Shown here in pieces: positions 1 to 64,000 of a stretch of 64,000 nucleotides of DNA; the first letter of the stretch is position 1, and each line of letters opens with the position of its first letter. Origin of the DNA: Longimicrobiales bacterium (GTDB lineage Bacteria > Gemmatimonadota > Gemmatimonadetes > Longimicrobiales > Gaopeijiaceae); contig JAQWPM010000022.1 in the NCBI GenBank assembly GCA_029245345.1, positions 62,001 through 126,000 of the forward strand. The letters are read 5' to 3'. Under the pieces are notes generated by a model. That model had not been told where the DNA came from, did no database searches, and saw nothing but the letters and a program-made list of their open reading frames with translations. The position numbers were made by a program, and so were the translations under genes.

Positions 1-826
1 TGGTCCACGACAGTAGGTCCGGCACGGTGGAGCACAGCGCACCTGCTGCTCCCGGCGTGTTCATAGAGATGCTCCCGTCGTTGAGAAGCCCGTCCCCTCC
101 CTGCTCATAGCCCTCCGCCCTACCGGGGATGATCTGGGCCTCATGGCAATAGGACGAACGCGACAAACCCAGCGGGCCGAAGAGGTGGGCGTCGAGGTAG
201 TCGTCGTAGGACTCCCCACTCACCTCCTCGATGATCATACCGAGCAGATAGTACCCTGAGTTGTTGTACCGGTACTCCTCACCCGGGGCGAAGTCGAAGG
301 GCTCGTCCTTGAATAGGGCGAGCATCTCGGTATGGGAGAGGTCCAAGAGGCCAGCCTTCCGCCAGAAGACATCTCCGAGGCTCGTGTAGCTCTTGATTCC
401 GGACGTATGACCGAGCAGGTGGCGAATGCTCACCTCATATCCTTGGGTGGGATAGTCCGGCAAGTGCAGCGTCAGCGGATCGTCGATAGCAATCTGACCC
501 GCCTCGACCAACTGCATGACCGCCGCAGCGGTGAACTGCTTCGTGAGAGAACCGATCCGGTACACAGTCCCCGCGGTCATCGGCACGCTATTCTCGATGT
601 CTGCGACGCCGTAGCCCTTCACCATGAGCAGGTCACCGCCGCGCTTCACCCCGATGGTCAAGCCAGCGACCGGCCCGTCGCGGAGCGTCGCTTCAGCGAG
701 GGAGTCGATCCGTTCAACCAGTTCCCCACCCCACACGGGGGCCTGAGACTGCGCACAAGCTGGCAGAGTGGAGAACAGACAGCCCACGATGACAAGACGA
801 AGCATAGATCTCGAAGTCCTACTCAT
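1..826 (-). CDS. Serine hydrolase, class C beta-lactamase fold (3' end cut by window edge)
   Basis: About 275 residues are visible; the C-terminus lies outside the window. The N-terminus is hydrophobic and ends LPACAQ, so it is exported, perhaps as a lipoprotein. The beta-lactamase/D-alanyl-D-alanine carboxypeptidase motifs are present: SLTK at residues 93-96 (nucleophile Ser93, Lys96) and YNN at 187-189, with HTSGI at 140-144 between them. These proteins are usually peptidases or esterases of the PF00144 family, and true beta-lactam hydrolysis cannot be inferred. The start at 826 is chosen because AGGAG lies just upstream. A second in-frame ATG at 805 begins the hydrophobic stretch directly. 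The start overlaps the end of a small upstream ORF by 8 nt. Confidence 0.9.
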   Translation of the reverse strand, partial: MSRTSRSMLRLVIVGCLFSTLPACAQSQAPVWGGELVERIDSLAEATLRDGPVAGLTIGVKRGGDLLMVKGYGVADIENSVPMTAGTVYRIGSLTKQFTAAAVMQLVEAGQIAIDDPLTLHLPDYPTQGYEVSIRHLLGHTSGIKSYTSLGDVFWRKAGLLDLSHTEMLALFKDEPFDFAPGEEYRYNNSGYYLLGMIIEEVSGESYDDYLDAHLFGPLGLSRSSYCHEAQIIPGRAEGYEQGGDGLLNDGSISMNTPGAAGALCSTVPDLLSWT

Positions 827-1022
827 CGGTCTCTCCTAATTGACATGGATGGAAGCACCTGATCGGAACCGACCCTCGGCCGTCATCCCATTTTAGCCAC
901 AGCTCGGTAGGCTTCCGGAATTCGTATCCGGCGAGGATGGGGTAGGGATCAGCGCTCAAACCGGCCATCGTGACGCGCGCTCCGCGTGGAAATCGGGCCG
1001 CCTTCCTCTCAAAATCTGACAT
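819..1022 (-). CDS. Small hypothetical protein (doubtful)
   Basis: A 67-codon ORF starts at an ATG at 1022 (a TTG at 1043 is in frame). Its stop overlaps the start of the serine hydrolase, an arrangement compatible with translational coupling. The product is soluble, with a Trp/Asp-containing middle (ELWLKWDDGRG). I recognise no family. It could be a chance ORF; the overlap with a well-placed downstream start is the only support. Confidence 0.3.
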   Translation of the reverse strand: MSDFERKAARFPRGARVTMAGLSADPYPILAGYEFRKPTELWLKWDDGRGSVPIRCFHPCQLGETDE

Positions 1023-1353
1023 GCACCGGTCCCGTACAGACAAAGTCTGAGTGATCGATTCGCTATCGCCCTACCCGAGGAGGTAGCAGATGCGAGCTTA
1101 GGTCCAACCTGCAGGCTCGTCCAGGCGAGCAGGTCCCGTGCGCCACGCGAGCCCGCTTCCTAAAGTGCGAAACCCGCGCAGTACGCAGGTCCCCGATCGC
1201 ACCGACTCCGTACATGTGGTGGTGCCACCAGAGAAGGCCCGAAAGCGCCTTTTCACGACGATCGCTCGGCCCGAGGCTCAGCCCTCCCTCCTTTAGGTGG
1301 GCGGCTCCCTAAGTAGGCTGGGCATGACATCCATAATGTCTGCGTTAAGCGCC
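1023..1353. other. Non-coding stretch before attC-like repeat
   Basis: About 330 bp hold no convincing ORF on either strand. At 1344-1350 there is a GTTAAGC heptamer that fits the integron core-site consensus GTTRRRY. It faces the GTCTAAC of the attC-like element ten bases further on. Nothing else is recognised. Confidence 0.4.
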
Positions 1354-1473
1354 GTCTAACGACTTTGAAAATCTGCTGCGCGACTAGAATGCTTCCCACG
1401 GGTCGCGAGGTGCAATCCGAGTTATTCGGGAACCTCTACGTCATCGCGCGACGGCAGCAATTTCTTGTTATGA
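1354..1473 (-). repeat. attC-like imperfect inverted repeat, copy 1
   Basis: Seen directly: GTCTAAC (1354-1360), then CTGCTGCGCGA (1373-1383), about 60 bp of spacer, TCGCGCGACGGCAGCA (1444-1459) and GTTATGA (1467-1473). The arms are complementary. Read on the minus strand the element ends in GTTAGAC, a perfect match to the integron core site GTTRRRY. It begins about 27 bp after the stop of the minus-strand gene that precedes it, as an attC does behind a cassette gene. The simple-site half GTTATGA is imperfect. Related elements lie at about 2467 and 3620. The attC identity is an inference from layout and motif. Confidence 0.5.
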
Positions 1474-1499
1474 AGCTCACAACCCAGAAATTGTAGCAG

Positions 1500-2438
1500 C
1501 TAGTTAATGACGATCGGCTCCAGATGGACAGGTGAAATCACTCGTGAATCTGGCGCCAGGTCTGCCGCAGCCTGAACGAACGGCACGATGTTGCGCTCGT
1601 AGTCCGCCTGCTGAGAGTAACCGTACGGGAGGCGGAAGTTGTCCCAGTGGGTCGGGATCACGATCGACGGGTACCCAGTAGACCGAAGAAGGCGCTCATC
1701 GTAATTGTATAGACCCAACCGAGACCCGTTGATACCCGCCAAGAGGATATCCGGATTCAGGCCCTGGTACTCGCGCTCAATGAAGTTCATAGACCCCATA
1801 GTGAGAACATCATGGCGAGCGAATCGAGCCAAGAAGCTCAGTGAGCCCCCTTCGATGAACTGGTCGATTCGGAGCGGCACTTGCAGCGTGCTCGCGTCCG
1901 TGAGGCGCCGAGAGTCATAGTAGCGCTTCTCGTTAAGGGCCGAGTGTATCGTTGGGACGATTCTGACAGAGAATCCATCGAACTGATAGTCTTCGCCCCC
2001 CTGCACGGCATAGAGTTGATCCTCGGGAACGCCGTAGGCCCGTAGGATCGTGATCACGGTCTCCGTGCCGATGACCTTCGCGCCGGTCTTCTTCGCGATA
2101 TAGGGGACGTCGCCGAGATGATCGTAGTGACCATGGTGGATGAGGATGAAGTCAGCCACGGTGATGATCTCGTCGATCAACGTTGTATCGGACCAGGCAG
2201 GATCCGTCCGCGCGAAATTCGGTCTCGGATCCTCCGGATGAACGCCATCCCCGTACTTGAGGCGGGAGATGTAAGGATCGATGAGGACCGTCACAGTCCC
2301 GTCGTTGACCTCCCATCCGGCCGCCCCCAGGTACGTGAAGCGAATTGGATCTGCTCCCCCCTCCTGTGCATCTACGCTAGGTCCAGCCATCGCGATCGCA
2401 ACAGCCAGAAAGAGTGTTGATTTCAAGGCACTGCTCAT
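1500..2438 (-). CDS. Secreted metallo-beta-lactamase-fold hydrolase
   Basis: A 312-residue product with a signal peptide (MSSALKSTLFLAVAIAMAG, cleavage near VDA-Q). The zinc motif HHGHYDHLGD at 101-110 supplies HxHxDH, and a C-terminal THWDNF supplies a further His. The fold resembles the UlaG-like/PF12706-PF13483 branch rather than antibiotic-hydrolysing lactamases; the substrate is unknown. The ATG at 2438 is chosen because it begins the signal peptide. A longer frame to 2498 would run into the attC-like repeat. The gene lies between two attC-like elements, with 28 bp from the upstream element to the start and 27 bp from the stop to the downstream one, as in a gene cassette. Confidence 0.85.
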   Translation of the reverse strand: MSSALKSTLFLAVAIAMAGPSVDAQEGGADPIRFTYLGAAGWEVNDGTVTVLIDPYISRLKYGDGVHPEDPRPNFARTDPAWSDTTLIDEIITVADFILIHHGHYDHLGDVPYIAKKTGAKVIGTETVITILRAYGVPEDQLYAVQGGEDYQFDGFSVRIVPTIHSALNEKRYYDSRRLTDASTLQVPLRIDQFIEGGSLSFLARFARHDVLTMGSMNFIEREYQGLNPDILLAGINGSRLGLYNYDERLLRSTGYPSIVIPTHWDNFRLPYGYSQQADYERNIVPFVQAAADLAPDSRVISPVHLEPIVIN

Positions 2439-2466
2439 CGGATTGCCAGCCGGGTCTAAAGGGAGC

Positions 2467-2568
2467 GTCCTAACGACTTTGGAATTCTGTTGCCGCACCT
2501 TAGTAGCTGCCGGCGAGCGCAGCGAATCACCCTCACGCCATCAGCGGACAGCAGCAATTCCTTGGTAC
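2467..2568 (-). repeat. attC-like imperfect inverted repeat, copy 2
   Basis: The left arm carries GTCCTAACGACTTTGGAATT and CTGTTGCCGC (2467-2495). The right arm carries GCGGACAGCAGCAATTCC (2544-2561) and GGTAC. The arms pair through GGAATT..TTGC..CCGC. The first 18 bases repeat copy 1 almost exactly (CTAACGACTTTG-AA), although the genes between the copies are unrelated in sequence. The minus-strand core reads GTTAGGA, one base off GTTRRRY. It sits between two metallo-beta-lactamase-fold genes. Confidence 0.45.
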
Positions 2569-2730
2569 ACGGCAAGCGACCATCGGGCCAAGAGAGCGTC
2601 AAGGCCCGCCGGACTTTCCATCGTCGTCCATCGGTCTCAGAATACGAATCTCAGGTTCGGACAAGGCGGTCGCACCGCGGATCCACCGTCCCACTCTCAG
2701 GTCGACCCATTCGTCTAGGTAGGAGATTCC

Positions 2731-3588
2731 ATGCGTCCAGGGCGAGTCCCGCTGCTGTTCACCGTAGTCGCCGCATTCATGTCCCCAGCGGACGTGACCG
2801 CGCGCGTTCAAGACGTGGACACAACGATTGAGTCAATCCGTGTGATCGGGAACATCTACTACGTCGGTGGGCAGTTCGGCTCCTACCTCATCACCACACC
2901 TGAGGGTCACATACTCCACGACACGGGCAGCTCCGAGATGCACGAGGTCATCCTCGCGAACATCGAGCGGCTCGGATTCGACGTCGCTGATGTACGAATC
3001 ATGATCTCGAGTCACGCACACTGGGACCATGTGGGGGGACACGCCGCCATGAAGCGAGTGACCGGTGCGCAGGTGGTGGCGCTTGGAGGAGATGCCCAGG
3101 CCCTTGAGTCGGGGGAGGACAACTCGGCTCTGGGAGCCCGGGGCTGGGAGCCCGTCGCAGTGGACCGCGTCATCCGTGACGGTGAGACAGTCACGCTTGG
3201 CGGAGTGACGCTGCGGGGCACCTTGACGGGTGGGCACACTCAGGGGGCGACCTTGTGGATGACGACGGTGGAAGAGAACGGCTCGGAAATCACAGTGGCA
3301 TTCCGGGGCGGCGAGATCCCGAACGCCGGCGTTCAACTCATCGACAATCCTAGGCACCCGTCAGTCGTCGAGGATACGAAACGGACGCTGGAGAGGCTGA
3401 ACGCGCTTGAGCCCCCCGACCTCTTCCTCCACAATCACGCGAGTCCAGCTCCGATGGAGCTCGACCCATCTCTGCCCATCCATCCGAGATGTGTCACGTG
3501 CTTCGACGCGGACGGGTGGACCGCTTATGTGGCTAGGGTCACCGAGGCCTTCGAGAGGATGCTCCGAGAGGGGGGCAATCGGCTCTGA
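2731..3588 (+). CDS. Subclass B3-like metallo-beta-lactamase
   Basis: A 285-residue exported protein (hydrophobic leader to about residue 25). Zinc motif HAHWDHVGG gives His95, His97, Asp99 and His100; His169 lies in GGHTQGAT; and a third His site lies in LFLHNHASP (234-236). The spacing and the blocks around NIERLGF, GAQVVA, DRVIRDGETVTLGG follow the B3 lactamase family layout. Activity on carbapenems is possible but unproven, because many B3-like proteins are lactonases or housekeeping hydrolases. A GGAG lies 8 bp before the ATG. The gene is flanked by attC-like repeat 2 and half-repeat 3, but its orientation is opposite to the gene of the neighbouring putative cassette. Confidence 0.85.
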   Translation: MRPGRVPLLFTVVAAFMSPADVTARVQDVDTTIESIRVIGNIYYVGGQFGSYLITTPEGHILHDTGSSEMHEVILANIERLGFDVADVRIMISSHAHWDHVGGHAAMKRVTGAQVVALGGDAQALESGEDNSALGARGWEPVAVDRVIRDGETVTLGGVTLRGTLTGGHTQGATLWMTTVEENGSEITVAFRGGEIPNAGVQLIDNPRHPSVVEDTKRTLERLNALEPPDLFLHNHASPAPMELDPSLPIHPRCVTCFDADGWTAYVARVTEAFERMLREGGNRL

Positions 3589-3619
3589 CAGTTCACGTCC
3601 CGAGAGTGCGTCGCTTGCC

Positions 3620-3650
3620 GTCTAACGACTCGCGGTTCTGCTGCACCGCC
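3620..3650 (-). repeat. attC-like half site, copy 3
   Basis: GTCTAACGACTCGCGGTTCT followed by GCTGCACC repeats the left arm of copies 1 and 2 (GTCTAACGACT then CTGCTGC). On the minus strand it ends in a perfect GTTAGAC core. The matching right arm is not found, because the stop of the gamma-glutamyltransferase gene lies only 6 bp away. It is therefore either a truncated site or a chance resemblance. Confidence 0.35.
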
Positions 3651-3655
3651 CTCAC

Positions 3656-5542
3656 CTACCAACCCACTGCGTAGGCCACTCGCCTCGGGTCTGCTCCTGC
3701 CCAGAAAGTCCCGGTAATGGGGTCCCGAAAGATCCCCTGATTGCTGCCGAGGCTGTATGGAGCGGCAAGCTCTACGGTGTGTCCGATGTCCCTGAGCGCC
3801 GCGACGATGTCAGAGTCCACACGATTCTCAAGATTTAAGACGAGTTCTGCATCGAGCAGATAGAAGTTCGGCGCCGCTGTGAGGGCGAACCGGGGCGCCG
3901 CCACCGCCTCCTGGATCGACATTCCGAACTCCAGAACGTTGAGTATGGCCTGGAACTGTGTCTGGCCGATGGTCTCGCCGCCGGGAGATCCGATCGCAAG
4001 GACGAACTCGCCGTCTTTCATGACAATGACGGGGGAGTTGTTCAGCAACGGAATCTGTCCACCGCGGACGTAGTTGACATCATCCGGATAGGGGGAGGTC
4101 GAGCCGATCCGGGTCCCGTTGTTGAACAGCAGTCCCGTAGTCCCGACGACCACGCCAGTGCCGAACCCTCCACCGTGGGTCGGCGTTGCGGCTATCACAT
4201 TTCCGAATTGGTCTGCCACGGAAAAGCTGGTCGTACCGCCTACCTCGGCACCCTCATCGAACTGAGGTCCACGAGGGGCTGCCATCAAAGCCGATGCTTC
4301 GGTTGTCGAGTGAGGTGGCTGGCCCGCTTCCGGATAGTGCATCGCTGCCAGCCGGCTGATCAGTTCACGGCGCTCGGTCGCGTACTCTTTCGACAGCATG
4401 CCTGCCACGGGGATATCCGTGAACTTGGGGTCGCCGACATAGTGGTAGATGTCGGACTTCGCGACCTTGATAGCCTCAGCAAGGATGTGCAGGGTCTCCG
4501 CGCTGTTGTGACCCATTGCCCTGAGGTCGAAGCCCTCCACGAGGTTCAGCTGCATGGCGACTTCGAAGCCACCTCGGGACGTCGAGGGACTTGAGTAGAT
4601 GTCGTAACCCCGGAACGTCGTGTGAACCGGATCGGCCCAAATCGGCTCATACGCGGCGAAATCGTCGAGCGTGAAGTCACCACCGTTTTCGCTGTAGAAT
4701 TGGGCCATCTCTTGGGCAATGTCACCCTTGTAAAAGAGATCGAAGGCGGCCTGCAGAGCTTCGGATCTGCTTTTGCCCTCCGCGAGCGCCTGTCGCTCAG
4801 CTTGCACCACCCGCCTGAAGGTGTTCGCCAGGTCGGTCATGCGGAACATCTCCCCAGGCTCCGGCACCTTTCCGTCAGGCAAGAAAACCCCCGCACTCGT
4901 CGGGAACTGTTCGAAGAACGATTGGGATCGGGCGATGGAGCCGGCGAAGGACGCTTCGATCGGGTGCCCGTTCTCCGCGTAGTCGATGGCCGGCTCGAGG
5001 ACCTCGGCGAGACTCATCGTGCCGAAGCGGTCCAGGACCGCGATCCAGCCTCCAAACAGCCCCGGGACCACACCCGCTCGAATCCCTCTATTCAGAGCCT
5101 CCCGCGTCATCGTCTCCGGGACGATCGCCAGAGCGGCGGCCCCCGTCGCGCCCAACGAATAGACCTGATCGGTCGCCTTGTCATAGATCGTGATGAAGCC
5201 GTTCCCACCGGTACCCGAGCTCTGTGGCCTCACGACGTGCAGGGTCGCCAAGGTAGCCACCGTGGCATCGGCCGCGTTGCCTCCCTGAAGCAGGACCCTC
5301 AGTCCCGTTGTCGAGGCGAGCGGATGACCCGCGGTGACTGCTCCGTTCGTGAATTGAACGGCCGGTCGGTACACGGAAAGAGACTGAGCCGCAGGACCCG
5401 CTGCATCCGGATGTATCTGGTCCTGGCGATTCTGCGCTTGCCCCTCGACAGGTGCCTCCAGGTCGAGGACCCTGCCCAGTGCCAACAGAGCCAGGATCAG
5501 GACACCACCAATCACGCCCCAGAATCTATTCTCTCTACTCAT
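3656..5542 (-). CDS. ggt: Gamma-glutamyltransferase, membrane-anchored/exported
   Basis: 628 residues with an N-terminal hydrophobic segment (residues 8-23). The family makes a single chain that cleaves itself before a catalytic Thr. Here GGTTSFSVADQ places that Thr near residue 437, leaving a small subunit of about 192 residues, the usual size. Other family blocks are SRGGFEVAMQLNLVEGFD, NNSPVIVMKDGEFVLAIGSP and GSPGGETIGQ. It hydrolyses or transfers gamma-glutamyl groups from glutathione and peptides outside the cytoplasm. GAGGAG stands about 10 bp before the ATG at 5542. It could be the first unit of the putative cassette region, since an integrase remnant lies about 500 bp upstream. Confidence 0.95.
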   Translation of the reverse strand: MSRENRFWGVIGGVLILALLALGRVLDLEAPVEGQAQNRQDQIHPDAAGPAAQSLSVYRPAVQFTNGAVTAGHPLASTTGLRVLLQGGNAADATVATLATLHVVRPQSSGTGGNGFITIYDKATDQVYSLGATGAAALAIVPETMTREALNRGIRAGVVPGLFGGWIAVLDRFGTMSLAEVLEPAIDYAENGHPIEASFAGSIARSQSFFEQFPTSAGVFLPDGKVPEPGEMFRMTDLANTFRRVVQAERQALAEGKSRSEALQAAFDLFYKGDIAQEMAQFYSENGGDFTLDDFAAYEPIWADPVHTTFRGYDIYSSPSTSRGGFEVAMQLNLVEGFDLRAMGHNSAETLHILAEAIKVAKSDIYHYVGDPKFTDIPVAGMLSKEYATERRELISRLAAMHYPEAGQPPHSTTEASALMAAPRGPQFDEGAEVGGTTSFSVADQFGNVIAATPTHGGGFGTGVVVGTTGLLFNNGTRIGSTSPYPDDVNYVRGGQIPLLNNSPVIVMKDGEFVLAIGSPGGETIGQTQFQAILNVLEFGMSIQEAVAAPRFALTAAPNFYLLDAELVLNLENRVDSDIVAALRDIGHTVELAAPYSLGSNQGIFRDPITGTFWAGADPRRVAYAVGW

Positions 5543-5769
5543 GGCACTTTGCTCCTCGTTCTATCCAGCGTGACGTTCGGTCTCCAGGCCTGGTGCCGGC
5601 GAGGCACGATACCGCCCACAAGGGGCGATGTTCGCACGGTCAGTGCGCTGCCTAGTGCGTCACGATTCTGGAGCACGGATCGTCGGCAAACAACCCCAGG
5701 ACGCACCGGACTGGCGACCGAGCCGACCCGCGTCAGGACGCTTGTGAGGACGGGCGCTGGAAAGCGAGA

Positions 5770-5990
5770 CGAATGTCTCGGCAAAGGTGGGCGGTTTCCT
5801 GTGTTTTGCAGACTGCTCATAGGCGTAGGCCAGCCGAAGCAGTGTCGGCGCTCAGCCCACGCAGCACCGGAGAAGCGGAGAAGCGGAGCCCTACCGGAAG
5901 CCCTGAGACAAAGCCCATGGGGACGGTGATGCTCGGGTACCCGGCCATCGCAGCCGCGCTATAGCCATCACCGCCGAGAGGGCTTGGTTC
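5770..5990 (-). pseudogene. Remnant of an amidase C-terminus
   Basis: In one frame the minus strand reads GGDGYSAAAMAGYPSITVPM then GFVSGLPVGLRF. In another frame, after about 50 bp, it reads LRLAYAYEQSAKHRKPP. These are consecutive C-terminal blocks of the amidase signature family; compare TGFPALTVPMGF and IRIAYAYEQRTQHRRPP in the intact amidase at 26465-28027. No catalytic Lys/Ser region is present, so only a frameshifted tail survives. It lies directly against the integrase remnant, and one open frame runs through both, which makes a misleading fused ORF of 162 codons. Confidence 0.7.
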
Positions 5991-6009
5991 TGTGAACTCG
6001 CCCTCAGCT

Positions 6010-6210
6010 TCAACTGATCCCGAGAGGCTCAGCGAACGCTTCGACCTCCAACGGCCCGGCCCCTCCGGGTCACGACCGCCGTGGCACGTCAGATACCGGC
6101 GAATCCAGGCCAGATAGGTCTTCTCGGTTCTCCGACTTAGCTGCCTCGTCCAGATGCCTCGGCTCATTTGTTCGAAGAGCCACTGCCGCGCTTGCGGCGC
6201 GAGTACAGCA
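6010..6210 (-). pseudogene. Remnant of integron-type tyrosine recombinase (N-terminal SAM-like domain)
   Basis: The minus strand encodes WLFEQMSRGIWTRQLSRRTE then KTYLAWIRRYLTCHGGRDPE. After a +1 shift near 6055 it reads PLEVEAFAEPLGIS and stops at 6010. This matches the N-terminal domain of integron integrases (typical blocks RTEQAYVxWIRRFI.FHGKRHP and EVEAFL). The catalytic domain with the Arg-His-Arg-Tyr residues is absent, so the gene is dead. The same N-terminal domain also occurs in some other tyrosine recombinases. The attC-like repeats 2.4-4.7 kb away favour the integron reading. Confidence 0.65.
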
Positions 6211-6337
6211 TGTCCGGACACCGGCCGGTTGAGCTCGAGCCCTAGATCGGCTTCGATTCGTCGTTTCATCCATCGACCATCCCCACAAACAGTGGGCGAC
6301 GGCATGGACGGATGGGCCGTCGTCTTTACTGTGCCGC

Positions 6338-6871
6338 TCAGTCCCCGCCCGAGTCCAACCCCAAATCCAGAATCTCCGCCTCGAGCGACGCTTCACCGTC
6401 CGAGTGCGATATCCTGACCCGCCCCACCGTCACCGGCAGGCTGAACCGCCTCGGCCCAGCGCTTCCGGGATTCATCCACAGCACACCGTCTCGCTCGCGA
6501 ATGAACGGCTCATGTGTGTGGCCGAAGACGACCATCTTCATGCCGGCAGCCTGGGGGTCCAGGTCGAGCTCTTCATTTATGTGAAGTACATAGGCGAGTA
6601 CGGGGTTGGTGTCCGTATTCGGCTGGTCCGCACCGGCAGGATCCACAGCCATGAGGTCGACGACCTGCGAGTGAGGGAGCGCAGCCCGAAGAGTTCCATA
6701 GTCAGTGTTGCCAAACACGGCATAGGTGGGCGCGATCTGGTTCAGGGCATCGAGGATGTCGGAGCCTCCCACATCTCCGGCGTGCAAAATGAGGTCACTG
6801 CCCTCAAGCGCCTGCAGCGCCTCCGGCCTGAGTTGGCCGTGCGTGTCTGAAATCACCCCAATCGTGCGCAT
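6338..6871 (-). CDS. YfcE/MJ0936-type metallophosphoesterase
   Basis: 177 residues, close to the family's usual 160-185. The full calcineurin-like metal site is visible: SDTHGQ (Asp9, His11), GDVGG (Asp33), GNTD (Asn55), GHTHEP (His118, His120) and NPGS. The protein hydrolyses phosphodiesters in vitro; the physiological substrate in this family is unknown. A 20-25 residue insert precedes VLAYVLHINEEL. The ATG at 6871 is preferred because GGAGAGG precedes it and it begins at the first strand; a frame to 6907 adds 12 non-conserved residues. It is divergent from the PhzF gene, with 83 bp between them. Confidence 0.93.
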   Translation of the reverse strand: MRTIGVISDTHGQLRPEALQALEGSDLILHAGDVGGSDILDALNQIAPTYAVFGNTDYGTLRAALPHSQVVDLMAVDPAGADQPNTDTNPVLAYVLHINEELDLDPQAAGMKMVVFGHTHEPFIRERDGVLWMNPGSAGPRRFSLPVTVGRVRISHSDGEASLEAEILDLGLDSGGD

Positions 6872-6954
6872 TCCCTCTCCATTGCCGCTGATGTCTCCTG
6901 CAGCCAAGGTAGGTCACGACCAGCCGGTACGCGTACCCTCTCCTCTGCACTTCC

Positions 6955-7911
6955 ATGAATCTCCCGTTCCAAACCCTCGACGTATTCACTGAAGAAATCT
7001 TCGGTGGAAACCCACTAGGCCTCTTCACCGACGCGACACATCTCCCGACGGAGCTGATGCAGCGCATCGCCTTAGAAATGCACCTGTCGGAGACAGTGTT
7101 CCTGGGCCCCCCAGAAACACCCGAGGGCACGGCCCGGGTTCGCATCTTCACGCCGGGACGGGAGGTGCCTTTTGCGGGGCACCCCACAGTCGGCTCGGCA
7201 ATTTTTCTGGCGGCGCTCGGTCATGCGGGGCCGCTGGAGGGGAACGGAGAGGTCACGGTCGTTCTCGAAGAGAACGTGGGACCGGTGCCCGTCGTGGTCC
7301 GCTACGAGAACGGGACCCCCGTCTTCGCTCGCTTCACGACGGCGCTGCTTCCGGAGCACCGACCGGCTCCTCATTCAGCGGCTGACCTCGCGGCTATGGT
7401 CGGCCTCTCGGCGGAAGACGTATGCGACGTGGAGCCGTCCTGCGGCCGCGGCGGTCCGAATGGGCTCTCCCCAGAAATGGTGTCGTGTGGGCTGCCCTAC
7501 TACTGCATCCCGGTGAAGAGCATCGACGCGGTTCGGAAGTCCGCGCTCGACATGACCCTGTGGAAGAGTATGGGCGTCGCGACAGGTTGGGCGGATCATG
7601 TCTACGTGCTGTGCATGTCCGGCGAAGGAGACGCAGTCGATGTGCACGTGCGCATGTACGCACCAGGCTCGGGGGTCCCAGAAGACCCGGCAACAGGCTC
7701 GGCGGCAGCAGCGCTTGGCGGCTACCTGTCAGCGGCAGACGGACGCGACGAAGGCTCGCTCTCCTGGACTGTCGAGCAGGGGATCGAAATGGGTCGACCC
7801 TCACTTTTGTATGTAGAAGCGGACCGAGCCGGCGGAGAGACTACGGCGGTACGCGTGGGCGGCAGCGCGGTCTTCGTGAGCGCAGGTACAATGGACGTGC
7901 CCAACCCGTGA
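6955..7911 (+). CDS. PhzF-family isomerase/epimerase
   Basis: 318 residues. PhzF-type diaminopimelate-epimerase fold: N-terminal FQTLDVFTEEIFGGNPLG, catalytic Glu46 in SETVFL, FAGHPTVG in the first half and EDPATGSAAAALGGYL in the second. Members isomerise trans-2,3-dihydro-3-hydroxyanthranilate in phenazine synthesis, but most stand-alone copies have no known substrate and no phenazine genes lie here. It opens a plus-strand run, and its stop overlaps the GTG start of the next gene by 4 nt. Confidence 0.92.
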   Translation: MNLPFQTLDVFTEEIFGGNPLGLFTDATHLPTELMQRIALEMHLSETVFLGPPETPEGTARVRIFTPGREVPFAGHPTVGSAIFLAALGHAGPLEGNGEVTVVLEENVGPVPVVVRYENGTPVFARFTTALLPEHRPAPHSAADLAAMVGLSAEDVCDVEPSCGRGGPNGLSPEMVSCGLPYYCIPVKSIDAVRKSALDMTLWKSMGVATGWADHVYVLCMSGEGDAVDVHVRMYAPGSGVPEDPATGSAAAALGGYLSAADGRDEGSLSWTVEQGIEMGRPSLLYVEADRAGGETTAVRVGGSAVFVSAGTMDVPNP

Positions 7912-8684
7912 GCCTGATATGGCGTGGTCTCGTATTGGCCGCAGCTTTTCTTGCGGCTGCGGGGCCAATCCGTGCCCAAACCATCTCGGGCTGGATCGTA
8001 GACGAGCAGCGTGGGAGCCCCATCGGGGGGGCGATCGTGACCCTGGTCGACAAAGACGGCGAGCAACACGCCCAGGCCCTGTCCGACATCGCGGGTCGCT
8101 TCACGATCTCTCCTCCCGAAGCCGGGGAGTATCAACTCCGGGCATCACGCATCGGGTACCACGCCGGCCAGTCGCCGCTCTTGGCACTCGAAGCTGACGG
8201 CACTGCCGAACTGGACATGCTCCTTCAGCCCGCCCCGATCGGCCTCGAAGGGCTCAACGTGGCGGTCAATCCATCGGTGGAAGCGGCGGCCCAGCTCGAG
8301 ATTGCCGGACTCCCCATCCGAGACCTTGGCAATCGTTGGATAGACCGCGCGGACATCGAAGCCGTCCAGGTGAAACGCGACGTGGGCAGTGTTCTGGAAT
8401 GGCAGGGACTCGGGGGCGTACGCGTGATCCGCCCTGAGGCCACGACCACGGGCAGCGACCCGATCGGGCTGTGCATCAGCATGAGCCGCGCCAACACGTT
8501 CGGCGGCGCGAAACGATGCGCGCTTGTGGTCGTCGACGGTCTGGCCTGGAACAACATCGAGGCTCTTCACATCGATCCGAATACAGTCGATGCCATGGCG
8601 CTGCTCCTCCCCACGGAAGGCGCCGTCATGTACGGGACGCGTGGCGAAGCGGGCGTACTGATGCTCTGGACCAAGCGCCGCTAG
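7908..8684 (+). CDS. Exported carboxypeptidase-regulatory-like domain protein
   Basis: 258 residues from a GTG start that overlaps the preceding TGA (GTGA). A signal peptide ends near IRAQ. Residues 27-110 form one carboxypeptidase-regulatory-like beta-sandwich (ISGWIVDEQRGSPIGGAIVT, with GRFTISPPEAGEYQLRASRI). The C-terminal part (RVIRPE, VVVDGLAWNN, GTRGEAGVLMLWTKRR) resembles the plug domain of a TonB-dependent receptor but lacks a barrel. No catalytic residues are seen. Probably a periplasmic or surface binding protein; the ligand is unknown. Confidence 0.85.
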   Translation: MSLIWRGLVLAAAFLAAAGPIRAQTISGWIVDEQRGSPIGGAIVTLVDKDGEQHAQALSDIAGRFTISPPEAGEYQLRASRIGYHAGQSPLLALEADGTAELDMLLQPAPIGLEGLNVAVNPSVEAAAQLEIAGLPIRDLGNRWIDRADIEAVQVKRDVGSVLEWQGLGGVRVIRPEATTTGSDPIGLCISMSRANTFGGAKRCALVVVDGLAWNNIEALHIDPNTVDAMALLLPTEGAVMYGTRGEAGVLMLWTKRR

Positions 8685-8749
8685 CCACTGATGCTGGCCG
8701 GGACCCCGCCCTCACCGTAGGCTGGGACCATCCTAACCCGGAGCTTCTT

Positions 8750-9727
8750 ATGCATCGTATGACCCTCCTTCTTTCTACAGCCATCCTCGTCGCCGGCTGC
8801 CAACCCGCCACCGACAGTGCCTCCACCGCAGACGGCCCGGATCCGACTCCATGGGACTGGTCTGAGGAGACGGTCCGCAGTGCGGTGAACCAAGTCCGAG
8901 CCGGCCGTGACCTGAACCCTGACGAGTGGCCTGGCGGCGCGCGCGTGGCGGTTCTCCTCTCGTTCGACGTCGACAACGAGACGGTTCAGGGCCTACGCGA
9001 CGGAGTGGTGAGTGTCGGCCCGCTGTCCCAAGGCCAGTACGGGTCCCGAGTGGCGCTTCCTCGAGTGGTGAAACTGTTGGATGCCGAGGGGGTCCCGGCC
9101 TCGTTCTTCTTCCCTGCATGGAGCCTGAAGCTCGCGCCGGAACAGGCCGAGGTGATCAACGCGTCAGGTATGCACGAGATCGCGGTCCATGGATGGATCC
9201 ACGAACGCAACTCCGAACTCGACGCCCCGACAGAAGAACGTTTGCTCGTTCAGGCCATAGAGAGCATCGAGGAGATCACGGGCCGCCGGCCGGTGGGGTA
9301 CCGCGCCCCGTCCTGGAATTTCTCTCCGAACACGCTCGACATCGTGAGACGGCTGGGCCTTCTGTACGAATCGTCACTCATGGCAGACGACCGTCCGTAC
9401 GAACTCGTCGCGGACGGCGTACCGACCGGTATGGTCGAGCTGCCCGTGGAGTGGATCCTCGATGACGCGCCGCTCTTCAACCCACGCGGTGACAGCTATG
9501 CGTCGCCCCGCGACGTGATGCAGGTCTGGATCGATGAATTCGACAAGGCCTGGGAAGAAGGCACGATGTTCCTCCTCACCATGCATCCGCACATAAGCGG
9601 ACACCGGTCGCGCATCGTGGCGCTCGAGGGACTCATCGAGCACATGAAAGCCAAGGGCGGCGTCTGGTTCGGGACACATGAAGAAGCGGCCCTGTATGTG
9701 CGCGAGCAGGCGGGAATGAACGAGTGA
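8750..9727 (+). CDS. Polysaccharide deacetylase-family lipoprotein
   Basis: 325 residues. The N-terminus has a lipobox (LLLSTAILVAGC), so it is a lipoprotein. NodB-like features are the Asp pair in LLSFDVDNE, the HGWIHER metal-binding motif, GYRAPSWNFS and a late TMHPH. This composition matches the PgdA/PuuE-like branch of polysaccharide deacetylases, whose members act on peptidoglycan, allantoin or related N-acyl or cyclic amides. The ATG at 8750 has GGAG about 9 bp upstream. The stop overlaps the next start by one base (TGATG), so it is probably translationally coupled to the serine hydrolase. Confidence 0.88.
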   Translation: MHRMTLLLSTAILVAGCQPATDSASTADGPDPTPWDWSEETVRSAVNQVRAGRDLNPDEWPGGARVAVLLSFDVDNETVQGLRDGVVSVGPLSQGQYGSRVALPRVVKLLDAEGVPASFFFPAWSLKLAPEQAEVINASGMHEIAVHGWIHERNSELDAPTEERLLVQAIESIEEITGRRPVGYRAPSWNFSPNTLDIVRRLGLLYESSLMADDRPYELVADGVPTGMVELPVEWILDDAPLFNPRGDSYASPRDVMQVWIDEFDKAWEEGTMFLLTMHPHISGHRSRIVALEGLIEHMKAKGGVWFGTHEEAALYVREQAGMNE

Positions 9728-10881
9728 TGCGTCGGAACTTCGTGCTTGGCAGTGCCCTCGTGCTCGGCGCCTGTATCGCCCCAGCACTGGACGCCACGAA
9801 GCCCTACGTCCCAACGGCGACTTCCTGGGCAGTTCGAACGCCGGGAGAGGCGGGCATGAGCGCCGCGAAGCTCCAAGAGGCCGTCGACTACGCCCTCGCC
9901 CACGAGACCACGCAGATCCCAAACGACCCTGGCGTCTACCTGCGTGACCGCTTTGCAGGCCAGCCATACCAGGACATCGTCGGCCCGACCGCGGAACGGG
10001 GCGGCGTGAACGGTATCGTCCTGAAAGGCGGCTACATCGTCGCCGAGTTTGGCGACACGGACCGTGAGGACATGACCTTCTCCGTAACCAAGTCCTACCT
10101 GTCCACGGTGGCCGGTCTCGCCTTCGATGACGGCCTGATCCGCAATGTGGACGACAACATTGGTGACTACGTGACGGACGGGACCTACTCGGGCACGCAC
10201 AACGCCCAGATCACATGGCACCATCTGCTGCAGCAGACCAGCGAGTGGGAAGGCACGTTGTGGGACAAGCCGGACCAAGCGGACCGGCGCATGGGCATCG
10301 ACCGAGAGCTCCAGACGCCGGGCACGTTCTGGGAATACAACGACGTGCGCGTGAACCTGATGGCGTATTCACTGCTGCATCTCTTCGCGCGTCCGCTCCC
10401 CGAGGTGCTGGAGGAGCGCATCATGGATCGTATCGGCGCATCGGATGACTGGCGCTGGCACGGATACGAGACGTCTTGGACAGAGATCGACGGGCAGCGA
10501 ATGCAGTCCGTGAGCGGCGGCGGTCACTGGGGCGGCGGTTTCATCATCGACACTCGAGACCACGCGCGCTTCGGACTGCTGGCACTTCGTGGCGGCCGGT
10601 GGGGCGGCGAACAGCTGGTATCCAGCGAATGGTTCGACATGGCCACGCGGCCCGCGGACATCCAATCCAACTACGGGTACATGTGGTGGCTGAACACGGA
10701 CCAGGCCCAGCTCCCCTCCGCGCCGGGTTCTGTCTTCTACGCCAACGGTGCGGGCTCCACGAACATCATCTATATAGATCGTGACAACGATCTGGTGACG
10801 GTGACCCGCTGGGTTGACGGCGCGGAACATGTCGACGAATTCATTCGTCTGGTGCTTGAATCGATTGAGGGTGAGGGCTGA
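9727..10881 (+). CDS. Serine hydrolase lipoprotein, beta-lactamase fold
   Basis: 384 residues, lipobox ALVLGAC. The catalytic SxxK is FSVTKSY, and the second motif reads EYNDVRVN, where Tyr-Asn is conserved. A glycine-rich VSGGGHWGGGF stands before the last third, and VFYANGAGSTNIIYID occupies the KTG-equivalent region, so the classical KTG triad is not obvious. This is a PF00144 protein of the 6-aminohexanoate-dimer-hydrolase-like type rather than a resistance beta-lactamase. The ATG at 9727 is used; a GTG one codon upstream is also in frame. Confidence 0.88.
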   Translation: MRRNFVLGSALVLGACIAPALDATKPYVPTATSWAVRTPGEAGMSAAKLQEAVDYALAHETTQIPNDPGVYLRDRFAGQPYQDIVGPTAERGGVNGIVLKGGYIVAEFGDTDREDMTFSVTKSYLSTVAGLAFDDGLIRNVDDNIGDYVTDGTYSGTHNAQITWHHLLQQTSEWEGTLWDKPDQADRRMGIDRELQTPGTFWEYNDVRVNLMAYSLLHLFARPLPEVLEERIMDRIGASDDWRWHGYETSWTEIDGQRMQSVSGGGHWGGGFIIDTRDHARFGLLALRGGRWGGEQLVSSEWFDMATRPADIQSNYGYMWWLNTDQAQLPSAPGSVFYANGAGSTNIIYIDRDNDLVTVTRWVDGAEHVDEFIRLVLESIEGEG

Positions 10882-10900
10882 CCCGCCCGGGACCGAGAAC

Positions 10901-11152
10901 ATGCCGATCTACGACTACATCTGCAGCGACTGCCAAGAAGTGTTCGAAGCGTGGGTGCGAAAAGAGAAAGACGTCCCCGCATGTCCCTCCTGCGAGGGGG
11001 CCAACTTGGAGAAACAGCTCTCCATGCCCCAGGTCCACTCCGCAGGCACAAAGGCGCGCAGCATGAAAGCAGCCAAGAAGCGCGACGCGTCACAGGCTGC
11101 TGAAAATACCTACACGCAACAGCAGTACGAACTGAACCACGACGACCACTAA
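10901..11152 (+). CDS. FmdB-family zinc ribbon protein
   Basis: 83 residues. The sequence starts MPIYDYICSDCQEVFEAWV and continues with CPSC, giving the two CxxC knuckles of the FmdB/CxxC-CxxC-SSSS regulatory family. The C-terminal half is Lys/Gln/Ser-rich and probably disordered. The role is unknown; family members were linked to amidase/formamidase regulation and to ribosome-associated zinc ribbons. Last gene of the plus-strand run that begins with PhzF, 19 bp after the serine hydrolase. Confidence 0.88.
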   Translation: MPIYDYICSDCQEVFEAWVRKEKDVPACPSCEGANLEKQLSMPQVHSAGTKARSMKAAKKRDASQAAENTYTQQQYELNHDDH

Positions 11153-11155
11153 GAG

Positions 11156-11554
11156 TTAGACGACCTCTGGCCCCATCGCCTGAGTGATGGCGGCGGTCAC
11201 GCGCTCAATCGGAGGCGCCCCCACCAACGCGTCGCCGTTCCGGTAGACACGGCATCGCGGTCCCTGCGCTGGATCCCGCGGAGTCCATTGATGGGGGCCG
11301 GGGGCTACGTCTTCCCCGTTCACCAAAATGCTCGGTGACCCCAACCCCAGAACACGGGGCGGGCACTCGGCGTCCTCGCTGTTCCACTCGGTCCACACGG
11401 CCGGGATCTCACTCTCGCGACACGCAGCGGCGAGTACTTCACGCGCGAGGTCGACGTTGGGACAGCCCGGATCGTAGACGAGGTCGATTTGCAGACGGAG
11501 GGCCAGTTGAGGCTCCGGGGTGGCGAGTCTTCCTACAGATCTGCAACCTAGCAG
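11156..11554 (-). CDS. Small thioredoxin-fold protein, start codon unclear
   Basis: The frame encodes IDLVYDPGCPNVDLAREVLA, then LGLGSPSILVNGEDVAP, then CRVYRNGDALVGAPPIERV. This is the layout of small thioredoxin-like proteins with a CP motif and a cis-Pro loop (GSP). No ATG, GTG or TTG lies upstream of the conserved N-terminus before the stop at 11555-11557. The first GTG (11398) falls inside the domain. Either a CTG start is used or the 5' end has decayed. It is convergent with the FmdB gene, with 3 bp between the two stops. Confidence 0.55.
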   Translation of the reverse strand: MLGCRSVGRLATPEPQLALRLQIDLVYDPGCPNVDLAREVLAAACRESEIPAVWTEWNSEDAECPPRVLGLGSPSILVNGEDVAPGPHQWTPRDPAQGPRCRVYRNGDALVGAPPIERVTAAITQAMGPEVV

Positions 11555-11585
11555 TCACTCGATCCCCCCGCCCGCATTTTCGCTC

Positions 11586-12971
11586 ATGCACACCATCGTC
11601 CCCGCCACACGCATTCTCGCTGCTGCTGCCGTGCTCACGACGCTGCTCGCCGTACGGCCGCTGCAAGCGCAGACCCCGGAGCAGAAGTACACGGACTGGG
11701 CCCGTCTCGACTTCAGGCCACAGGAGTACGAGTTCCGCCGGGACCGGCTCACGGATCACATCAGAGAGTCGGGCGGCGGGATTCTCCTGATCCCCGGTGG
11801 GGACGGAGCGCCCCACGGCGGCACCTTCCGGCAGCTGGACGATTTCTGGTATCTGACGGGACTGGAAGTGCCGGGCTCCATGTTGGTGCTGGACTCGAAT
11901 CCGCCCGGTGGCTCAGCCACCCTCTTCATGCCGGCGCGAGACGCCCGCTTCGAGAACCCTGGCCGGCGAAACGACTTCCCTGGGCGTCCCCTGCTTAACG
12001 ACTACGAGCTACGCGGCATTGCTGGCATAGGAACGTATCGGGACATCTCGGAGTTCGATGCGTTCCTCCGTGAACGGATCGCCGCGGGCACACCCCTGCG
12101 GGTGAACTCGGGTCGGGTGGGCGAGGTCCCCGCCCCGGAACCACCTCTTCTGGGCGTGATGGACCCGATCGCATCAATGATCTTCCGGCTGCGCGCCGAC
12201 TATCCCGGCGCCGACTTCATCAACGCATTCGAGTCGATGGCACGGGTGCGGATGATCAAGAGTCCGGCGGAGACCCAGCACATGCAGATCGCAGCGGACG
12301 CCACGATGGCTGGTATCCGGGCGGGCGCGGATCGTGTGAGAGCGGGTGTAGACGAACGGACCATCCAAGGCGCGTTCGAAGAGGCGTGCCGTGCGTTCGG
12401 CTCCGCCGCGATTCCGTTCACCCCCATCATCAAGTCCGGCCCGAACAGCCTGTGGCCATGGCGCGTGCTCGCTGCTCACTACGACCGCAGGAACCGGCCT
12501 ATGGAGAGTGACGAGTTAGTGATTCTCGACGTGGGCTGCGAAGTCGACGGGTACATCAGCGACGTGGGTCGGACCTTCCCGGTCGGGGGCACGTTTACTG
12601 ACATCCAGCGCGAGAAGATGTTGGTGAGCACGAACGCGGCAGATGCCATCATCGCGGCCGTTCGGCCAGGCGTGACGTTGGCTGAGCTCACCGCCATCGC
12701 GTACGAGAACATCCCGGACCACGAAGAGCAGTACATGCAGACCCCGTCTTTCTTCGGGCATCACATCGGGATGTCCTCCGGGGACCCGGCCCTGATGGAC
12801 ATCCCGCTTGAGGCGGGTATGGTCTTCACCGTTGAGCCCTGGTATTACAACCACGACATCGACATCGCGGTCTTCGTAGAAGACGTGATCCTTGTCACGG
12901 AGGACGGAGCCGAAGTGCTCACTTCCGCACTCCCCCGCACACCCGAAGAACTCGAGGCGATGATCCGATGA
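11586..12971 (+). CDS. Exported M24 Xaa-Pro aminopeptidase
   Basis: 461 residues with a signal peptide ending at LQAQ. An N-terminal creatinase/aminopeptidase-P domain is followed by a pita-bread domain with the expected metal ligands: Asp and Asp in ILDVGCEVDGYISDVGRTFP, His in FFGHHIGMSSGDP, Glu in FTVEPWYY and Glu in FVEDVILVTEDG. It removes N-terminal residues before proline, here outside the cytoplasm. The ATG at 11586 is chosen because it begins the signal peptide. The stop overlaps the next gene by 4 nt (ATGA). Confidence 0.93.
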   Translation: MHTIVPATRILAAAAVLTTLLAVRPLQAQTPEQKYTDWARLDFRPQEYEFRRDRLTDHIRESGGGILLIPGGDGAPHGGTFRQLDDFWYLTGLEVPGSMLVLDSNPPGGSATLFMPARDARFENPGRRNDFPGRPLLNDYELRGIAGIGTYRDISEFDAFLRERIAAGTPLRVNSGRVGEVPAPEPPLLGVMDPIASMIFRLRADYPGADFINAFESMARVRMIKSPAETQHMQIAADATMAGIRAGADRVRAGVDERTIQGAFEEACRAFGSAAIPFTPIIKSGPNSLWPWRVLAAHYDRRNRPMESDELVILDVGCEVDGYISDVGRTFPVGGTFTDIQREKMLVSTNAADAIIAAVRPGVTLAELTAIAYENIPDHEEQYMQTPSFFGHHIGMSSGDPALMDIPLEAGMVFTVEPWYYNHDIDIAVFVEDVILVTEDGAEVLTSALPRTPEELEAMIR

Positions 12972-13399
12972 GCACCGAAGACCTGACCCATACCGTGGAA
13001 GACGGCGACGGCATTCTCTGCGTTCGTAACCCAGACACCCACCGTGGATGGAACGGGATTCGGTACAAGACGGGCGTCTCGGCGAAAAACGTGGGAGCCA
13101 AGAAGCTCTCGATGAACGTCGCCACCGTGCCGCCGGGGGCGTGCGCCTACGCGCACATCCACGTGGACTTCGAGGTGATGCTCTTCATTCTTCAAGGCAA
13201 CGTGCGCCACGAGTACGGCGAGAATCTCGAGCAATCCATGGAAAATTCGGCCGGAGACTTCATCTTCATCGAACCTGGAGTGCCGCATGAGGTACTCAAC
13301 CTCAGCGACACAGAGCCCGTGATCGCCGTAGTGGCGAGATCGGACGCGTCGGAGTGGGAGAGCATTAGAGACTATCCGTCGGAGCGTCGGCCGGGCTGA
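12968..13399 (+). CDS. Cupin-domain protein
   Basis: 143 residues, one cupin barrel. Motif 1 is PPGACAYAHIHVDFEVMLFI (metal ligands His-x-His and Glu) and motif 2 is GDFIFIEPGVPHEVLN. Substrate unknown. The start overlaps the peptidase stop by 4 nt, so the two are co-translated. Although it lies near kynureninase, it lacks the size and architecture of 3-hydroxyanthranilate dioxygenase and is on the other strand. Confidence 0.88.
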   Translation: MSTEDLTHTVEDGDGILCVRNPDTHRGWNGIRYKTGVSAKNVGAKKLSMNVATVPPGACAYAHIHVDFEVMLFILQGNVRHEYGENLEQSMENSAGDFIFIEPGVPHEVLNLSDTEPVIAVVARSDASEWESIRDYPSERRPG

Positions 13400-13433
13400 A
13401 GGCGCACGAGGAAGCGAGACCTAAGGAGTGGCA

Positions 13434-13877
13434 ATGAGCGGACGAGTCGAAGCAATCTGGACGAAGCGGTCCAAGGGCGGAGTGATGGACGCGGCACAAA
13501 GCGTCGATGCCCTGGAAGGCAAAGGCATCGAAGGCGACGCCAACTTCGGCGCGACGCGCCAGGTCTCGGTCATCGAGAAAGAAGTCTTTGATCGGATCAA
13601 AGACAGCCTACCCGACTCCGACCCGGCCATGCGCCGGGCGAACATCATGGTCAGCGGCATCCGCCTCGAGAACACACGCGGCCATGTGCTAACCGTGGGC
13701 AGAGTGAAGATCCGTCTACGCGGAGAAACGCGACCCTGCGAACTCATGGACGAGCAGTGCCCAGGACTCCGTGGTACGCTCGACCTGAAGTGGGCCGGTG
13801 GCGCGCACGGCGCGGTGATTCAGAGCGGTTCCATTTCGGTCGGGGACGCCGCGGAGCTAGAAGCGCCCACGGACTGA
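13434..13877 (+). CDS. MOSC-domain protein
   Basis: 147 residues. MOSC core with GDANFGATRQVSVIE and the cysteine motif RPCELMDEQCPGLRG. MOSC domains handle sulfur or molybdenum-cofactor-bound sulfur; stand-alone versions such as YiiM detoxify N-hydroxylated compounds. AAGGAG is 5 bp before the ATG at 13434. It is the last gene of the M24-cupin-MOSC run and is convergent with the kynureninase gene. Confidence 0.88.
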   Translation: MSGRVEAIWTKRSKGGVMDAAQSVDALEGKGIEGDANFGATRQVSVIEKEVFDRIKDSLPDSDPAMRRANIMVSGIRLENTRGHVLTVGRVKIRLRGETRPCELMDEQCPGLRGTLDLKWAGGAHGAVIQSGSISVGDAAELEAPTD

Positions 13878-13903
13878 CGGCCCGGAAACGCTACGGCCGG
13901 TCC

Positions 13904-15088
13904 CTAACGGGGCACGACCTCACGCAACGTCTCCATCGCCTGGACCACCTGCGCGTCGCTCAAGTAAGGGGCAGGACCAAAGCGCAGCCGGTCTCCCCTC
14001 GCGTCCGTGCTCACGCCGTGTTCGCGGAGCGCAACGCTCAGAGCCTCAGCATCCGGAGCCCGCACGGTCAGGAAACCTGCTCGGCTCTCGAGCGGCACCC
14101 CGGCATCGATCGACACCATCGCCGGGTCCAGATCTAGGCTTTCCAATGTCTCAACGAGCAGCCCCACCTGATGCTGGCTGACCGAGCGTAGGAGTTCTGT
14201 CGAGAGCCCCTGCTCCGCAAAGAAATCGAGCACTGCGGCTCCGCGATACTGAGACGTCGGGTCGAACGTGGACCCAGAAAAACGCATGAAGCCCTTTCCG
14301 TAGCGGACTTCGCCCTCGGTCTTCGCGTCCGCCAACTCGGCAAACTCACTGAACCAGCCAGTGATCACAGGGCGCATCTCACAGCCTTCGGGCACCCGCA
14401 TAAAGCAGTTCCCTTCACCGAGCTGCATGTACTTGTAGCCCCCGCCCAGAACAAACGCCTGCTCCATTCCGTCCAACGAAAACGGGACGACACCCAGGGA
14501 GTGGTAGGCATCCACCATCATCTCGGCACCGTGCTTCGTGCATGCAGCCGCTATCTGCTGGAGCTCAGGCACAATGAGACCGGTGCCGAACAACACGGAC
14601 GAGACGAGTACACACGAGGTGCGGTCGTCCACCTGGTCCGCCAGTCGTTCGGACAGCGTGTCCAGCGGATCCGCCGCCACCTTCACAACCTCAATGCCTT
14701 CCTCAGCCAAGCGATCGACCTGCCTGCGGATCGTGTGGAATTCGCCGTCTGTCGTGACAATACGCGGTCGCTCCCGGAGCGGCAGCGCAGACAGGAACCG
14801 CAGCAGCAATGCATGGGTGTTCGAGTCCAGGGTAATGTCTCCGGAGCAACCTCCTAACCGCTCACGGTACCCTTCACCAACACGCGCCCACTTCGCGGTC
14901 GCCGCGTCCCACTTCTGATCCACGAACTCAGCAGCATCCGACCACGCCTGCTTTTGGCCTTCGAATCCGGCGTCCGGCCACGCTTGGTGTGAATGCCCCG
15001 TGAGAAGCAGTCGCTCCGAGACCCGGAACGCCGAGTAATAGGGCGCCAGGGCATTGGGAGATGAATGGAGCTCGCCAAGAGAGATCAC
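13904..15088 (-). CDS. Kynureninase-like fold-type I PLP enzyme
   Basis: 394 residues from a GTG at 15088. PLP motifs are VDAYHSLG (Asp193) and GGGYKYMQLGEGN (Lys219, the Schiff-base lysine). The GTG overlaps the stop of tryptophan 2,3-dioxygenase by 4 nt, so both proteins are made from one message. That makes kynureninase (L-kynurenine to anthranilate and alanine) the most economical assignment. The N-terminus differs from classical kynureninases, which carry a YLDGNSLG-like block; here the corresponding stretch is LLLTGHSHQAWPD. A related class V aminotransferase or desulfurase-like role remains possible. Confidence 0.8.
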   Translation of the reverse strand: MISLGELHSSPNALAPYYSAFRVSERLLLTGHSHQAWPDAGFEGQKQAWSDAAEFVDQKWDAATAKWARVGEGYRERLGGCSGDITLDSNTHALLLRFLSALPLRERPRIVTTDGEFHTIRRQVDRLAEEGIEVVKVAADPLDTLSERLADQVDDRTSCVLVSSVLFGTGLIVPELQQIAAACTKHGAEMMVDAYHSLGVVPFSLDGMEQAFVLGGGYKYMQLGEGNCFMRVPEGCEMRPVITGWFSEFAELADAKTEGEVRYGKGFMRFSGSTFDPTSQYRGAAVLDFFAEQGLSTELLRSVSQHQVGLLVETLESLDLDPAMVSIDAGVPLESRAGFLTVRAPDAEALSVALREHGVSTDARGDRLRFGPAPYLSDAQVVQAMETLREVVPR

Positions 15089-15876
15089 AACTGGGACCGG
15101 ATCTCCCAGAGGTCCGGGAACGCCGGGCTGTTGAGCGTAGTGCGCAGGTACTTGGACCCTGCAGATCCGCCCGTCCCATGCTTCATCCCAATCGTGCGCT
15201 CGACCATTTTTACGTGGCGGTAGCGCCACTCCTGCACGCCCTCATCCAGGTCTACAAGGCGCTCGCACAGGTCGGCGTTGGCGGGATCCTCTCGATAAAT
15301 CTTCACCAGAACAGCCTGCACCGCCTCGGACGCCTCGATCGGGGCCGTCACGTCACGCTCGAGCTGGTCGGCTGGTATGTCGTACCCCACCCCTGCGAGG
15401 TACCGGATCACATAGTCCCAGATCGTCGGCGCTTTCCACCGTTTATCGAGACCGGCGCGGGCGCGCGTTCCCTCGGCGAAGCGGTCCAGAGATGCCCGTG
15501 TCTTCCTGCCCAGAGCGAATTCGAAGGCCCGGAACTGATCCGACTGAAAGCCGCTCGCGCTCTCGAGGCGCTCCCGGAACGTCCGAAACTCCGTCGGCGT
15601 CATCGTCTCGAGAATGTCCAACTGCGCGACCAAGACTTTCAGAATGGTCAGCACCCGCTTGAGCGTGTGCAGCGCCCTCGCGGCATCACCTTCTGAAAGA
15701 AGCCGGCAGCAATAGTCGAGCTCATGAAGGATCACCTTGAACCAGAGCTCATAGACCTGATGAATGACGATGAAGAGCATCTCGTCGTGCTCCACTTCGT
15801 CACGCGGCTGCTGGAGGTTCAGCAGCTCGTCGATCTTCAGATACTTACCGTATGTGACCGCTTCAGACATCGACAT
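15085..15876 (-). CDS. kynA: Tryptophan 2,3-dioxygenase
   Basis: 263 residues. Family blocks: EMLFIVIHQVYELWFK (active-site His39), WRYRHVKMVER (heme-ligating His) and GTGGSAGSKYLRTT, which binds the substrate carboxylate/amine. It opens the indole ring to N-formylkynurenine. The start at 15876 gives MSMSEAVTYGKYL; an ATG two codons later is equally possible, and a frame extending to 15936 has an unconserved extension. No strong ribosome binding site is seen. It is first in a two-gene unit with the kynureninase-like gene. Confidence 0.94.
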   Translation of the reverse strand: MSMSEAVTYGKYLKIDELLNLQQPRDEVEHDEMLFIVIHQVYELWFKVILHELDYCCRLLSEGDAARALHTLKRVLTILKVLVAQLDILETMTPTEFRTFRERLESASGFQSDQFRAFEFALGRKTRASLDRFAEGTRARAGLDKRWKAPTIWDYVIRYLAGVGYDIPADQLERDVTAPIEASEAVQAVLVKIYREDPANADLCERLVDLDEGVQEWRYRHVKMVERTIGMKHGTGGSAGSKYLRTTLNSPAFPDLWEIRSQL

Positions 15877-16049
15877 GCTGGTTTGGAGTGCGTTTTCCGA
15901 TGCCCAAAAATGGCGAAAAGAGGACACGCTCGCCACGGGACGGGCACAAAAACAGCCCCCCTAAGGTGTCTAGTCTGTGGCTTCTCTCTCCCCTTCGCCC
16001 GGTATTTGAAGGTATGGACCTTCGGACCAAGCTCGTATTCGCGCTCGTG

Positions 16050-16503
16050 CGGTGTCGCGGGTCAGCATGTTTTCGCTGGGCCTGCTGACGTACCGCCCTG
16101 CGCGTGATGTATGGCGCGCCAGGGCCATCGGGACCGGTGAACGGTTCGGCATCTCGAACCCAGTGATCGGCCTGACCGTCATCGCGATGAGCACCTCGGC
16201 ACCCGAACTCTTAACGATCTTAGTGGCCGCCGCGAAGCGCCAGGCGGACGTCGTAGTCGGGAACGTGATCGGGAGCAACGTCCTCAACAGCCTGGGTATC
16301 ATGGGTGCGTCGTCGCTCGCCAGCCTCCGAGGACTCACGGTCCCAGCCCACGTCATGGCGGTGGACATTCCGCTCATGCTCGCCGGAGCGGAATGTCGAC
16401 CGTCGTCACCATGCGGAAGATGTCGATCGGCCAAAGGCTGGGCGGAGCCATGCTCGGCATCTATCTGATGTACTTCTTCCTGCTGATGACCGGCAGGGCC
16501 TAG
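16050..16503 (+). pseudogene. Degraded CaCA-family Na+/Ca2+ antiporter
   Basis: One frame reads AIGTGERFGISNPVIGLTVI then AMSTSAPELLTILVAAAKRQ and VVVGNVIGSNVLNSLGIMGA. These are the alpha-repeat and the following helix of a potassium-dependent or YrbG-like cation/calcium exchanger. After residue 113 the reading continues only in another frame (GQRLGGAMLGIYLMYFFLLM, stop at 16501-16503). The whole N-terminal alpha-repeat is missing. One frameshift plus a missing half make this a pseudogene. It runs convergent to the adjacent operon, ending 4 bp from the next stop. Confidence 0.75.
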
Positions 16504-16506
16504 GGC

Positions 16507-18837
16507 CTACTCGCCCCCGAAGTGGAACTCGAAGCGCGGCGTGTACCGACTGACCGACTTGTACGGGTCAGGCCACTCCATCTCGTAGCCCAGCATGTGC
16601 GCCGCATGGCGCGTCCAGTACGGATCGAACAGGTGAGCTCGGGCGAGCAGGCACAGGTCGGCCCGGCCTGCGGAGATGATGGTATTCACGTCCATCCACG
16701 ACGACACGTTCCCCACCGCCATCGTCGAGATGCCGACCTCGTGCCGAATTCTGTCCGCGAACGGAGTCTGAAAGAGCCTCCCGTAAACCGGCTTCTGATA
16801 CGGCACGGTCTGCCCCGCGGAGACGTCTACGATGTCGCACTCGTGCTCGCGCAGGAGCCGGGCCACATGAACCGCGTCCTCCGGCCCCATTCCCCCGGGC
16901 ACCCAGTCCACGGCGCTCACACGCACACTCATGGGTTTGTGCTCGGGCCACACGCCGCGGCACGCGTCGAAGACTTCCAACGGGAAGCGCATGCGGTTCT
17001 CGAGTGAGCCCCCGTATTCATCCGTGCGCTCGTTGGTGAGTGGAGAGATGAAGCTCGCGAGCAGGTACCCGTGCGCCATATGGATCTCGAGGAGATCGAA
17101 GCCCGCCGCATCGGAGTACCCGGTGGCACGCACGTACTCAGCAACCACCTGGTCCATATCTCGGCGCGTCATCTCACGCGGGGTCTGACTCCGATCCGGG
17201 AAGTACGGGATCGGAGATGCGGACATGAGGTCCCAACCGTCCTTCTGCACCGGTTCCGAGTCGCCGGCCCACATGACCTTGGTCGCACCCTTCCGTCCCG
17301 CGTGACCCAATTGGATCGCCATCTTGGCTGCGGAATGTCCGTGCACGAAGTCCACGATCCTCCGCCAAGCATCAACATGCTCGGGTTTATACACGCCCGC
17401 ACATCCGGTTGAGATCCGCGCATCCGCGGAGATGTCCGTCATCTCGGCATAGACCAATCCAGCACCACCCACCGCGCGGCTCCCGAGGTGTTGCATGTGC
17501 CAATCACCCACCGTTCCATCCTCGGCGTAGTACTGACACATGGGAGACACCACGACCCGATTCGGAATCACCAAATCCCGGATCTTGAACGGCGTGAACA
17601 TGGGCGGTGGTGGCGGGTCGACTGGCACACGTGTGCCAGTCTGCCGCTCAGCCTCCTCGGCAATCCACGTATCCACTCGAGCCAGAAAAGCCGGATCGCG
17701 GACACGTAGATCTTCATGCGTGATGCGCAGACTGCGCGTCAGAAGCGTGAAAGTGAGCTGCACCGGATCGAGATCCATGTACCGCTCGGCATCTTCGAAC
17801 CACTCGAGGCTCGCCTGGGCGGCGCGTTGCAGAGACTCAACTTGAGGGCGTCGCTCGGCCTCGTAAGCCATCAAACCGCGTCTGACCCGATCCGCCATGG
17901 AGGGGCCCGACCCATTGGTCGACCCTCCCAAGGGCTCTACCTCCGCCCATCCAGATATCAACGCGGCCCGCAGCGAAATCGCGTCCAGCATTCCCATGCG
18001 CGTCCCGGAGCCCACAGAAAAGTGTGCGGTGTGAACCGAGTCACCCATGAGCACGACGTTGTCCGCAGACCAGGCACCACATCGGATGGTCGGAAAACTA
18101 CGCCACACACTCTTGTTCACGGTGAGCGCGTGACCCTCTAACTCTTCCGCGAAGAGCACCTCACAGTACGCGAGCGTTTCCTCCTCGGTAGCCGTGTCCA
18201 TACCAGCCGCCTTCCAGGCGCCCTCCGTGCACTCAACGATGAACGTCGAATGGCCGGGTTCGTACTGGTACGCATGCACACGCCAAAGGCCATGCTCATT
18301 TTCACGGAAGTAGAACGTGAACGCCGGGAACGGCTTGGTCGTCCCGAGCCACACGAAGCGATTCGGGCGGCAATCGAAGGTGGGCTGCACTCGATTCCCG
18401 AGCAGTTCGCGGACCCGAGAATTCACCCCATCGGAGCCCACGACGAGATCGTACGCGCCGAACTGTTCGAGGTCATCAACACGAGTCTCGTAACGGACAT
18501 CGACCCCCATCTCCGCGGCCACACCCTGCAGCACCGTGAGCAGCGTCTGCCGACTCATACCGCTGAAACCATGCCCTGTGCTGCGGACGACCTCCCCACC
18601 GTAGTGCACGTCGATGTCGTCCCAATGCACAAAGTGGTCGGTGATAGCCCGGTACGTCGCTTCGTCCGCGCTCTCGACCTCCGCAATCGTCGCATCGCTG
18701 AACACCACGCCGAACCCGAACGTGTCGTCCGGCTTGTTCTGCTCGAACACCACCACTTCATTCGCAGCGTCCGCGCGTTTCATGAGGATCGCGAAGTAGA
18801 GGCCCGACGGGCCGCCCCCTACGACGGCAATCTTCAT
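16507..18837 (-). CDS. Fused flavin monooxygenase/OYE reductase, 2-aminobenzoyl-CoA (or salicylyl-CoA) type
   Basis: 776 residues in two enzymes. Residues 1-390 are an FAD aromatic monooxygenase: VVGGGPSGLYFA, then GDSVHTAHFSVGSGTRMG. Residues from about 410 are an old-yellow-enzyme barrel: VVSPMCQYYAEDGTVGDWHM, QLGHAGRKG and LCLLARAHLFDPYW. This fusion is known from 2-aminobenzoyl-CoA monooxygenase/reductase and the related salicylyl-CoA 5-hydroxylase. The former hydroxylates and dearomatises anthraniloyl-CoA with O2 and NADH to 2-amino-5-oxocyclohex-1-ene-carbonyl-CoA. Context (TDO, kynureninase, aryl-CoA ligase) favours anthraniloyl-CoA. MKIAVVG at 18837 is taken as start; an ATG at 18849 would overlap the upstream stop. 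Confidence 0.9.
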   Translation of the reverse strand: MKIAVVGGGPSGLYFAILMKRADAANEVVVFEQNKPDDTFGFGVVFSDATIAEVESADEATYRAITDHFVHWDDIDVHYGGEVVRSTGHGFSGMSRQTLLTVLQGVAAEMGVDVRYETRVDDLEQFGAYDLVVGSDGVNSRVRELLGNRVQPTFDCRPNRFVWLGTTKPFPAFTFYFRENEHGLWRVHAYQYEPGHSTFIVECTEGAWKAAGMDTATEEETLAYCEVLFAEELEGHALTVNKSVWRSFPTIRCGAWSADNVVLMGDSVHTAHFSVGSGTRMGMLDAISLRAALISGWAEVEPLGGSTNGSGPSMADRVRRGLMAYEAERRPQVESLQRAAQASLEWFEDAERYMDLDPVQLTFTLLTRSLRITHEDLRVRDPAFLARVDTWIAEEAERQTGTRVPVDPPPPPMFTPFKIRDLVIPNRVVVSPMCQYYAEDGTVGDWHMQHLGSRAVGGAGLVYAEMTDISADARISTGCAGVYKPEHVDAWRRIVDFVHGHSAAKMAIQLGHAGRKGATKVMWAGDSEPVQKDGWDLMSASPIPYFPDRSQTPREMTRRDMDQVVAEYVRATGYSDAAGFDLLEIHMAHGYLLASFISPLTNERTDEYGGSLENRMRFPLEVFDACRGVWPEHKPMSVRVSAVDWVPGGMGPEDAVHVARLLREHECDIVDVSAGQTVPYQKPVYGRLFQTPFADRIRHEVGISTMAVGNVSSWMDVNTIISAGRADLCLLARAHLFDPYWTRHAAHMLGYEMEWPDPYKSVSRYTPRFEFHFGGE

Positions 18838-18841
18838 CGGG

Positions 18842-19999
18842 TCAGCCATTGGCAGCTTTGGCTTCCGCGACCATCGCGCCGGCAATGATCAGGTGCTGGA
18901 TCTCAGTGGTCCCTTCATAGATCCGCAGCGCACGCACCGAACGGTACAGCCGATCCACCGGGTGCTCCGCTAGAACACCTCGCCCACCCAAAATCTGCAC
19001 GGCGTCGTCGATGATGCGCTGTGCGGCCTCAGTGGAAAAAGCCTTCGCCATGGCAGCCTCGACGGTGATCCGGTCCGCGCCTTGGTCCTTCTCGTACGCC
19101 GCGCGGTAAACCAGCATGCGCGAGGCAGTCAGATCAATGGCCATCCGGCCGAGCTTGTCCTGAATGATCTGAAAGTCGGACAACGGTTTTCCGAATTGTT
19201 CACGACCCATGGCGTGGGCTAGCGCCTCGTCGATCGCGCGCTGTGCCATCCCACACGCTGCGGCCCCCACAGTCGGGCGAAGCTGATCCAGCGTGGCCAT
19301 TCCCAGCATGAACCCCCGACCCTCTTCCCCGATTCGGTTCGTCGCGGAAACTCTGCACCCCGTCAGTTGCAGTTCGCCGAGCGGGTGCGGCGCACTCATC
19401 ACCTGGGCTCCGGCAAACGTCAGGCCCTCGGTCTCGGCCGGAACCAGGAACGCCGAGATGCCCCGGCTCCCTGCTTCTGGGTCGGTCGAAGCAAAGACCA
19501 CGTAGTAGTCGGCGATGCCCGCGTTGCTGATGAGCCACTTGTGACCGTCGAGGACGTAATCGTCGCCGTCCCGCACCGCCCGCGTCTTCATGGACGCGAC
19601 GTCGGATCCAGCATCAGGCTCGGTCATCGCGAAGGCGGACATGATCTCGCCCGCGAGCGCACCGGGTGCCCACTGCTCTCTGAGTCGATCACTGCCGGCG
19701 AGCAGAAGCGGCGTGATGCCGAGTCCTTGCAGCGCCCATACCGCGTCCGCCAGCGGCGATGCGGCGGCAATAGCCTCCCGAGCTAGGCAGCACGCGCGTA
19801 GGTCAAGCGTCCCGATCGGGTCGAGCAGGCCGGCCGCGCCCATGGCCGAGAGCACGTCTCGGGCTTCAATGCGTCCCGCGTCGTCATCTACGGGCTCCGG
19901 CCTTCGGGCGAGTTCAGCGGAAGCGAACTTAGCCGCTGTGCAGGCCCATGCCTCGTGCTCAGAATCTAAGAAAGCTCGGACGGGACGAAGATCGAGCAT
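18842..19999 (-). CDS. Acyl-CoA dehydrogenase
   Basis: 385 residues. FAD/substrate loop [27 protein letters not shown], then the C-terminal helical domain with [24 protein letters not shown] and the catalytic Glu in [10 protein letters not shown]. Typical short-chain acyl-CoA dehydrogenase size. It lies between enoyl-CoA hydratase and the fused oxygenase with 4-17 bp gaps. A likely role is oxidation of a CoA thioester made from the dearomatised ring, or the electron-transfer step of the side-chain cycle. The exact substrate is not deducible. Confidence 0.93.
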
Positions 20000-20016
20000 A
20001 TGTGCGAAAACGCCTT

Positions 20017-20814
20017 CTAGAGGAAATTGGGGTCGCGCTTCTCGACGAAGGCTTCGTACGCCTCACGGAAGTCGGGGTGCAGCATCAACGAAGCTTGGAT
20101 CTGCGCTTCGGCTTCGAGCGCGCCTTCCAAATCCATGCTGGCTTCGCGGTTGAGTGAGTCTTTCGTGATCTCGATCGCGAAGGACGGCCCTCGCGCCAGC
20201 TTCTCGGCGAGCTTGGTCGCTGCACTTAGTGCTTCGCCATCTGGAACGACACGATTGTAGAGGCCAATCCGATGCGCTTCGTCAGCGCCAATGAAGTCGC
20301 CGGTCATCAGCAACTCACTCGCCTTAGCCATGCCCACGATCTTTGGAAGCATCCACGCCGAACCCATGTCCGCACCGGAGAGACCAACGCGCGTGAACAA
20401 ATAGGCGATTTTCGCCGACTCGGCCGCAACACGCATGTCACACGCGGTCGCGATGACCGCACCCGCGCCGGCCACAGTTCCGTTCAGCGCACCAATCACT
20501 GGTTTGCGGCATCGGCGAATCGACAGCACCAGGTCACACGTCATGCGTGTGAACTCGAGCAGGCCACGGAAGTCCCGCTCGAACAACGCACCGATGATGT
20601 CTTCGACGTCTCCACCCGAACAAAACGCCCGACCCGAGCCGGTGATGACGACCACCTGCACATCCTTCTCATCGTGCAGCACGTAGAAGGCTCGGCGCAG
20701 CTCGTCGTAGACCTCGAAGGTCAACGCGTTGAGCCGGTCCGGGCGGTTGAGCGTGATCGTCGCGACGCCGGTGTCGGCATCCAGTGAATACAAGAATGAC
20801 TTCGGCTCGAACAT
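20017..20814 (-). CDS. Enoyl-CoA hydratase/isomerase (crotonase fold)
   Basis: 265 residues. Crotonase fold: TLNRPDRLNALTFEVYDELR, oxyanion loop GRAFCSGGDVEDI, second oxyanion loop ALNGTVAGAGAVI, and LFTRVGLSGADMGSAWMLPK. In the last block an Asp (GAD) stands where typical hydratases carry one of the two catalytic Glu residues, so hydrolase or isomerase chemistry is as likely as hydration. A member of the six-gene catabolic operon, 6 bp after RidA, with AGGAAATC just before the ATG. Confidence 0.92.
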   Translation of the reverse strand: MFEPKSFLYSLDADTGVATITLNRPDRLNALTFEVYDELRRAFYVLHDEKDVQVVVITGSGRAFCSGGDVEDIIGALFERDFRGLLEFTRMTCDLVLSIRRCRKPVIGALNGTVAGAGAVIATACDMRVAAESAKIAYLFTRVGLSGADMGSAWMLPKIVGMAKASELLMTGDFIGADEAHRIGLYNRVVPDGEALSAATKLAEKLARGPSFAIEITKDSLNREASMDLEGALEAEAQIQASLMLHPDFREAYEAFVEKRDPNFL

Positions 20815-20820
20815 GATTTC

Positions 20821-21234
20821 CTAGACGCTTAGGTCGGGGATCACTGCGGTCCCTTCGATTTCCACTTGGGCTCTCGGATCGAGTAGCCGTTTGACTTCCA
20901 CCAATGCCATCGCTGGATAGTGTTTGCCCATGTGAGCTCGGTAGGCAGGTCCAATGTCGCCGCGCGCCTCAAGGTACGCATTCAGGTCGGACACGAAGAT
21001 GGTCATACGCCCGATGTCTTCGGGTCCTCCGCCAGCCTCTCGGACCACGGTCAGCATCTTGGCCAAGACGATGTCAAACTGCTCCACGAAGTCGTCTGTG
21101 GTGACTTCTCCGTTGGGCTCGGCCGCGTCCTGTCCCGCCACGAACAAGATCCGCCCGTTCTTCGGGCCCAACATGCCGTTGGTCCACCCCTTGGGGGCTC
21201 CAAGCTCTTCCGGATTGATGTGCGCGTACGTCAC
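20821..21234 (-). CDS. RidA-family (YjgF/UK114) deaminase
   Basis: 137 residues from a GTG that overlaps the SDR stop by 4 nt. RidA fold: ILFVAGQDAAEPNGEV, DIGRMTIFVSDLNAYLEARG, HYPAMALVEVKRLLDPRAQV and EIEGTAVIP, keeping the late Arg and Glu that bind the carboxylate in RidA trimers. RidA proteins hydrolyse reactive enamines and imines to ketones and ammonia. The predicted oxygenase product of this operon is itself an enamine, so a pathway-specific deaminase role fits; this is inference. A second, unlinked RidA gene is at 47795-48190. Confidence 0.92.
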   Translation of the reverse strand: MTYAHINPEELGAPKGWTNGMLGPKNGRILFVAGQDAAEPNGEVTTDDFVEQFDIVLAKMLTVVREAGGGPEDIGRMTIFVSDLNAYLEARGDIGPAYRAHMGKHYPAMALVEVKRLLDPRAQVEIEGTAVIPDLSV

Positions 21235-22004
21235 GGGGTGTCCTTTCCATCGAGAATGACGACTTCGCCGTTGGTGTCGCTGGCTGAGTCTTCGCAGAGC
21301 TTTAGGATCGCGCCGGCAACCTCCTCGGCCCGGATCAAGCGGGGCTGGCCCGACTGCTCGAGAATCGCGATCAGGGCATCGTCTCGCGACTTCCCGGTCC
21401 GCGCCATGATTCGGGCGATGGTCTCGTCTGTGAGCGGTGTGTCCACATACCCTGGGCACACTGCGTTCACGGTGACACCAGTCCCCTCCGCTTCAGCAGC
21501 GATCGATCGCGTGAAGCCGACGACGGCGTGTTTGGCCGCCGTATAAGCCGAGACGTACTTTGCGCCCTTGAGTCCAGCGACCGAAGCGACATTGACCACC
21601 CGGCCCCATCTCTGCTCCGCCATCTCAGGCATCATCGATTGAGTGCACAGGAAGGTCCCCGTGGCGTTCACCGCCATGATGTGCTCCCACTCGGTCAACT
21701 TGATCTTGGCGAGGGAATTCGACGTCGCAGTCCCAGCGTTGTTCACCAGAATGTCGACCCTACCCATGGTCTCACGCGCGGACATGGCGAGGTCACGAAC
21801 CTGCCTGGGATCGGTTACATCGCAGCGAAAGGCGAACGCGGTATAGCCGGCCTTACGCAGCCCAGCGGCGGTTTCCACGACTTGGTCTTCGTTCCGAGCG
21901 GCGAGGGCGACCGACACCCCTGCACGTGCAAGCTCCAACGCCGCGGCGGCCCCAATCCCCCGTCCCCCGCCGGTGATGACCGCAGTCCGTCCGGATAAAC
22001 TCAT
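21231..22004 (-). CDS. Short-chain dehydrogenase/reductase
   Basis: 257 residues from an ATG that overlaps the creatininase-family stop by 4 nt (ATGA). Classical SDR: nucleotide loop ITGGGRGIGAAAALE, LVNNAGTATSN, catalytic Ser in VVNVASVAG and YTAAK, and cofactor-closing VCPGYVDTPLTDE. In this operon a 3-hydroxyacyl-CoA dehydrogenase role would complete a beta-oxidation-like set with the hydratase and acyl-CoA dehydrogenase. Cofactor preference is not obvious from the sequence. Confidence 0.93.
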   Translation of the reverse strand: MSLSGRTAVITGGGRGIGAAAALELARAGVSVALAARNEDQVVETAAGLRKAGYTAFAFRCDVTDPRQVRDLAMSARETMGRVDILVNNAGTATSNSLAKIKLTEWEHIMAVNATGTFLCTQSMMPEMAEQRWGRVVNVASVAGLKGAKYVSAYTAAKHAVVGFTRSIAAEAEGTGVTVNAVCPGYVDTPLTDETIARIMARTGKSRDDALIAILEQSGQPRLIRAEEVAGAILKLCEDSASDTNGEVVILDGKDTP

Positions 22005-22756
22005 GCCGAGGTCTCCACGCTGGCGATGACTGCATCGGCCAACAGTCCAGCCAGGACCTCGATGGTCTCTCGACCTTCCTCGGTCGTGGCGTCGGCAGGC
22101 CATCCGAAGTAGGCACGTGGCCCACCAGCGTCGGCAAACGTCCGGGCTCCGTCACGAATCGCGTCGGACAACGACGAGGGATTCGGCTCCAGTTCGGCGG
22201 CTACAGCAGTCTTCACCAGATCTGGGGCCTCGGCCATCACGACGCTTCCTTCAAAGCGCCCTGCGTGACAAGCGCCCGTCCGGAACTCATCCGTGAGTTG
22301 TTCGGCCACAGCGCGTCGGGTCAGGTCGACGAACACGACGTTCACACCCTCGTGCGCCTCCCCTGACGCAGCTCGAAGCGCGGCCAGATTTTCTGGGTCC
22401 AAATGGGCATTGGCGATCGCCAACGTCTTAATGCCGTGTTCGGCCAAAGCCGTTGCGATTTCACGGATCAGGCGGCGCACGGTGTCTCCGTCCACGCCGA
22501 TCGTCCCTGGAAAATTCCGAGCGAAGCCCGCGGCTGTGTACCACAGTGGGGGCATGACCAGTGCGGTAAATCCTGCATCGGACAGCTTCTCACCACCCCG
22601 CCTCGCCATCGCTTCCGCGATGATCACGTCCGTGCCCAACGGCAGGTGCGGCCCGTGCGCTTCGACCGCCCCGACCGGCAAGATCGCAACCGCACGCGCA
22701 CGATCCGCGTCACGGACGTCTTCCCACGTCATTTCGGCTAGGCGATGCACAGGCAT
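22001..22756 (-). CDS. Creatininase-family metal hydrolase
   Basis: 251 residues from the ATG at 22756; a longer frame to 22840 would leave only 25 bp to the divergent gene. Metal motifs: LPVGAVEAHGPHLPLGTDV (Glu, His, Asp ligands), ANAHLDPENL in place of the usual NGHGGN, and CHAGRFEGS for the late Glu. Family members hydrolyse creatinine, cut mycofactocin peptide (MftE) or deformylate a pyrimidine intermediate (ArfB). First gene of the operon. It could be the missing N-formylkynurenine deformylase or a ring-opening hydrolase; neither is established. Confidence 0.9.
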   Translation of the reverse strand: MPVHRLAEMTWEDVRDADRARAVAILPVGAVEAHGPHLPLGTDVIIAEAMARRGGEKLSDAGFTALVMPPLWYTAAGFARNFPGTIGVDGDTVRRLIREIATALAEHGIKTLAIANAHLDPENLAALRAASGEAHEGVNVVFVDLTRRAVAEQLTDEFRTGACHAGRFEGSVVMAEAPDLVKTAVAAELEPNPSSLSDAIRDGARTFADAGGPRAYFGWPADATTEEGRETIEVLAGLLADAVIASVETSA

Positions 22757-22800
22757 GGCGTCGATTGCTACAGGATTAAAGCGATCGGAGGAGGCTTCGA

Positions 22801-22830
22801 TTGACCCATATTCTAGCGGGCGCGTATCGT
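22801..22830 (+). promoter_or_regulatory. Possible sigma70-type promoter for the CoA-ligase gene
   Basis: TTGACC (22801-22806) and TATCGT (22825-22830) are separated by 18 bp and lie 36 bp before the GTG of the ligase. The divergent catabolic operon begins at 22756, so this 109-bp gap must hold control signals for both directions. The match is moderate and no operator palindrome is obvious. Confidence 0.3.
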
Positions 22831-22865
22831 CATGCACCACTTCCCACTCGCTATCCCCGGAATCC

Positions 22866-24395
22866 GTGTCTGATCGCCTGAACCTTTACGAGCACTTCCT
22901 CGGCAGCCGTATTGCCGAAGGTCTCGCTGACAGAACAGCGCTGCTCACAGCAGATGGCGCTCTGACGTACGGCGAAGTCGATGCCCGCGCAGGCCAGTAC
23001 GCCAACCTGCTCGTGGAAGCCGGACTCCGGCCGGAAGAACGAGTGTTGATCGCCATGCCGGACGGGCTCGACTTCGTCGCGGCCCTCTTCGGGATCATCC
23101 GAGCTGGCGGTGTCGTTGTGATGATCAACCCGCAACTCAAGCCGAACCAAATCAGGTATTTCTATGAGTACATCCGGGCGCGGGTGGCGCTCGTGCACGA
23201 TGAAGTCGCAGACACATTCCAAGCCGTGCTCGCAGAGGCAGACCACCGACCAGATTTCATCCGGGTGGGCACGCCAGACTTCACGGCGACCCTGACTGCA
23301 CACAGCGATGCACATCCCACGTTCCCGTCCCACGAAGACGATGCCGCAATCTGGATCTTCAGCGGCGGCACCACAGGCCACCCCAAGGCCGCCGTTCAAA
23401 GTCATCGCTCCTTCGTAAACACGACCGAGCTCTACGGCCATGGCGTCTTGGGCATCACACCGGACGACGTCACCCTCTCCGTCCCCAAGCTCTTCTTCGG
23501 GTACGCGATGGGCATCAATCTGTTCTTCCCGTTCAGCGTCGGGGCGACCGCAGTCCTCTTCCCGGAGCGGTGCACGGCGGAAACTCTGTTCGCAAAAATC
23601 GAGGCATTCAAGCCGACCATCCTCGCGAACGTGCCCACAATGGTGAACCACCTGTTGGGCCATCCGGACGCACCGAACCAGGACCTCTCGTCCATCCGCC
23701 TCGTGACTTCTGCCGGCGAGGCGCTACCCGCAGAACTCCACCGCCGTTGGAATGCACTGTGCGGCGTCCCGCTTCTGGACGGCCTCGGCACAGCGGAGAT
23801 GTGGCACATCTTCATCTCGAACCGCCCGGGCGACGTGAAGCCCGGCACGCTGGGGCAGGTCGTCCCGGGCTTCCAAGTCGAGGTGCGAGGTGAGGACGGC
23901 GAAGTCCTAGGACCGGACGAAGTCGGCTATCTGTGGGTGAAAGGTGATTCCCGAGCCTCGGGATATTGGCAGCAGCGCGAAAAGACCCGCCAGGCATTCG
24001 TCGGTGACTGGTACGTCTCGGGGGACATGATCAGCATGGACGCGGACGGCTACGTCACCTACTGCGGCCGCGCGGACGACATGCTCAAAGTGAGTGGGAA
24101 GTGGATGTCCCCCGGCGAACTGGAGAACTGCCTACTCGAGCACGAGGCCGTGCAAGAAGTCGCCGTTGTGGGTGTGCGTAGCACGGACGGACTCATCAAG
24201 CCGGAGGCGTTCGCGGTCGTGGCCACCGGCCACACGCCGGGCGGCGCACTAGCCGCAGTGCTCCAGGAGTGGGCCAGGACCCGATTGGAACCATACAAGT
24301 ATCCTCGTGAAGTGACCTTCATGGACGATCTCCCCAGAACACACCTCGGCAAAGTGGACCGAGGCAAACTCTCTAGAGAGGCAGCACAGTCATGA
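22866..24395 (+). CDS. Aryl-CoA ligase, benzoate/2-aminobenzoate-CoA ligase type
   Basis: 509 residues from a GTG start. AMP-forming acyl-CoA synthetase: P-loop IFSGGTTGHPKAA, LLDGLGTAEMWHIF, hinge YCGRADDMLKVSGKW, and the late catalytic Lys in THLGKVDRGK. The pattern YEYIRARVALV, KLFFGYAMGINLFFPFSVGA and GTAEMWHIF follows the benzoate-CoA ligase group. With tryptophan dioxygenase and kynureninase nearby, anthranilate is the likely acid activated. It is divergent from the six-gene operon. Its stop overlaps the next start by 4 nt (ATGA). Confidence 0.9.
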   Translation: MSDRLNLYEHFLGSRIAEGLADRTALLTADGALTYGEVDARAGQYANLLVEAGLRPEERVLIAMPDGLDFVAALFGIIRAGGVVVMINPQLKPNQIRYFYEYIRARVALVHDEVADTFQAVLAEADHRPDFIRVGTPDFTATLTAHSDAHPTFPSHEDDAAIWIFSGGTTGHPKAAVQSHRSFVNTTELYGHGVLGITPDDVTLSVPKLFFGYAMGINLFFPFSVGATAVLFPERCTAETLFAKIEAFKPTILANVPTMVNHLLGHPDAPNQDLSSIRLVTSAGEALPAELHRRWNALCGVPLLDGLGTAEMWHIFISNRPGDVKPGTLGQVVPGFQVEVRGEDGEVLGPDEVGYLWVKGDSRASGYWQQREKTRQAFVGDWYVSGDMISMDADGYVTYCGRADDMLKVSGKWMSPGELENCLLEHEAVQEVAVVGVRSTDGLIKPEAFAVVATGHTPGGALAAVLQEWARTRLEPYKYPREVTFMDDLPRTHLGKVDRGKLSREAAQS

Positions 24396-25306
24396 CCGCA
24401 TATGCGCTTCTGATGACACTCGCTGTGAGCACAGGCCCCACGAGCGACGACGCACATCCGCTTCCTTGGGGATTCCTCGGCCACGAAATGGCAGCCCACG
24501 CGGCAGTGCTCGCCCTGCCCGCTTCAATGCCCGACTTCTTCAGGTCCGCGGGAGAACAGCTCGTGTATCTGGACCCTGAGCCGGATCGGTGGCGCAACTT
24601 CAGCATGAGGGAAATGGACCAAGCCTTCTCGTACGACCACTACATCGACATGGAGAATGTGCCCACCGGTGCCCTCGACGCTCCGGACCGGTTCACGTAT
24701 CTGAAGGCACTATACGATGCGGGGCTGCCCAAACCCGAACGCGACGCCGGCTTCCTCCCGTACCGGATCCTCGAGCTGTATCAGCGCGTGGTCACGGAAT
24801 TCCGCATGTGGCGGAACGAGACGGATCCGACTAGACGGGGCTGGATCGAACAACGCATCATCAACGATGCAGGGGTACTCGGTCACTACGTCACAGACGC
24901 TTCGCAGCCCCATCACTCGACAATCCACTTCAATGGGTGGAGGGGCTCGGACGCTCTCGGTAATGCTGTACCGAACCCCGAGGGATACTCGGGTGGTGGC
25001 GACTTCCACAGCCGTTTTGAGCGCCTATTCGTTGAAGCACACGTCACGCAAGCCGATGTGAACCGGCACATGCCACGCAGTGCGCCGACCGACGCCACGG
25101 GCCGGAGCCGAGCCATGGTCATGGAGCATATTCAAGAGTCGAGCGACAACGTCGAGGCCCTGTACCGGCTGGATCGGGACGTCGGTTTCGATCCGGACGG
25201 TCCGCTCAACCCCGAGACCCGCGACTTCGCTGCCGAGCGGCTAGCTTCCGGAGGAGCCATGCTGTCAGTTCTATGGTGGTCGGCGTGGAACGAAAGCGGG
25301 TCGTAG
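24392..25306 (+). CDS. S1/P1-nuclease / phospholipase C-fold zinc protein
   Basis: 304 residues. The mature-like N-terminus PLPWGFLGHEMAAHAA supplies Trp26 and His31. A central GHYVTDASQPHH carries the HxxxD pair, and HSRFE follows, as in the trinuclear-zinc S1/P1 nuclease and bacterial phospholipase C fold. The hydrophobic first 15 residues suggest export, although the leader is short. Substrate (nucleic acid or phospholipid) cannot be told. The 4-nt overlap with the ligase gene suggests joint translation, but no metabolic link is apparent. Confidence 0.85.
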   Translation: MTAYALLMTLAVSTGPTSDDAHPLPWGFLGHEMAAHAAVLALPASMPDFFRSAGEQLVYLDPEPDRWRNFSMREMDQAFSYDHYIDMENVPTGALDAPDRFTYLKALYDAGLPKPERDAGFLPYRILELYQRVVTEFRMWRNETDPTRRGWIEQRIINDAGVLGHYVTDASQPHHSTIHFNGWRGSDALGNAVPNPEGYSGGGDFHSRFERLFVEAHVTQADVNRHMPRSAPTDATGRSRAMVMEHIQESSDNVEALYRLDRDVGFDPDGPLNPETRDFAAERLASGGAMLSVLWWSAWNESGS

Positions 25307-25458
25307 CACTGATAAGAAACGCATCAACAGGGGGTTGAGGCCGCGACGCGGAAACCTGGCCCGTCTTCGTCGCGTCTGGTGGAGGTGCCTTGAGGGGACT
25401 CTCCCTGGGATGGGTGGCTCGGCTCGTAGAGTCGAGGAAATCGGGACGGAGGTACCAG

Positions 25459-25716
25459 ATGACCGAGGAAGCACACCCAAGCGCGGGTGAGAATGGCTTC
25501 GAGAGGATCGATCCGAAGTTGAACATGTTCGCGCTTGCGAACGGTCTGGACCTGATCAAGTCGGACCGGGCGAGAAGGCTCACGTGGTTCACGGGGTCTG
25601 CTTGGCCGACCGAATCCCCGGCGGAGGCCACAACCACTTTCGTCTCAGACGCAGTTCCCGCCACGGAACTGAGCGCCACGCTTGAGCAAAGCATCACGGT
25701 CACCAATGTCCTCTGA
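25459..25716 (+). CDS. Small conserved-looking hypothetical protein
   Basis: 85 residues, preceded by a good GGAGG 6 bp before the ATG. The first 45 residues (NGFERIDPKLNMFALANGLD and SDRARRLTWFTG) look like a folded domain. The end (ATELSATLEQSITVTNVL) looks helical. Family not recognised. The frame overlaps the start of the uracil-DNA glycosylase gene by 11 bp. A small internal deletion is possible, because the middle (WPTESPAEATTTF) is of low complexity. Confidence 0.5.
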   Translation: MTEEAHPSAGENGFERIDPKLNMFALANGLDLIKSDRARRLTWFTGSAWPTESPAEATTTFVSDAVPATELSATLEQSITVTNVL

Positions 25717-26428
25717 GGCCAGCCATCCCGACCGCATGACCGCGCGCTCCATGGACGCGCTCCAGGCGCGCATCACACAGTGCCACCTTTGCTCCCGCCT
25801 CGTCGAATGGCGCGAACAGGTGGCGGTGGAGAAGCGCGCCTCGTTCAGAGACGACGAGTATTGGGGCCGCCCCGTACCGTCATTCGGTGACCCCAACGCC
25901 CGAGTGCTCGTTGTCGGGCTCGCGCCCGCCGCCCACGGCGCCAACCGCACCGGGAGGATGTTCACCGGCGACAGATCTGGCGACTGGTTGTACGGAGCAC
26001 TTCATCGGGCCGGATTCGCCAACCAACCCCGCGCAACAGCCGTCGACGACGGCCTCGAGCTCCAGGACGTCTTCGTGTCTGCCGCGGTCCGCTGTGCACC
26101 CCCTGCCAACAAACCGACCGTACAGGAACGAGACGCGTGCCGGCCCTGGCTGGACGAGGAGCTCAACCTGCTCGCTCAACTCCGGGTGGTCGTCGTGCTG
26201 GGCAGCTTCTCCTACATCCAGGCGCTGAAGGTGCTTGGAGACCGAGGCTTGGACGTGCCGAAGCCCCGGCCACGCTTCGGCCACGGTGTGGAAGTCGACC
26301 TCGGGGCACTGACCCTTATCGCGTCGTATCACCCGAGCCAACAGAACACGTTCACCGGAAAACTGACCGAGCCGATGTTCGACGGGATCTGGCAAAGGGC
26401 CCGAGCACTCACGGGACGGCGGCCTTAG
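25706..26428 (+). CDS. Family 5 uracil-DNA glycosylase (UdgB type, 4Fe-4S)
   Basis: 240 residues. Four cysteines for an iron-sulfur cluster are visible: QCHLC (Cys26, Cys29), then AVRC and DAC. Active-site block VVGLAPAAHGANRTGRMFTG and late SYHPSQQNTFTGKL are diagnostic of UdgB. Members remove uracil, hypoxanthine and other deaminated bases from DNA. The ATG at 25706 is used; an ATG ten codons later (25736) is also possible. The start overlaps the preceding small ORF. Confidence 0.92.
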   Translation: MSSEASHPDRMTARSMDALQARITQCHLCSRLVEWREQVAVEKRASFRDDEYWGRPVPSFGDPNARVLVVGLAPAAHGANRTGRMFTGDRSGDWLYGALHRAGFANQPRATAVDDGLELQDVFVSAAVRCAPPANKPTVQERDACRPWLDEELNLLAQLRVVVVLGSFSYIQALKVLGDRGLDVPKPRPRFGHGVEVDLGALTLIASYHPSQQNTFTGKLTEPMFDGIWQRARALTGRRP

Positions 26429-26464
26429 TTCGCAGCGATGGAGGTGCCGCTCTACTTTAGCATC

Positions 26465-28027
26465 ATGAAGAAAATGCTCCTTGGGGTCGCGCTGGCGGCC
26501 TCCACCGGAATCGGCGTCGCCCCCATCCACACCGCCGCACAGAATGTCGGGGGCGTCGAACTCATCGAACTCACGATCGCCCAGGCACACCAGGCGATGC
26601 TCTCGGGAACGCTGACCGCTCGCGAACTGACCCAGGCGTATCTGGATCGGATTGATGCGTACGACAGAAACGGCCCGACGTTCAACTCCATCATCCTCAT
26701 CAATCCGCGTGTGCTCGAACGCGCAGATGAGCTGGACGAGTCGCTGCGCAGCACCGGGTCACTGACGGGAGCGCTTCACGGCATCCCGTTCATCGTGAAG
26801 GACAACTACGACACACACGACATGCCCACGACGGGCGGTTCCGCCTCGCTCGAAGGCTCCATGGCCGCGGACGACGCGTACCAGGTCAGGAAGATCCGCG
26901 AGGCTGGGGCAATCATCCTCGCCAAGTCGAATCTGGCCGAGTTCGCGTTCACCGCGCTGGAGACGGTTGGGTCGATGCTTCCTGGTTGGACCTTCAACCC
27001 TTATGCCCTCAATCGTGTGACTGCGGGCTCCAGCGGCGGCACCGCTGCCGCTGTGACGGCCAACCTCGGCCTGATCGGGCTCGGCACCGACACTGGCAAC
27101 TCCATCCGAGGACCGTCCAGCCACAACGGACTCGTGGGCATCCGGTCTACGCAGGGACTCACGAGCCGCGACGGAATCATACCGTTGTTCGCCCACCGTG
27201 ACATTGGCGGCCCTATGGCCCGCACCGTCGAGGACGCCGTTCGTGTCTTCGACGTCATCGTGGGGACCGACCCGAACGACGCCGTGACCGCAGAGGCGGA
27301 TGCGCGCCGCGCTGAATCGTACATGGACTTCCTCGAGGACGACCTGACCGGTCTTCGCATCGGCGTGGTCGGACAGATCGCGTACAAGGCGAGCGCGCAC
27401 CCGGAGATCCTGCTGCGCTTCATGGAGTCCTTTGACGATCTGCGCGCGCTCGGCGCTACCGTAGTCGAGGACTTCCACATCGAAGACCTCGACGAGCTGC
27501 GCGAAGGCACTGGATGCTCCCGCTTCCGCTATGACATCGAGAACTATCTGGCAGATATCCCGAATCCGCCCGTGCGTACGCTTCAAGAAATCGCGGACGG
27601 CGGCAAAGTTTACCGGACCGTCATGCCAACCGTGCGTCGCTTCCTCACCTTCGAGGGAACGCCGGATACGAACGAGCAGTGCATCCGCGGCCGTGCCCAA
27701 GAAGAGCGATTCCGGGTCGGCCTCAGAGCTGCGATGGCCGAGTATAGCGTCGACGCCATCATCTATCCCAGCTGGAGCAACCCGCCCCGGCTCGTTGGAG
27801 ACATGACCACCCCGGCTGGGGACAACAGTCAGTATCCAGCACCCCCAACAGGCTTCCCCGCGCTCACCGTGCCCATGGGCTTCGTGCGGGACGCGACGCT
27901 ACCCGCCGGCCTCCAGGTGCTCGGCGACGCCTGGTCGGAACCGATCCTTATCCGGATCGCCTACGCCTATGAGCAGCGCACGCAGCACCGGAGGCCACCG
28001 GCAACGGCCCCCGCACTGGGTCGGTAG
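26465..28027 (+). CDS. Exported amidase (amidase signature family)
   Basis: 520 residues with a signal peptide ending near TAAQ. Ser-cisSer-Lys triad: Lys112 in PFIVKDNYD, cis-Ser190 in AGSSGGTAA and nucleophile Ser213 in TDTGNSIRGPSSHNG. The C-terminal blocks FPALTVPMGF and IRIAYAYEQRTQHRRPP are intact; the fragment at 5770-5990 is a decayed relative. Substrate unknown, but extracytoplasmic location suggests scavenging of amides or peptides. ATG at 26465 chosen because KKMLLGVALAA begins the leader. Confidence 0.93.
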   Translation: MKKMLLGVALAASTGIGVAPIHTAAQNVGGVELIELTIAQAHQAMLSGTLTARELTQAYLDRIDAYDRNGPTFNSIILINPRVLERADELDESLRSTGSLTGALHGIPFIVKDNYDTHDMPTTGGSASLEGSMAADDAYQVRKIREAGAIILAKSNLAEFAFTALETVGSMLPGWTFNPYALNRVTAGSSGGTAAAVTANLGLIGLGTDTGNSIRGPSSHNGLVGIRSTQGLTSRDGIIPLFAHRDIGGPMARTVEDAVRVFDVIVGTDPNDAVTAEADARRAESYMDFLEDDLTGLRIGVVGQIAYKASAHPEILLRFMESFDDLRALGATVVEDFHIEDLDELREGTGCSRFRYDIENYLADIPNPPVRTLQEIADGGKVYRTVMPTVRRFLTFEGTPDTNEQCIRGRAQEERFRVGLRAAMAEYSVDAIIYPSWSNPPRLVGDMTTPAGDNSQYPAPPTGFPALTVPMGFVRDATLPAGLQVLGDAWSEPILIRIAYAYEQRTQHRRPPATAPALGR

Positions 28028-28057
28028 TCGGTCCAATGCCAACCACAGAGACGCGTG

Positions 28058-29740
28058 TTACCGCCGAGCCCTGAGCTCGCGGTAGGTGATCTCGCCTGTC
28101 GGGAGCACGATCTCGACATCTCGCGCGGACCTCGCGGTGCCGTCCACGCTCAACTCAATACGCGCCTCGGCGGGCGCTCCGCACACCAAGTAGCGCCCGT
28201 CGGAGCCGGTCCTGAACTCGCGCGTGAAGGTGTCGGTCATGCCGCCGGACCTGGCGGCCTCCCACTTCGCCGTGACGGTCACGGCCTCCACGACCTCGCC
28301 GTCTGGGTCGACGACCCGACCCGTTAGTACGGCCCGCACGTCGCCTTCACTCGGGCACATACCGGCCGCCACACTCCTGAAGCGTGGAACGGCCAGGAGG
28401 ACGTCCGCCCTGTCGGCGTCTTCCAGGGCAACCTTGATGAACGGCGACGCCACTCCCCAGAGTGACAGGTCGGCATGGAAGAACGAGACCTGATACTCAC
28501 CGGCCGGCAGCCCACTAATCTCAAAAGCGCCATCAACATCCGAATCCGCCGAGAAGCGTGTCCCCAGTACGGCAACGCGCGCTCCAGCCAGCGGTCGGCC
28601 CCGGATACTGTCGAAGACCGTTCCTCTGATCTCCGCCGATCCCGTTGCTCCGTCGCCTGCTCCCGCGTTCGTCGCGATTTGCCTCACCCGACCGCCGACA
28701 TCGAAGTAGCCGGCCACCTCCGATCGACTCACCGAGCCCGGCCCGTAGCGCACGCCGACCTGTGGCATGCGGATGTACCAGTCCGACACGATCCACGTCC
28801 CGGACGGCAGGTAGCGGAACCGAACTTCTCCGCCCGACTCGTTCGCGGGCAACCAGTCGATGTTCGCATAGCGGTACTCGAGGCTCTGGAGTTCGGCAGT
28901 GGTCGAGTCCACCCACAACGTGCCGAGCACGTCAGGGACACGGCGCGTCCGAGTGGGCTCGAAGTGCAACCCGATCAAGTCCCGATCCTCGTCGTGATCC
29001 ACGATGGAGAAACAGTGCTGAGCGAGGAACACATCGGCCAAGAGTACGTCGGCATCGGGCGCGTAGTAGGCCCGATCACCCTCCGCACCCTGAACGAATC
29101 CACCTTCAGTCAGGAATTCCGCAGAAGCCGAAACGAACGGGCGCGTGGCGAACCCGATCTGTAACTCGGTGCGCTCACCCGACAGTGATTTGAGGCCCGC
29201 GGACCATTCGCGCTCATACTTCTGAATTCTGAAGCGCGCCAACTGGTCCTTTTGCACGACAGAGCTGACCTCGAGCGCCTTCCGAATCTCGTCCCACCAG
29301 CGCTGGATCTGTAACGCCTCCGCCGGATCGATCCGGCACCCTTGGACTCGCGTGTCTACCACGAGGCCTTCAAGCTCCACCGCGTTGTCCGCCATCGTGA
29401 CTCTCACGAAGTGCACATCGCCCGCCGGGACCTCGAACACCTCAGTCGTCGTCGTGGCAAGTCCGATTCGGGCTGCGACAGCCCTGAAGCGTCCAGCCCG
29501 AGGCACCTCAACGACGAACCTCCCGGACGCGTCCGACAGCACTGCCCCCACGCGAGTCCCCGCCTCACTCTCGACCGTAACCAGAACACCTGGTAGTGGA
29601 GCCGAACTCTGGGCCTCGACGACCACCCCCGTCACCCCCTGGCCCGCGACTCCGCCCGGGGTCAGAGCAACGGTGAGGCCCAGGAACACGACGAGTGCCC
29701 CCTGCCATGTGGTAGTTGATGCGGATCCGCGTGGTGTCAT
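28058..29740 (-). CDS. Exported protein with two carboxypeptidase-regulatory-like domains
   Basis: 560 residues, signal peptide ending near GVAGQ. An N-terminal regulatory-like sandwich (GVVVEAQSSAPLPGVLVTVE then GRFVVEVPRAGRFRAVAARI) and a second one about residues 360-445 (IRGTVFDSIRGRPLAGARVA and GAFEISGLPAGEYQVSFFHA) flank a 220-residue middle of no recognised fold. A third, shorter sandwich ends the chain. No catalytic residues are seen; it is probably a surface or periplasmic structural/binding protein. The 5' end lies 67 bp from the divergent asparaginase gene. Confidence 0.85.
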   Translation of the reverse strand: MTPRGSASTTTWQGALVVFLGLTVALTPGGVAGQGVTGVVVEAQSSAPLPGVLVTVESEAGTRVGAVLSDASGRFVVEVPRAGRFRAVAARIGLATTTTEVFEVPAGDVHFVRVTMADNAVELEGLVVDTRVQGCRIDPAEALQIQRWWDEIRKALEVSSVVQKDQLARFRIQKYEREWSAGLKSLSGERTELQIGFATRPFVSASAEFLTEGGFVQGAEGDRAYYAPDADVLLADVFLAQHCFSIVDHDEDRDLIGLHFEPTRTRRVPDVLGTLWVDSTTAELQSLEYRYANIDWLPANESGGEVRFRYLPSGTWIVSDWYIRMPQVGVRYGPGSVSRSEVAGYFDVGGRVRQIATNAGAGDGATGSAEIRGTVFDSIRGRPLAGARVAVLGTRFSADSDVDGAFEISGLPAGEYQVSFFHADLSLWGVASPFIKVALEDADRADVLLAVPRFRSVAAGMCPSEGDVRAVLTGRVVDPDGEVVEAVTVTAKWEAARSGGMTDTFTREFRTGSDGRYLVCGAPAEARIELSVDGTARSARDVEIVLPTGEITYRELRARR

Positions 29741-29807
29741 GCCAGACCTGGCTGAGCGTGCTATGGTGACGCATTCAACATACGCCACACTGAGCACAGA
29801 GTATCTC

Positions 29808-31058
29808 ATGGACAGACGTGACTTCGTAAGGACTACTGCCGCAGGCGTCGCAGCAGCCGCGACACCCTCGGCGCTCTCGGCGGAACTCAGCCGAGTCGCT
29901 CCCGCCGTCCACATCCGGCGGGCCCGTCCACTTCTCGTCGCCGACGTCTCTTCCATCCGATACAAGAACGGCGGCCCCGAGAGTGCCATCGAACGAGCAT
30001 ATCGTGGCATCACCGAGGGTGAAGACATCCTCGACGCATGTGTTGCAGGTGTGAACATCCCGGAACTCGACCCCGAAGAAGCCGGCATCGGCTACGGAGG
30101 TCTGCCCAACGCAGACGGGAACGTGCAGCTCGACTCCTGCCTCATGCACGGCCCACGAAAATGGGCTGGCGGTGTGGCTGGGATCGAAGGTGTAAAGACA
30201 CCGTCGCTCGTGGCGAAGGCGGTCGCCGAACTCACGGACCATCACCTCATCGTCGGTGAGGGCGCCCGCGAGTTCGCGCGCTCGCTCGGTTTCGACATCC
30301 ACGACGATCTGAACACGGAGCACTCTCGCTCCATGTGGCTGGAGTGGCGCCGCCGGGTCGACCCCGGCCATTGGCTGGACCCGGAAGAACGCATCGGCGG
30401 AATGAGCCGCGCGGGGGAAGACACTGACCCTGACACCATCGGGCGGGGCCGAGGCCGGTCATCAGCTCCGACCGAATATCGACGAGATCCCGAACACGAA
30501 GCTCGACTCCAGCGCTTCTACGACGCCAGCCTAGACGCCGGCCTCTCCATGGTGGACGACGGCCTCATCGACGCCAACTCGTTCTGGGGCACAACGAGCA
30601 TGGAGTGTGTGAATCAGAACGGGGACATCTGCGGCGTGACCACGACGAGCGGCTTGTCCTGGAAGATCCCGGGCCGGGCAGGTGACTCCCCCATCCTGGG
30701 TGCCGGCCAATACGTCGACAACGACGTGGGGGCCGCGGGCTCAACCGGGCGAGGCGAAGCCAACCTCTATAATTGCGCCTCGTTCTTGATCGTCGAGAAC
30801 ATGCGCCAAGGGATGTCGCCGAAGGACGCCGGGATGGCCGCACTCACACGCATCAAGGACAATACCATCGAGTCGCGTCTCCTGAACTCACGAGGCCTGC
30901 CGAACTTCGATGTACGCTTCTTCGTGCTGAACAAAGCCGGTGAGTACGCCGGAGTGGCTATGTATGGTCAGGGTGAGTCGATGTTCGCCGTTTGCGACGA
31001 GAACGGCGCGCGTGAGGAACCCCTAGAGGGCCTACTCGAAGGACCGCAGCGCGACTAG
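29808..31058 (+). CDS. Tat-exported asparaginase-2/aspartylglucosaminidase
   Basis: 416 residues. A twin-arginine leader (MDRRDFVRTT followed by an Ala-rich segment) directs export of the folded enzyme. The Ntn-hydrolase core shows the self-cleavage site WGTTSMECV, with Thr262 as the new N-terminal nucleophile. It is followed by TTTSGLSWKIPGRAGDSPIL and GAGQYVDNDVGAAGSTGRGE, blocks typical of glycosylasparaginase. It would release aspartate from glycosylated or plain asparagine. A 60-residue acidic/basic spacer (residues 170-240) precedes the cleavage site. Confidence 0.92.
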   Translation: MDRRDFVRTTAAGVAAAATPSALSAELSRVAPAVHIRRARPLLVADVSSIRYKNGGPESAIERAYRGITEGEDILDACVAGVNIPELDPEEAGIGYGGLPNADGNVQLDSCLMHGPRKWAGGVAGIEGVKTPSLVAKAVAELTDHHLIVGEGAREFARSLGFDIHDDLNTEHSRSMWLEWRRRVDPGHWLDPEERIGGMSRAGEDTDPDTIGRGRGRSSAPTEYRRDPEHEARLQRFYDASLDAGLSMVDDGLIDANSFWGTTSMECVNQNGDICGVTTTSGLSWKIPGRAGDSPILGAGQYVDNDVGAAGSTGRGEANLYNCASFLIVENMRQGMSPKDAGMAALTRIKDNTIESRLLNSRGLPNFDVRFFVLNKAGEYAGVAMYGQGESMFAVCDENGAREEPLEGLLEGPQRD

Positions 31059-31087
31059 CCGTTCGAAGTCAGACACTTCGGACTGGT

Positions 31088-31519
31088 CTAGGTAGAGCGT
31101 TTCGCCTTCGCCTTGGGCCTGGTCTTCTCCTTGGTCCGCTTGTGCGACGGCCCGATGCGGCGGCCCATTTCAACGAGAAAGGCGGTTCGGTCCGAAACGG
31201 GCTCAATCCGCTTCATGCCCGACTCGAGTGCGTCGAGGATGTCCGCCTCAGCTCCCACCTGACGCAGCACGATGTGCCCAGCAAAGACCATGGCTGGGTT
31301 CCCGAAGGGCGGAGTCTTGGGCTTCCCTCGACCCCTCGGTATGACGGGCGCCCCAGTGCAACCCAAGAGGTGAAGTGCCGGCCTCATCGAAGCGGCGACA
31401 TTGATCACTTGTTGCGGAGTCGGCGCGGCCGGAGAGAGCGCTGTGACGCGCCTTGCCACCAGCTCTGCCAAGGCCAGCGCGATGAGAATTCCGTTGGCAG
31501 GCAGCGCCAGGAAACTCAA
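31088..31519 (-). CDS. Hypothetical protein, TTG start
   Basis: 143 codons from a TTG; the frame stays open 23 codons further upstream (RLIDISVAAGSIASGL) until a stop but offers no ATG or GTG. It has a hydrophobic Ala/Leu segment near the N-terminus, a middle VIPRGRGKPKTPPFGNPAMV and a Lys/Arg-rich tail. No family recognised. Codon use on the other frames of this stretch is worse, so this is the best candidate in an otherwise empty 660-bp gap. Confidence 0.4.
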   Translation of the reverse strand: MSFLALPANGILIALALAELVARRVTALSPAAPTPQQVINVAASMRPALHLLGCTGAPVIPRGRGKPKTPPFGNPAMVFAGHIVLRQVGAEADILDALESGMKRIEPVSDRTAFLVEMGRRIGPSHKRTKEKTRPKAKAKRST

Positions 31520-31718
31520 GCCGCTCGCGATTGAGCCGGCGGCGACAGAGATATCGATGAGCCTGGGCGTTTCCTGGGTGTACTCCGCCTAACCTCCCTG
31601 CCTCGCCTCGCCACAAGCTTTGGATACGCCTGGCGGCCGCAGTTTCCCGTCGGACTCGCGACAGCGGGCTCGGCCCCGCACATTGCCCGACGCACTGTAA
31701 CTCTGCCGGGAGGCCGTT

Positions 31719-32747
31719 TTGAGGACCCCAATCACCAGGCTCGTGACTCGCCTGTCGCTCACAGTGGCCGTGGTCACGTTGGCCATCGGCATCTCGGCCG
31801 CGGCGCCGGTCGAAGTCGCTGCCCAAGACACGCTCCACTTCGAGCCGACCATCGGATATCCAACGGTCGACGTGCGTGACCCGGTCGCGACGATCCGCCC
31901 TGGCACGGTTCTGATCTCACGCACGAACCACAGCGACTACTACGAGCCCGGAGGCGGCCCCTTCCCGGGCGAGGTCGGACCATTCTGGATCGAAGGCGCC
32001 ACCACGAATGACATCCTGGTCGTTGAAGTCCTGAAGGTGCAGCCGAACCACAACTTGGCCGGGGCCCAGTTGTACCCCGACTTCGGCGGGCTCGCCACGG
32101 ACAGCCGCTCACGCTTCCTCAACGACCCCATCGAGGCGCGCCGGTACGAATGGGCCCTAGATACAGAGGCCATGACCGGCACGGTGGACCTGCCCGATTC
32201 CGAAATGAGCAGCATCACCATCGACCTAAAGCCAATGCTCGGCCGAGTCTCCGTAGCTCCGGCCAACGGTGAAGCCTTCGCAGGCCTCTGGCCGGGCAAC
32301 TTCGGCGGCAACATGGACGCACCCGAGATCCGGGAGGGCACGACGGTCTATCTGCCCGTATGGAACGACGGAGCCTACTTCTACTTCGGAGATGGTCACG
32401 CCGCCCAGGGCGAAGGTGAGGTGAACGGCACCGGACTCGAGACTTCGATGGACGTGGCGTTCCGCATCAGTCTCATCAAGGGCGAGACCATCGCATGGCC
32501 CCGACTCGAAGACGACGACTACATCATGGTCGCCGGTAGCGCGCGTCCGCTGATCGACGCGTTCCGGCTGGCGCACGTCGAGCTCGTCGAGTGGCTCGTG
32601 GACGAATACGGCTTCGGAAAATGGGACGCCTATATGCTCGTCGGGCAGTTAGGCGAGAGCACGGTCGCCAACATTGTCGACCCGATCTACACGGTGGTGG
32701 CTAAGTTCCCGAAGAAACACCTGCCGGAGTCGAACAGAGAGCGCTGA
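31719..32747 (+). CDS. Exported acetamidase/formamidase-family protein
   Basis: 342 residues from a TTG with GGGAGG 5 bp upstream; no better start exists. The signal peptide ends near EVAAQ. FmdA/AmdA family blocks: TNDILVVEVL, APANGEAFAGLWPGNFGGNM and YLPVWNDGAYFYFGDGHAAQ with GEGEVNGTG. Family members hydrolyse formamide or acetamide in the cytoplasm; an exported version is less usual, and its substrate is open. Confidence 0.88.
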   Translation: MRTPITRLVTRLSLTVAVVTLAIGISAAAPVEVAAQDTLHFEPTIGYPTVDVRDPVATIRPGTVLISRTNHSDYYEPGGGPFPGEVGPFWIEGATTNDILVVEVLKVQPNHNLAGAQLYPDFGGLATDSRSRFLNDPIEARRYEWALDTEAMTGTVDLPDSEMSSITIDLKPMLGRVSVAPANGEAFAGLWPGNFGGNMDAPEIREGTTVYLPVWNDGAYFYFGDGHAAQGEGEVNGTGLETSMDVAFRISLIKGETIAWPRLEDDDYIMVAGSARPLIDAFRLAHVELVEWLVDEYGFGKWDAYMLVGQLGESTVANIVDPIYTVVAKFPKKHLPESNRER

Positions 32748-32843
32748 CCGCGCATTCTCTCTGTAACAGCCGGGCGGCCACCCGCGAAGCGATGAGGCAC
32801 CCCTGCGGGTTCAGCAGAGTCATACCCTGCACGAGAGGTAGCT

Positions 32844-33212
32844 GTGTTCTTCAAAAAGAAGCCCAAGGTCGAAGCTCCCATCGATGACATCGGGGACGAC
32901 GATTTTCAAGAAGAGGTCTTGAACGGCGACGGCATCACCGTCGTCGACTTCTGGGCTCCGTGGTGCGGCCCGTGCCGCATGATGGCTCCCATCCTGAACG
33001 ACATCGCCATCGAATTCGCAGGGCGAGGTGTTCGGGTCGTGAAGGTGAACACGGACCTCGCGCAGGAGACAGCTTTACAATTCGAGATCCGATCGATCCC
33101 GACCCTAATCTTCTTCAAGGACGGAGAGCCGCTCTTCCAGTTCGCCGGATTGGTGCCGAAGAAGGTCTTGGACCGAGAACTCAACACGCTCTTGGGCGAG
33201 GCGACGGCCTAG
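32844..33212 (+). CDS. Thioredoxin
   Basis: 122 residues from a GTG start with GAGAGG upstream. The redox site is WAPWCGPCRMMAP (Cys41, Cys44) and the cis-Pro loop is RSIPTLIFFKDG. A basic N-terminal extension (FFKKKPKVEAP) of about 18 residues precedes the domain. There is no signal peptide, so it is cytoplasmic. The stop overlaps the convergent methyltransferase gene by 4 nt. Confidence 0.95.
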   Translation: MFFKKKPKVEAPIDDIGDDDFQEEVLNGDGITVVDFWAPWCGPCRMMAPILNDIAIEFAGRGVRVVKVNTDLAQETALQFEIRSIPTLIFFKDGEPLFQFAGLVPKKVLDRELNTLLGEATA

Positions 33213-33883
33213 GCCTTCCGCCCCACGACGACCTTTATGGGCCCGTTCTCCCAAACGCATTCGGCTTGGAAGCCCACAGCCCGCATCGCCTCCAATTCGA
33301 CCTCGAGGGGGAAGTACGTGTCCTCTTCGGCCCACTGGGCGAAGTGAGCGAACGCCTCTTTCCGGTCGATGCCGGAGGTGGCCATATGCTCGGCCCAGGC
33401 TTCGTACGTCGCATCTCTGACAGCAGGATCGGCGGACATGGTGGCGTCTGCGTTCACGAAAACACCGCCGCCCCACAGCGCGGCATGGATGCGCCCGAAG
33501 AGTGCCTGCTTTTCCTCTATGGTCGGCACATGATGAAGGGCCAGCGAAGCCGAGACCGCATCGCACGACGGTAAGTCATCGAGGAATGAGCGCTCTCGGA
33601 ACCGCGGCCGCCACTTGAATGGCAGGAGCCGCGTGCGCGCCTGCTCGAGCATCTCGAGGTCCACGTCCAGAAGCTCGATCGAGCGGACAGCGCTCCCTCT
33701 CAGGATCGCCGCAGACAGCGCCCCCGTTCCCGCACCCAAGTCCAGGACCAGGCCCGGGTCGACAGATGTCACCTCACGAGCAGCGACAGTCAGCATCTCT
33801 TCATAGCCGGGAATGAAGCGCCGAATCGTGGCGTCGTACTCGTCGATGTCGAGTCGTAAGTGACTGCTTACAGAATGGCTCAT
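33209..33883 (-). CDS. Class I SAM-dependent methyltransferase
   Basis: 224 residues. Motif I is LVLDLGAGTGALSAA, the post-I acidic residue lies in IELLDVDLEML, and motif IV is CDAVSASLALHHVPTIEEK, typical of small-molecule methyltransferases. Substrate unknown. ATG at 33883 with GGAG about 9 bp upstream; a frame to 33964 has no conserved residues. Convergent with thioredoxin. Confidence 0.9.
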   Translation of the reverse strand: MSHSVSSHLRLDIDEYDATIRRFIPGYEEMLTVAAREVTSVDPGLVLDLGAGTGALSAAILRGSAVRSIELLDVDLEMLEQARTRLLPFKWRPRFRERSFLDDLPSCDAVSASLALHHVPTIEEKQALFGRIHAALWGGGVFVNADATMSADPAVRDATYEAWAEHMATSGIDRKEAFAHFAQWAEEDTYFPLEVELEAMRAVGFQAECVWENGPIKVVVGRKA

Positions 33884-34060
33884 GCGCTGACACTCCAAAG
33901 GATCTGCCCAGCCGTCAACCGATCCCCAGCATCTCGGCTCCCTTGCGGGTCTAAGTAGGCACACCTAGACCACATGAGGGCGCAGGCATCCGCCAGCACC
34001 TGTATCGCGTCGAAGTCGAGCCACCCTCGGCTTTGCCACTAAAGAGGCACAGGGGGTTTC

Positions 34061-36952
34061 ATGTCCCGAAGCATCAACCGAATCGGATGGGCGCTCGCCG
34101 CCCTCCTCGTCGCAGCACCATCGTTCGTCTCCGCTCAAGCGACGCGGGAAGGCCAGGCGATCGACGAGGAATACACGGCGCTCATCCTGGAGCACACCCA
34201 GGACGACCGGATCATCACCGAGCTCGTCGACCACCTTCCAGCATCGGAGACGGTTCCGACCCCGCTCGACTTCCATGGGCGCATCATCGGTACGCCGGAC
34301 GAGCTCACGTACGCCTCGGACATTCACGCGTACCTCCGTGCCATCGCAGACGCATCGCCCCGTGCGACCGTCATGTCGATGGGACTGTCCGAAGAGGGTC
34401 GTGAGATGATCCTCATGGCCGTCGGTGACGAGGAGACGATCGCGAACCTCGAGACCTACAAGGGCTACCTAAACGAGTTGATGGACCCCCGCATCACGTC
34501 TGACGAGCGGGCCGACGAACTCATCAAGGGCGGACTCGCCAAGCCGATCTACTGGCTCACAAGCGGCATGCACTCCGGTGAGCGCGGCGGACCCGAGATG
34601 CTCCAAGAACTCGCCTACCGCCTGGTCGTTCAGGAGACCGAGTTCATCCAGGACATCCGGGACAACATGATCACCTTCATCACGCCGGTCATCGAAGTCG
34701 ATGGTCGAGAGAAGATGATCGACACATGGAAGGTCAATAACGACCGACCAACGGGTGAAGTTCAGCTCCCGCTCATGTACTGGGGCAAATACGTCGCTCA
34801 CGACAACAACCGTGATGCGATGGGTCAGATGCTCGCGCTCACAAAGCACGTGAACACTGTGCAGCTCGAGTGGACGCCGACCGTCATGCATGACCTGCAC
34901 GAGGCCGCCAACTACCTGTACTCCTCGACTGGAACGGGTCCGTACAACGAGGCCTTCGACGCCATCACGATCACCGAATGGTGGATGCTCGCCGAGAACG
35001 ACGTGCTCCAGCTCACCAAGCGTGGCGTGCCGGGCGTATGGACGTACGGCTTCTACGATGGCTGGACGCCGAACTACATGTTCACCATCGCACACGGTCA
35101 CAACTCGATCGGACGGTTCTACGAGGTCGCCAGTTACGGCCCGCAGATCCGCACGCTGCGCACGAACATGAGCCGCGAGTGGTTCCGTCCGAACCCCCCG
35201 CTCAACGAGATCCAATGGGGCCCGCGGAACAACACGAACATCCAGCAGTCCGCAGTGCTCTTCTCGCTGAAGATGATGGCCGAAAACCGCGAGATGTTCC
35301 TCGACAACTACTGGGTGAAGAACAAGCGCTCGGTCCAGAAGGGCATCGACGGCGAAGTGAATGCGTGGGTGATTCCTGCGGATCAGCGCCGGAAGGCAGA
35401 CGCGGCAGACGCCGTGAACGAGCTCATGCGTCAGGGCCTTGAGATCCACCGAGCCGACGATTCGTTCGAAGTCGGCGAGATGGAGGTCTCGGCAGGCGAC
35501 TACGTCATCCGCGCGGACCAGCCGTACCGCACGCTTGCGGACATGTACCTCTCTCTGCAGCAGTTCTCACTGGAGAACCCGCGCCCGTACGACGACACGG
35601 GTTGGACCTTCCAGTTCATGCGCAACATCGACTTGGAAGCCATTGGTGACGTCGCCGTCCTGGACGAGGACATGACGCTGCTCACGGATTCCGTTCGCGC
35701 ACCCGGTGGAATCTCGGGTGGTGGCGACATCGTCGTGGTCGAGCACACGACCGACAACAACCTCATGAAGTTCCGGTTCGAGCATGCGGGCATCGAAATG
35801 CACGCGGCCGAGGCGGACTTCGAAATGGACGGACGCACGTTCCGAGCGGGCACATTCATCATCCCCAACGCGGACCGCGACGCGCTTGAAGCTTCGCTCG
35901 CGGATCTCGGACTCTCCGGGTACGGCACGAACGACATGCCTGAAGTCCTCATGCACGAACTGGACGTACCGCGCATCGGGTACATGCACGCCTGGCGGCG
36001 CACGCAGGACGAGGGATGGGTACGCGGCGCGCTCGACTACTACGGCATTCCGTACGAGTACTTCGCGGACAAGCTCGTGGCCGAAGGCAACCTCCGTGAG
36101 CGCTTCGACGTGATCGTATATCCGCACGTCGGCGGGAGTGCGCAGTCACACTTGGACGGCATGTCCACCAACGGTGATATGCCGCTTCCGTACCGGCGCT
36201 CGGCGGACACGCCACACCTGGGCGGAATCGATGAGTCCGACGACATCCGAGGCGGGATGGGATGGGAAGGTCTCGTTGAGCTCGCGAACTTCGTCCAGGA
36301 AGGCGGACTTCTTCTCGTCGAGGGATCCACGGCGACGATCATGCCGGAGTTCGGCGTCGCACCTGGGCTGAACCTGACGCGGCCGGAAGGGCTCGTGACG
36401 CCAGGTTCGGTACATCGCGGCCTGTTCGCGGACATGACCAGTCCGATCGCCTACGGGTACGACGACGAACAGCTGCCGGTCTACTTCAAGGGTGACTTGG
36501 TCTTCGGGAGCGCTGCAGGAGGCTTCTCGAATCCGTGGCAGGGGATCAACCCGATGGCTTCACGCCCGCGGCTGTCTGACATCGACGATCCGGAGCAGGC
36601 TGCTGGCCGTGCTACGGGTGGTGGTGGACGGGGCGGCTTCGGCGGCTTCGGACGCGGCGGTGGCGGCGCGGGCTCGGCCAATAATCGCGTCATCATGCGC
36701 TTCCCGAGCGACCCGGATCAGATCCTTCTCTCCGGTGCGCTCGCCGGCGCCGAAGGGATCGCCGGAACGCCTCAGGTCGTCGACTCGAAAATCGGCGACG
36801 GACACGTGGTCAGCTTCGCGATCCGCCCGTTCTGGCGTTGGCAGACTCAGGGGACGTTCTTCCTGGGCTTCAACGCGATCCTGAACTGGAACGACTTGGA
36901 CGCAGACGGGACGGAACGAACGACGCCGATCTCGGAAGACGGCAGCCACTAG
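34061..36952 (+). CDS. Exported M14 zinc carboxypeptidase-like peptidase with Gly-rich insert
   Basis: 963 residues, signal peptide ending at FVSAQ. The M14 motif MHSGERGG gives His171 and Glu174, with a downstream His in HDLHEAANY (277-280) and a conserved HDNNRD. After the peptidase domain there are about 550 residues, including beta-rich domains and a class-I-amidotransferase-like GGLLLVEGSTATIM segment. A low-complexity segment (GGGGRGGFGGFGRGGGGAGS, residues 851-870) interrupts the last domain. It probably trims peptides outside the cytoplasm. A run of Gs precedes the ATG. Confidence 0.92.
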   Translation: MSRSINRIGWALAALLVAAPSFVSAQATREGQAIDEEYTALILEHTQDDRIITELVDHLPASETVPTPLDFHGRIIGTPDELTYASDIHAYLRAIADASPRATVMSMGLSEEGREMILMAVGDEETIANLETYKGYLNELMDPRITSDERADELIKGGLAKPIYWLTSGMHSGERGGPEMLQELAYRLVVQETEFIQDIRDNMITFITPVIEVDGREKMIDTWKVNNDRPTGEVQLPLMYWGKYVAHDNNRDAMGQMLALTKHVNTVQLEWTPTVMHDLHEAANYLYSSTGTGPYNEAFDAITITEWWMLAENDVLQLTKRGVPGVWTYGFYDGWTPNYMFTIAHGHNSIGRFYEVASYGPQIRTLRTNMSREWFRPNPPLNEIQWGPRNNTNIQQSAVLFSLKMMAENREMFLDNYWVKNKRSVQKGIDGEVNAWVIPADQRRKADAADAVNELMRQGLEIHRADDSFEVGEMEVSAGDYVIRADQPYRTLADMYLSLQQFSLENPRPYDDTGWTFQFMRNIDLEAIGDVAVLDEDMTLLTDSVRAPGGISGGGDIVVVEHTTDNNLMKFRFEHAGIEMHAAEADFEMDGRTFRAGTFIIPNADRDALEASLADLGLSGYGTNDMPEVLMHELDVPRIGYMHAWRRTQDEGWVRGALDYYGIPYEYFADKLVAEGNLRERFDVIVYPHVGGSAQSHLDGMSTNGDMPLPYRRSADTPHLGGIDESDDIRGGMGWEGLVELANFVQEGGLLLVEGSTATIMPEFGVAPGLNLTRPEGLVTPGSVHRGLFADMTSPIAYGYDDEQLPVYFKGDLVFGSAAGGFSNPWQGINPMASRPRLSDIDDPEQAAGRATGGGGRGGFGGFGRGGGGAGSANNRVIMRFPSDPDQILLSGALAGAEGIAGTPQVVDSKIGDGHVVSFAIRPFWRWQTQGTFFLGFNAILNWNDLDADGTERTTPISEDGSH

Positions 36953-36967
36953 GGTGTGATCGTGAGG

Positions 36968-36995
36968 GGGCGGTTCCCGAAGAGCGGGGCCGCCC
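36968..36995 (+). terminator. GC-rich hairpin between convergent genes
   Basis: GGGCGG-TT-CCCG pairs with CGGG-G-CCGCCC around a five-base loop, between the stop of the M14 peptidase and the convergent SDR. No T-run follows on either strand, so intrinsic termination is uncertain. Confidence 0.4.
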
Positions 36996-37784
36996 TCAGT
37001 CGTCTTCGCGCAGCGGCACCGTGTAGTTGAGCGAGAGCCGTCCGCCATCCGGATAGATCGTCTGGCCGGTCATGTACGAGGCGTAGTCGCTCGCCAAGAA
37101 GACCGCGACAGAGGCGACCTCTGCGGGATCCCCTGCCCTGCCCAGCGGTGTGCGGGACAGAATCCTCTGCCGGGCTTCATCGTCCTCCATAACGGTGTTG
37201 AGCATGTCCGTGGAGATCGAGCCTGGACCGATGGCATTCACGCGGATGTCGTGTGCCGCCAACTCCATGGCCATCACCTTGGTCAGCTGCTGGACGCCGC
37301 CCTTGGATGTGGCATAGGGGAGCTGATCAGGGATCGTCACGACGGCGTTGGTGGACGACATGTTGATGATCGTGCCCTTGATGCCTCGTTCCACCATGTG
37401 GTTGGCGACCGCCCGACTCAGGAGAAACGGCCCACGGAGATTCACGGCCAGAACCCGGTCGAAGTCTTCGGTCGAGGCGTTCAGAATCGAACCCGCCGCG
37501 ATGATACCGGCATTGTTCAGGAGGATGTCGCACTGTCCGAACTGATCGATGCAAGCGGCCAGCAGAGCCTCGCAGTCGGCTTCCTCGCTCACATCGGCAC
37601 GAACGACATGCGTCTCCACGCCCGTGTCTCGACTGATGGAGGCGGCCGCCTCGGTACACCTGTCCTCTAGGATATCGGACATGACGACACGCGCGCCGTG
37701 TCCGGCGAACGCGCGGGCGCATGCCTCACCAATGCCGCGGGCGGCTCCGGTTACGATGGCGGTCTTTCCGGCTAACGAGATCAA
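36996..37784 (-). CDS. Short-chain dehydrogenase/reductase
   Basis: 262 residues from a TTG (LISLAGKTAIVTG) with GGAG six bases upstream. Further in-frame codons to 37970 run through low-quality sequence. SDR motifs: VTGAARGIGEACA, DILLNNAGIIAAG, Ser in NMSSTNAVV, YATSKGG, GPGSISTDM. The C-terminal SDYASYMTGQTIYPDGGRLS block is standard for the 3-oxoacyl-ACP-reductase-like group. Substrate unknown. Divergent from the next gene. Confidence 0.92.
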   Translation of the reverse strand: MISLAGKTAIVTGAARGIGEACARAFAGHGARVVMSDILEDRCTEAAASISRDTGVETHVVRADVSEEADCEALLAACIDQFGQCDILLNNAGIIAAGSILNASTEDFDRVLAVNLRGPFLLSRAVANHMVERGIKGTIINMSSTNAVVTIPDQLPYATSKGGVQQLTKVMAMELAAHDIRVNAIGPGSISTDMLNTVMEDDEARQRILSRTPLGRAGDPAEVASVAVFLASDYASYMTGQTIYPDGGRLSLNYTVPLREDD

Positions 37785-37863
37785 CGGCGACTCCAAGTTC
37801 TGTTGCGGGTGCGTGCCAGCGTAACCCCCTGGACACCCCCCTACAAACCGCCGAGCGTGTGGC

Positions 37864-38784
37864 ATGCACGATGTCCACCTTACTGAACCGGCTGTGCTGA
37901 CGGCCCCGACCTGGATCGCACGCGCCCGTGCGCATCGCGCTCGAGTCCGCGTTTGGACCGGGCCGCACAAAGAGCGGCGGTCTCGTCGGGAGAAACACCC
38001 GGTCTACGACTTCCTCTTCCAGTACTACATGTACTCGGCAGCGAAACTCGAGGCATGGCATCCGAATGCACACGAAGCGGTCGCAGATTCTCCCGAAGCC
38101 AGAGAACTCTTCCGTGCCCCCGCTTACCAGACCGACGACGGCGCCATCCGACGTGACCCGAGCGCTCTGACCGAGGTACAGATGGAGGCGCTACGCGAGA
38201 ACCTCCATGTGCTCGAAGCAACTCAAGAAAAGCCACCGAACTTTGGCTGCTTCGGGGTGCACGAGTGGGCCATGGTGTACCGGGGCCACGACATCCGGCA
38301 CGCCGAGATCGCGCCACTCAGGCTTCCGCAAAAGGAAGTGGATGCCTTCGTAGAGAGTCGGCCGGTAGCGTGCAGCCATTTCGACGCATTCCGCTTCTTC
38401 GCGCCGGAAGCGAAGCCGCTCAACCACATCGATCTAGAGTGGAAGACCCGTCACGAGATGGAACAGCCTGGCTGCATCCATGCCAACATGGATCTCTATC
38501 GATGGGCTTACGCATCCATGCCGTGGATCGGAAGCGACCTCCTCTGGGACAGCTTCGAACTCGCGACGGAGCTGCGGGTGCTCGATATGCAGGCCACTCC
38601 CTACGACCTGAGCAGCCTCGGCTTCGAGCCGGTGCGGGTAGAGACCCCTGAAGGGCGCAGCGAGTACCAATCGCGCCAGCGAGCCTTTGCAGCGCGCGCC
38701 GAGGCACTACGCTCCCGGCTCATCGCCACGCTCGAAAGTGTACTGAGTCCCAGCGTCCCCTCAGAAAATCCCGCGCTTCAGTAA
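37864..38784 (+). CDS. Conserved HPxxDFLF/HEWAMVYR-family protein
   Basis: 306 residues. Strongly patterned sequence: EKHPVYDFLFQYYMYSAAKL, FGCFGVHEWAMVYRG, HFDAFRFFAPEAKPLN, EQPGCIHANMDLYRWAYASM. From memory, close homologues in actinobacteria carry the database label 3-methyladenine DNA glycosylase, but I see no helix-hairpin-helix or AAG/TAG motif, so that label is doubtful. Many conserved His, Asp and Glu suggest a metal enzyme. Start uncertain: ATG 37864 or GTG 37894. Confidence 0.75.
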   Translation: MHDVHLTEPAVLTAPTWIARARAHRARVRVWTGPHKERRSRREKHPVYDFLFQYYMYSAAKLEAWHPNAHEAVADSPEARELFRAPAYQTDDGAIRRDPSALTEVQMEALRENLHVLEATQEKPPNFGCFGVHEWAMVYRGHDIRHAEIAPLRLPQKEVDAFVESRPVACSHFDAFRFFAPEAKPLNHIDLEWKTRHEMEQPGCIHANMDLYRWAYASMPWIGSDLLWDSFELATELRVLDMQATPYDLSSLGFEPVRVETPEGRSEYQSRQRAFAARAEALRSRLIATLESVLSPSVPSENPALQ

Positions 38785-39124
38785 CAACGTCCTGCGCCCA
38801 GGTCCGGGCGACGCGGGGCATCGCGCTCCCTCCCGGACGCGCGAGTCTTCGAGGTCCATTAGGGGGACGGAGAACTGCTCGGTACAGCAATTCAGCTTGA
38901 TCTGTTCGGTCGGTAGCGGCATACCGAGGGGCCAACGCACCCTGGATGCGAATCGTCGGCTCTGCATCGCCCGCAACATGAGCGATGTACTCGGTCCACA
39001 GCCCGGCTTGCCCACCTCAACACCCGTGCCTAGCCTGCTGTCCTCTCCAGTACCGACACAGTACCGACTTTGGGCGGACAGACCGCCTTTTCCAGCTCAG
39101 CACGCTGAACACGGAGTTAGACAC
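38785..39124. other. 340-bp gap upstream of the first BNR propeller
   Basis: No convincing gene. A minus-strand frame (38761-39015) is open but has no recognisable domain and an unusual Cys-Cys and Arg-rich composition. The stretch probably contains the promoter of the propeller gene; I cannot place -35/-10 boxes with confidence. Confidence 0.4.
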
Positions 39125-41857
39125 ATGAGACACCTTCGCCACGCCCTAGCCCTTGGGGCGCTCGTGGCCGTTTCGATCCCCGCCACCCCCGCGCTCGAAG
39201 CGCAGAACATGGGTGACGCGATCATCGCCGCGACCGAATACCGCGAGATCGGCCCGACCCGCCAAAGTGGACGGTTCGTCGACATCGCGGTCCCAGCGGA
39301 CGACCCGCACACCTTCTATATCGCGACCGCGTCGGGCGGCCTGTGGAGGACGAACAACCGAGGCATCAGCTTCGACGTCCTCTTCGCGGACCAAGCCGAT
39401 GTCTTCTCCATTGGAGCCATCGCGGTCTCCCAGACGAACTCGAACGTTCTCTACCTGGGATCGGGCGAGGGCAACAACTCACGCTCCAGCTACTGGGGCA
39501 ACGGGATGTACAAGTCGACGGACTACGGTGACACATGGACCAACGTGGGCCTGCCTGAGTCGCACCATTTTGGGCGGATCGTCGTACACCCCACGAACCC
39601 GGATGTCGTGTACGCAGCCGCACTCGGGAAGCTCTACTCCGAAAACGACGAGCGAGGTCTCTACAAGACGACCAACGGTGGTCGCTCTTGGGACCAGGTT
39701 CTCGCACCTGAGGTCGAGGGCCGCACCATTGGTGTGGTCGACGTCGTAATGAGCCCTGCGGACCCGAACACACTGTACGCCGCGACCTACGACAAGGTGC
39801 GCTTGCCATACACGTTCGACCTAGCTGGCCCGGGTTCACGCGTCTACAAGACCACAGACGGTGGCGACAACTGGATCCAGATCGGCGCGGGGCTGCCCGA
39901 AGGCATGCTCGGCCGCATCGGCATCGATGTGTACGACAAGGACCCGAACATCCTGTACGCGACCATCGAGAACGCCAACAAGGCGGACATGTCGGACGAG
40001 GACCGTCGCCAGGAACTCCTCAACCACGAGTCGTCACGCGGCATGATCGGCGGTGAGGTCTACCGTTCGAACGACGCGGGACTGACGTGGGAACGCGCTT
40101 CTGAGGAAGGCGCCAACGTCGGCGGTGGGCCAGCCTACTACTACGGCCAGATCATCGTGGACCCGAACGATCCTGAAAAAGTTCACGTGCTGTCAGCCGC
40201 CTCATGGGGCACGTCGGATGGCGGAGCAACGTGGGACCGTCGGCCACTGGGATTCGGTGGGGACGACCACGCGCTGTGGATCAACCCGAACGACTCCCGC
40301 CACATGATCCTCGGCTACGACCACGGCATGGGCGTCACCTACGACGCCGGTGAGAACTGGTACCACCCGGACTTCCAGTCCTTGGCTCAGTTCTACGCGA
40401 TCGGGATCGACAACTCGTATCCCTACCGCGTCGCGGGCGGCCTGCAGGACAACGGGTCGGCCATGGCGTACAACACGAACCCCGCTGGTGGCCCGGTGCG
40501 GCTCGAGGACTGGAGCCGCGTGGGTGGTGGTGACGGGATGTTCAACGAATTCGACTGGTGTGAGGGCCGTTTCCTCTACAACGAGTCGCAGTTCGGACCG
40601 ATTTCCCGTCTCGACCTCGAAACCGGTGAGTCGAAGGGCATCCGTCATCAGGACGCCGACATGCGCTACAACTGGATGGCGCCCATCATGGTCTCCCCAC
40701 ACAACTGCGATGTGGTCTTCCATGCGGGGAACAAGCTCATGCGTTCGCCATTCCGTGGTGAGACGTGGGAAGTCATCAGCCCTGACCTGTCCAAGAACGA
40801 CCCGGCCACCCTTACCACCGGTAAGGGCGGCGACGGCAACATCCAGTACGGCACGATCACGACGATTGACGAGTCCATCTTGAAAGCAGGACTCATTTGG
40901 GCCGGAACGGACGACGGTAACGTTCAGGTCACACAGGACGGCGGTGACAACTGGGCCGACGTTACGGACAACATCCCGAACAACCCAGAGTACTGGGTGA
41001 CCCGTGTTGAAGCGTCACACCATGAACTCGGTACGGCCTACGTCTCGTTCAGCGGCCTCCGGAACGACGACTTCGGTGCCTACGTCTACAAGACCTCCAA
41101 CTTCGGTGAGTCATGGACAGACATCTCGTCCAACCTGCCCAAGTCGTCCGTGAACGTGGTCATCGAACACTACGAAAACCCGAACCTGCTCTTCGTGGGA
41201 ACGGACCTTCAGGTGCATGCGTCACTCGACGGTGGCATGAACTGGCAGAGCATGAAGGGTGACATGCCCACCGTGCCCGTCCACGACATCGAGATCCACA
41301 CCCGTGAGAACGACCTCGTGGTCGGCACACACGGCCGCGGTATTTACATCGCGGACGTCAGCGAGCTCTCACAGGTGAACTCGATGAACATGACCGCACA
41401 GGCGCATCTCTTCGATCCAGAAGACAAGGTGCGGTACGTCGCGTCAGACCGGATGAACCGCAGCTATTCCAACTTCGACGGTGAGTCTGAGCCTTCCGGC
41501 TCGACGCTCAGTTACTACCTCGGCAGCGAGGCGACCGACGTCTCGGTGTCCATCTACCGTAGCACCGTGATGATCGCTGAGTTGGAAGGTGAGACCGAAG
41601 CAGGCTTCCACGAGATCATGTGGGACATGACGAGCCGTCGTGAGCGCAGCGAGGCCGAGCAGGAAGTGGCCCGTGGCCAGGGCCAGGGCGGCGGGCGCGG
41701 TGGTTTCGGCCGGGGCCGAGGCGGTCCGGACCGGACTCGCTTCGAGGTCAATGAAGCGCCGGCAGGTGAGTACCGTGTCGTCCTGACCGTAGACGGTCAG
41801 GAAATGGACAGCACGGTGCGGATTCTCAAAGACGAGTGGGCGGCCGAGCGCAGGTAG
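39125..41857 (+). CDS. Exported VPS10/sortilin-like BNR beta-propeller protein
   Basis: 910 residues, signal peptide ending near LEAQ. Repeated Asp-box units such as MYKSTDYGDTWTNVG, YKTTNGGRSWDQVL, YKTTDGGDNWIQIG and VTQDGGDNWADVTD form a ten-bladed sortilin-like propeller. A C-terminal beta domain ends EYRVVLTVDGQEMDSTVRIL. A Gly/Arg/Phe low-complexity stretch (GQGGGRGGFGRGRGGPDR, about residues 853-870) separates the two. No sialidase active-site set is obvious, so it is likely a binding or scaffold protein. A terminator hairpin follows 24 bp after the stop. Confidence 0.9.
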   Translation: MRHLRHALALGALVAVSIPATPALEAQNMGDAIIAATEYREIGPTRQSGRFVDIAVPADDPHTFYIATASGGLWRTNNRGISFDVLFADQADVFSIGAIAVSQTNSNVLYLGSGEGNNSRSSYWGNGMYKSTDYGDTWTNVGLPESHHFGRIVVHPTNPDVVYAAALGKLYSENDERGLYKTTNGGRSWDQVLAPEVEGRTIGVVDVVMSPADPNTLYAATYDKVRLPYTFDLAGPGSRVYKTTDGGDNWIQIGAGLPEGMLGRIGIDVYDKDPNILYATIENANKADMSDEDRRQELLNHESSRGMIGGEVYRSNDAGLTWERASEEGANVGGGPAYYYGQIIVDPNDPEKVHVLSAASWGTSDGGATWDRRPLGFGGDDHALWINPNDSRHMILGYDHGMGVTYDAGENWYHPDFQSLAQFYAIGIDNSYPYRVAGGLQDNGSAMAYNTNPAGGPVRLEDWSRVGGGDGMFNEFDWCEGRFLYNESQFGPISRLDLETGESKGIRHQDADMRYNWMAPIMVSPHNCDVVFHAGNKLMRSPFRGETWEVISPDLSKNDPATLTTGKGGDGNIQYGTITTIDESILKAGLIWAGTDDGNVQVTQDGGDNWADVTDNIPNNPEYWVTRVEASHHELGTAYVSFSGLRNDDFGAYVYKTSNFGESWTDISSNLPKSSVNVVIEHYENPNLLFVGTDLQVHASLDGGMNWQSMKGDMPTVPVHDIEIHTRENDLVVGTHGRGIYIADVSELSQVNSMNMTAQAHLFDPEDKVRYVASDRMNRSYSNFDGESEPSGSTLSYYLGSEATDVSVSIYRSTVMIAELEGETEAGFHEIMWDMTSRRERSEAEQEVARGQGQGGGRGGFGRGRGGPDRTRFEVNEAPAGEYRVVLTVDGQEMDSTVRILKDEWAAERR

Positions 41858-41880
41858 GCTCGACTCCCTCAGTAACGCCG

Positions 41881-41914
41881 AAGGGGCGGCCGCTGATGCG
41901 GTCGCCCCTTTTGT
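41881..41914 (+). terminator. Intrinsic terminator of the BNR propeller gene
   Basis: A 13-bp stem, AAGGGGCGGCCGC (41881-41893) with GCGGTCGCCCCTT (41898-41910), has one G-T pair, a TGAT loop and a short T-run. It starts 24 bp after the stop. Confidence 0.85.
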
Positions 41915-41958
41915 ATTCTCGGCCTACTATCCGCGCCGGCATCGACGAACCCGAACTC

Positions 41959-42495
41959 ATGAATCCCATGCGACGTCTTCTAGCTTTCGCACTTCTCGTC
42001 TTCGCGATTCCCATTTCGGCCCAGCAGACCAGCCAGGCCGGGCCCGCAATCCACTCGGGAGGCGCCGTCTTCGCCATCAATGCGGAGATCCCCACCCCGG
42101 CGGATCGAGAGTACAAGGTCGCGTTCGAGGCCTCGACGGGTGATCAGGGCGAACTCAACGTGGTCTTCAACAGCGTGGCCCGTTTCATCAACATGCATGC
42201 CCAGGCCGGCGTGCCGCGCGAGAACATCCGCACCGCCATCGTCATCCACGGCTCGGCAGGATGGGATCTCATCAATGACGCAGCGTATCGGGAGCGCCAC
42301 GGGACGGCGAACCCGAACGCTGAGCTCCTGTCAGAGATGATGGCGTTCGGTACCGAAGTGATCCTGTGCGGCCAAACGGCAGCCTCGCGCGGCATCCCGA
42401 CCGACCGACTGGTCAACGGCGCTCAGGTGGCCCTCTCCGCAATGACAGCCTTCGTACTGCTCCAGCAAGACGGCTACTACGCAAATCCCTGGTAG
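41959..42495 (+). CDS. Exported DsrE-family protein
   Basis: 178 residues, signal peptide ending ISAQQ. DsrE/F-like fold: VVFNSVARFINMHAQAGVPR, AIVIHGSAGWDLIN, and the conserved cysteine in VILCGQTAASRGI, followed by ALSAMTAFVLLQQDGY. Cytoplasmic DsrE proteins relay sulfur on such a cysteine; exported single-domain versions are common and of unknown role. A second in-frame ATG is at 41968. It stands alone between two terminators. Confidence 0.88.
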   Translation: MNPMRRLLAFALLVFAIPISAQQTSQAGPAIHSGGAVFAINAEIPTPADREYKVAFEASTGDQGELNVVFNSVARFINMHAQAGVPRENIRTAIVIHGSAGWDLINDAAYRERHGTANPNAELLSEMMAFGTEVILCGQTAASRGIPTDRLVNGAQVALSAMTAFVLLQQDGYYANPW

Positions 42496-42520
42496 CACCC
42501 GGCTGGTAATTCGTCGGACG

Positions 42521-42560
42521 AAAGAGGGGCCAGGCAGTCACTGCCTGGCCCCTCTTTTTT
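42521..42560 (+). terminator. Strong intrinsic terminator between convergent genes
   Basis: A perfect 17-bp stem, AAAGAGGGGCCAGGCAG with CTGCCTGGCCCCTCTTT, surrounds a TCA loop and ends in six Ts. It lies between the DsrE gene and the convergent BNR propeller gene and may serve both, although the T-run on the minus strand is only three bases. Confidence 0.93.
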
Positions 42561-42579
42561 ATGATGGCTCACAACGCCG

Positions 42580-45500
42580 TCAGCTGATGATGCGCGTCCT
42601 CGTGGGTAGCACGACGGCCGGCAGGCCGAGCTGCTCAACCATCTGGTTGAATCGCCTGAGTTCGTTCTCGAGCAAATCGATGTACCGCGTGCGAATCACG
42701 TCCCATTCGCCGGTTAAGTCCTCCAACCGCTCCATTGTCCCCTCATGGGGCGCACCCTCGGCTCCGCCGGAGATGTATCCGTCTGTCCCGGTAATGCGGC
42801 CATACAGTTCCAGCCACTGGTTGTCGAGCCGTGGCGGGAACCGGATCGGATCCTGACCCGACCGGTTCTTCGTTTGCATGAGGTCTTCGGTCACGCCGGT
42901 CGTCTTTTCGTCCAGCGTGTCCGCGGGTGCCCGCAGCGCGTCCCCCTGCCCAGCCGACTCCGCACGGTCCATCACGCCGCCCACCTGATCGCGAATTGCG
43001 GCAAGATCGTCGATCGCCCGTGCTATGGAGCTGATCGAATCCCGGACCACCATCGCAGCCTGGAACTGTTCGGCATAACTCGCAGTCGTGACCTCTGGAA
43101 TTCGCGGATCGGGGAGTAGGCGGAGCGTCTGTTCTTGGACTCCAGCCGCAGTTGTCATGCGGACCGTGTAGTCGCCCGGAGGTGCCACGACGCCACCGGA
43201 GTAACCCCAGATCACTGCACCCTCGGGAAGGTGCGGAGGCGGGTAGAAGATCGACCATGCGACGCGGTGCAGCCCGGACTCGGCCGAGATCTCCTGCCCT
43301 TCCACCTCTTCAAGCGTGGTGGAGTCGGTCGCAAATGTGTGGGCGATCTCGCCGCGCGCGTCCACGACGTCGATCCGGACATCACCCTCGTGCTCCTCAC
43401 CCAGCCAATAGTGGAGCTGCGCGCCCGCGGGACGGGGCTCAGGGGCCAACTCAGCCAAGAACGTCGGGCCCACGTTCGTGAGCCGGTACTCGTCTCGGGG
43501 CTCAAAGAGGTGCGCCTCTGCGCCCAGCGCTTCGGTCAACTCACGCAGCGGGCTGATGTCGTCCAAGATCCAGAACGATCGACCCTGGGTCGAGATAATG
43601 AGGTCGTTATGTGCCACCCTCATCCCCGACACCGGAGTGATGGGCAGATTCTGTTGAAAACTCTGCCACGCACCACCGCCGTTGAACGACACGAAGAGCC
43701 CGTACTCGGTGCCCGCGAAGAGCAGATCTTCTTGCTCAGCGTCTTCCCGAACCGTCCGGACCGGGAAGTCGCCAGGAATACCGTCTGTGACGAGCGACCA
43801 CGACGAGCCGTAGTCGTCCGTACGGAAGATGTACGGAGCGAAGTCGTCGAGCCGGTAGCGCTGCACAGCCACGTAAGCCCGGCCCGGTGCGTGCACGGAG
43901 AGGTCGATCTCATCCACCGTGCCGTACTGCGGCATTCCGGGCGGTGTGATCTCCGTCCACGTGGCTCCGGCGTCCCGGGTGACGTGGAGGCGGCCATCGT
44001 CGCTGCCGGCCCAGACTTCGTCAGCATCGAATGGCGACTCAGCGAGCGAGAACACCACGTTGTAGATCTCGACGCCCGTGACGTCTGCATTGATCGGCCC
44101 ACCGGATTGATCCTGATGCTCTGGAGTGTTCGTCGTGAGATCCGGGCTGATCGTCTCCCAGGTGAGTCCTTCGTCGCGCGATCGGTTCACGTACTGGGAA
44201 CCATGGTAGATCGTCGTGGCGTCGTGCTGGCTGACCACCATGGGCGACACCCACTGGAAGCGGTGGGTGAGATCCCGCGTCGCCATACCGAGCTGGAGCT
44301 GTGGATAGATCATGATGTTGCGACGCTGCCCAGACTCGAGGTCATAGCGGTCCATAACCCCGCCGTAACAACCCGCATAAACGACGCTAGGACGGTCCGG
44401 ATCCATCGCCACCGGGCCCGTCTCACAGCCCCCGACGTTGAGCCAATGTTGCTTCGGGTAGAGCGTATTGGTGTCCGACCAACCTGGCACCGAAATCGTC
44501 GTATTGTCCTGCTGAGCGCCGTAAAGCCGGTAGGGAAAAGCGTTGTCGACCACCACATCGTACAGTTCGGCCGTCGCCTGGTTGAAATAGGTCGACCAAC
44601 TTGTGCCGCCGTTCACCGTCACCTGGCCACCTCCGTCATCGGCCACGACCATGCGGTCCGGATCATTGGGGTGGATCCACAGATCGTGGACGTCCCCGTG
44701 GGGGACATTGATGACCTCCCACGTCGTGCCCGCATCAACAGACCGGTACAGGCTCGTGTTCAGAGCGTAGACCGTGTTGGGGTCCTTGGGGTCCGCCTGC
44801 ACGTGTGTGTAGTACCAGGCACGTTGCCGGAGGTTGTTGTCCGAATTGGTACGCGTCCAACTCGCACCGGCGTCGTCCGAGCGGTACACACCGCCATCGG
44901 GTTCGGCTTCGATGATGGCCCATACCCGATCCGGCATCGCCGGCGAGACCGTCACTCCGACCTTCCCCACCACGCCCTCGGGCAACCCGCCAGCGAGCTT
45001 GTCCCATGTGTCTCCACCGTCGGTGGATTTGTAGACACCGCCCTCCTCTGCACCCGAGATCATGGCCCACGGCTTCCGTTCGCCCCGCCACATGCCCGCA
45101 TAGAGTATGCGCGGGTTCGTGAGGTCCATGGTGAGATCCGACGCACCCGTCGAGTCGTTCAGCGCCAGGACGTGCTCCCAGTTCTCACCACCATCGCGGG
45201 AGCGGAAGATTCCCCGCTCCGGGTTCTTTCCGAACGCGTGTCCGAGCGCGGCCACGTAGACGAGGTCGTGATCACGGGGATGCACTTCGATGCGCCCGAT
45301 CTGCCCGGCCTCCGGAAGCCCTATGAAGTCCCAGCTGCGCCCCGCATCCATCGACTTCCACATGCCTCTACCGTGAGACGTGTTGCCGCGCACATCGACA
45401 GATCCCTGACCCGCGTAGATCACGTTCGCGTCGGATTCGGCCACTCTCACAGCCCCAATAGACCCGCCAAAGAACCCATCCGAGATATTGGCCCAGGTCA

Positions 45501-45732
45501 CACCGTTGTCAGTGGACTCCCACATTCCGCCGCCGGTCGTGCCCATCAGCCAGTGATCCGGGTCGGCTGTGAATCCGGTCACCGCGGTGGAACGTCCGCC
45601 GCGATACGGACCGACCATGCGGTACTCGAGGTCGGAGAAGACGGATGGGTCGACGGCCTGAGCTGATGTGGATGTGGTATCCAGACCACTACTCAGAACG
45701 AAAGTGAGTCCGAGAAAAAGGGCGCGGCGCAT
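42580..45732 (-). CDS. Exported VPS10/sortilin-like BNR beta-propeller protein
   Basis: 1050 residues, signal peptide ending STSAQ. Many Asp-box repeats: MWESTDNGVTWANIS, MWKSMDAGRSWDFIG, FRSRDGGENWEHVL, YKSTDGGDTWDKLA, YRSDDAGASWTRTN. After the propeller come a beta domain (GLHRVAWSIFYPPPHLPEGA, PPGDYTVRMTTAAGVQEQTL) and a 150-residue helical tail. Unlike the other two BNR proteins here, it has no Gly-rich linker. GGAGG precedes the ATG by 4 bp. It is divergent from the LVIVD protein, with 135 bp between. Confidence 0.9.
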   Translation of the reverse strand: MRRALFLGLTFVLSSGLDTTSTSAQAVDPSVFSDLEYRMVGPYRGGRSTAVTGFTADPDHWLMGTTGGGMWESTDNGVTWANISDGFFGGSIGAVRVAESDANVIYAGQGSVDVRGNTSHGRGMWKSMDAGRSWDFIGLPEAGQIGRIEVHPRDHDLVYVAALGHAFGKNPERGIFRSRDGGENWEHVLALNDSTGASDLTMDLTNPRILYAGMWRGERKPWAMISGAEEGGVYKSTDGGDTWDKLAGGLPEGVVGKVGVTVSPAMPDRVWAIIEAEPDGGVYRSDDAGASWTRTNSDNNLRQRAWYYTHVQADPKDPNTVYALNTSLYRSVDAGTTWEVINVPHGDVHDLWIHPNDPDRMVVADDGGGQVTVNGGTSWSTYFNQATAELYDVVVDNAFPYRLYGAQQDNTTISVPGWSDTNTLYPKQHWLNVGGCETGPVAMDPDRPSVVYAGCYGGVMDRYDLESGQRRNIMIYPQLQLGMATRDLTHRFQWVSPMVVSQHDATTIYHGSQYVNRSRDEGLTWETISPDLTTNTPEHQDQSGGPINADVTGVEIYNVVFSLAESPFDADEVWAGSDDGRLHVTRDAGATWTEITPPGMPQYGTVDEIDLSVHAPGRAYVAVQRYRLDDFAPYIFRTDDYGSSWSLVTDGIPGDFPVRTVREDAEQEDLLFAGTEYGLFVSFNGGGAWQSFQQNLPITPVSGMRVAHNDLIISTQGRSFWILDDISPLRELTEALGAEAHLFEPRDEYRLTNVGPTFLAELAPEPRPAGAQLHYWLGEEHEGDVRIDVVDARGEIAHTFATDSTTLEEVEGQEISAESGLHRVAWSIFYPPPHLPEGAVIWGYSGGVVAPPGDYTVRMTTAAGVQEQTLRLLPDPRIPEVTTASYAEQFQAAMVVRDSISSIARAIDDLAAIRDQVGGVMDRAESAGQGDALRAPADTLDEKTTGVTEDLMQTKNRSGQDPIRFPPRLDNQWLELYGRITGTDGYISGGAEGAPHEGTMERLEDLTGEWDVIRTRYIDLLENELRRFNQMVEQLGLPAVVLPTRTRIIS

Positions 45733-45867
45733 GAGGTCCTCCAGATGGGTTGAGAGGGCCAGTCTGCTCCTCTAGTTGGGACAAGACAAGAGGGTCCGCT
45801 CTCTAGCGATTCCGCCGGATGCGCTTCATCTTCGTCTACCTGAGACAACTTTGCACAGAGGTGCCGC

Positions 45868-47208
45868 ATGTCATTGAAGCGCTTGTTCGTCCTATTCGCC
45901 GCTATCGCCGCTACAGCTCCAGCCGCAGCCGCGCAGCAGGTCCCATGGAGTCCCGCGAATCGCGGAAGCGACAACATCGAGGTACTGGGCCATTTGCCGC
46001 TGGGGCATCGCCTCTCCGTCGCGGACATGGATCTCGAGCAAGAGATGGACCGCCCCTACGCATATGTCTCCCGGATGGTCTACGGATTCGACGGGCCGAA
46101 GGGCACGGACATCATCAGCCTGGCAGATCCTGAGAACCCGGTCCTGCTCTACGAGTGGAGAATCGAGAATCAAGATCTCCACCAGCGCACCGGCGGCATG
46201 GATGTGAAGCACTTCAAGTGGAACGATCGGTACTACCTAGTGCAGTCGTTGCAGTTTGGCGGCGGACCGGACAACGACCTTGGTGCTGTCATCCTCGACG
46301 TCACCGGACTTCCAGATCCGTCGACGGTGCGTGAGGTCGCTCGGATCCGAGAGCCCGAAATGCCCGGTGGCTTTCACAACATCTTCATCTACAAGCACTC
46401 GAACGATCGGATCTACCTCTTCACGACGGCCCGCGCGCCCGGTGCCCTCGTGTACGACCTCGGGATGATCGTAGACGGCGACCTGGAGAACGCTCGAGTC
46501 GGTATGGTCCCAGTCCCCGAGAGTTCTGCTGGCAGCGGCGACTCCCGCGGGTACCACGACTTCTACGTGGGATACCATCCGGACACGGGTGAAGACCGCT
46601 TCTACGGTGGCGGTACGGGTGGCTACTACATCTACGACGTTTCCGTTGTCACGAACCCCGAGCTGCGCATCACGCTTACGGGCGTCAGCGGCGTTACGTA
46701 CGGCCACACGTTCACGCCGAGTCCAGACGGGCGCTACGTGATCGCGGAGACCGAGTATCAGTATGCCCCGCTCCGCATCTTCGATCTGCAGCCCGCCCTA
46801 GAGGGCGAGGTGACTAATATCCGGTCACCCATCTCAGCTTTCACGGCGGACTGGCGGAATCTGGTGCATAACCACGAGGTGCGTTGGCCCTACATCTTCG
46901 TGTCCGGGTATCTGGACGGTCTGCAGATCTTCAATCTCCAAGACCCCGTGAACCCGGTGACCTCGGGGTACTACGACACGTATATCGGACCGAAGAATCC
47001 CATTCGCAGCGCCATGTTCAACGGCGCCTTCGGAATCGATGTCCGCAACGAAGATGGGCTGATCGTCATCTCCGACATGTCGACCGGTCTGTGGACCTTC
47101 AAGATGGACGGCTTCCAGGGCTGGAATGGCGAGCAATGGGGCATGCCAAACATCTCGTCCGCCCAGGACTGGGATAATCCGGTCGTGAAGCGCCCGATCA
47201 GTGACTGA
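45868..47208 (+). CDS. Exported LVIVD-repeat beta-propeller protein
   Basis: 446 residues, signal peptide ending AAAAQ. LVIVD-type blades: GTDIISLADPENPVLLYEWR, VILDVTGLPDPSTVREVARI, YIYDVSVVTNPELRITLTGV, LQIFNLQDPVNPVTSGYYDT and LIVISDMSTGLWTFKM. Such proteins have no known enzyme activity. The related Ig/LVIVD protein is at 58591-60615. GAGG lies 7 bp upstream of the ATG, and a terminator follows the stop. Confidence 0.88.
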   Translation: MSLKRLFVLFAAIAATAPAAAAQQVPWSPANRGSDNIEVLGHLPLGHRLSVADMDLEQEMDRPYAYVSRMVYGFDGPKGTDIISLADPENPVLLYEWRIENQDLHQRTGGMDVKHFKWNDRYYLVQSLQFGGGPDNDLGAVILDVTGLPDPSTVREVARIREPEMPGGFHNIFIYKHSNDRIYLFTTARAPGALVYDLGMIVDGDLENARVGMVPVPESSAGSGDSRGYHDFYVGYHPDTGEDRFYGGGTGGYYIYDVSVVTNPELRITLTGVSGVTYGHTFTPSPDGRYVIAETEYQYAPLRIFDLQPALEGEVTNIRSPISAFTADWRNLVHNHEVRWPYIFVSGYLDGLQIFNLQDPVNPVTSGYYDTYIGPKNPIRSAMFNGAFGIDVRNEDGLIVISDMSTGLWTFKMDGFQGWNGEQWGMPNISSAQDWDNPVVKRPISD

Positions 47209-47232
47209 CCGAATCTAGGGACACGCAGTGCT

Positions 47233-47268
47233 GAGGGCCGCTCCACGTCTTGGGGCGGTCCTCTTCTT
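47233..47268 (+). terminator. Intrinsic terminator after the LVIVD gene
   Basis: GAGGGCCGCTCC (47233-47244) pairs with GGGGCGGTCCTC (47252-47263) with two G-T pairs, a seven-base loop and TTCTT after it. Between this point and 47505 I see no gene. Confidence 0.75.
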
Positions 47269-47505
47269 GTGCCCCGCTCGGCGGAGATCATCCTCCGACG
47301 TCTATTCATCATCTCCGTACGATGTACATCATAGACTGGTGAGCTTTCCCTTCAACTCAATGCGCTTCGATCGATGGAGCGAGATGTTCACCTAGGTCGC
47401 ATACGAAACGATGCCAGAGTCCGAGGCAGACGTCGTCGTCAGGAGAGCGCTCCGCATGCGGGTCGTTCTCGAGCGCCACCTCCCCATCGCACAGGAAGCG
47501 CACCC

Positions 47506-47798
47506 CAGTCCGAAGAACCGCTGTCCGAGCCGACCGAACTCGCTGGCCTGATCGAGTACCAACCGGGCCGTGTCATGACACTCTTCGCATTCGATGCGGA
47601 CGAGGGTCTATCGGAGCAATCGACGCCACATGACGCAATCGTGCAGATCCGCAAAGGTGCGTTAACGGGAGAGATCACCGGGGTGTGCACAGGGGGGGCA
47701 CACTGCGCCTACCGTCGGCGCCCCCCCACGCACTGATCGGGGCCGGGCGCTTTAAGATGTTGTTGACGCTGCTGAAGAACCCGGGGACGCCGACCTAA
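47506..47798 (+). pseudogene. Frameshifted cupin gene (possible sequence error)
   Basis: One frame reads SEEPLSEPTELAGLIEYQPG then TLFAFDADEGLSEQSTPHDA, the start of a small one-domain cupin. After a break, another frame reads PPHALIGAGRFKMLLTLLKN and stops at 47796-47798, the usual end of that protein. The shift falls between a run of seven Gs (47692-47698) and a run of seven Cs near 47722. About ten residues expected after YQPG are also missing, and no start codon is seen. Confidence 0.65.
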
Positions 47799-48190
47799 TC
47801 CTTATAAGCGATCGCGTCGATTTCCACCCGGAGACCGACGTCGGGAAGGGAGGCGACCTGCACAGTCGTCCTCGCCGGTCGGTGATCCCCGAAGACCTCA
47901 ACATAGACCGCATTCATCTTCTCGAAGTCCCTCAGATCGACCAAGAAAACGCCGCACCGCAGCACCCTGGAGAGGTCCGATCCTGCGGCTTCCAGGATCG
48001 CCTTGATGTTCTCGAAGACCTGGCGCGTCTGCGCCTCAACGTCAGCACCCGCCAGCTTGCCGGTGGAGGGATCCGTGGCCCCCTGCCCCGACACGATGAC
48101 GAGCCGGTCAAAAATCATGCCTGGTGAGTACGGCCCAATCGGGTCGGGGAGGCCCGTAGCCTGAACGGATCTATGCGCACTGTCACTCAT
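47795..48190 (-). CDS. RidA-family (YjgF/UK114) protein
   Basis: 131 residues. RidA blocks: DPIGPYSPGMIFDRLVIVSG, VFENIKAILEAAGSDLSRVL, VFLVDLRDFEKMNAVYVEVF, and HRPARTTVQVASLPDVGLRV with the carboxylate-binding Arg and a late Glu (VEIDAIAYKD). This matches canonical RidA (2-iminobutanoate/2-iminopropanoate deaminase) better than the copy at 20821. Its ATG follows immediately after the stop of the membrane-protein gene. Confidence 0.94.
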   Translation of the reverse strand: MSDSAHRSVQATGLPDPIGPYSPGMIFDRLVIVSGQGATDPSTGKLAGADVEAQTRQVFENIKAILEAAGSDLSRVLRCGVFLVDLRDFEKMNAVYVEVFGDHRPARTTVQVASLPDVGLRVEIDAIAYKD

Positions 48191-48616
48191 TTAAACGCCT
48201 TCGTAAGGATTGATGGGGGGGAGAAACTTCGTGGCGGCCAAGAAGACGAAAGGATATGCGACCAGCTGCCCGACAATGAACCACACAGGGTAGGGGAAGG
48301 CGACCCAGTTGCTGACACTCCCGGCTACGGCCAACAGGACCATTCCGGCTGGGAACCACTTCTTCTTCGAATCGGCGATTCTACCCGCCGTTAGAGCCCC
48401 GAGAAAAGCACCTAGAATCTCGGAACCCCAAGCCAGTGCCCAGGCGGCGAATGGCATTGTCGCAAGATGTGCCGTGAAGGCGGCCTGGTCGTCGGGATTC
48501 ATGGGGTCAACGCCCGGTGGAAGCGGATGGATCAGACCCCCTGCCCACCGCAGCGCAAATACCACGACACCCAAGACAGCGACGCCGGCAACGACAGCTC
48601 CGATCTTCCGGCCCAT
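48191..48616 (-). CDS. Small multi-pass membrane protein
   Basis: 141 residues with four hydrophobic segments (about 5-27, 53-78, 88-108, 111-130), a periplasm-like loop rich in Pro/Asp after the first, and a Lys-rich turn SKKKW. Family not recognised. It shares a message with the downstream RidA gene, whose ATG directly abuts its TAA. Confidence 0.75.
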   Translation of the reverse strand: MGRKIGAVVAGVAVLGVVVFALRWAGGLIHPLPPGVDPMNPDDQAAFTAHLATMPFAAWALAWGSEILGAFLGALTAGRIADSKKKWFPAGMVLLAVAGSVSNWVAFPYPVWFIVGQLVAYPFVFLAATKFLPPINPYEGV

Positions 48617-48737
48617 TTCAACCCCCGGTTCTGTTCACACTTGTCGGGCCAAAGGGCCCTGAGTTACGCTCCACAAATAGCTCGGACACCCCGGGTCCAG
48701 CCAGTGCCACCATTGCATCGAACTGAAGAAGACAACG

Positions 48738-49280
48738 TTGAGCCTTCCGATCCTCGCACTTCTCGCCTTTCTAAGCGCCACGCCAACGGCGGCGACTTCC
48801 GCTCAGCCCGCTTTCTGCGGGGCTATCGGACCGGAATACTACGCGATCGAACTCTTCACAACGCGTAACATTCCGGGCACCGGACTCGCCAAAGGAATGG
48901 TGGAGGTGACGGTCGCCTCTTCATCGCCTTTTTCGGTCCAGCTCGATGCAAACGGTCGCTATCAGTACAACCTAGGGGTGACCATCCGACGCATGCGCGC
49001 TCCGCGGTACGGACACCTTGTGGCATGGGTCACCACGCCTGACCTCGATGAAATCTCTCGACTAGGGACCCTCGACCAGAACTTCCAGGTGCCTGGCTCC
49101 GTCGCTTGGAACCAGTTCATCGTGGTGATCACCCTCGAAGAGGCGGATGACCCAGAGGCCCCAATGTGGTCGGGGCCGGTCGTCTTCCGCGGCCTGTCTC
49201 GCAGTGGCATGATGCACACGATGGCAGGACACGGTGCGCTGCAGCAGGAAAACTGCGCTTCATACGGCTACGGGAACTAG
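48738..49280 (+). CDS. Exported protein of unknown function
   Basis: 180 residues from a TTG; leader ends near TSAQP. One Cys near each end (PAFCGAI, QENCASYG) could form a disulfide. The middle (VEVTVASSSPFSVQLDANGR, VTIRRMRAPRYGHLVAWVTT) is beta-rich, and NQFIVVITLEEADDPEAP is followed by a conserved-looking Gly/Met-rich segment. No family recognised. It overlaps nothing and ends 6 bp before the convergent gene. Confidence 0.65.
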   Translation: MSLPILALLAFLSATPTAATSAQPAFCGAIGPEYYAIELFTTRNIPGTGLAKGMVEVTVASSSPFSVQLDANGRYQYNLGVTIRRMRAPRYGHLVAWVTTPDLDEISRLGTLDQNFQVPGSVAWNQFIVVITLEEADDPEAPMWSGPVVFRGLSRSGMMHTMAGHGALQQENCASYGYGN

Positions 49281-49286
49281 CTCGCT

Positions 49287-51707
49287 CTAATATCCCATCA
49301 AATTGCGCAGGAACCCCACCCGGTCGGCTGGCCCAGTGAAGATGTGATCCGGAAAACCCCGACGGTCGAGCACCTCACGATAGATGTCGCCGGCCACGTA
49401 CTCGTTGAGCCCGAGCCCCGCCAGATACATCAATCGCAGATTGCGATCGCGGTTCAATTCGGCGTCGGCCAACCAATCCGCTAGGTCGTACGCGTCGGCG
49501 GCATATGTGGTGAGTAGATCCATAGCACGCGGAAAGCCCGTCTGTGCCAGAGACATCGCCACAGAAGAATGATCGGGCGACATCAGCCGGTCCACGTAGT
49601 CCACCACGTTGATCTCGAGACCACCCTTCCGAGCAGCCATCACCACGTCGTAGCCTGCGCCTTCGTAGGTATTTCCCCAAACAGTCCCGTCTGGGAAAGC
49701 CTCGAAAAAGGTCGCCATTTCACTCTTCACAGCTGGCTCCGTGCTCTCGTAGAGCGGCACCCACTGCGTGACCACACCACCATCGTTCAACCTGTCCTGG
49801 ACGAGTGAGAAGTACTCTGCGCTGTACAGGGCAGCCGCACCCTTCATCCACGGATGAATGGGATCGGACGTGATGAGGTCGAACTTCTCGTCGGTGGTGA
49901 GTAAGAAATGCCGGGCGTCGTCGTGGATGACCTCCACGCGAGGATCGGAGAGCACGTCGTTGTTGGCCTCAGAGAAGTACTGCGATGACACATCCGTGAT
50001 GAGCGGTTCGATTTCACAAATCACGATTCGTTCGATGCCGGGGTGCGCGACAAACGTTCCCGCCGTCACGCCTGCCCCGAAGCCCACGATGAGCACGGTC
50101 TTGGGGTCGTCGTGCAGCATGGCCGTCAAGTGTCCGAGCATCCCCTGGAGGCGCATATCCTGTGGTTCTGTAGAAGCCACGACCTTTCCGCCCACATGGA
50201 AATTCCGCAGTCCGTTGCTAAGTTCGGTGACCGCGATCGAGGAATTGCGTCCTTCTCCCATATAGAGCGTGTTAGGCGGGTCGTACGTGGGAGCATAACG
50301 ACCGTACGCGACGAGCACCGGTGGAATCTGGGTGACCCCAGTGAGGAGTAAGAACGCGACGATCACCCCTGCCCCGAGCCAAACAGGCCCAGTCTTCTTC
50401 TTGAGCACGAGCGGCATGAAGAGCGTCACCGCCGCCACAGCTGCAAACCCGATCAGGACGCGTTGGGCGTTCTGCGAACCCAACCACGGCACTACCACAA
50501 CACTGAAGGCCAGCGCCCCGACAATCGCCCCGATGGTGTTGGCGGCATAAACGCCGCCCATCAAAGCGCCTGGATCTTGGTCTTTCTCCGCGATGGCCGA
50601 GACAGCTAGCGGAAAACTCGCGCCCCAAAAGAAGGGCGCCGGAGCAAGCGCCCATAACGTCCGCGCCAGATCGAGTTGGAAAACGAAGCTCGCCTCGCTC
50701 GCGATGGACGGGTTGATGGGCCAGAACGGCAGCTGTTGAGAGATCGCATGAGCGGTCCACGCGATGCCCACGAGGGCCCCGACCTGACAGAACGCGAAGG
50801 CCGTTCGTGCGTTCGGCGTCGAGCGCGCCACGTAGGACCCAAGCGCGCTCCCTGCACCCAACGCGGCCAGGAAGACCGCGAGGATGATGGAGAACGTGTA
50901 CGTCGTGGCGCCTAGTGTGAGCGCCATTAGGCGGGTCCACACGACCTCAGAGCCGAGCGCGGTGAAACCCGAGAGCCCAATCGCGACGAGTACGGCGCGA
51001 TGGCGCGGCACAAAGACGGAGGAGCCCTCGGGCTCTGGGCTCCCAGCCCCTTCCTTCTCCGCGCTTCGCTCACGGGACGGGGGCGAATAAGGCACCACGC
51101 GAGACAGCCCATACGCGAGTCCGGCTACCGCCAAGTTCAATCCAAAAGCGACGGCCGTCGCAAACACGATGTCGTGCACCCGCAACAGATAGAAGCCGGC
51201 CAAGAGGCACCCGGCCACAGCGCCCGCGATGTTGCCTCCGTAGAAGAAACCCATCCACGACACGCCAGTGGGCGTGGCGCTCACGTACCGCGAGATCGCA
51301 GGCAGCGTCGCGCCCATGAAGAGCGTAGGTGGAATCAGGAGGAGGCCCGCCAGTAGCCCGCGGAAAAGCACCGACCCGAAGCCGCTTGGTACGACAGCGA
51401 CGTATCCGCTGCCCACCAGCGGTATGAGCACGAGCAGCAACAGTCCGAACGCACCGATCGCGAGCTCGAGCGCCGCATACACCTTCAACGGATGGCGATC
51501 CTCCGGCACATAACGCGACAAGAGCAAGCTGCCCAAGAACATGCCACCCATAAACGCGCCCAGTAGCACGCCGAGCGACACACCCGTCGAGCCAATGACG
51601 AGCTGGAGCATTTGGAACCAAACGATCTCATAGACGAGCGCGGCACAGCCACTCCCCACGAAGAGCAGAAGCATGACCGGAAGAAACGGTCGCTCCCCGG
51701 TGTCCAT
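49287..51707 (-). CDS. MFS-like transporter fused to spermidine-synthase domain
   Basis: 806 residues. About 12 hydrophobic helices in the first 470 residues (for example LLFVGSGCAALVYEIVWFQM at the N-terminus) are followed by a Rossmann methyltransferase-like domain with VLIVGFGAGVTAGTF, VICEIEPLITDVSSQYF, VIHDDARHFLLTTDEKFDLI and SDPIHPWMKGAAALYS. This fusion is widespread and unassigned; many copies lack spermidine-synthase residues. The ATG at 51707 starts just before the first helix; ATG 51737 and further codons to 51785 are possible. It is divergent from the multicopper oxidase with 121 bp between starts. Confidence 0.88.
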   Translation of the reverse strand: MDTGERPFLPVMLLLFVGSGCAALVYEIVWFQMLQLVIGSTGVSLGVLLGAFMGGMFLGSLLLSRYVPEDRHPLKVYAALELAIGAFGLLLLVLIPLVGSGYVAVVPSGFGSVLFRGLLAGLLLIPPTLFMGATLPAISRYVSATPTGVSWMGFFYGGNIAGAVAGCLLAGFYLLRVHDIVFATAVAFGLNLAVAGLAYGLSRVVPYSPPSRERSAEKEGAGSPEPEGSSVFVPRHRAVLVAIGLSGFTALGSEVVWTRLMALTLGATTYTFSIILAVFLAALGAGSALGSYVARSTPNARTAFAFCQVGALVGIAWTAHAISQQLPFWPINPSIASEASFVFQLDLARTLWALAPAPFFWGASFPLAVSAIAEKDQDPGALMGGVYAANTIGAIVGALAFSVVVVPWLGSQNAQRVLIGFAAVAAVTLFMPLVLKKKTGPVWLGAGVIVAFLLLTGVTQIPPVLVAYGRYAPTYDPPNTLYMGEGRNSSIAVTELSNGLRNFHVGGKVVASTEPQDMRLQGMLGHLTAMLHDDPKTVLIVGFGAGVTAGTFVAHPGIERIVICEIEPLITDVSSQYFSEANNDVLSDPRVEVIHDDARHFLLTTDEKFDLITSDPIHPWMKGAAALYSAEYFSLVQDRLNDGGVVTQWVPLYESTEPAVKSEMATFFEAFPDGTVWGNTYEGAGYDVVMAARKGGLEINVVDYVDRLMSPDHSSVAMSLAQTGFPRAMDLLTTYAADAYDLADWLADAELNRDRNLRLMYLAGLGLNEYVAGDIYREVLDRRGFPDHIFTGPADRVGFLRNLMGY

Positions 51708-51828
51708 GTCGGTCCCTTTGGCGTCCCTGTCTCTCATCCCGATCCTTGTGCCTCGTAAGCGCTTGCCCGTGCCCGCCCCGCTCAACCAACTTCTCGGTCC
51801 CTACATGACACCGGAGGACCCGATCTCG

Positions 51829-53505
51829 ATGAACTGGCGCGCAACAATGTGGCTCCTCGCTCTGCTGATCGCGACCGTGCCCGCCCCAATTGCAGCGCAG
51901 CACGACATGCGCGGCATGACCATGGATGGCGGTTGGCGAATGGTCCCCATGGACCCGAATATGCCCATGCTGCCGGGGCTCGAAAACGCGGTGCCAATCG
52001 TAGGGCCGTTCATGCCGGGAATGGGCATGGACCCTGCAATGCTCCCAGAGGCCCGGCCCTCCGAGTTGGTCCCGATGGCGAGCGGAGACACACTCGACAT
52101 CTCCGTATCCATGGTCCGCCGCACCCTCAATGGTCACGAGATGATCATGTTCGGCTACAACGGACAGTATCCCGGTCCGTTAATCCAGGCGGAGAAGGAC
52201 GCCACGATCATCGTCCGTGTCACCAATGAGATCGAGATGCCCACGACGATCCACTGGCACGGCATCCGAATCGACAACCGCTTCGATGGCGTGCCCGGGG
52301 TGACACAATCCGCGATCGAACGTGGCGAGAGCTTCACCTACGAGGTGCACGTCCCCGACGCAGGCATGTTCTGGTACCACCCGCACGTGCGTGAAGACGT
52401 CCAGCAGGACCTAGGGCTCTTCGGAAACCTACTCGTCACATCGCCCGATCCTGACTACTACGGACCCGCGCACCGCGAGGAAGTCTTCGTCCTCGACGAC
52501 ATGCTCATGGACGACCAGGGCGCGATCCCGTGGGGAGACAGCGCACCCACGCACGCGCTCATGGGGCGCTTCGGCAACGTCATGATGGTGAACGGTGAGA
52601 CGGACTACCGCCTCGATGCGAAGAAGGGCGAGGTGGTCCGCTTCTACCTGACCAACGTGGCCAACACTCGCACCTTCAACGTCACCTTCGGCGGGAACCC
52701 GGTGAAGATCGTCGCCTCAGATGTGGGTCGGTACGAGCGCGAGCAATGGATTCCTTCTGTCGTGATCGCTCCGGCAGAGCGGTACGTCGTCGATGTTCGC
52801 TTCGACGATCCAGGCGAAGTCGCGATCTCGAACACGATCCAAGCGATCGACCACTTCCGCGGGACCTTCTACCCGCATGTCGACACTCTCTCCATCGTCA
52901 CCGTTTCGGACGAAGCTGCGGATCCCGCGATCTCTGAGGCGTTCGAAGAGCTCCGCGAGCACGATGATGTCGTGGCGGACATCGATCGATTTCGGCAGTA
53001 CTTCGGCCGCGCTCCCGACCACGAATTGGAGACGACAGTCCGTATTCAGGACTTACCCAACTCGATCGTTATACAGATGGAATCGGATACGCTCTTCTTT
53101 CCGCCCATTGAATGGAACGACGGCATGCCGATGATGAATTGGCTGTCGACTGGCGAGCAGGTGACCTGGATTCTGAAGGACCGAAAGACCGGAGCGGAAA
53201 ACGGAGACATCCACTGGAACTTCAGCGTCGGGGACGTCGTGAAGATCAGGGTCTTCAACACGCCCGATTCGTTTCACCCAATGAACCACCCCATCCACAT
53301 CCACGGTCAGCGCTTCCTCGTCCTGAACAAGGATGGTGTGGAGAGTGACAACCTGGTGTGGAAAGACACGGCGATCGTGCCAGTGGGGTCGACCATGGAC
53401 TTCCTGGTCGAGATGTCGAACCCGGGCGAATGGATGGTGCACTGCCACATCGCCGAGCACTTGCACGCCGGAATGATGTTCAGCTTCACCGTCGAAGCAT
53501 CATGA
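51829..53505 (+). CDS. Exported multicopper oxidase with Met-rich N-terminus
   Basis: 558 residues. All copper motifs are present: HWHG (142-145), WYHPHV (183-187), HPIHIHG (487-493) and HCHIAEHLHAGM (538-549), so the type 1 and trinuclear sites look complete. A signal peptide ends IAAQ. The mature N-terminus carries many Met (MRGMTMDGGWRMVPMDPNMP and PFMPGMGMDPAM), reminiscent of copper-binding Met-rich stretches in CueO/CopA-type oxidases. Cuprous oxidase or metal-oxidation roles are likely, but phenol oxidase activity is not excluded. GGAGG is 12 bp upstream of the ATG. Confidence 0.93.
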   Translation: MNWRATMWLLALLIATVPAPIAAQHDMRGMTMDGGWRMVPMDPNMPMLPGLENAVPIVGPFMPGMGMDPAMLPEARPSELVPMASGDTLDISVSMVRRTLNGHEMIMFGYNGQYPGPLIQAEKDATIIVRVTNEIEMPTTIHWHGIRIDNRFDGVPGVTQSAIERGESFTYEVHVPDAGMFWYHPHVREDVQQDLGLFGNLLVTSPDPDYYGPAHREEVFVLDDMLMDDQGAIPWGDSAPTHALMGRFGNVMMVNGETDYRLDAKKGEVVRFYLTNVANTRTFNVTFGGNPVKIVASDVGRYEREQWIPSVVIAPAERYVVDVRFDDPGEVAISNTIQAIDHFRGTFYPHVDTLSIVTVSDEAADPAISEAFEELREHDDVVADIDRFRQYFGRAPDHELETTVRIQDLPNSIVIQMESDTLFFPPIEWNDGMPMMNWLSTGEQVTWILKDRKTGAENGDIHWNFSVGDVVKIRVFNTPDSFHPMNHPIHIHGQRFLVLNKDGVESDNLVWKDTAIVPVGSTMDFLVEMSNPGEWMVHCHIAEHLHAGMMFSFTVEAS

Positions 53506-53527
53506 CCGAGATCGTGACCCACCGCCC

Positions 53528-53983
53528 ATGACGAGCACCAAGGTGAAGTTCGCGATCGGAATCGTAGTCACGATTAGTACGGCCGCGATCATGTATTTCG
53601 GCGCCCAGCGCATCCTTGAGCAACAGCGGCTACGGCAGGAAATCACCAGGCTACGGGACGGCATCTATCGCTCCCGAGTCGCAGCCGACCGGTGCCGGCG
53701 CTCGGTGGCGAGTGGCGAGGGTGAGCTGCAAGCCTTCGACGCGCGCATCGGCGAGATGCGCGCCCGTGTCGACAGCTTCGAGGCGCTAGATCCACGCGGT
53801 GTGCCCGGGTCCGAGTACGACAGCTACATGAAGCACTTCGACGCGCATAACGACTCAGTGTCGGTCTGGGAGGGTCGTGAACAACGGCTCCGTACTCAGG
53901 ACGCCGCGTGTCGCGAGGTCATCGTGAAGCACAACTCCCTCGGCGACTCGCTTAAGACGATCCTGGACGGACTGGGGTCATAG
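53528..53983 (+). CDS. Membrane-anchored coiled-coil protein, unknown function
   Basis: 151 residues: one N-terminal transmembrane helix (FAIGIVVTISTAAIMYF), then a long helix rich in Arg, Glu and Gln (ILEQQRLRQEITRLRDGIYR, ARIGEMRARVDSFEAL) likely to form a coiled coil, with two Cys (DRC, AAC) that may pair. It begins 22 bp after the oxidase, so it is probably in the same message. Confidence 0.7.
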   Translation: MTSTKVKFAIGIVVTISTAAIMYFGAQRILEQQRLRQEITRLRDGIYRSRVAADRCRRSVASGEGELQAFDARIGEMRARVDSFEALDPRGVPGSEYDSYMKHFDAHNDSVSVWEGREQRLRTQDAACREVIVKHNSLGDSLKTILDGLGS

Positions 53984-54175
53984 GGAGCGGACTCACCTTA
54001 CGGACGGACCCTCCGGATCACACAATCGCAACCGTAAGCCTGTCCTGCGCGGAGGCTTGGGAAGGCGGTCCAAAACCGAGTGCGCCAACCACGACAGACA
54101 AGAGTGTCCACCGCACCGGACGGTGAGAGCGGTCGGCCCGAGACCGTCGGGAGCGAGTGGTCTCGTACGTTCTGT

Positions 54176-56059
54176 TCACCGTGACACCGGGGCCGCCCCT
54201 TCGACGGCCCCCGCAGGGTCACGCGCTGCCAATTCCGCCGCAAACGCTTCGATTTGCGCGCGCTCCTCGTCCGATCCGGCCCGATCCCGGGCGGCGTCCA
54301 GCGCCTCCATCGCCGCGATCGCGTCCCCGGCCAGCGTCTCCAACTCCGCGAGGGCGGTCCACTGCTGCCAGACATCCTCCCCTCGTGCGATAAGCTCACG
54401 CCGCTCGGCCGCTGCCTCGTCCCACCGCTCCAGCTGAGTCAGAGCACCGGCGCGGAGATGGTGGCTAACAACATTCTCCGGCTGAAGTCGGACAGCGACA
54501 CGCAACGCGTTCTCCGCGTTTTCCCAGTCGGCCATTCGGGAATAGACGACGCCGAGGAGCGCAGGAGCTGTGCCGAAATCAGGGGCCTCGGCACGAACCT
54601 GTTCCAGCAACCTCGCAGCCCCCGTCAGGTTACCGCCCCCCATGAGCTTACGCGCAATCTGCGTGGTGAGGCCGTAGTGGGCACCGAGGTTCGAGATCGC
54701 CTCCCGGTACGCTCGTAACGCTTCCTTCTGCTTGCCCTGCGCCATGTAGATGTCGCCCATCAGCCACTGCGAACGCCCGGAGTGGGGATACTCGGCAATG
54801 AGCGTCTCGAACATCGTGCCGTCGTCCTTCCACGTCGGCGTACGCGTCCAGGATCTGAAGCCCATGAGGATGACGACGGCACTAATCGCGACTAGGCCCA
54901 CTTCACGCCGCCGCCGCACGAGCATAACCAAGAGCCACGCGAGCCCAGCAGCCGCTCCCACGGAGGGCAGGTATAGGGTCCGCTCCGCGAGCAGAACACC
55001 AGAAAGGAAGACCACGTTGGCCACGGGCGACACGGCAATGAGAAACCACACGACACCGAACCCGACGAGGCGGCCTGACTCCGACTTTGGGTTCAGGTCC
55101 TGCTGTCGCCAAAAGACCAACGCACCACCCAGCAGAGCTAACGCCAGGACGGCCCCGGCTGTGTTGAGCGCATGCCAAGAGATCGAAATCGGAATCACCG
55201 ATGGCGAATAGTCCGACGCCAGGTCCAGCGGGAAGACCATCAAACGGACGTAGTGGCTCCATACCTCGGACAACGTCCAGATCCTCGGGATCTCACGGAG
55301 CAGTCCACCCCCGAGCGCAGCCTCGGGACTCGCGATCGAGCCGAGAATGGAAGCGCGAGCGGTGAGCATGACAGCTGCCACTGCGGCCAGCGCCGCGTAG
55401 CTCCTCCAGCTTTCCCGGAGATAACGAGGCACGTCTCCGAACCCGATGCGGTGCCTTGCCGCATCCGACAGAAGCACCAGAGCCGGTAAGGTCACCGCGC
55501 TCTCTTTGGACCCGAAAGCGAGGGCATAGAGTCCCCCAACTGCCAGCGCACGACGCCAGGTACTCGGTCCGCTCAGGTAGACGAGTAGTGAAAGCAGCAC
55601 AAAGAGGGTCGCCATCACCTCGGCTCCGCCGACCACGTTCGCCACAGCCTCCACGTGAACGGGATGTACCGCGAACAGAAGGCCCGCCGTCAGGGCGATC
55701 GGAACGGTCGCCAATTGGCCTATTACTAGGACGACGAGGGCGGCCACTACCGCGTGCCCGGCAACGTTTACGGCGTGGTACAGAAGTGGGTTCTCCCCTG
55801 CGATGGCATACTCCAACCCGAGAACCAGCGTCGTTGTAGGCCTCCACAACCCGAGCTGCACTTCTTCATCGTGCCCATGCCAATAAGGCTTGAAGACCGC
55901 ACCCGGGAGCGTCTCCAGGCTCTGGAGATCCGTATTCTCCAGAATGATATGCGCGTCGTCGTACGCGAAGCCGTTCCCGAGGGAATTCGCGTAGACAGCC
56001 AGGGCGAGGAGGCCGGCAACGAGTGCTGCTTTGCGCACATCGCTCAGAAGAGATGTCAT
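54176..56059 (-). CDS. TMTC-like multi-pass membrane protein with TPR tail
   Basis: 627 residues. The N-terminus FAYDDAHIILEN contains the Asp-Asp motif of GT-C glycosyltransferases, and FAVHPVHVEAVANVVGGAEV is the signature of TMTC-type O-mannosyltransferases. About ten hydrophobic segments follow. The last 200 residues are TPR repeats (WLMGDIYMAQGKQKEALRAY, LLGVVYSRMADWENAENALR). A role in mannosylation of exported proteins is inferred. ATG 56059 (MTSLLSDV) is preferred over 56086. Confidence 0.85.
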   Translation of the reverse strand: MTSLLSDVRKAALVAGLLALAVYANSLGNGFAYDDAHIILENTDLQSLETLPGAVFKPYWHGHDEEVQLGLWRPTTTLVLGLEYAIAGENPLLYHAVNVAGHAVVAALVVLVIGQLATVPIALTAGLLFAVHPVHVEAVANVVGGAEVMATLFVLLSLLVYLSGPSTWRRALAVGGLYALAFGSKESAVTLPALVLLSDAARHRIGFGDVPRYLRESWRSYAALAAVAAVMLTARASILGSIASPEAALGGGLLREIPRIWTLSEVWSHYVRLMVFPLDLASDYSPSVIPISISWHALNTAGAVLALALLGGALVFWRQQDLNPKSESGRLVGFGVVWFLIAVSPVANVVFLSGVLLAERTLYLPSVGAAAGLAWLLVMLVRRRREVGLVAISAVVILMGFRSWTRTPTWKDDGTMFETLIAEYPHSGRSQWLMGDIYMAQGKQKEALRAYREAISNLGAHYGLTTQIARKLMGGGNLTGAARLLEQVRAEAPDFGTAPALLGVVYSRMADWENAENALRVAVRLQPENVVSHHLRAGALTQLERWDEAAAERRELIARGEDVWQQWTALAELETLAGDAIAAMEALDAARDRAGSDEERAQIEAFAAELAARDPAGAVEGAAPVSR

Positions 56060-56167
56060 GACCACAACATACAGCGCCAACTCCAAATGCGACGCTTGCT
56101 CCTTGCTGTGAACCCGACAACCTTCCGGCCTTCACACCATGGCATTCTCACCGGAGTCGTTCGTTTC

Positions 56168-57343
56168 ATGTCGCTACTCAAGTACGTCCGCCCCATGGGC
56201 ATCTACGAAACCCTATACGCCTTCTTGGAGGCGTTCGGCACGTACATGGGCGAGCCCGGCACCCACCCGTGGAGCCAGGGGTTTCCACGCACGGTGCAAC
56301 TCCCCGGCGGCCCACCCATGCCGACCTCTGTGGACATCGACTCCACACACCTCATGTACCCTAAGGCGTGGGGACTCCCTGCACTGCGTGAGGCGATTTC
56401 CGGATACTACAACCACGCGTATGGGTGCGACCTTGATCCGGAGAACGTCATCGTCTTCGCCGGGGGGCGCCCGGCCATCATCGCTTCGCTTCTCTTCCTC
56501 GACCCGGACATCACGGTCCGCATCGCATCCACAGAGTACACGCCTTACTACGACATGCTGGAACGGTTGGGGAAACGCTATGAACTGGTAGACAGCAACG
56601 TCGAGAACGGCTTCGCACCATCGGTCGCCGACTACATGGCAGGTGAAGGCCGGTCGATGGTCGTGCTGAGCAACCCGTGTAACCCGACCGGTATCACGCG
56701 ATCTGAAGAGGATCTCGCGGCACTCGTGGCCGCCGCGGAATCTGGCGACACCGGTGTCCTGGTCGACGAGGCATACGAGTTCTTCCATGACCCGCCGGTG
56801 AGCGCACTCAAGTATGTGAAGAACATCGACGAGTCCGACCTGCTGGTGATCGGGGCCGCGACCAAAGGGCTTCAGTCGCCCGGCATTCGAATCGGCTGGC
56901 TCATCGGTTCGAAAGAGCACGTCGAGATCCTGAGCAACTTCTCCTCGTTCGGAATGGGTGGAGTCTCACACCCCTCACAGCTGTATGCACTCGAGTTGTT
57001 GGAGAAGGACCGTGTCGCCATGGCACGTCAGGCGGTGCCTGCCTTCTACAAGGAGCAGCGAGATCGTTACGGTGATGCGTTCAGCAAGCTGGGCCTGGAG
57101 CTCTTCTCAGGAGACGGGGGCTTCTACCATTGGTGCAGGCTCCCTAACGGGCTGACCGCAGCGGAGCTCAACGACCGACTCTTCCCCCTCGGTGCCGCAG
57201 TACTCATGGGCACGGACTGTGACATGGCCCGGCGCGGCGACGCGTCCCCGTTGCGGAACTTCTTCCGATTCTCGTTCGGCCCGCTGGATCCGAACGACTT
57301 CGCCGAAGACATCTCGCTCATGGAGCGCGCGCTGAAGGGCTGA
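56168..57343 (+). CDS. Fold-type I PLP aminotransferase
   Basis: 391 residues. Aspartate-aminotransferase-family motifs: YPKAWGLPALREAISGYY, SNPCNPTGITRSEEDL, VLVDEAYEFF, and IGAATKGLQSPGIRIGW with Schiff-base Lys233 and the carboxylate-binding Arg nearby. The C-terminal RNFFRFSFGP carries another Arg. The substrate is unknown; alanine- or aromatic-type transaminases fit. ATG 56168 with GGAG about 10 bp upstream; no other gene shares its message. Confidence 0.9.
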   Translation: MSLLKYVRPMGIYETLYAFLEAFGTYMGEPGTHPWSQGFPRTVQLPGGPPMPTSVDIDSTHLMYPKAWGLPALREAISGYYNHAYGCDLDPENVIVFAGGRPAIIASLLFLDPDITVRIASTEYTPYYDMLERLGKRYELVDSNVENGFAPSVADYMAGEGRSMVVLSNPCNPTGITRSEEDLAALVAAAESGDTGVLVDEAYEFFHDPPVSALKYVKNIDESDLLVIGAATKGLQSPGIRIGWLIGSKEHVEILSNFSSFGMGGVSHPSQLYALELLEKDRVAMARQAVPAFYKEQRDRYGDAFSKLGLELFSGDGGFYHWCRLPNGLTAAELNDRLFPLGAAVLMGTDCDMARRGDASPLRNFFRFSFGPLDPNDFAEDISLMERALKG

Positions 57344-57367
57344 AGCAGGCTAGATCGCCGAGGATTG

Positions 57368-58543
57368 CTACGACCCCGCTGGTTCGATCTTCCAGAACCC
57401 GATTCCGCCGGGCTGGTAGTGCAACTCTGTGGAGGCAACAATGCGCTCCTCGAGTAGATCTACTACATCGATCGTTCCGCGCGTGGCCCCTACGGCCTCA
57501 TTGGTGACGAAGGCGTATCGTCCATCCGGGCTGATCACGACTCCGTGTGTTACAGGCTGGCTCGTAGCAAGCCGAGCCGTCTCCTCGCCAGACGCTACAT
57601 CGTAGATTGCAACCGCCTGCTCACCCTTCAGCGTGACGACGAGCTTCGATCCGTCTGGGGTGATGTCAGCGTTGTAGGGTGCACGCCCAGCCGGCCACTT
57701 ACGTAGTAGCGTCATCGACTCGGCATCGATCTCAAGCACGTCATCTCGGCCATTGCACGGCACGTAGAGGCGCGTGTCGTCCGGGGAGACGACGACCCAA
57801 GTCGGCTTGCATACACCCTCTCCGCCCATGGCGATGCCTGACATGCCGCCCATCCCACGCATTCCATCCATGCCAACCATCCCGCCGGTCTCGTCGTGCG
57901 CGATGCCCTCGTGACCGGCCGAGAGGATCATCTTCCGGGACACGCTAAGCTCCGAAATGGCGGTCTCTACCAAGCGGTCCGACATCATGCACGTCGAGTA
58001 GTGACGCATGCCGTCGTTGCTCACCCGACTCCCGTGAGGCATCACACACGTCTCGATCTGGGAGAGCTCCTGCATCACTGGCGTGAACACGGCCGACACC
58101 GAGCTCGGTATGTGATCGCCATGCAGGTTGAAGTTCACGACAAAGAGCGATGATCCGTCGGGTGTCATCGACATCGTTGCCGGAAAGAGCCCGACTACCG
58201 CCGAATCGACGAACGCATCGGTGGCGGTCTCCATTTTCCAGACTTGGCCGTACGGCTGTCCGTGCGCGATCGACACGTACCAATGCTCCCCTGACGGTGA
58301 CACCGTAATGCCGTGGGCTCCGTCGAGATCCATTGGATGGAAGCCCACCTCGATCGCCTCGTCCTCGACAACCTCCTCCCCGTCGAAGCGCACCTTTGAA
58401 ACGATGTCCGACGACTCGTTCGCGACGTAGACCCAATACGTAGGCGACTCCTGCGCCTGGGCCCACGCAGGAGATGTCCACATCACCGCGAGTGCGAGGA
58501 CGAAGGCTCTCACGACACTTCGCAACTGGGAGCTGACGAGCAT
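57368..58543 (-). CDS. Exported YVTN-type beta-propeller with Met/Gly-rich loop
   Basis: 391 residues; signal peptide ending SPAWAQA. YVTN/cytochrome-D1-like blades: VYVANESSDIVSKVRFDGEE, TVSPSGEHWYVSIAHG, MTPDGSSLFVVNFNLHGDHI, VVSPDDTRLYVPCNGRDDVL, ITPDGSKLVVTLKGEQAVAI, ISPDGRYAFVTNEAVGATRG. A loop of Gly, Met and Asp (GGMVGMDGMRGMGGMSGIAM) interrupts a blade. Cys residues (TCVMPHGS, STCMMSD, GVCKPT) may bind metal or form disulfides. No heme motif (CxxCH) is seen. Function unknown; metal binding is inferred. Confidence 0.85.
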   Translation of the reverse strand: MLVSSQLRSVVRAFVLALAVMWTSPAWAQAQESPTYWVYVANESSDIVSKVRFDGEEVVEDEAIEVGFHPMDLDGAHGITVSPSGEHWYVSIAHGQPYGQVWKMETATDAFVDSAVVGLFPATMSMTPDGSSLFVVNFNLHGDHIPSSVSAVFTPVMQELSQIETCVMPHGSRVSNDGMRHYSTCMMSDRLVETAISELSVSRKMILSAGHEGIAHDETGGMVGMDGMRGMGGMSGIAMGGEGVCKPTWVVVSPDDTRLYVPCNGRDDVLEIDAESMTLLRKWPAGRAPYNADITPDGSKLVVTLKGEQAVAIYDVASGEETARLATSQPVTHGVVISPDGRYAFVTNEAVGATRGTIDVVDLLEERIVASTELHYQPGGIGFWKIEPAGS

Positions 58544-58590
58544 GACGACTGATCCCTTAGAACGAAGTCGCAACGAAACGTGACCGATGT

Positions 58591-60615
58591 CTAAAACGTG
58601 ATGGGACGCGGCCTCGCGTGCTTGATCACCCAAAGCCCGCTGAACATGTCACTCACGAAGACGTGTCCCTTGAAAACCTGAGGCCCCCACGCCTGTGGCG
58701 AATTGGGCACCATGCCCTCCCCTTCACCGGCCGACGTGCGAAAGATGCCGATCTCGCGACCCTGCCTATACAAGTCACCGCGCAGCGTGCCGCTGACGTC
58801 GATCATCCGTAAGCCACCCTGGTAGTAGGCCACGTATAACGTCTCGTCTGCGACCCAAACGTTGTGCGCACCCGCCTCGGGCAGGTCGTACTTGGCGACC
58901 TCGACCGGGTTGTCGATGTCGCTGACATCGATGACGTGGATGTAGCCGCGCATGCCGTCTGCTGTCCCGATCTCATCCCCGAGGAAGACGTAGTCCCGAT
59001 CCCGCCACGCGACGTGCGTGTTCCCCGCTGGATACGCGATGCTGGACACGAAGGCCGGCTCGGTTGCTGTCCCACCGTGTGTCCCAGCGCCTACATCCAG
59101 AATCACCAGTCCGTCGTCCCAATAGGACAGGTAGGCATAGCCGTCCTCAGCCCACACATCGTGGAGCGACTTGTCCGTATCACCCGGCCGGAGTTCCCAG
59201 CGACCCGCGAGCGACGGATTCGCAGGATCACTCATGTCGATGATGTTCATCGCGCTGGTGCCGTCGTTCACGGCGTACACGACGTCACCCATGATCCACA
59301 CGTTGTGGATTCCGGCGGTCAGGCTATCGGTCAACTCAGCCATGACAGTCGGGTGCGCCGGATCTTCGAGATCCAGCACGACGATTCCATTGCGACGCGT
59401 GCTCGCGCCCTCGCGTGTGATGATGGCCCATGAAGCATCGTCGCTCACCTTCACATCGTTCACGACGCGTGCGTTCACGACGACGGAGTCGGTCAGAGTC
59501 GGATTGGCGGGATCCGTCACGTCCCACGCGAACATCCGCTCACCGCCACCCATGGCGTGTGTGCCCGTGTACGCGTAGTCGCGCCCATTCACGCCTTCAA
59601 AGACCCACAAGTCGCTCGTCGCCACCTGCGAAACAGGGGCGTGTGAAATCAACTCCACAGGGACCGCAGCCTCGCGTTCCACGACTTCCACGACCGCGAT
59701 GGCGGTCGCGGTACCCGTCGTGGCCAGGACCCTGTACGCGCCCGGATTCTCCGCCACGAACGTCCCATCCGCGTAGACGAAGCCAGCACCTCCATCCAAC
59801 CCGATAACGGCCAGGTCCATCGCGATGTCCGTCACCGCGTTGCCCCCAGCATCCAGTGCCACGATGTCGAAGTCGACGACGTCTCCGGTTCGTGCTCGCG
59901 CCGAAGCAGGCTCCATCGTGACGCTCCGAACGGGGTTCTCCATGACCGTCAGCAACGTCGAGGCAGACACCCCGTTCTCACTCATTCCGGTGAGGGTCAC
60001 GCTTCCGCCAGACCGACCCGTGAGGACACCCCCCTCAGTCAGCGTCGCCACGGATGCGTCGGACGATGACCATGAGATCGAAGCGGAGGCATGCTCCGTG
60101 CCTTCGGTCGTGAGAACCCGGCCAGACATCTGCTGAGACGTCCCGGCATACACCGCATACTCGAGATCGCCGACCTCGAGATCTGAAGCCGGATAGTCCA
60201 ACACGATTGCGGGCAGCGTCCCGATCTGCCGGACGCCCGAGACGCCCATCATGGAGCCCTCGGCCTCCGGCACCATCACCACGCCCATCAAAGAGCCCTC
60301 CGAAGGCTGCTCTCCAGACAGTTCGATCGTCGGACCTGCGATCGTCGAGAACCTCGGCTGAACGCCTACCTGCGCGAAGACGACCGCGACGGCGCCTTCC
60401 ACCTGATTTCCATCGGCGTCGAGCAGCTGCACTGCGAGCGTGGCTGTCTCACCACGTTGCACCGTCAATTGTTCAGTACCGAAGCGGATTTCCGTGACGC
60501 GGCTGCCAGCGGCCCGCTGTTCCGGCGACGCAGGCGGGAACTGAGCGGCGACGTCCGCCGCGGCGGCGAATACGAGAGTCGCAGCCACAAGGAGGGAGGG
60601 GATGAAACGGCGCAT
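58591..60615 (-). CDS. Exported Ig-like plus LVIVD beta-propeller protein
   Basis: 674 residues, signal peptide ending VAAQF. The N-terminal 330 residues hold Ig-like/BIG2-type domains (GTEQLTVQRGETATLAVQLL, SASISWSSSDASVATLTEGG, TGRSGGSVTLTGMSENGVSA). The rest is an LVIVD propeller (MFAWDVTDPANPTLTDSVVV, IVVLDLEDPAHPTVMAELTD, NIIDMSDPANPSLAGRWELR, VIDVSDIDNPVEVAKYDLPE). Relatives bind surfaces or other proteins. ATG 60615 starts the leader MRRFIPSLLV; longer frames are not conserved. Confidence 0.88.
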   Translation of the reverse strand: MRRFIPSLLVAATLVFAAAADVAAQFPPASPEQRAAGSRVTEIRFGTEQLTVQRGETATLAVQLLDADGNQVEGAVAVVFAQVGVQPRFSTIAGPTIELSGEQPSEGSLMGVVMVPEAEGSMMGVSGVRQIGTLPAIVLDYPASDLEVGDLEYAVYAGTSQQMSGRVLTTEGTEHASASISWSSSDASVATLTEGGVLTGRSGGSVTLTGMSENGVSASTLLTVMENPVRSVTMEPASARARTGDVVDFDIVALDAGGNAVTDIAMDLAVIGLDGGAGFVYADGTFVAENPGAYRVLATTGTATAIAVVEVVEREAAVPVELISHAPVSQVATSDLWVFEGVNGRDYAYTGTHAMGGGERMFAWDVTDPANPTLTDSVVVNARVVNDVKVSDDASWAIITREGASTRRNGIVVLDLEDPAHPTVMAELTDSLTAGIHNVWIMGDVVYAVNDGTSAMNIIDMSDPANPSLAGRWELRPGDTDKSLHDVWAEDGYAYLSYWDDGLVILDVGAGTHGGTATEPAFVSSIAYPAGNTHVAWRDRDYVFLGDEIGTADGMRGYIHVIDVSDIDNPVEVAKYDLPEAGAHNVWVADETLYVAYYQGGLRMIDVSGTLRGDLYRQGREIGIFRTSAGEGEGMVPNSPQAWGPQVFKGHVFVSDMFSGLWVIKHARPRPITF

Positions 60616-60713
60616 GACGGGGACTCCACGACAAAGAACATGATCTCGGACGCCACGCGCCCGGGCAGCAATACTACCTGCCAGCATATCGACCCGGAAA
60701 GTCCGAACACACA

Positions 60714-60747
60714 GAAGCCCCGCCGGGACGAATCCGGACGGGGCTTC
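60714..60747 (-). terminator. Probable intrinsic terminator of the third BNR gene
   Basis: On the minus strand GAAGCCCCG-CCGG pairs with CCGG-CGGGGCTTC (60734-60747 with 60714-60726), followed by TGTGTGTT. It starts about 38 bp after the stop of the BNR gene and lies before the next gene's start. The T-tract is broken, so confidence is moderate. Confidence 0.65.
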
Positions 60748-60784
60748 CGCTGTTGAACTCCGGCGTCTTCTGCCGGCGCCTACA

Positions 60785-63700
60785 CTACTGCCAGATCGGA
60801 GCCGTGTCGGCTCGGCCCACCGTGAAGGTGTGCGAGAACTCCTCGCCATCGACCTTCAACGTCACCGTATACGTGCCGGGCTCGACCAGACCGTTCTGCT
60901 CGCTGCGGCCCGGGAAGAGCCCACCACCGCCACGACCGCGACGCCCTCGCCCTGCAGGCTGCGGGCGCACCGCATTCTGGATGCGTTGCTGCAGCGTGCC
61001 CCCGCCGGCCGGCGTCGCCCCAAAGCCGCGACCGCCACCACCACCGGCCTGCGCGCGACCTTCCGCGGGGCGATCCTGCCAAGCACCGCCTCCACCGCCT
61101 CCACCACGGCCACCGAAGTTGAAGCCCCCGCCACCTGCGTTGCGCAGGTTTTCAACCGCTTCAGCCACGTCCTCTTCTTCCTCGCCCTCTTCGAGCAACG
61201 AATCGACCACCACCGAGAGGCGCGCTTCGACCGCAATCGAGTCACGCATCTCAGACGGTGACAGCGGAAGCCGCGTCGAAGCCGCGTTCATGTTCCACAC
61301 GGCCCTGTGGAGACCCTTCGAGCTCTGACCGTTGATCGTCGTCAGTTCTTCGCCGCTCGAGTCGGTGATCACCAACTCGGCATTCTCGTTCGAGTCCTCT
61401 CCGAGCCAGTACCTGAACTCGGCCCCGCTACCAGGGTTCGACATGGAGAAGTACGCCTGAGCGGTGAACTCACCACCCGTCCGACGTCCACCGAATTGGT
61501 AGGCCGGAGCAGGCTCGAACAGGTGCGCCGCAGAAGCCACCACACCGGCCGAGAGCTGCTGCAGCGGCTCGATGTCCACGATCCAGATCGACCGACCATG
61601 CGTACCTGCGATCAGTTCTGAATCACGCGGATGGACCTGCAAATCGTGCACGGGCACAGTCGGCAGCCCGTTTGCAAAGCTCTGCCACGAGTCGCCGCGA
61701 TCCAGTGACACGTATGCGCCCACGTCCGTCCCCACGAAGAGCAGATTCGGGTTCACATGATCCTCACGGACCACATGAGCGAAATCAGGCTTGCCGGTCG
61801 GCAGGTCGCTCGAAATCGAGCTAAAGCTCTCCCCGTTGTTCTCGGAGACGAGCACATATGGGGTGAAGTCACCCCGACGGTGGTTGTCAAACGTCACGTA
61901 GAACCGATCGGCCACATGCTTCGATGGCTCGATACGGCTCACGTAGGAGCCGTCCGGAACCAAATCCGAGGTCGCTTCGGTGACGTCCACCCAGGACCCA
62001 CCATCGTCTGATGAAACCCAGAGGTTCCCGTCGTCCGTACCGGCATACAGCTGACCGGCTCGGACTGGCGACTCATTCAGCGATGTGACCGTCGCGAACG
62101 TCTCTGCGCCTGTCGCATCCGGCGTGATACCACCCGTTGTCGTCGTGCTGATGCGGATCTTCTCCGCATCGCCCCGCGACATGTCCGGAGAGATCACCTC
62201 AAAGTCATCGCCCTGGTTCATCGACTTCATGACCCGGTTGCCGGCCGCATAAACCACATCCGGATTGTGCGGCGACAGGAAGAACGGAGTGTTCCAGTTG
62301 TAGCGGATCTGCATGCTGGTGGAATCCGCAGTGGCCATCTCAGTCAGCTCTGCGATCCGAGTCGAGTGCTGAGACGGCATGGGCTGCGTCGAGTCCGGCC
62401 ATAGCTCTGCGATCTGGTCCTGAATCTCACGATATGAGTCGCGCCAGTTCGGACGACCGAACGACACGCGCTCACCGGTCGCCAGGTTGGAGCGACCCAT
62501 GTTCCCACCCTGGGACTCCGAGTACACGATGTCCGGGTTCCGCGGATCCTGCTGCGTCACGAATCCGTCGCCACCACTCACCTGGAACCAGTCATGGTTC
62601 GTGATGCCGCCCTGAGCCTTCCGGCTCGGGCCACACCAGGAGTAGTTGTCCTGGAGTCCGCCGCACACGGTGTACGGCGTCTCCATGCCGTAGCTGATGT
62701 TGTAGAACTGGCCCTGAGCAATGTTGTTCGGGAACCAGTAGTTGCCGCCCTTGTCGAAGGAGACCCCGATGCCACCGTCGTTTCCGACGACGAAGCGTTC
62801 CGGGTCGTTCGGATCGATCCACATCGCGTGGAAGTCGACGTGGACCTGCTGCGCCGCAGCACCCGCGGTCCGTCCGCCGTCGTCCGAATAGCGGAACGAC
62901 GAAAAGTAGACGCGGTCCGGGTTCATCGGGTCGACCCACACACCCGAGTAGTAGAAGGGCCGTGAGTTGTAGCTGTTCACCTTCTCCCAGGTATCGCCCT
63001 CGTCGTCCGAGCGATAAAGGCCGTTCTGGTTCGCATCCTCAGACCCTTCTTCGGGTGCGGCCTCGACCATCATGTACATCACGCGCGGGTAGCTGGGCGC
63101 GAACGCCACCATGAGCCGACCCTTGTCGGTGGTCGGGATGCCTTCGGCTTCGTGGCGCTCCCAGGTGTCTCCACCGTCGGTGCTCTTCCACAGCGCACTG
63201 CCCGGTCCACCGGACTGCAGGTAGTACGGTCCACGAACACGCTCCCAACTGGTCGCGAAGAGTACGTCGGGGTTCCGGGGGTGAATCGCGATGTCGACAA
63301 AGCCGGCACGTTCGCTGACCGACGCAACCTGCGTCCACGTGTCACCACCGTCCGACGTCTTGTAGAGGCCGCGACCGCCACCCTCACGCCACAACGGTCC
63401 GAGCCCCGCCACCCATACGACGTCCGGGTTGGTCGGGTGCACCAGGATCTTCCCAATGTGCTCGGTGTCTTCCAGGCCTTTCAGCTCCCAAGTCAGTCCA
63501 GCGTCCATGGATTTGTAAATCCCACCACCCGGTGAGATCGAGTTCCGTGAGTCTTCCTCACCGGTTCCCGCCCAGATCTGGTTCACGTCGCTCGGCGCGA
63601 TCGCGAGATCGCCCATGGCCGTGACTCGCTCGTCCTGAAAGAGCGGCCGGAACGTGATCCCGTTGTTGGTCGTCTTCCAGATACCACCCGCCGCCTGAGC

Positions 63701-63892
63701 GACGTAGAAGGTCTTGGAAGGACCCGGGAGGCCTTCGATGTCCGTGACTCGGCCGGCCATATTGGCCGGGCCGACCGATCGCCACTCAAATCCTTCGAGC
63801 AGTGTCTCGTCGAGCGTCAGTTCCTGGGCAAACGTAGGCGCCGCCGTCAGAAGTGTCGCCACGGTGAGAAGAAAGAAACGTCGGAGCGTCAT
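60785..63892 (-). CDS. Exported VPS10/sortilin-like BNR beta-propeller protein with Gly-rich tail
   Basis: 1035 residues, signal peptide ending PTFAQ. Asp-box blades: IWKTTNNGITFRPLF, IYKSMDAGLTWELKG, YKTSDGGDTWTQVA, WKSTDGGDTWERHE, YRSDDEGDTWEKVN, WVSSDDGGSWVDVT. After the propeller come a beta domain (GLHRAVWNMNAASTRLPLSP) and an acidic helix (SLLEEGEEEEDVAEAVENLR). A long Gly-rich region (GGGGFNFGGRGGGGGGGAWQ, GGGGGRGFGATPAGGGT, GRGRRGRGGGGLFPGR) then precedes the last strand domain (GTYTVTLKVDGEEFSHTFTV). Likely a cell-surface binding scaffold. Confidence 0.9.
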   Translation of the reverse strand: MTLRRFFLLTVATLLTAAPTFAQELTLDETLLEGFEWRSVGPANMAGRVTDIEGLPGPSKTFYVAQAAGGIWKTTNNGITFRPLFQDERVTAMGDLAIAPSDVNQIWAGTGEEDSRNSISPGGGIYKSMDAGLTWELKGLEDTEHIGKILVHPTNPDVVWVAGLGPLWREGGGRGLYKTSDGGDTWTQVASVSERAGFVDIAIHPRNPDVLFATSWERVRGPYYLQSGGPGSALWKSTDGGDTWERHEAEGIPTTDKGRLMVAFAPSYPRVMYMMVEAAPEEGSEDANQNGLYRSDDEGDTWEKVNSYNSRPFYYSGVWVDPMNPDRVYFSSFRYSDDGGRTAGAAAQQVHVDFHAMWIDPNDPERFVVGNDGGIGVSFDKGGNYWFPNNIAQGQFYNISYGMETPYTVCGGLQDNYSWCGPSRKAQGGITNHDWFQVSGGDGFVTQQDPRNPDIVYSESQGGNMGRSNLATGERVSFGRPNWRDSYREIQDQIAELWPDSTQPMPSQHSTRIAELTEMATADSTSMQIRYNWNTPFFLSPHNPDVVYAAGNRVMKSMNQGDDFEVISPDMSRGDAEKIRISTTTTGGITPDATGAETFATVTSLNESPVRAGQLYAGTDDGNLWVSSDDGGSWVDVTEATSDLVPDGSYVSRIEPSKHVADRFYVTFDNHRRGDFTPYVLVSENNGESFSSISSDLPTGKPDFAHVVREDHVNPNLLFVGTDVGAYVSLDRGDSWQSFANGLPTVPVHDLQVHPRDSELIAGTHGRSIWIVDIEPLQQLSAGVVASAAHLFEPAPAYQFGGRRTGGEFTAQAYFSMSNPGSGAEFRYWLGEDSNENAELVITDSSGEELTTINGQSSKGLHRAVWNMNAASTRLPLSPSEMRDSIAVEARLSVVVDSLLEEGEEEEDVAEAVENLRNAGGGGFNFGGRGGGGGGGAWQDRPAEGRAQAGGGGGRGFGATPAGGGTLQQRIQNAVRPQPAGRGRRGRGGGGLFPGRSEQNGLVEPGTYTVTLKVDGEEFSHTFTVGRADTAPIWQ

Positions 63893-64000
63893 GGTGCTAT
63901 CTCGCAGTGGGGTTGGGATGCGCCGCGGCGCATGGTCGTTACCGCATGGGTCTGTACATCAAAGACGTCCGCGGGGATCTGATTGTTGAGGAATCGCGCC
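63893..64000. other. Window edge, possible start of a plus-strand gene
   Basis: Region upstream of the BNR gene. An ATG at 63946 opens an uninterrupted frame to the edge (MGLYIKDVRGDLIVEESR), but 18 codons are too few to judge and no clear ribosome binding site precedes it. Confidence 0.25.

Follow-up and report, generated by a model that had tools for sequence, protein, structure and literature searches.

Arrays of attC sites without an integrase are known as CALINs (clusters of attC sites lacking integron-integrase; Cury et al., IntegronFinder 2.0, PMC9024848), and loss of intI is one of three origins that have been proposed for them (PMC8618304). In Treponema phagedenis, an attC array without intI lies at a chromosomal place that is syntenic with the integrons of related species (PMC3607928). 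The Gemmatimonadota are known integron hosts (PMC9024848, PMC8618304), and Gemmatirosa kalamazoonesis KBS708 carries a large integron with more than 10 attC sites on a 1.1-Mb replicon (PMC9024848).

The DNA analysed here, a 64-kb stretch that we call the window, corresponds to positions 62001-126000 of contig C22 in a 3.79-Mb MAG of 30 contigs. It very probably holds the integrase-proximal end of a chromosomal integron array whose own integrase has been lost, and the best reading of the C22 locus is an ancestral chromosomal integron that was turned into a CALIN by local decay of intI. Like a CALIN, the locus has at least two attC sites in a directional arrangement and no functional intI nearby; it differs from the description in that a recognisable decayed intI fragment is kept and the genome holds a second integron with the same attC family. 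With the remnant of T. phagedenis it shares the attC array without a working intI and the syntenic position, whereas here the organism is a probable member of the Gemmatimonadota, intI fragments are found in both genomes compared, and the second integron is present in the same genome. The integron of G. kalamazoonesis KBS708 comes from the Gemmatimonadota and is set beside C22 by its published description. As the second array of the genome still has an integrase gene, it is well supported that the C22 locus is a further case of the known CALIN/integron type and not a new system.

The attC sites of the window

An attC site is an imperfect palindrome of the order R''/L''...L'/R' with RYYYAAC and GTTRRRY at its ends, and it is conserved in structure rather than in sequence. 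A sequence-only reading of the window had described three elements that share a motif at distances of about 1.1 kb. All three are present, copy 1 (GTCTAACGACTTTGAAAATCTGCTGC) at 1354, copy 2 (GTCCTAACGACTTTGGAATTCTGTTGC) at 2467 and copy 3 (GTCTAACGACTCGCGGTTCTGCTGC) at 3620, with spacings of 1114 and ~1150 bp; a small slip concerned the shared CTGCTGC, which in copy 2 reads CTGTTGC. The two perfect GTTRRRY cores that had been seen on the minus strand are the GTTAGAC of copies 1 and 3, the core of copy 2 being GTTAGGAC. The complementary arms that had been ascribed to two of the elements lie ~100 bp away in copies 1 and 2, which are full palindromic sites of ~120 and 104 bp, and are absent in copy 3.

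Two covariance models were used to score these elements. The first attC model, R2, came from an alignment of 20 sites that included the window copies. For the window such a model is circular, and therefore a held-out model, R3, was built from 14 sites of C8 and C24 only, with no copy from C22.

1354-1474, minus strand: attC1, complete site (R2 107.3 bits; held-out R3 76.2 bits, E 1.3e-18)
2468-2571, minus strand: attC2, complete site (R2 68 bits; held-out R3 59.3 bits, E 6.3e-14)
3620-3644, minus strand: attC3, right half only, recognised by sequence (L' GCAGCAGAACCGCGA and R' GTTAGAC; left half absent)

In attC1, read on the minus strand, R'' (TTCATAAC) is found at the left end, followed by the L''/L' stem and by R' GTTAGAC at 1360-1354. 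The R' of attC2, GTTAGGA, departs from the GTTRRRY consensus at its last base, and R'' is degenerate in both sites (GTACC in attC2). The family as a whole has the minus-strand layout RYCTAACAAG..ATTGCTGCTGTC ... GCAGCAGAATTCCAAAGTCGTTAGRY, which is that of an integron attC, with a single unpaired base separating the two stem blocks. Both attC1 and attC2 align with R3 from end to end. With filters off, the full-site score of attC3 comes to 6.6 bits only. We conclude that attC1 and attC2 are real integron recombination sites; the earlier attC assignment thus stands for two complete sites, and the third is a half site.

Along with that assignment, a covariance-model search for attC and a search for the repeat elsewhere in the genome had been proposed. 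The former yielded the E-values listed above, with nothing besides attC1 and attC2 at E<=10 for R3 in the 64-kb window, and the latter, with an attC model, ~28 sites in 3.79 Mb. The motif of the right half is far more frequent than chance: the pattern GCWGCAGANTNNNANRGTCGTTAG, with up to three mismatches, occurs 14 times in the 3.79 Mb and its reversed control twice. GTCGTTAGRC alone was discarded as a site motif for being too loose, since its matches on C12, on C21 and at C24:114059 had no support from the attC model. An Rfam search of positions 1-8000 of the window returned no match. Over the 20 aligned copies, the hairpin contains 34 double-change cells against 15.5 in shuffles, with a covariation score of 0.203 against 0.110, and all slid versions fall far below; the R and L stems therefore covary beyond both kinds of control, as a conserved attC structure should.

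Gene cassettes and their closure

The features of the window that surround the sites are the following.

2-805, minus strand: beta-lactamase-family serine hydrolase gene, next cassette (PF00144, 191 bits)
1360-2473, minus strand: gene cassette B, an MBL-fold metal-dependent hydrolase gene (1500-2438, minus strand) with attC1; closure 11/14
2474-3625: gene cassette A, a subclass-B3-like metallo-beta-lactamase gene (2731-3588, plus strand) with attC2; closure 12/14
3656-5542, minus strand: gamma-glutamyltransferase gene, ggt (PF01019, 413.9 bits; TIGR00066, 354.1 bits, cut-off 357.85)
5874-5975, minus strand: C-terminal fragment of an amidase gene, fused to the integrase remnant (NF006006, 38.3 bits, ORF residues 111-144)
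6051-6275, minus strand: N-terminal remnant of an integron-type integrase, SAM-like domain (tblastn E 4e-8 to 6e-8)
6338-7911: phosphodiesterase gene (6338-6907, minus strand) and PhzF-like gene (6955-7911, plus strand), the conserved flank of the locus, both named from their translations and not by a profile search

In an integron array, each cassette begins at the R' of the preceding site, and this start should be complementary to the R'' of the attC that the cassette itself carries. In 25 cassettes, R'' fits the previous R' at a mean of 10.3 of 14 positions, against 8.0 for its own adjacent R' and 7.65 for others, and none of 10,000 random draws reaches the observed mean. The cassette ends thus match as expected for a circle opened by site-specific recombination, both ends of a cassette going back to one circular attC. 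In the window this agreement amounts to the 12/14 and 11/14 listed for cassettes A and B, and the inverted repeat 2566-2580/3610-3624 is the signature of such a closure. It fails at the last two sites of C22 (6/14 and 3/14), which come after the two longest cassettes. As these are unusually long (5.4 and 5.2 kb) and the orientation of several genes is opposite to that of the array, some of the C22 span may be non-cassette DNA.

The gene at 2731-3588 likewise runs against the array direction. Its product is like a subclass B3 metallo-beta-lactamase: it matches NCBIfam NF033105 over nearly its full length with 223.8 bits, which is 16 below the curated cut-off of 240, has the zinc motif HxHxDH of that subclass as HAHWDH (residue 95), with further histidines in GGHT (167) and LHNHA (233), and aligns with PDB 6dr8 (E 2e-40). 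With its score below the cut-off it differs from the subclass B3 enzymes of that family and is a putative enzyme, known here from its sequence. The nearest B3-like relative found outside this genome is 70% identical and comes from a Gemmatimonadetes MAG (L114); it is on this match that the probable placement of the window's genome in the Gemmatimonadota rests. No attC was found around relatives of the gene, this one included, and the gene is absent from the same-genus genome G001. The product of 1500-2438 scores 64.6 bits with NF001911, below the cut-off of 144, and matches PF12706/PF13483. The serine hydrolase gene extends past the window start, and the next attC is found at C22:60718-60838. 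The stop end of ggt lies 12 bp from attC3, and this gene, which is directly 5' of the half site, is a possible cassette gene. For all the cassette genes, expression and enzyme function are presumed.

The C22 array and its integrase remnant

The array on C22 comprises about seven full sites, all on the minus strand, and reaches at least 14 kb past the window start, to C22:47802; five of the sites were found by R3 on C22 outside the window. The further sites bound genes for an M42 peptidase, a Rid-family protein, S9 peptidases and others. A transposase-like fragment (L022:4379-4765), recognised by translation, lies ~1 kb past the last strong attC of C22, and a partial, weak attC-like match of 15-21 bits near the distal flank (L023:13601-13691, i.e. 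C22:35601-35691) is perhaps a decayed last site.

The expected place of an integrase, at the end of the minus-strand array, is taken by the remnant at 6275-6051, which has the expected orientation, with 2.4 kb between it and the nearest site. Its translation includes MKRRIEADLGLEL and WTRQLSRRTEKTYLAWIRRYLTCHGGRDP, and its tblastn matches are integron integrases of the same bacterial family. Profile scores amount to 19.4 bits for TIGR02249 and 25.3 bits for PF13495, the latter below the cut-off of 27. The catalytic domain is absent; just past the remnant a frame shift (SSQNQALSA) leads into the amidase fragment. As the N-terminal domain does not contain the integron-specific part of IntI, the identity of the remnant rests on its similarity to the IntIs of the family and on its position, and it presumably derives from an integrase that was once active. 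A TIGR02249 search of the genome gave no match on C22. In place of the intact intI and attI of a complete integron, the locus thus has the remnant only, and with seven full sites and no functional integrase nearby it is a CALIN, in accordance with the cluster of attC sites lacking an integrase that had been suspected from the sequence.

The main integron and the question of trans activity

The remaining attC sites are distributed over C8 (18, and a half site at its start), C24 (one, at its end), C6 (two, a third being marginal) and C28 (one). The end of C24 and the start of C8 share an identical 141 bp as an exact overlap, and therefore both contigs belong to one integron, with intI, a candidate attI and 19 attC sites. 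The candidate attI junction at ~C24:234714 matches the first cassette end at 13 of 18 positions, a level that 48 of 500 shuffles also reach, and is thus no more than suggestive. No tRNA was found beside intI. The intI gene scores 259.7 and 54.1 bits with TIGR02249 in two frames (L025:13412-13939 and 13807-14526, on C24), which are split at a run of eight Ts; this break is either a real inactivation or a sequencing error. In or near both arrays, members of one recurrent protein family are found, at 25-34% identity (L022:5034-5759, L022:18923-19615, L020:14021-14491 and L023:9926-9420); their N-terminus is hydrophobic and they match no Pfam entry.

Among the aligned sites, those of C22 have main-array sites as their nearest relatives, alone or in a tie. 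The integrase of the second integron could rearrange the C22 array in trans, and we regard it as unlikely, yet worth considering, that cassettes of the C22 array are even now inserted and excised by the C24/C8 integrase. If this two-locus arrangement were true, inactivated arrays would be extra storage sites that draw on one attC pool. Less probable is an array that never had its own integrase and arose by off-target insertion in trans by the main IntI, or as a moved part of the main array. The attC family and subtypes common to both arrays, and the intI gene present in the genome, would suit such an origin, but the IntI-type remnant, which lies at the end where an integrase is expected and is oriented accordingly, argues against it, as does the remnant at the corresponding place of the same-genus genome described below.

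The same locus in related genomes

In G001, a genome of the same genus, the PhzF-like gene is 90% identical (G001:C108:44375-45325) and lies beside a phosphodiesterase-like gene. This flank is followed by an N-terminal IntI fragment (L107:6065-6322), a half attC (L107:6424-6484), attC sites at L107:7604-7720 and 10472-10574, and then by genes that match C22 at ~29-34 kb. As both flanks are matched, including the far one with its DsbA-like gene, the locus can be sized at ~6 kb in G001 and ~34 kb on C22. A tblastx comparison of G001 with the C22 array gave no common cassette gene. Genes conserved in position in relatives without the repeats would have spoken against the attC assignment; G001 instead has attC sites and no detectable cassette in common. 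The IntI remnants of G001 and the window are not close to each other, so that different integrases may have served the locus, one possibly having replaced another. The evidence for a shared locus comes from this one genome pair. A search of other genera for an empty site found no attC in the stretches examined beside the PhzF-like gene of G006 and G020; in G018 the gene order differs, the PhzF-like gene being joined to another one.

The matched flanks also bear on the view that the C22 array is intact and joined to a functional integron, its separation being an effect of MAG assembly. C24 and C8 are indeed one array that was split at an attC, but the C22 array sits inside a 197-kb contig with both of its flanks matched around the array of the same-genus genome, which leaves this view with very little probability. 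Weaker still is the proposal that the repeats are transposon ends or another dispersed hairpin repeat, for which the mimicry of attC by dispersed inverted repeats and the transposase-like fragment near the distal end (translation only) could be cited, but which the conserved R and L boxes, the one unpaired base between the L stem blocks, the covariation, the directional tandem arrays next to intI, the cassette closure and the missing Rfam match make hardly tenable.

Mechanism and significance

For the preferred reading, that of a chromosomal integron whose intI decayed locally, an active IntI would bind the folded strand of each attC, presumably the bottom strand, for which 418 paired cells were counted against 410 for the top strand, a small and indirect difference. 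IntI would insert and excise circular cassettes at the core, between the G and the TTRRRY, and in the resulting array each cassette would start with TTRRRY and end with an attC with a complementary R''. The locus is now a store of genes, the B3-like metallo-beta-lactamase gene included.

Among the 38 genomes of the family, nine have integrases above the TIGR02249 cut-off. Five relatives (G007, G018, G020, G027 and G030) have intI and attC on a single contig, and in these intI points in the same direction as the attC sites. This is the reverse-type layout that is known from Treponema.

In this case intI loss, one of the proposed origins of CALINs, is readable from the sequence of a locus that two genomes of the same genus share. 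Within one family of probable Gemmatimonadota, integrons of the co-directional, reverse type are recurrent, and an environmental bacterium is seen to carry a B3-like metallo-beta-lactamase gene in a cassette.
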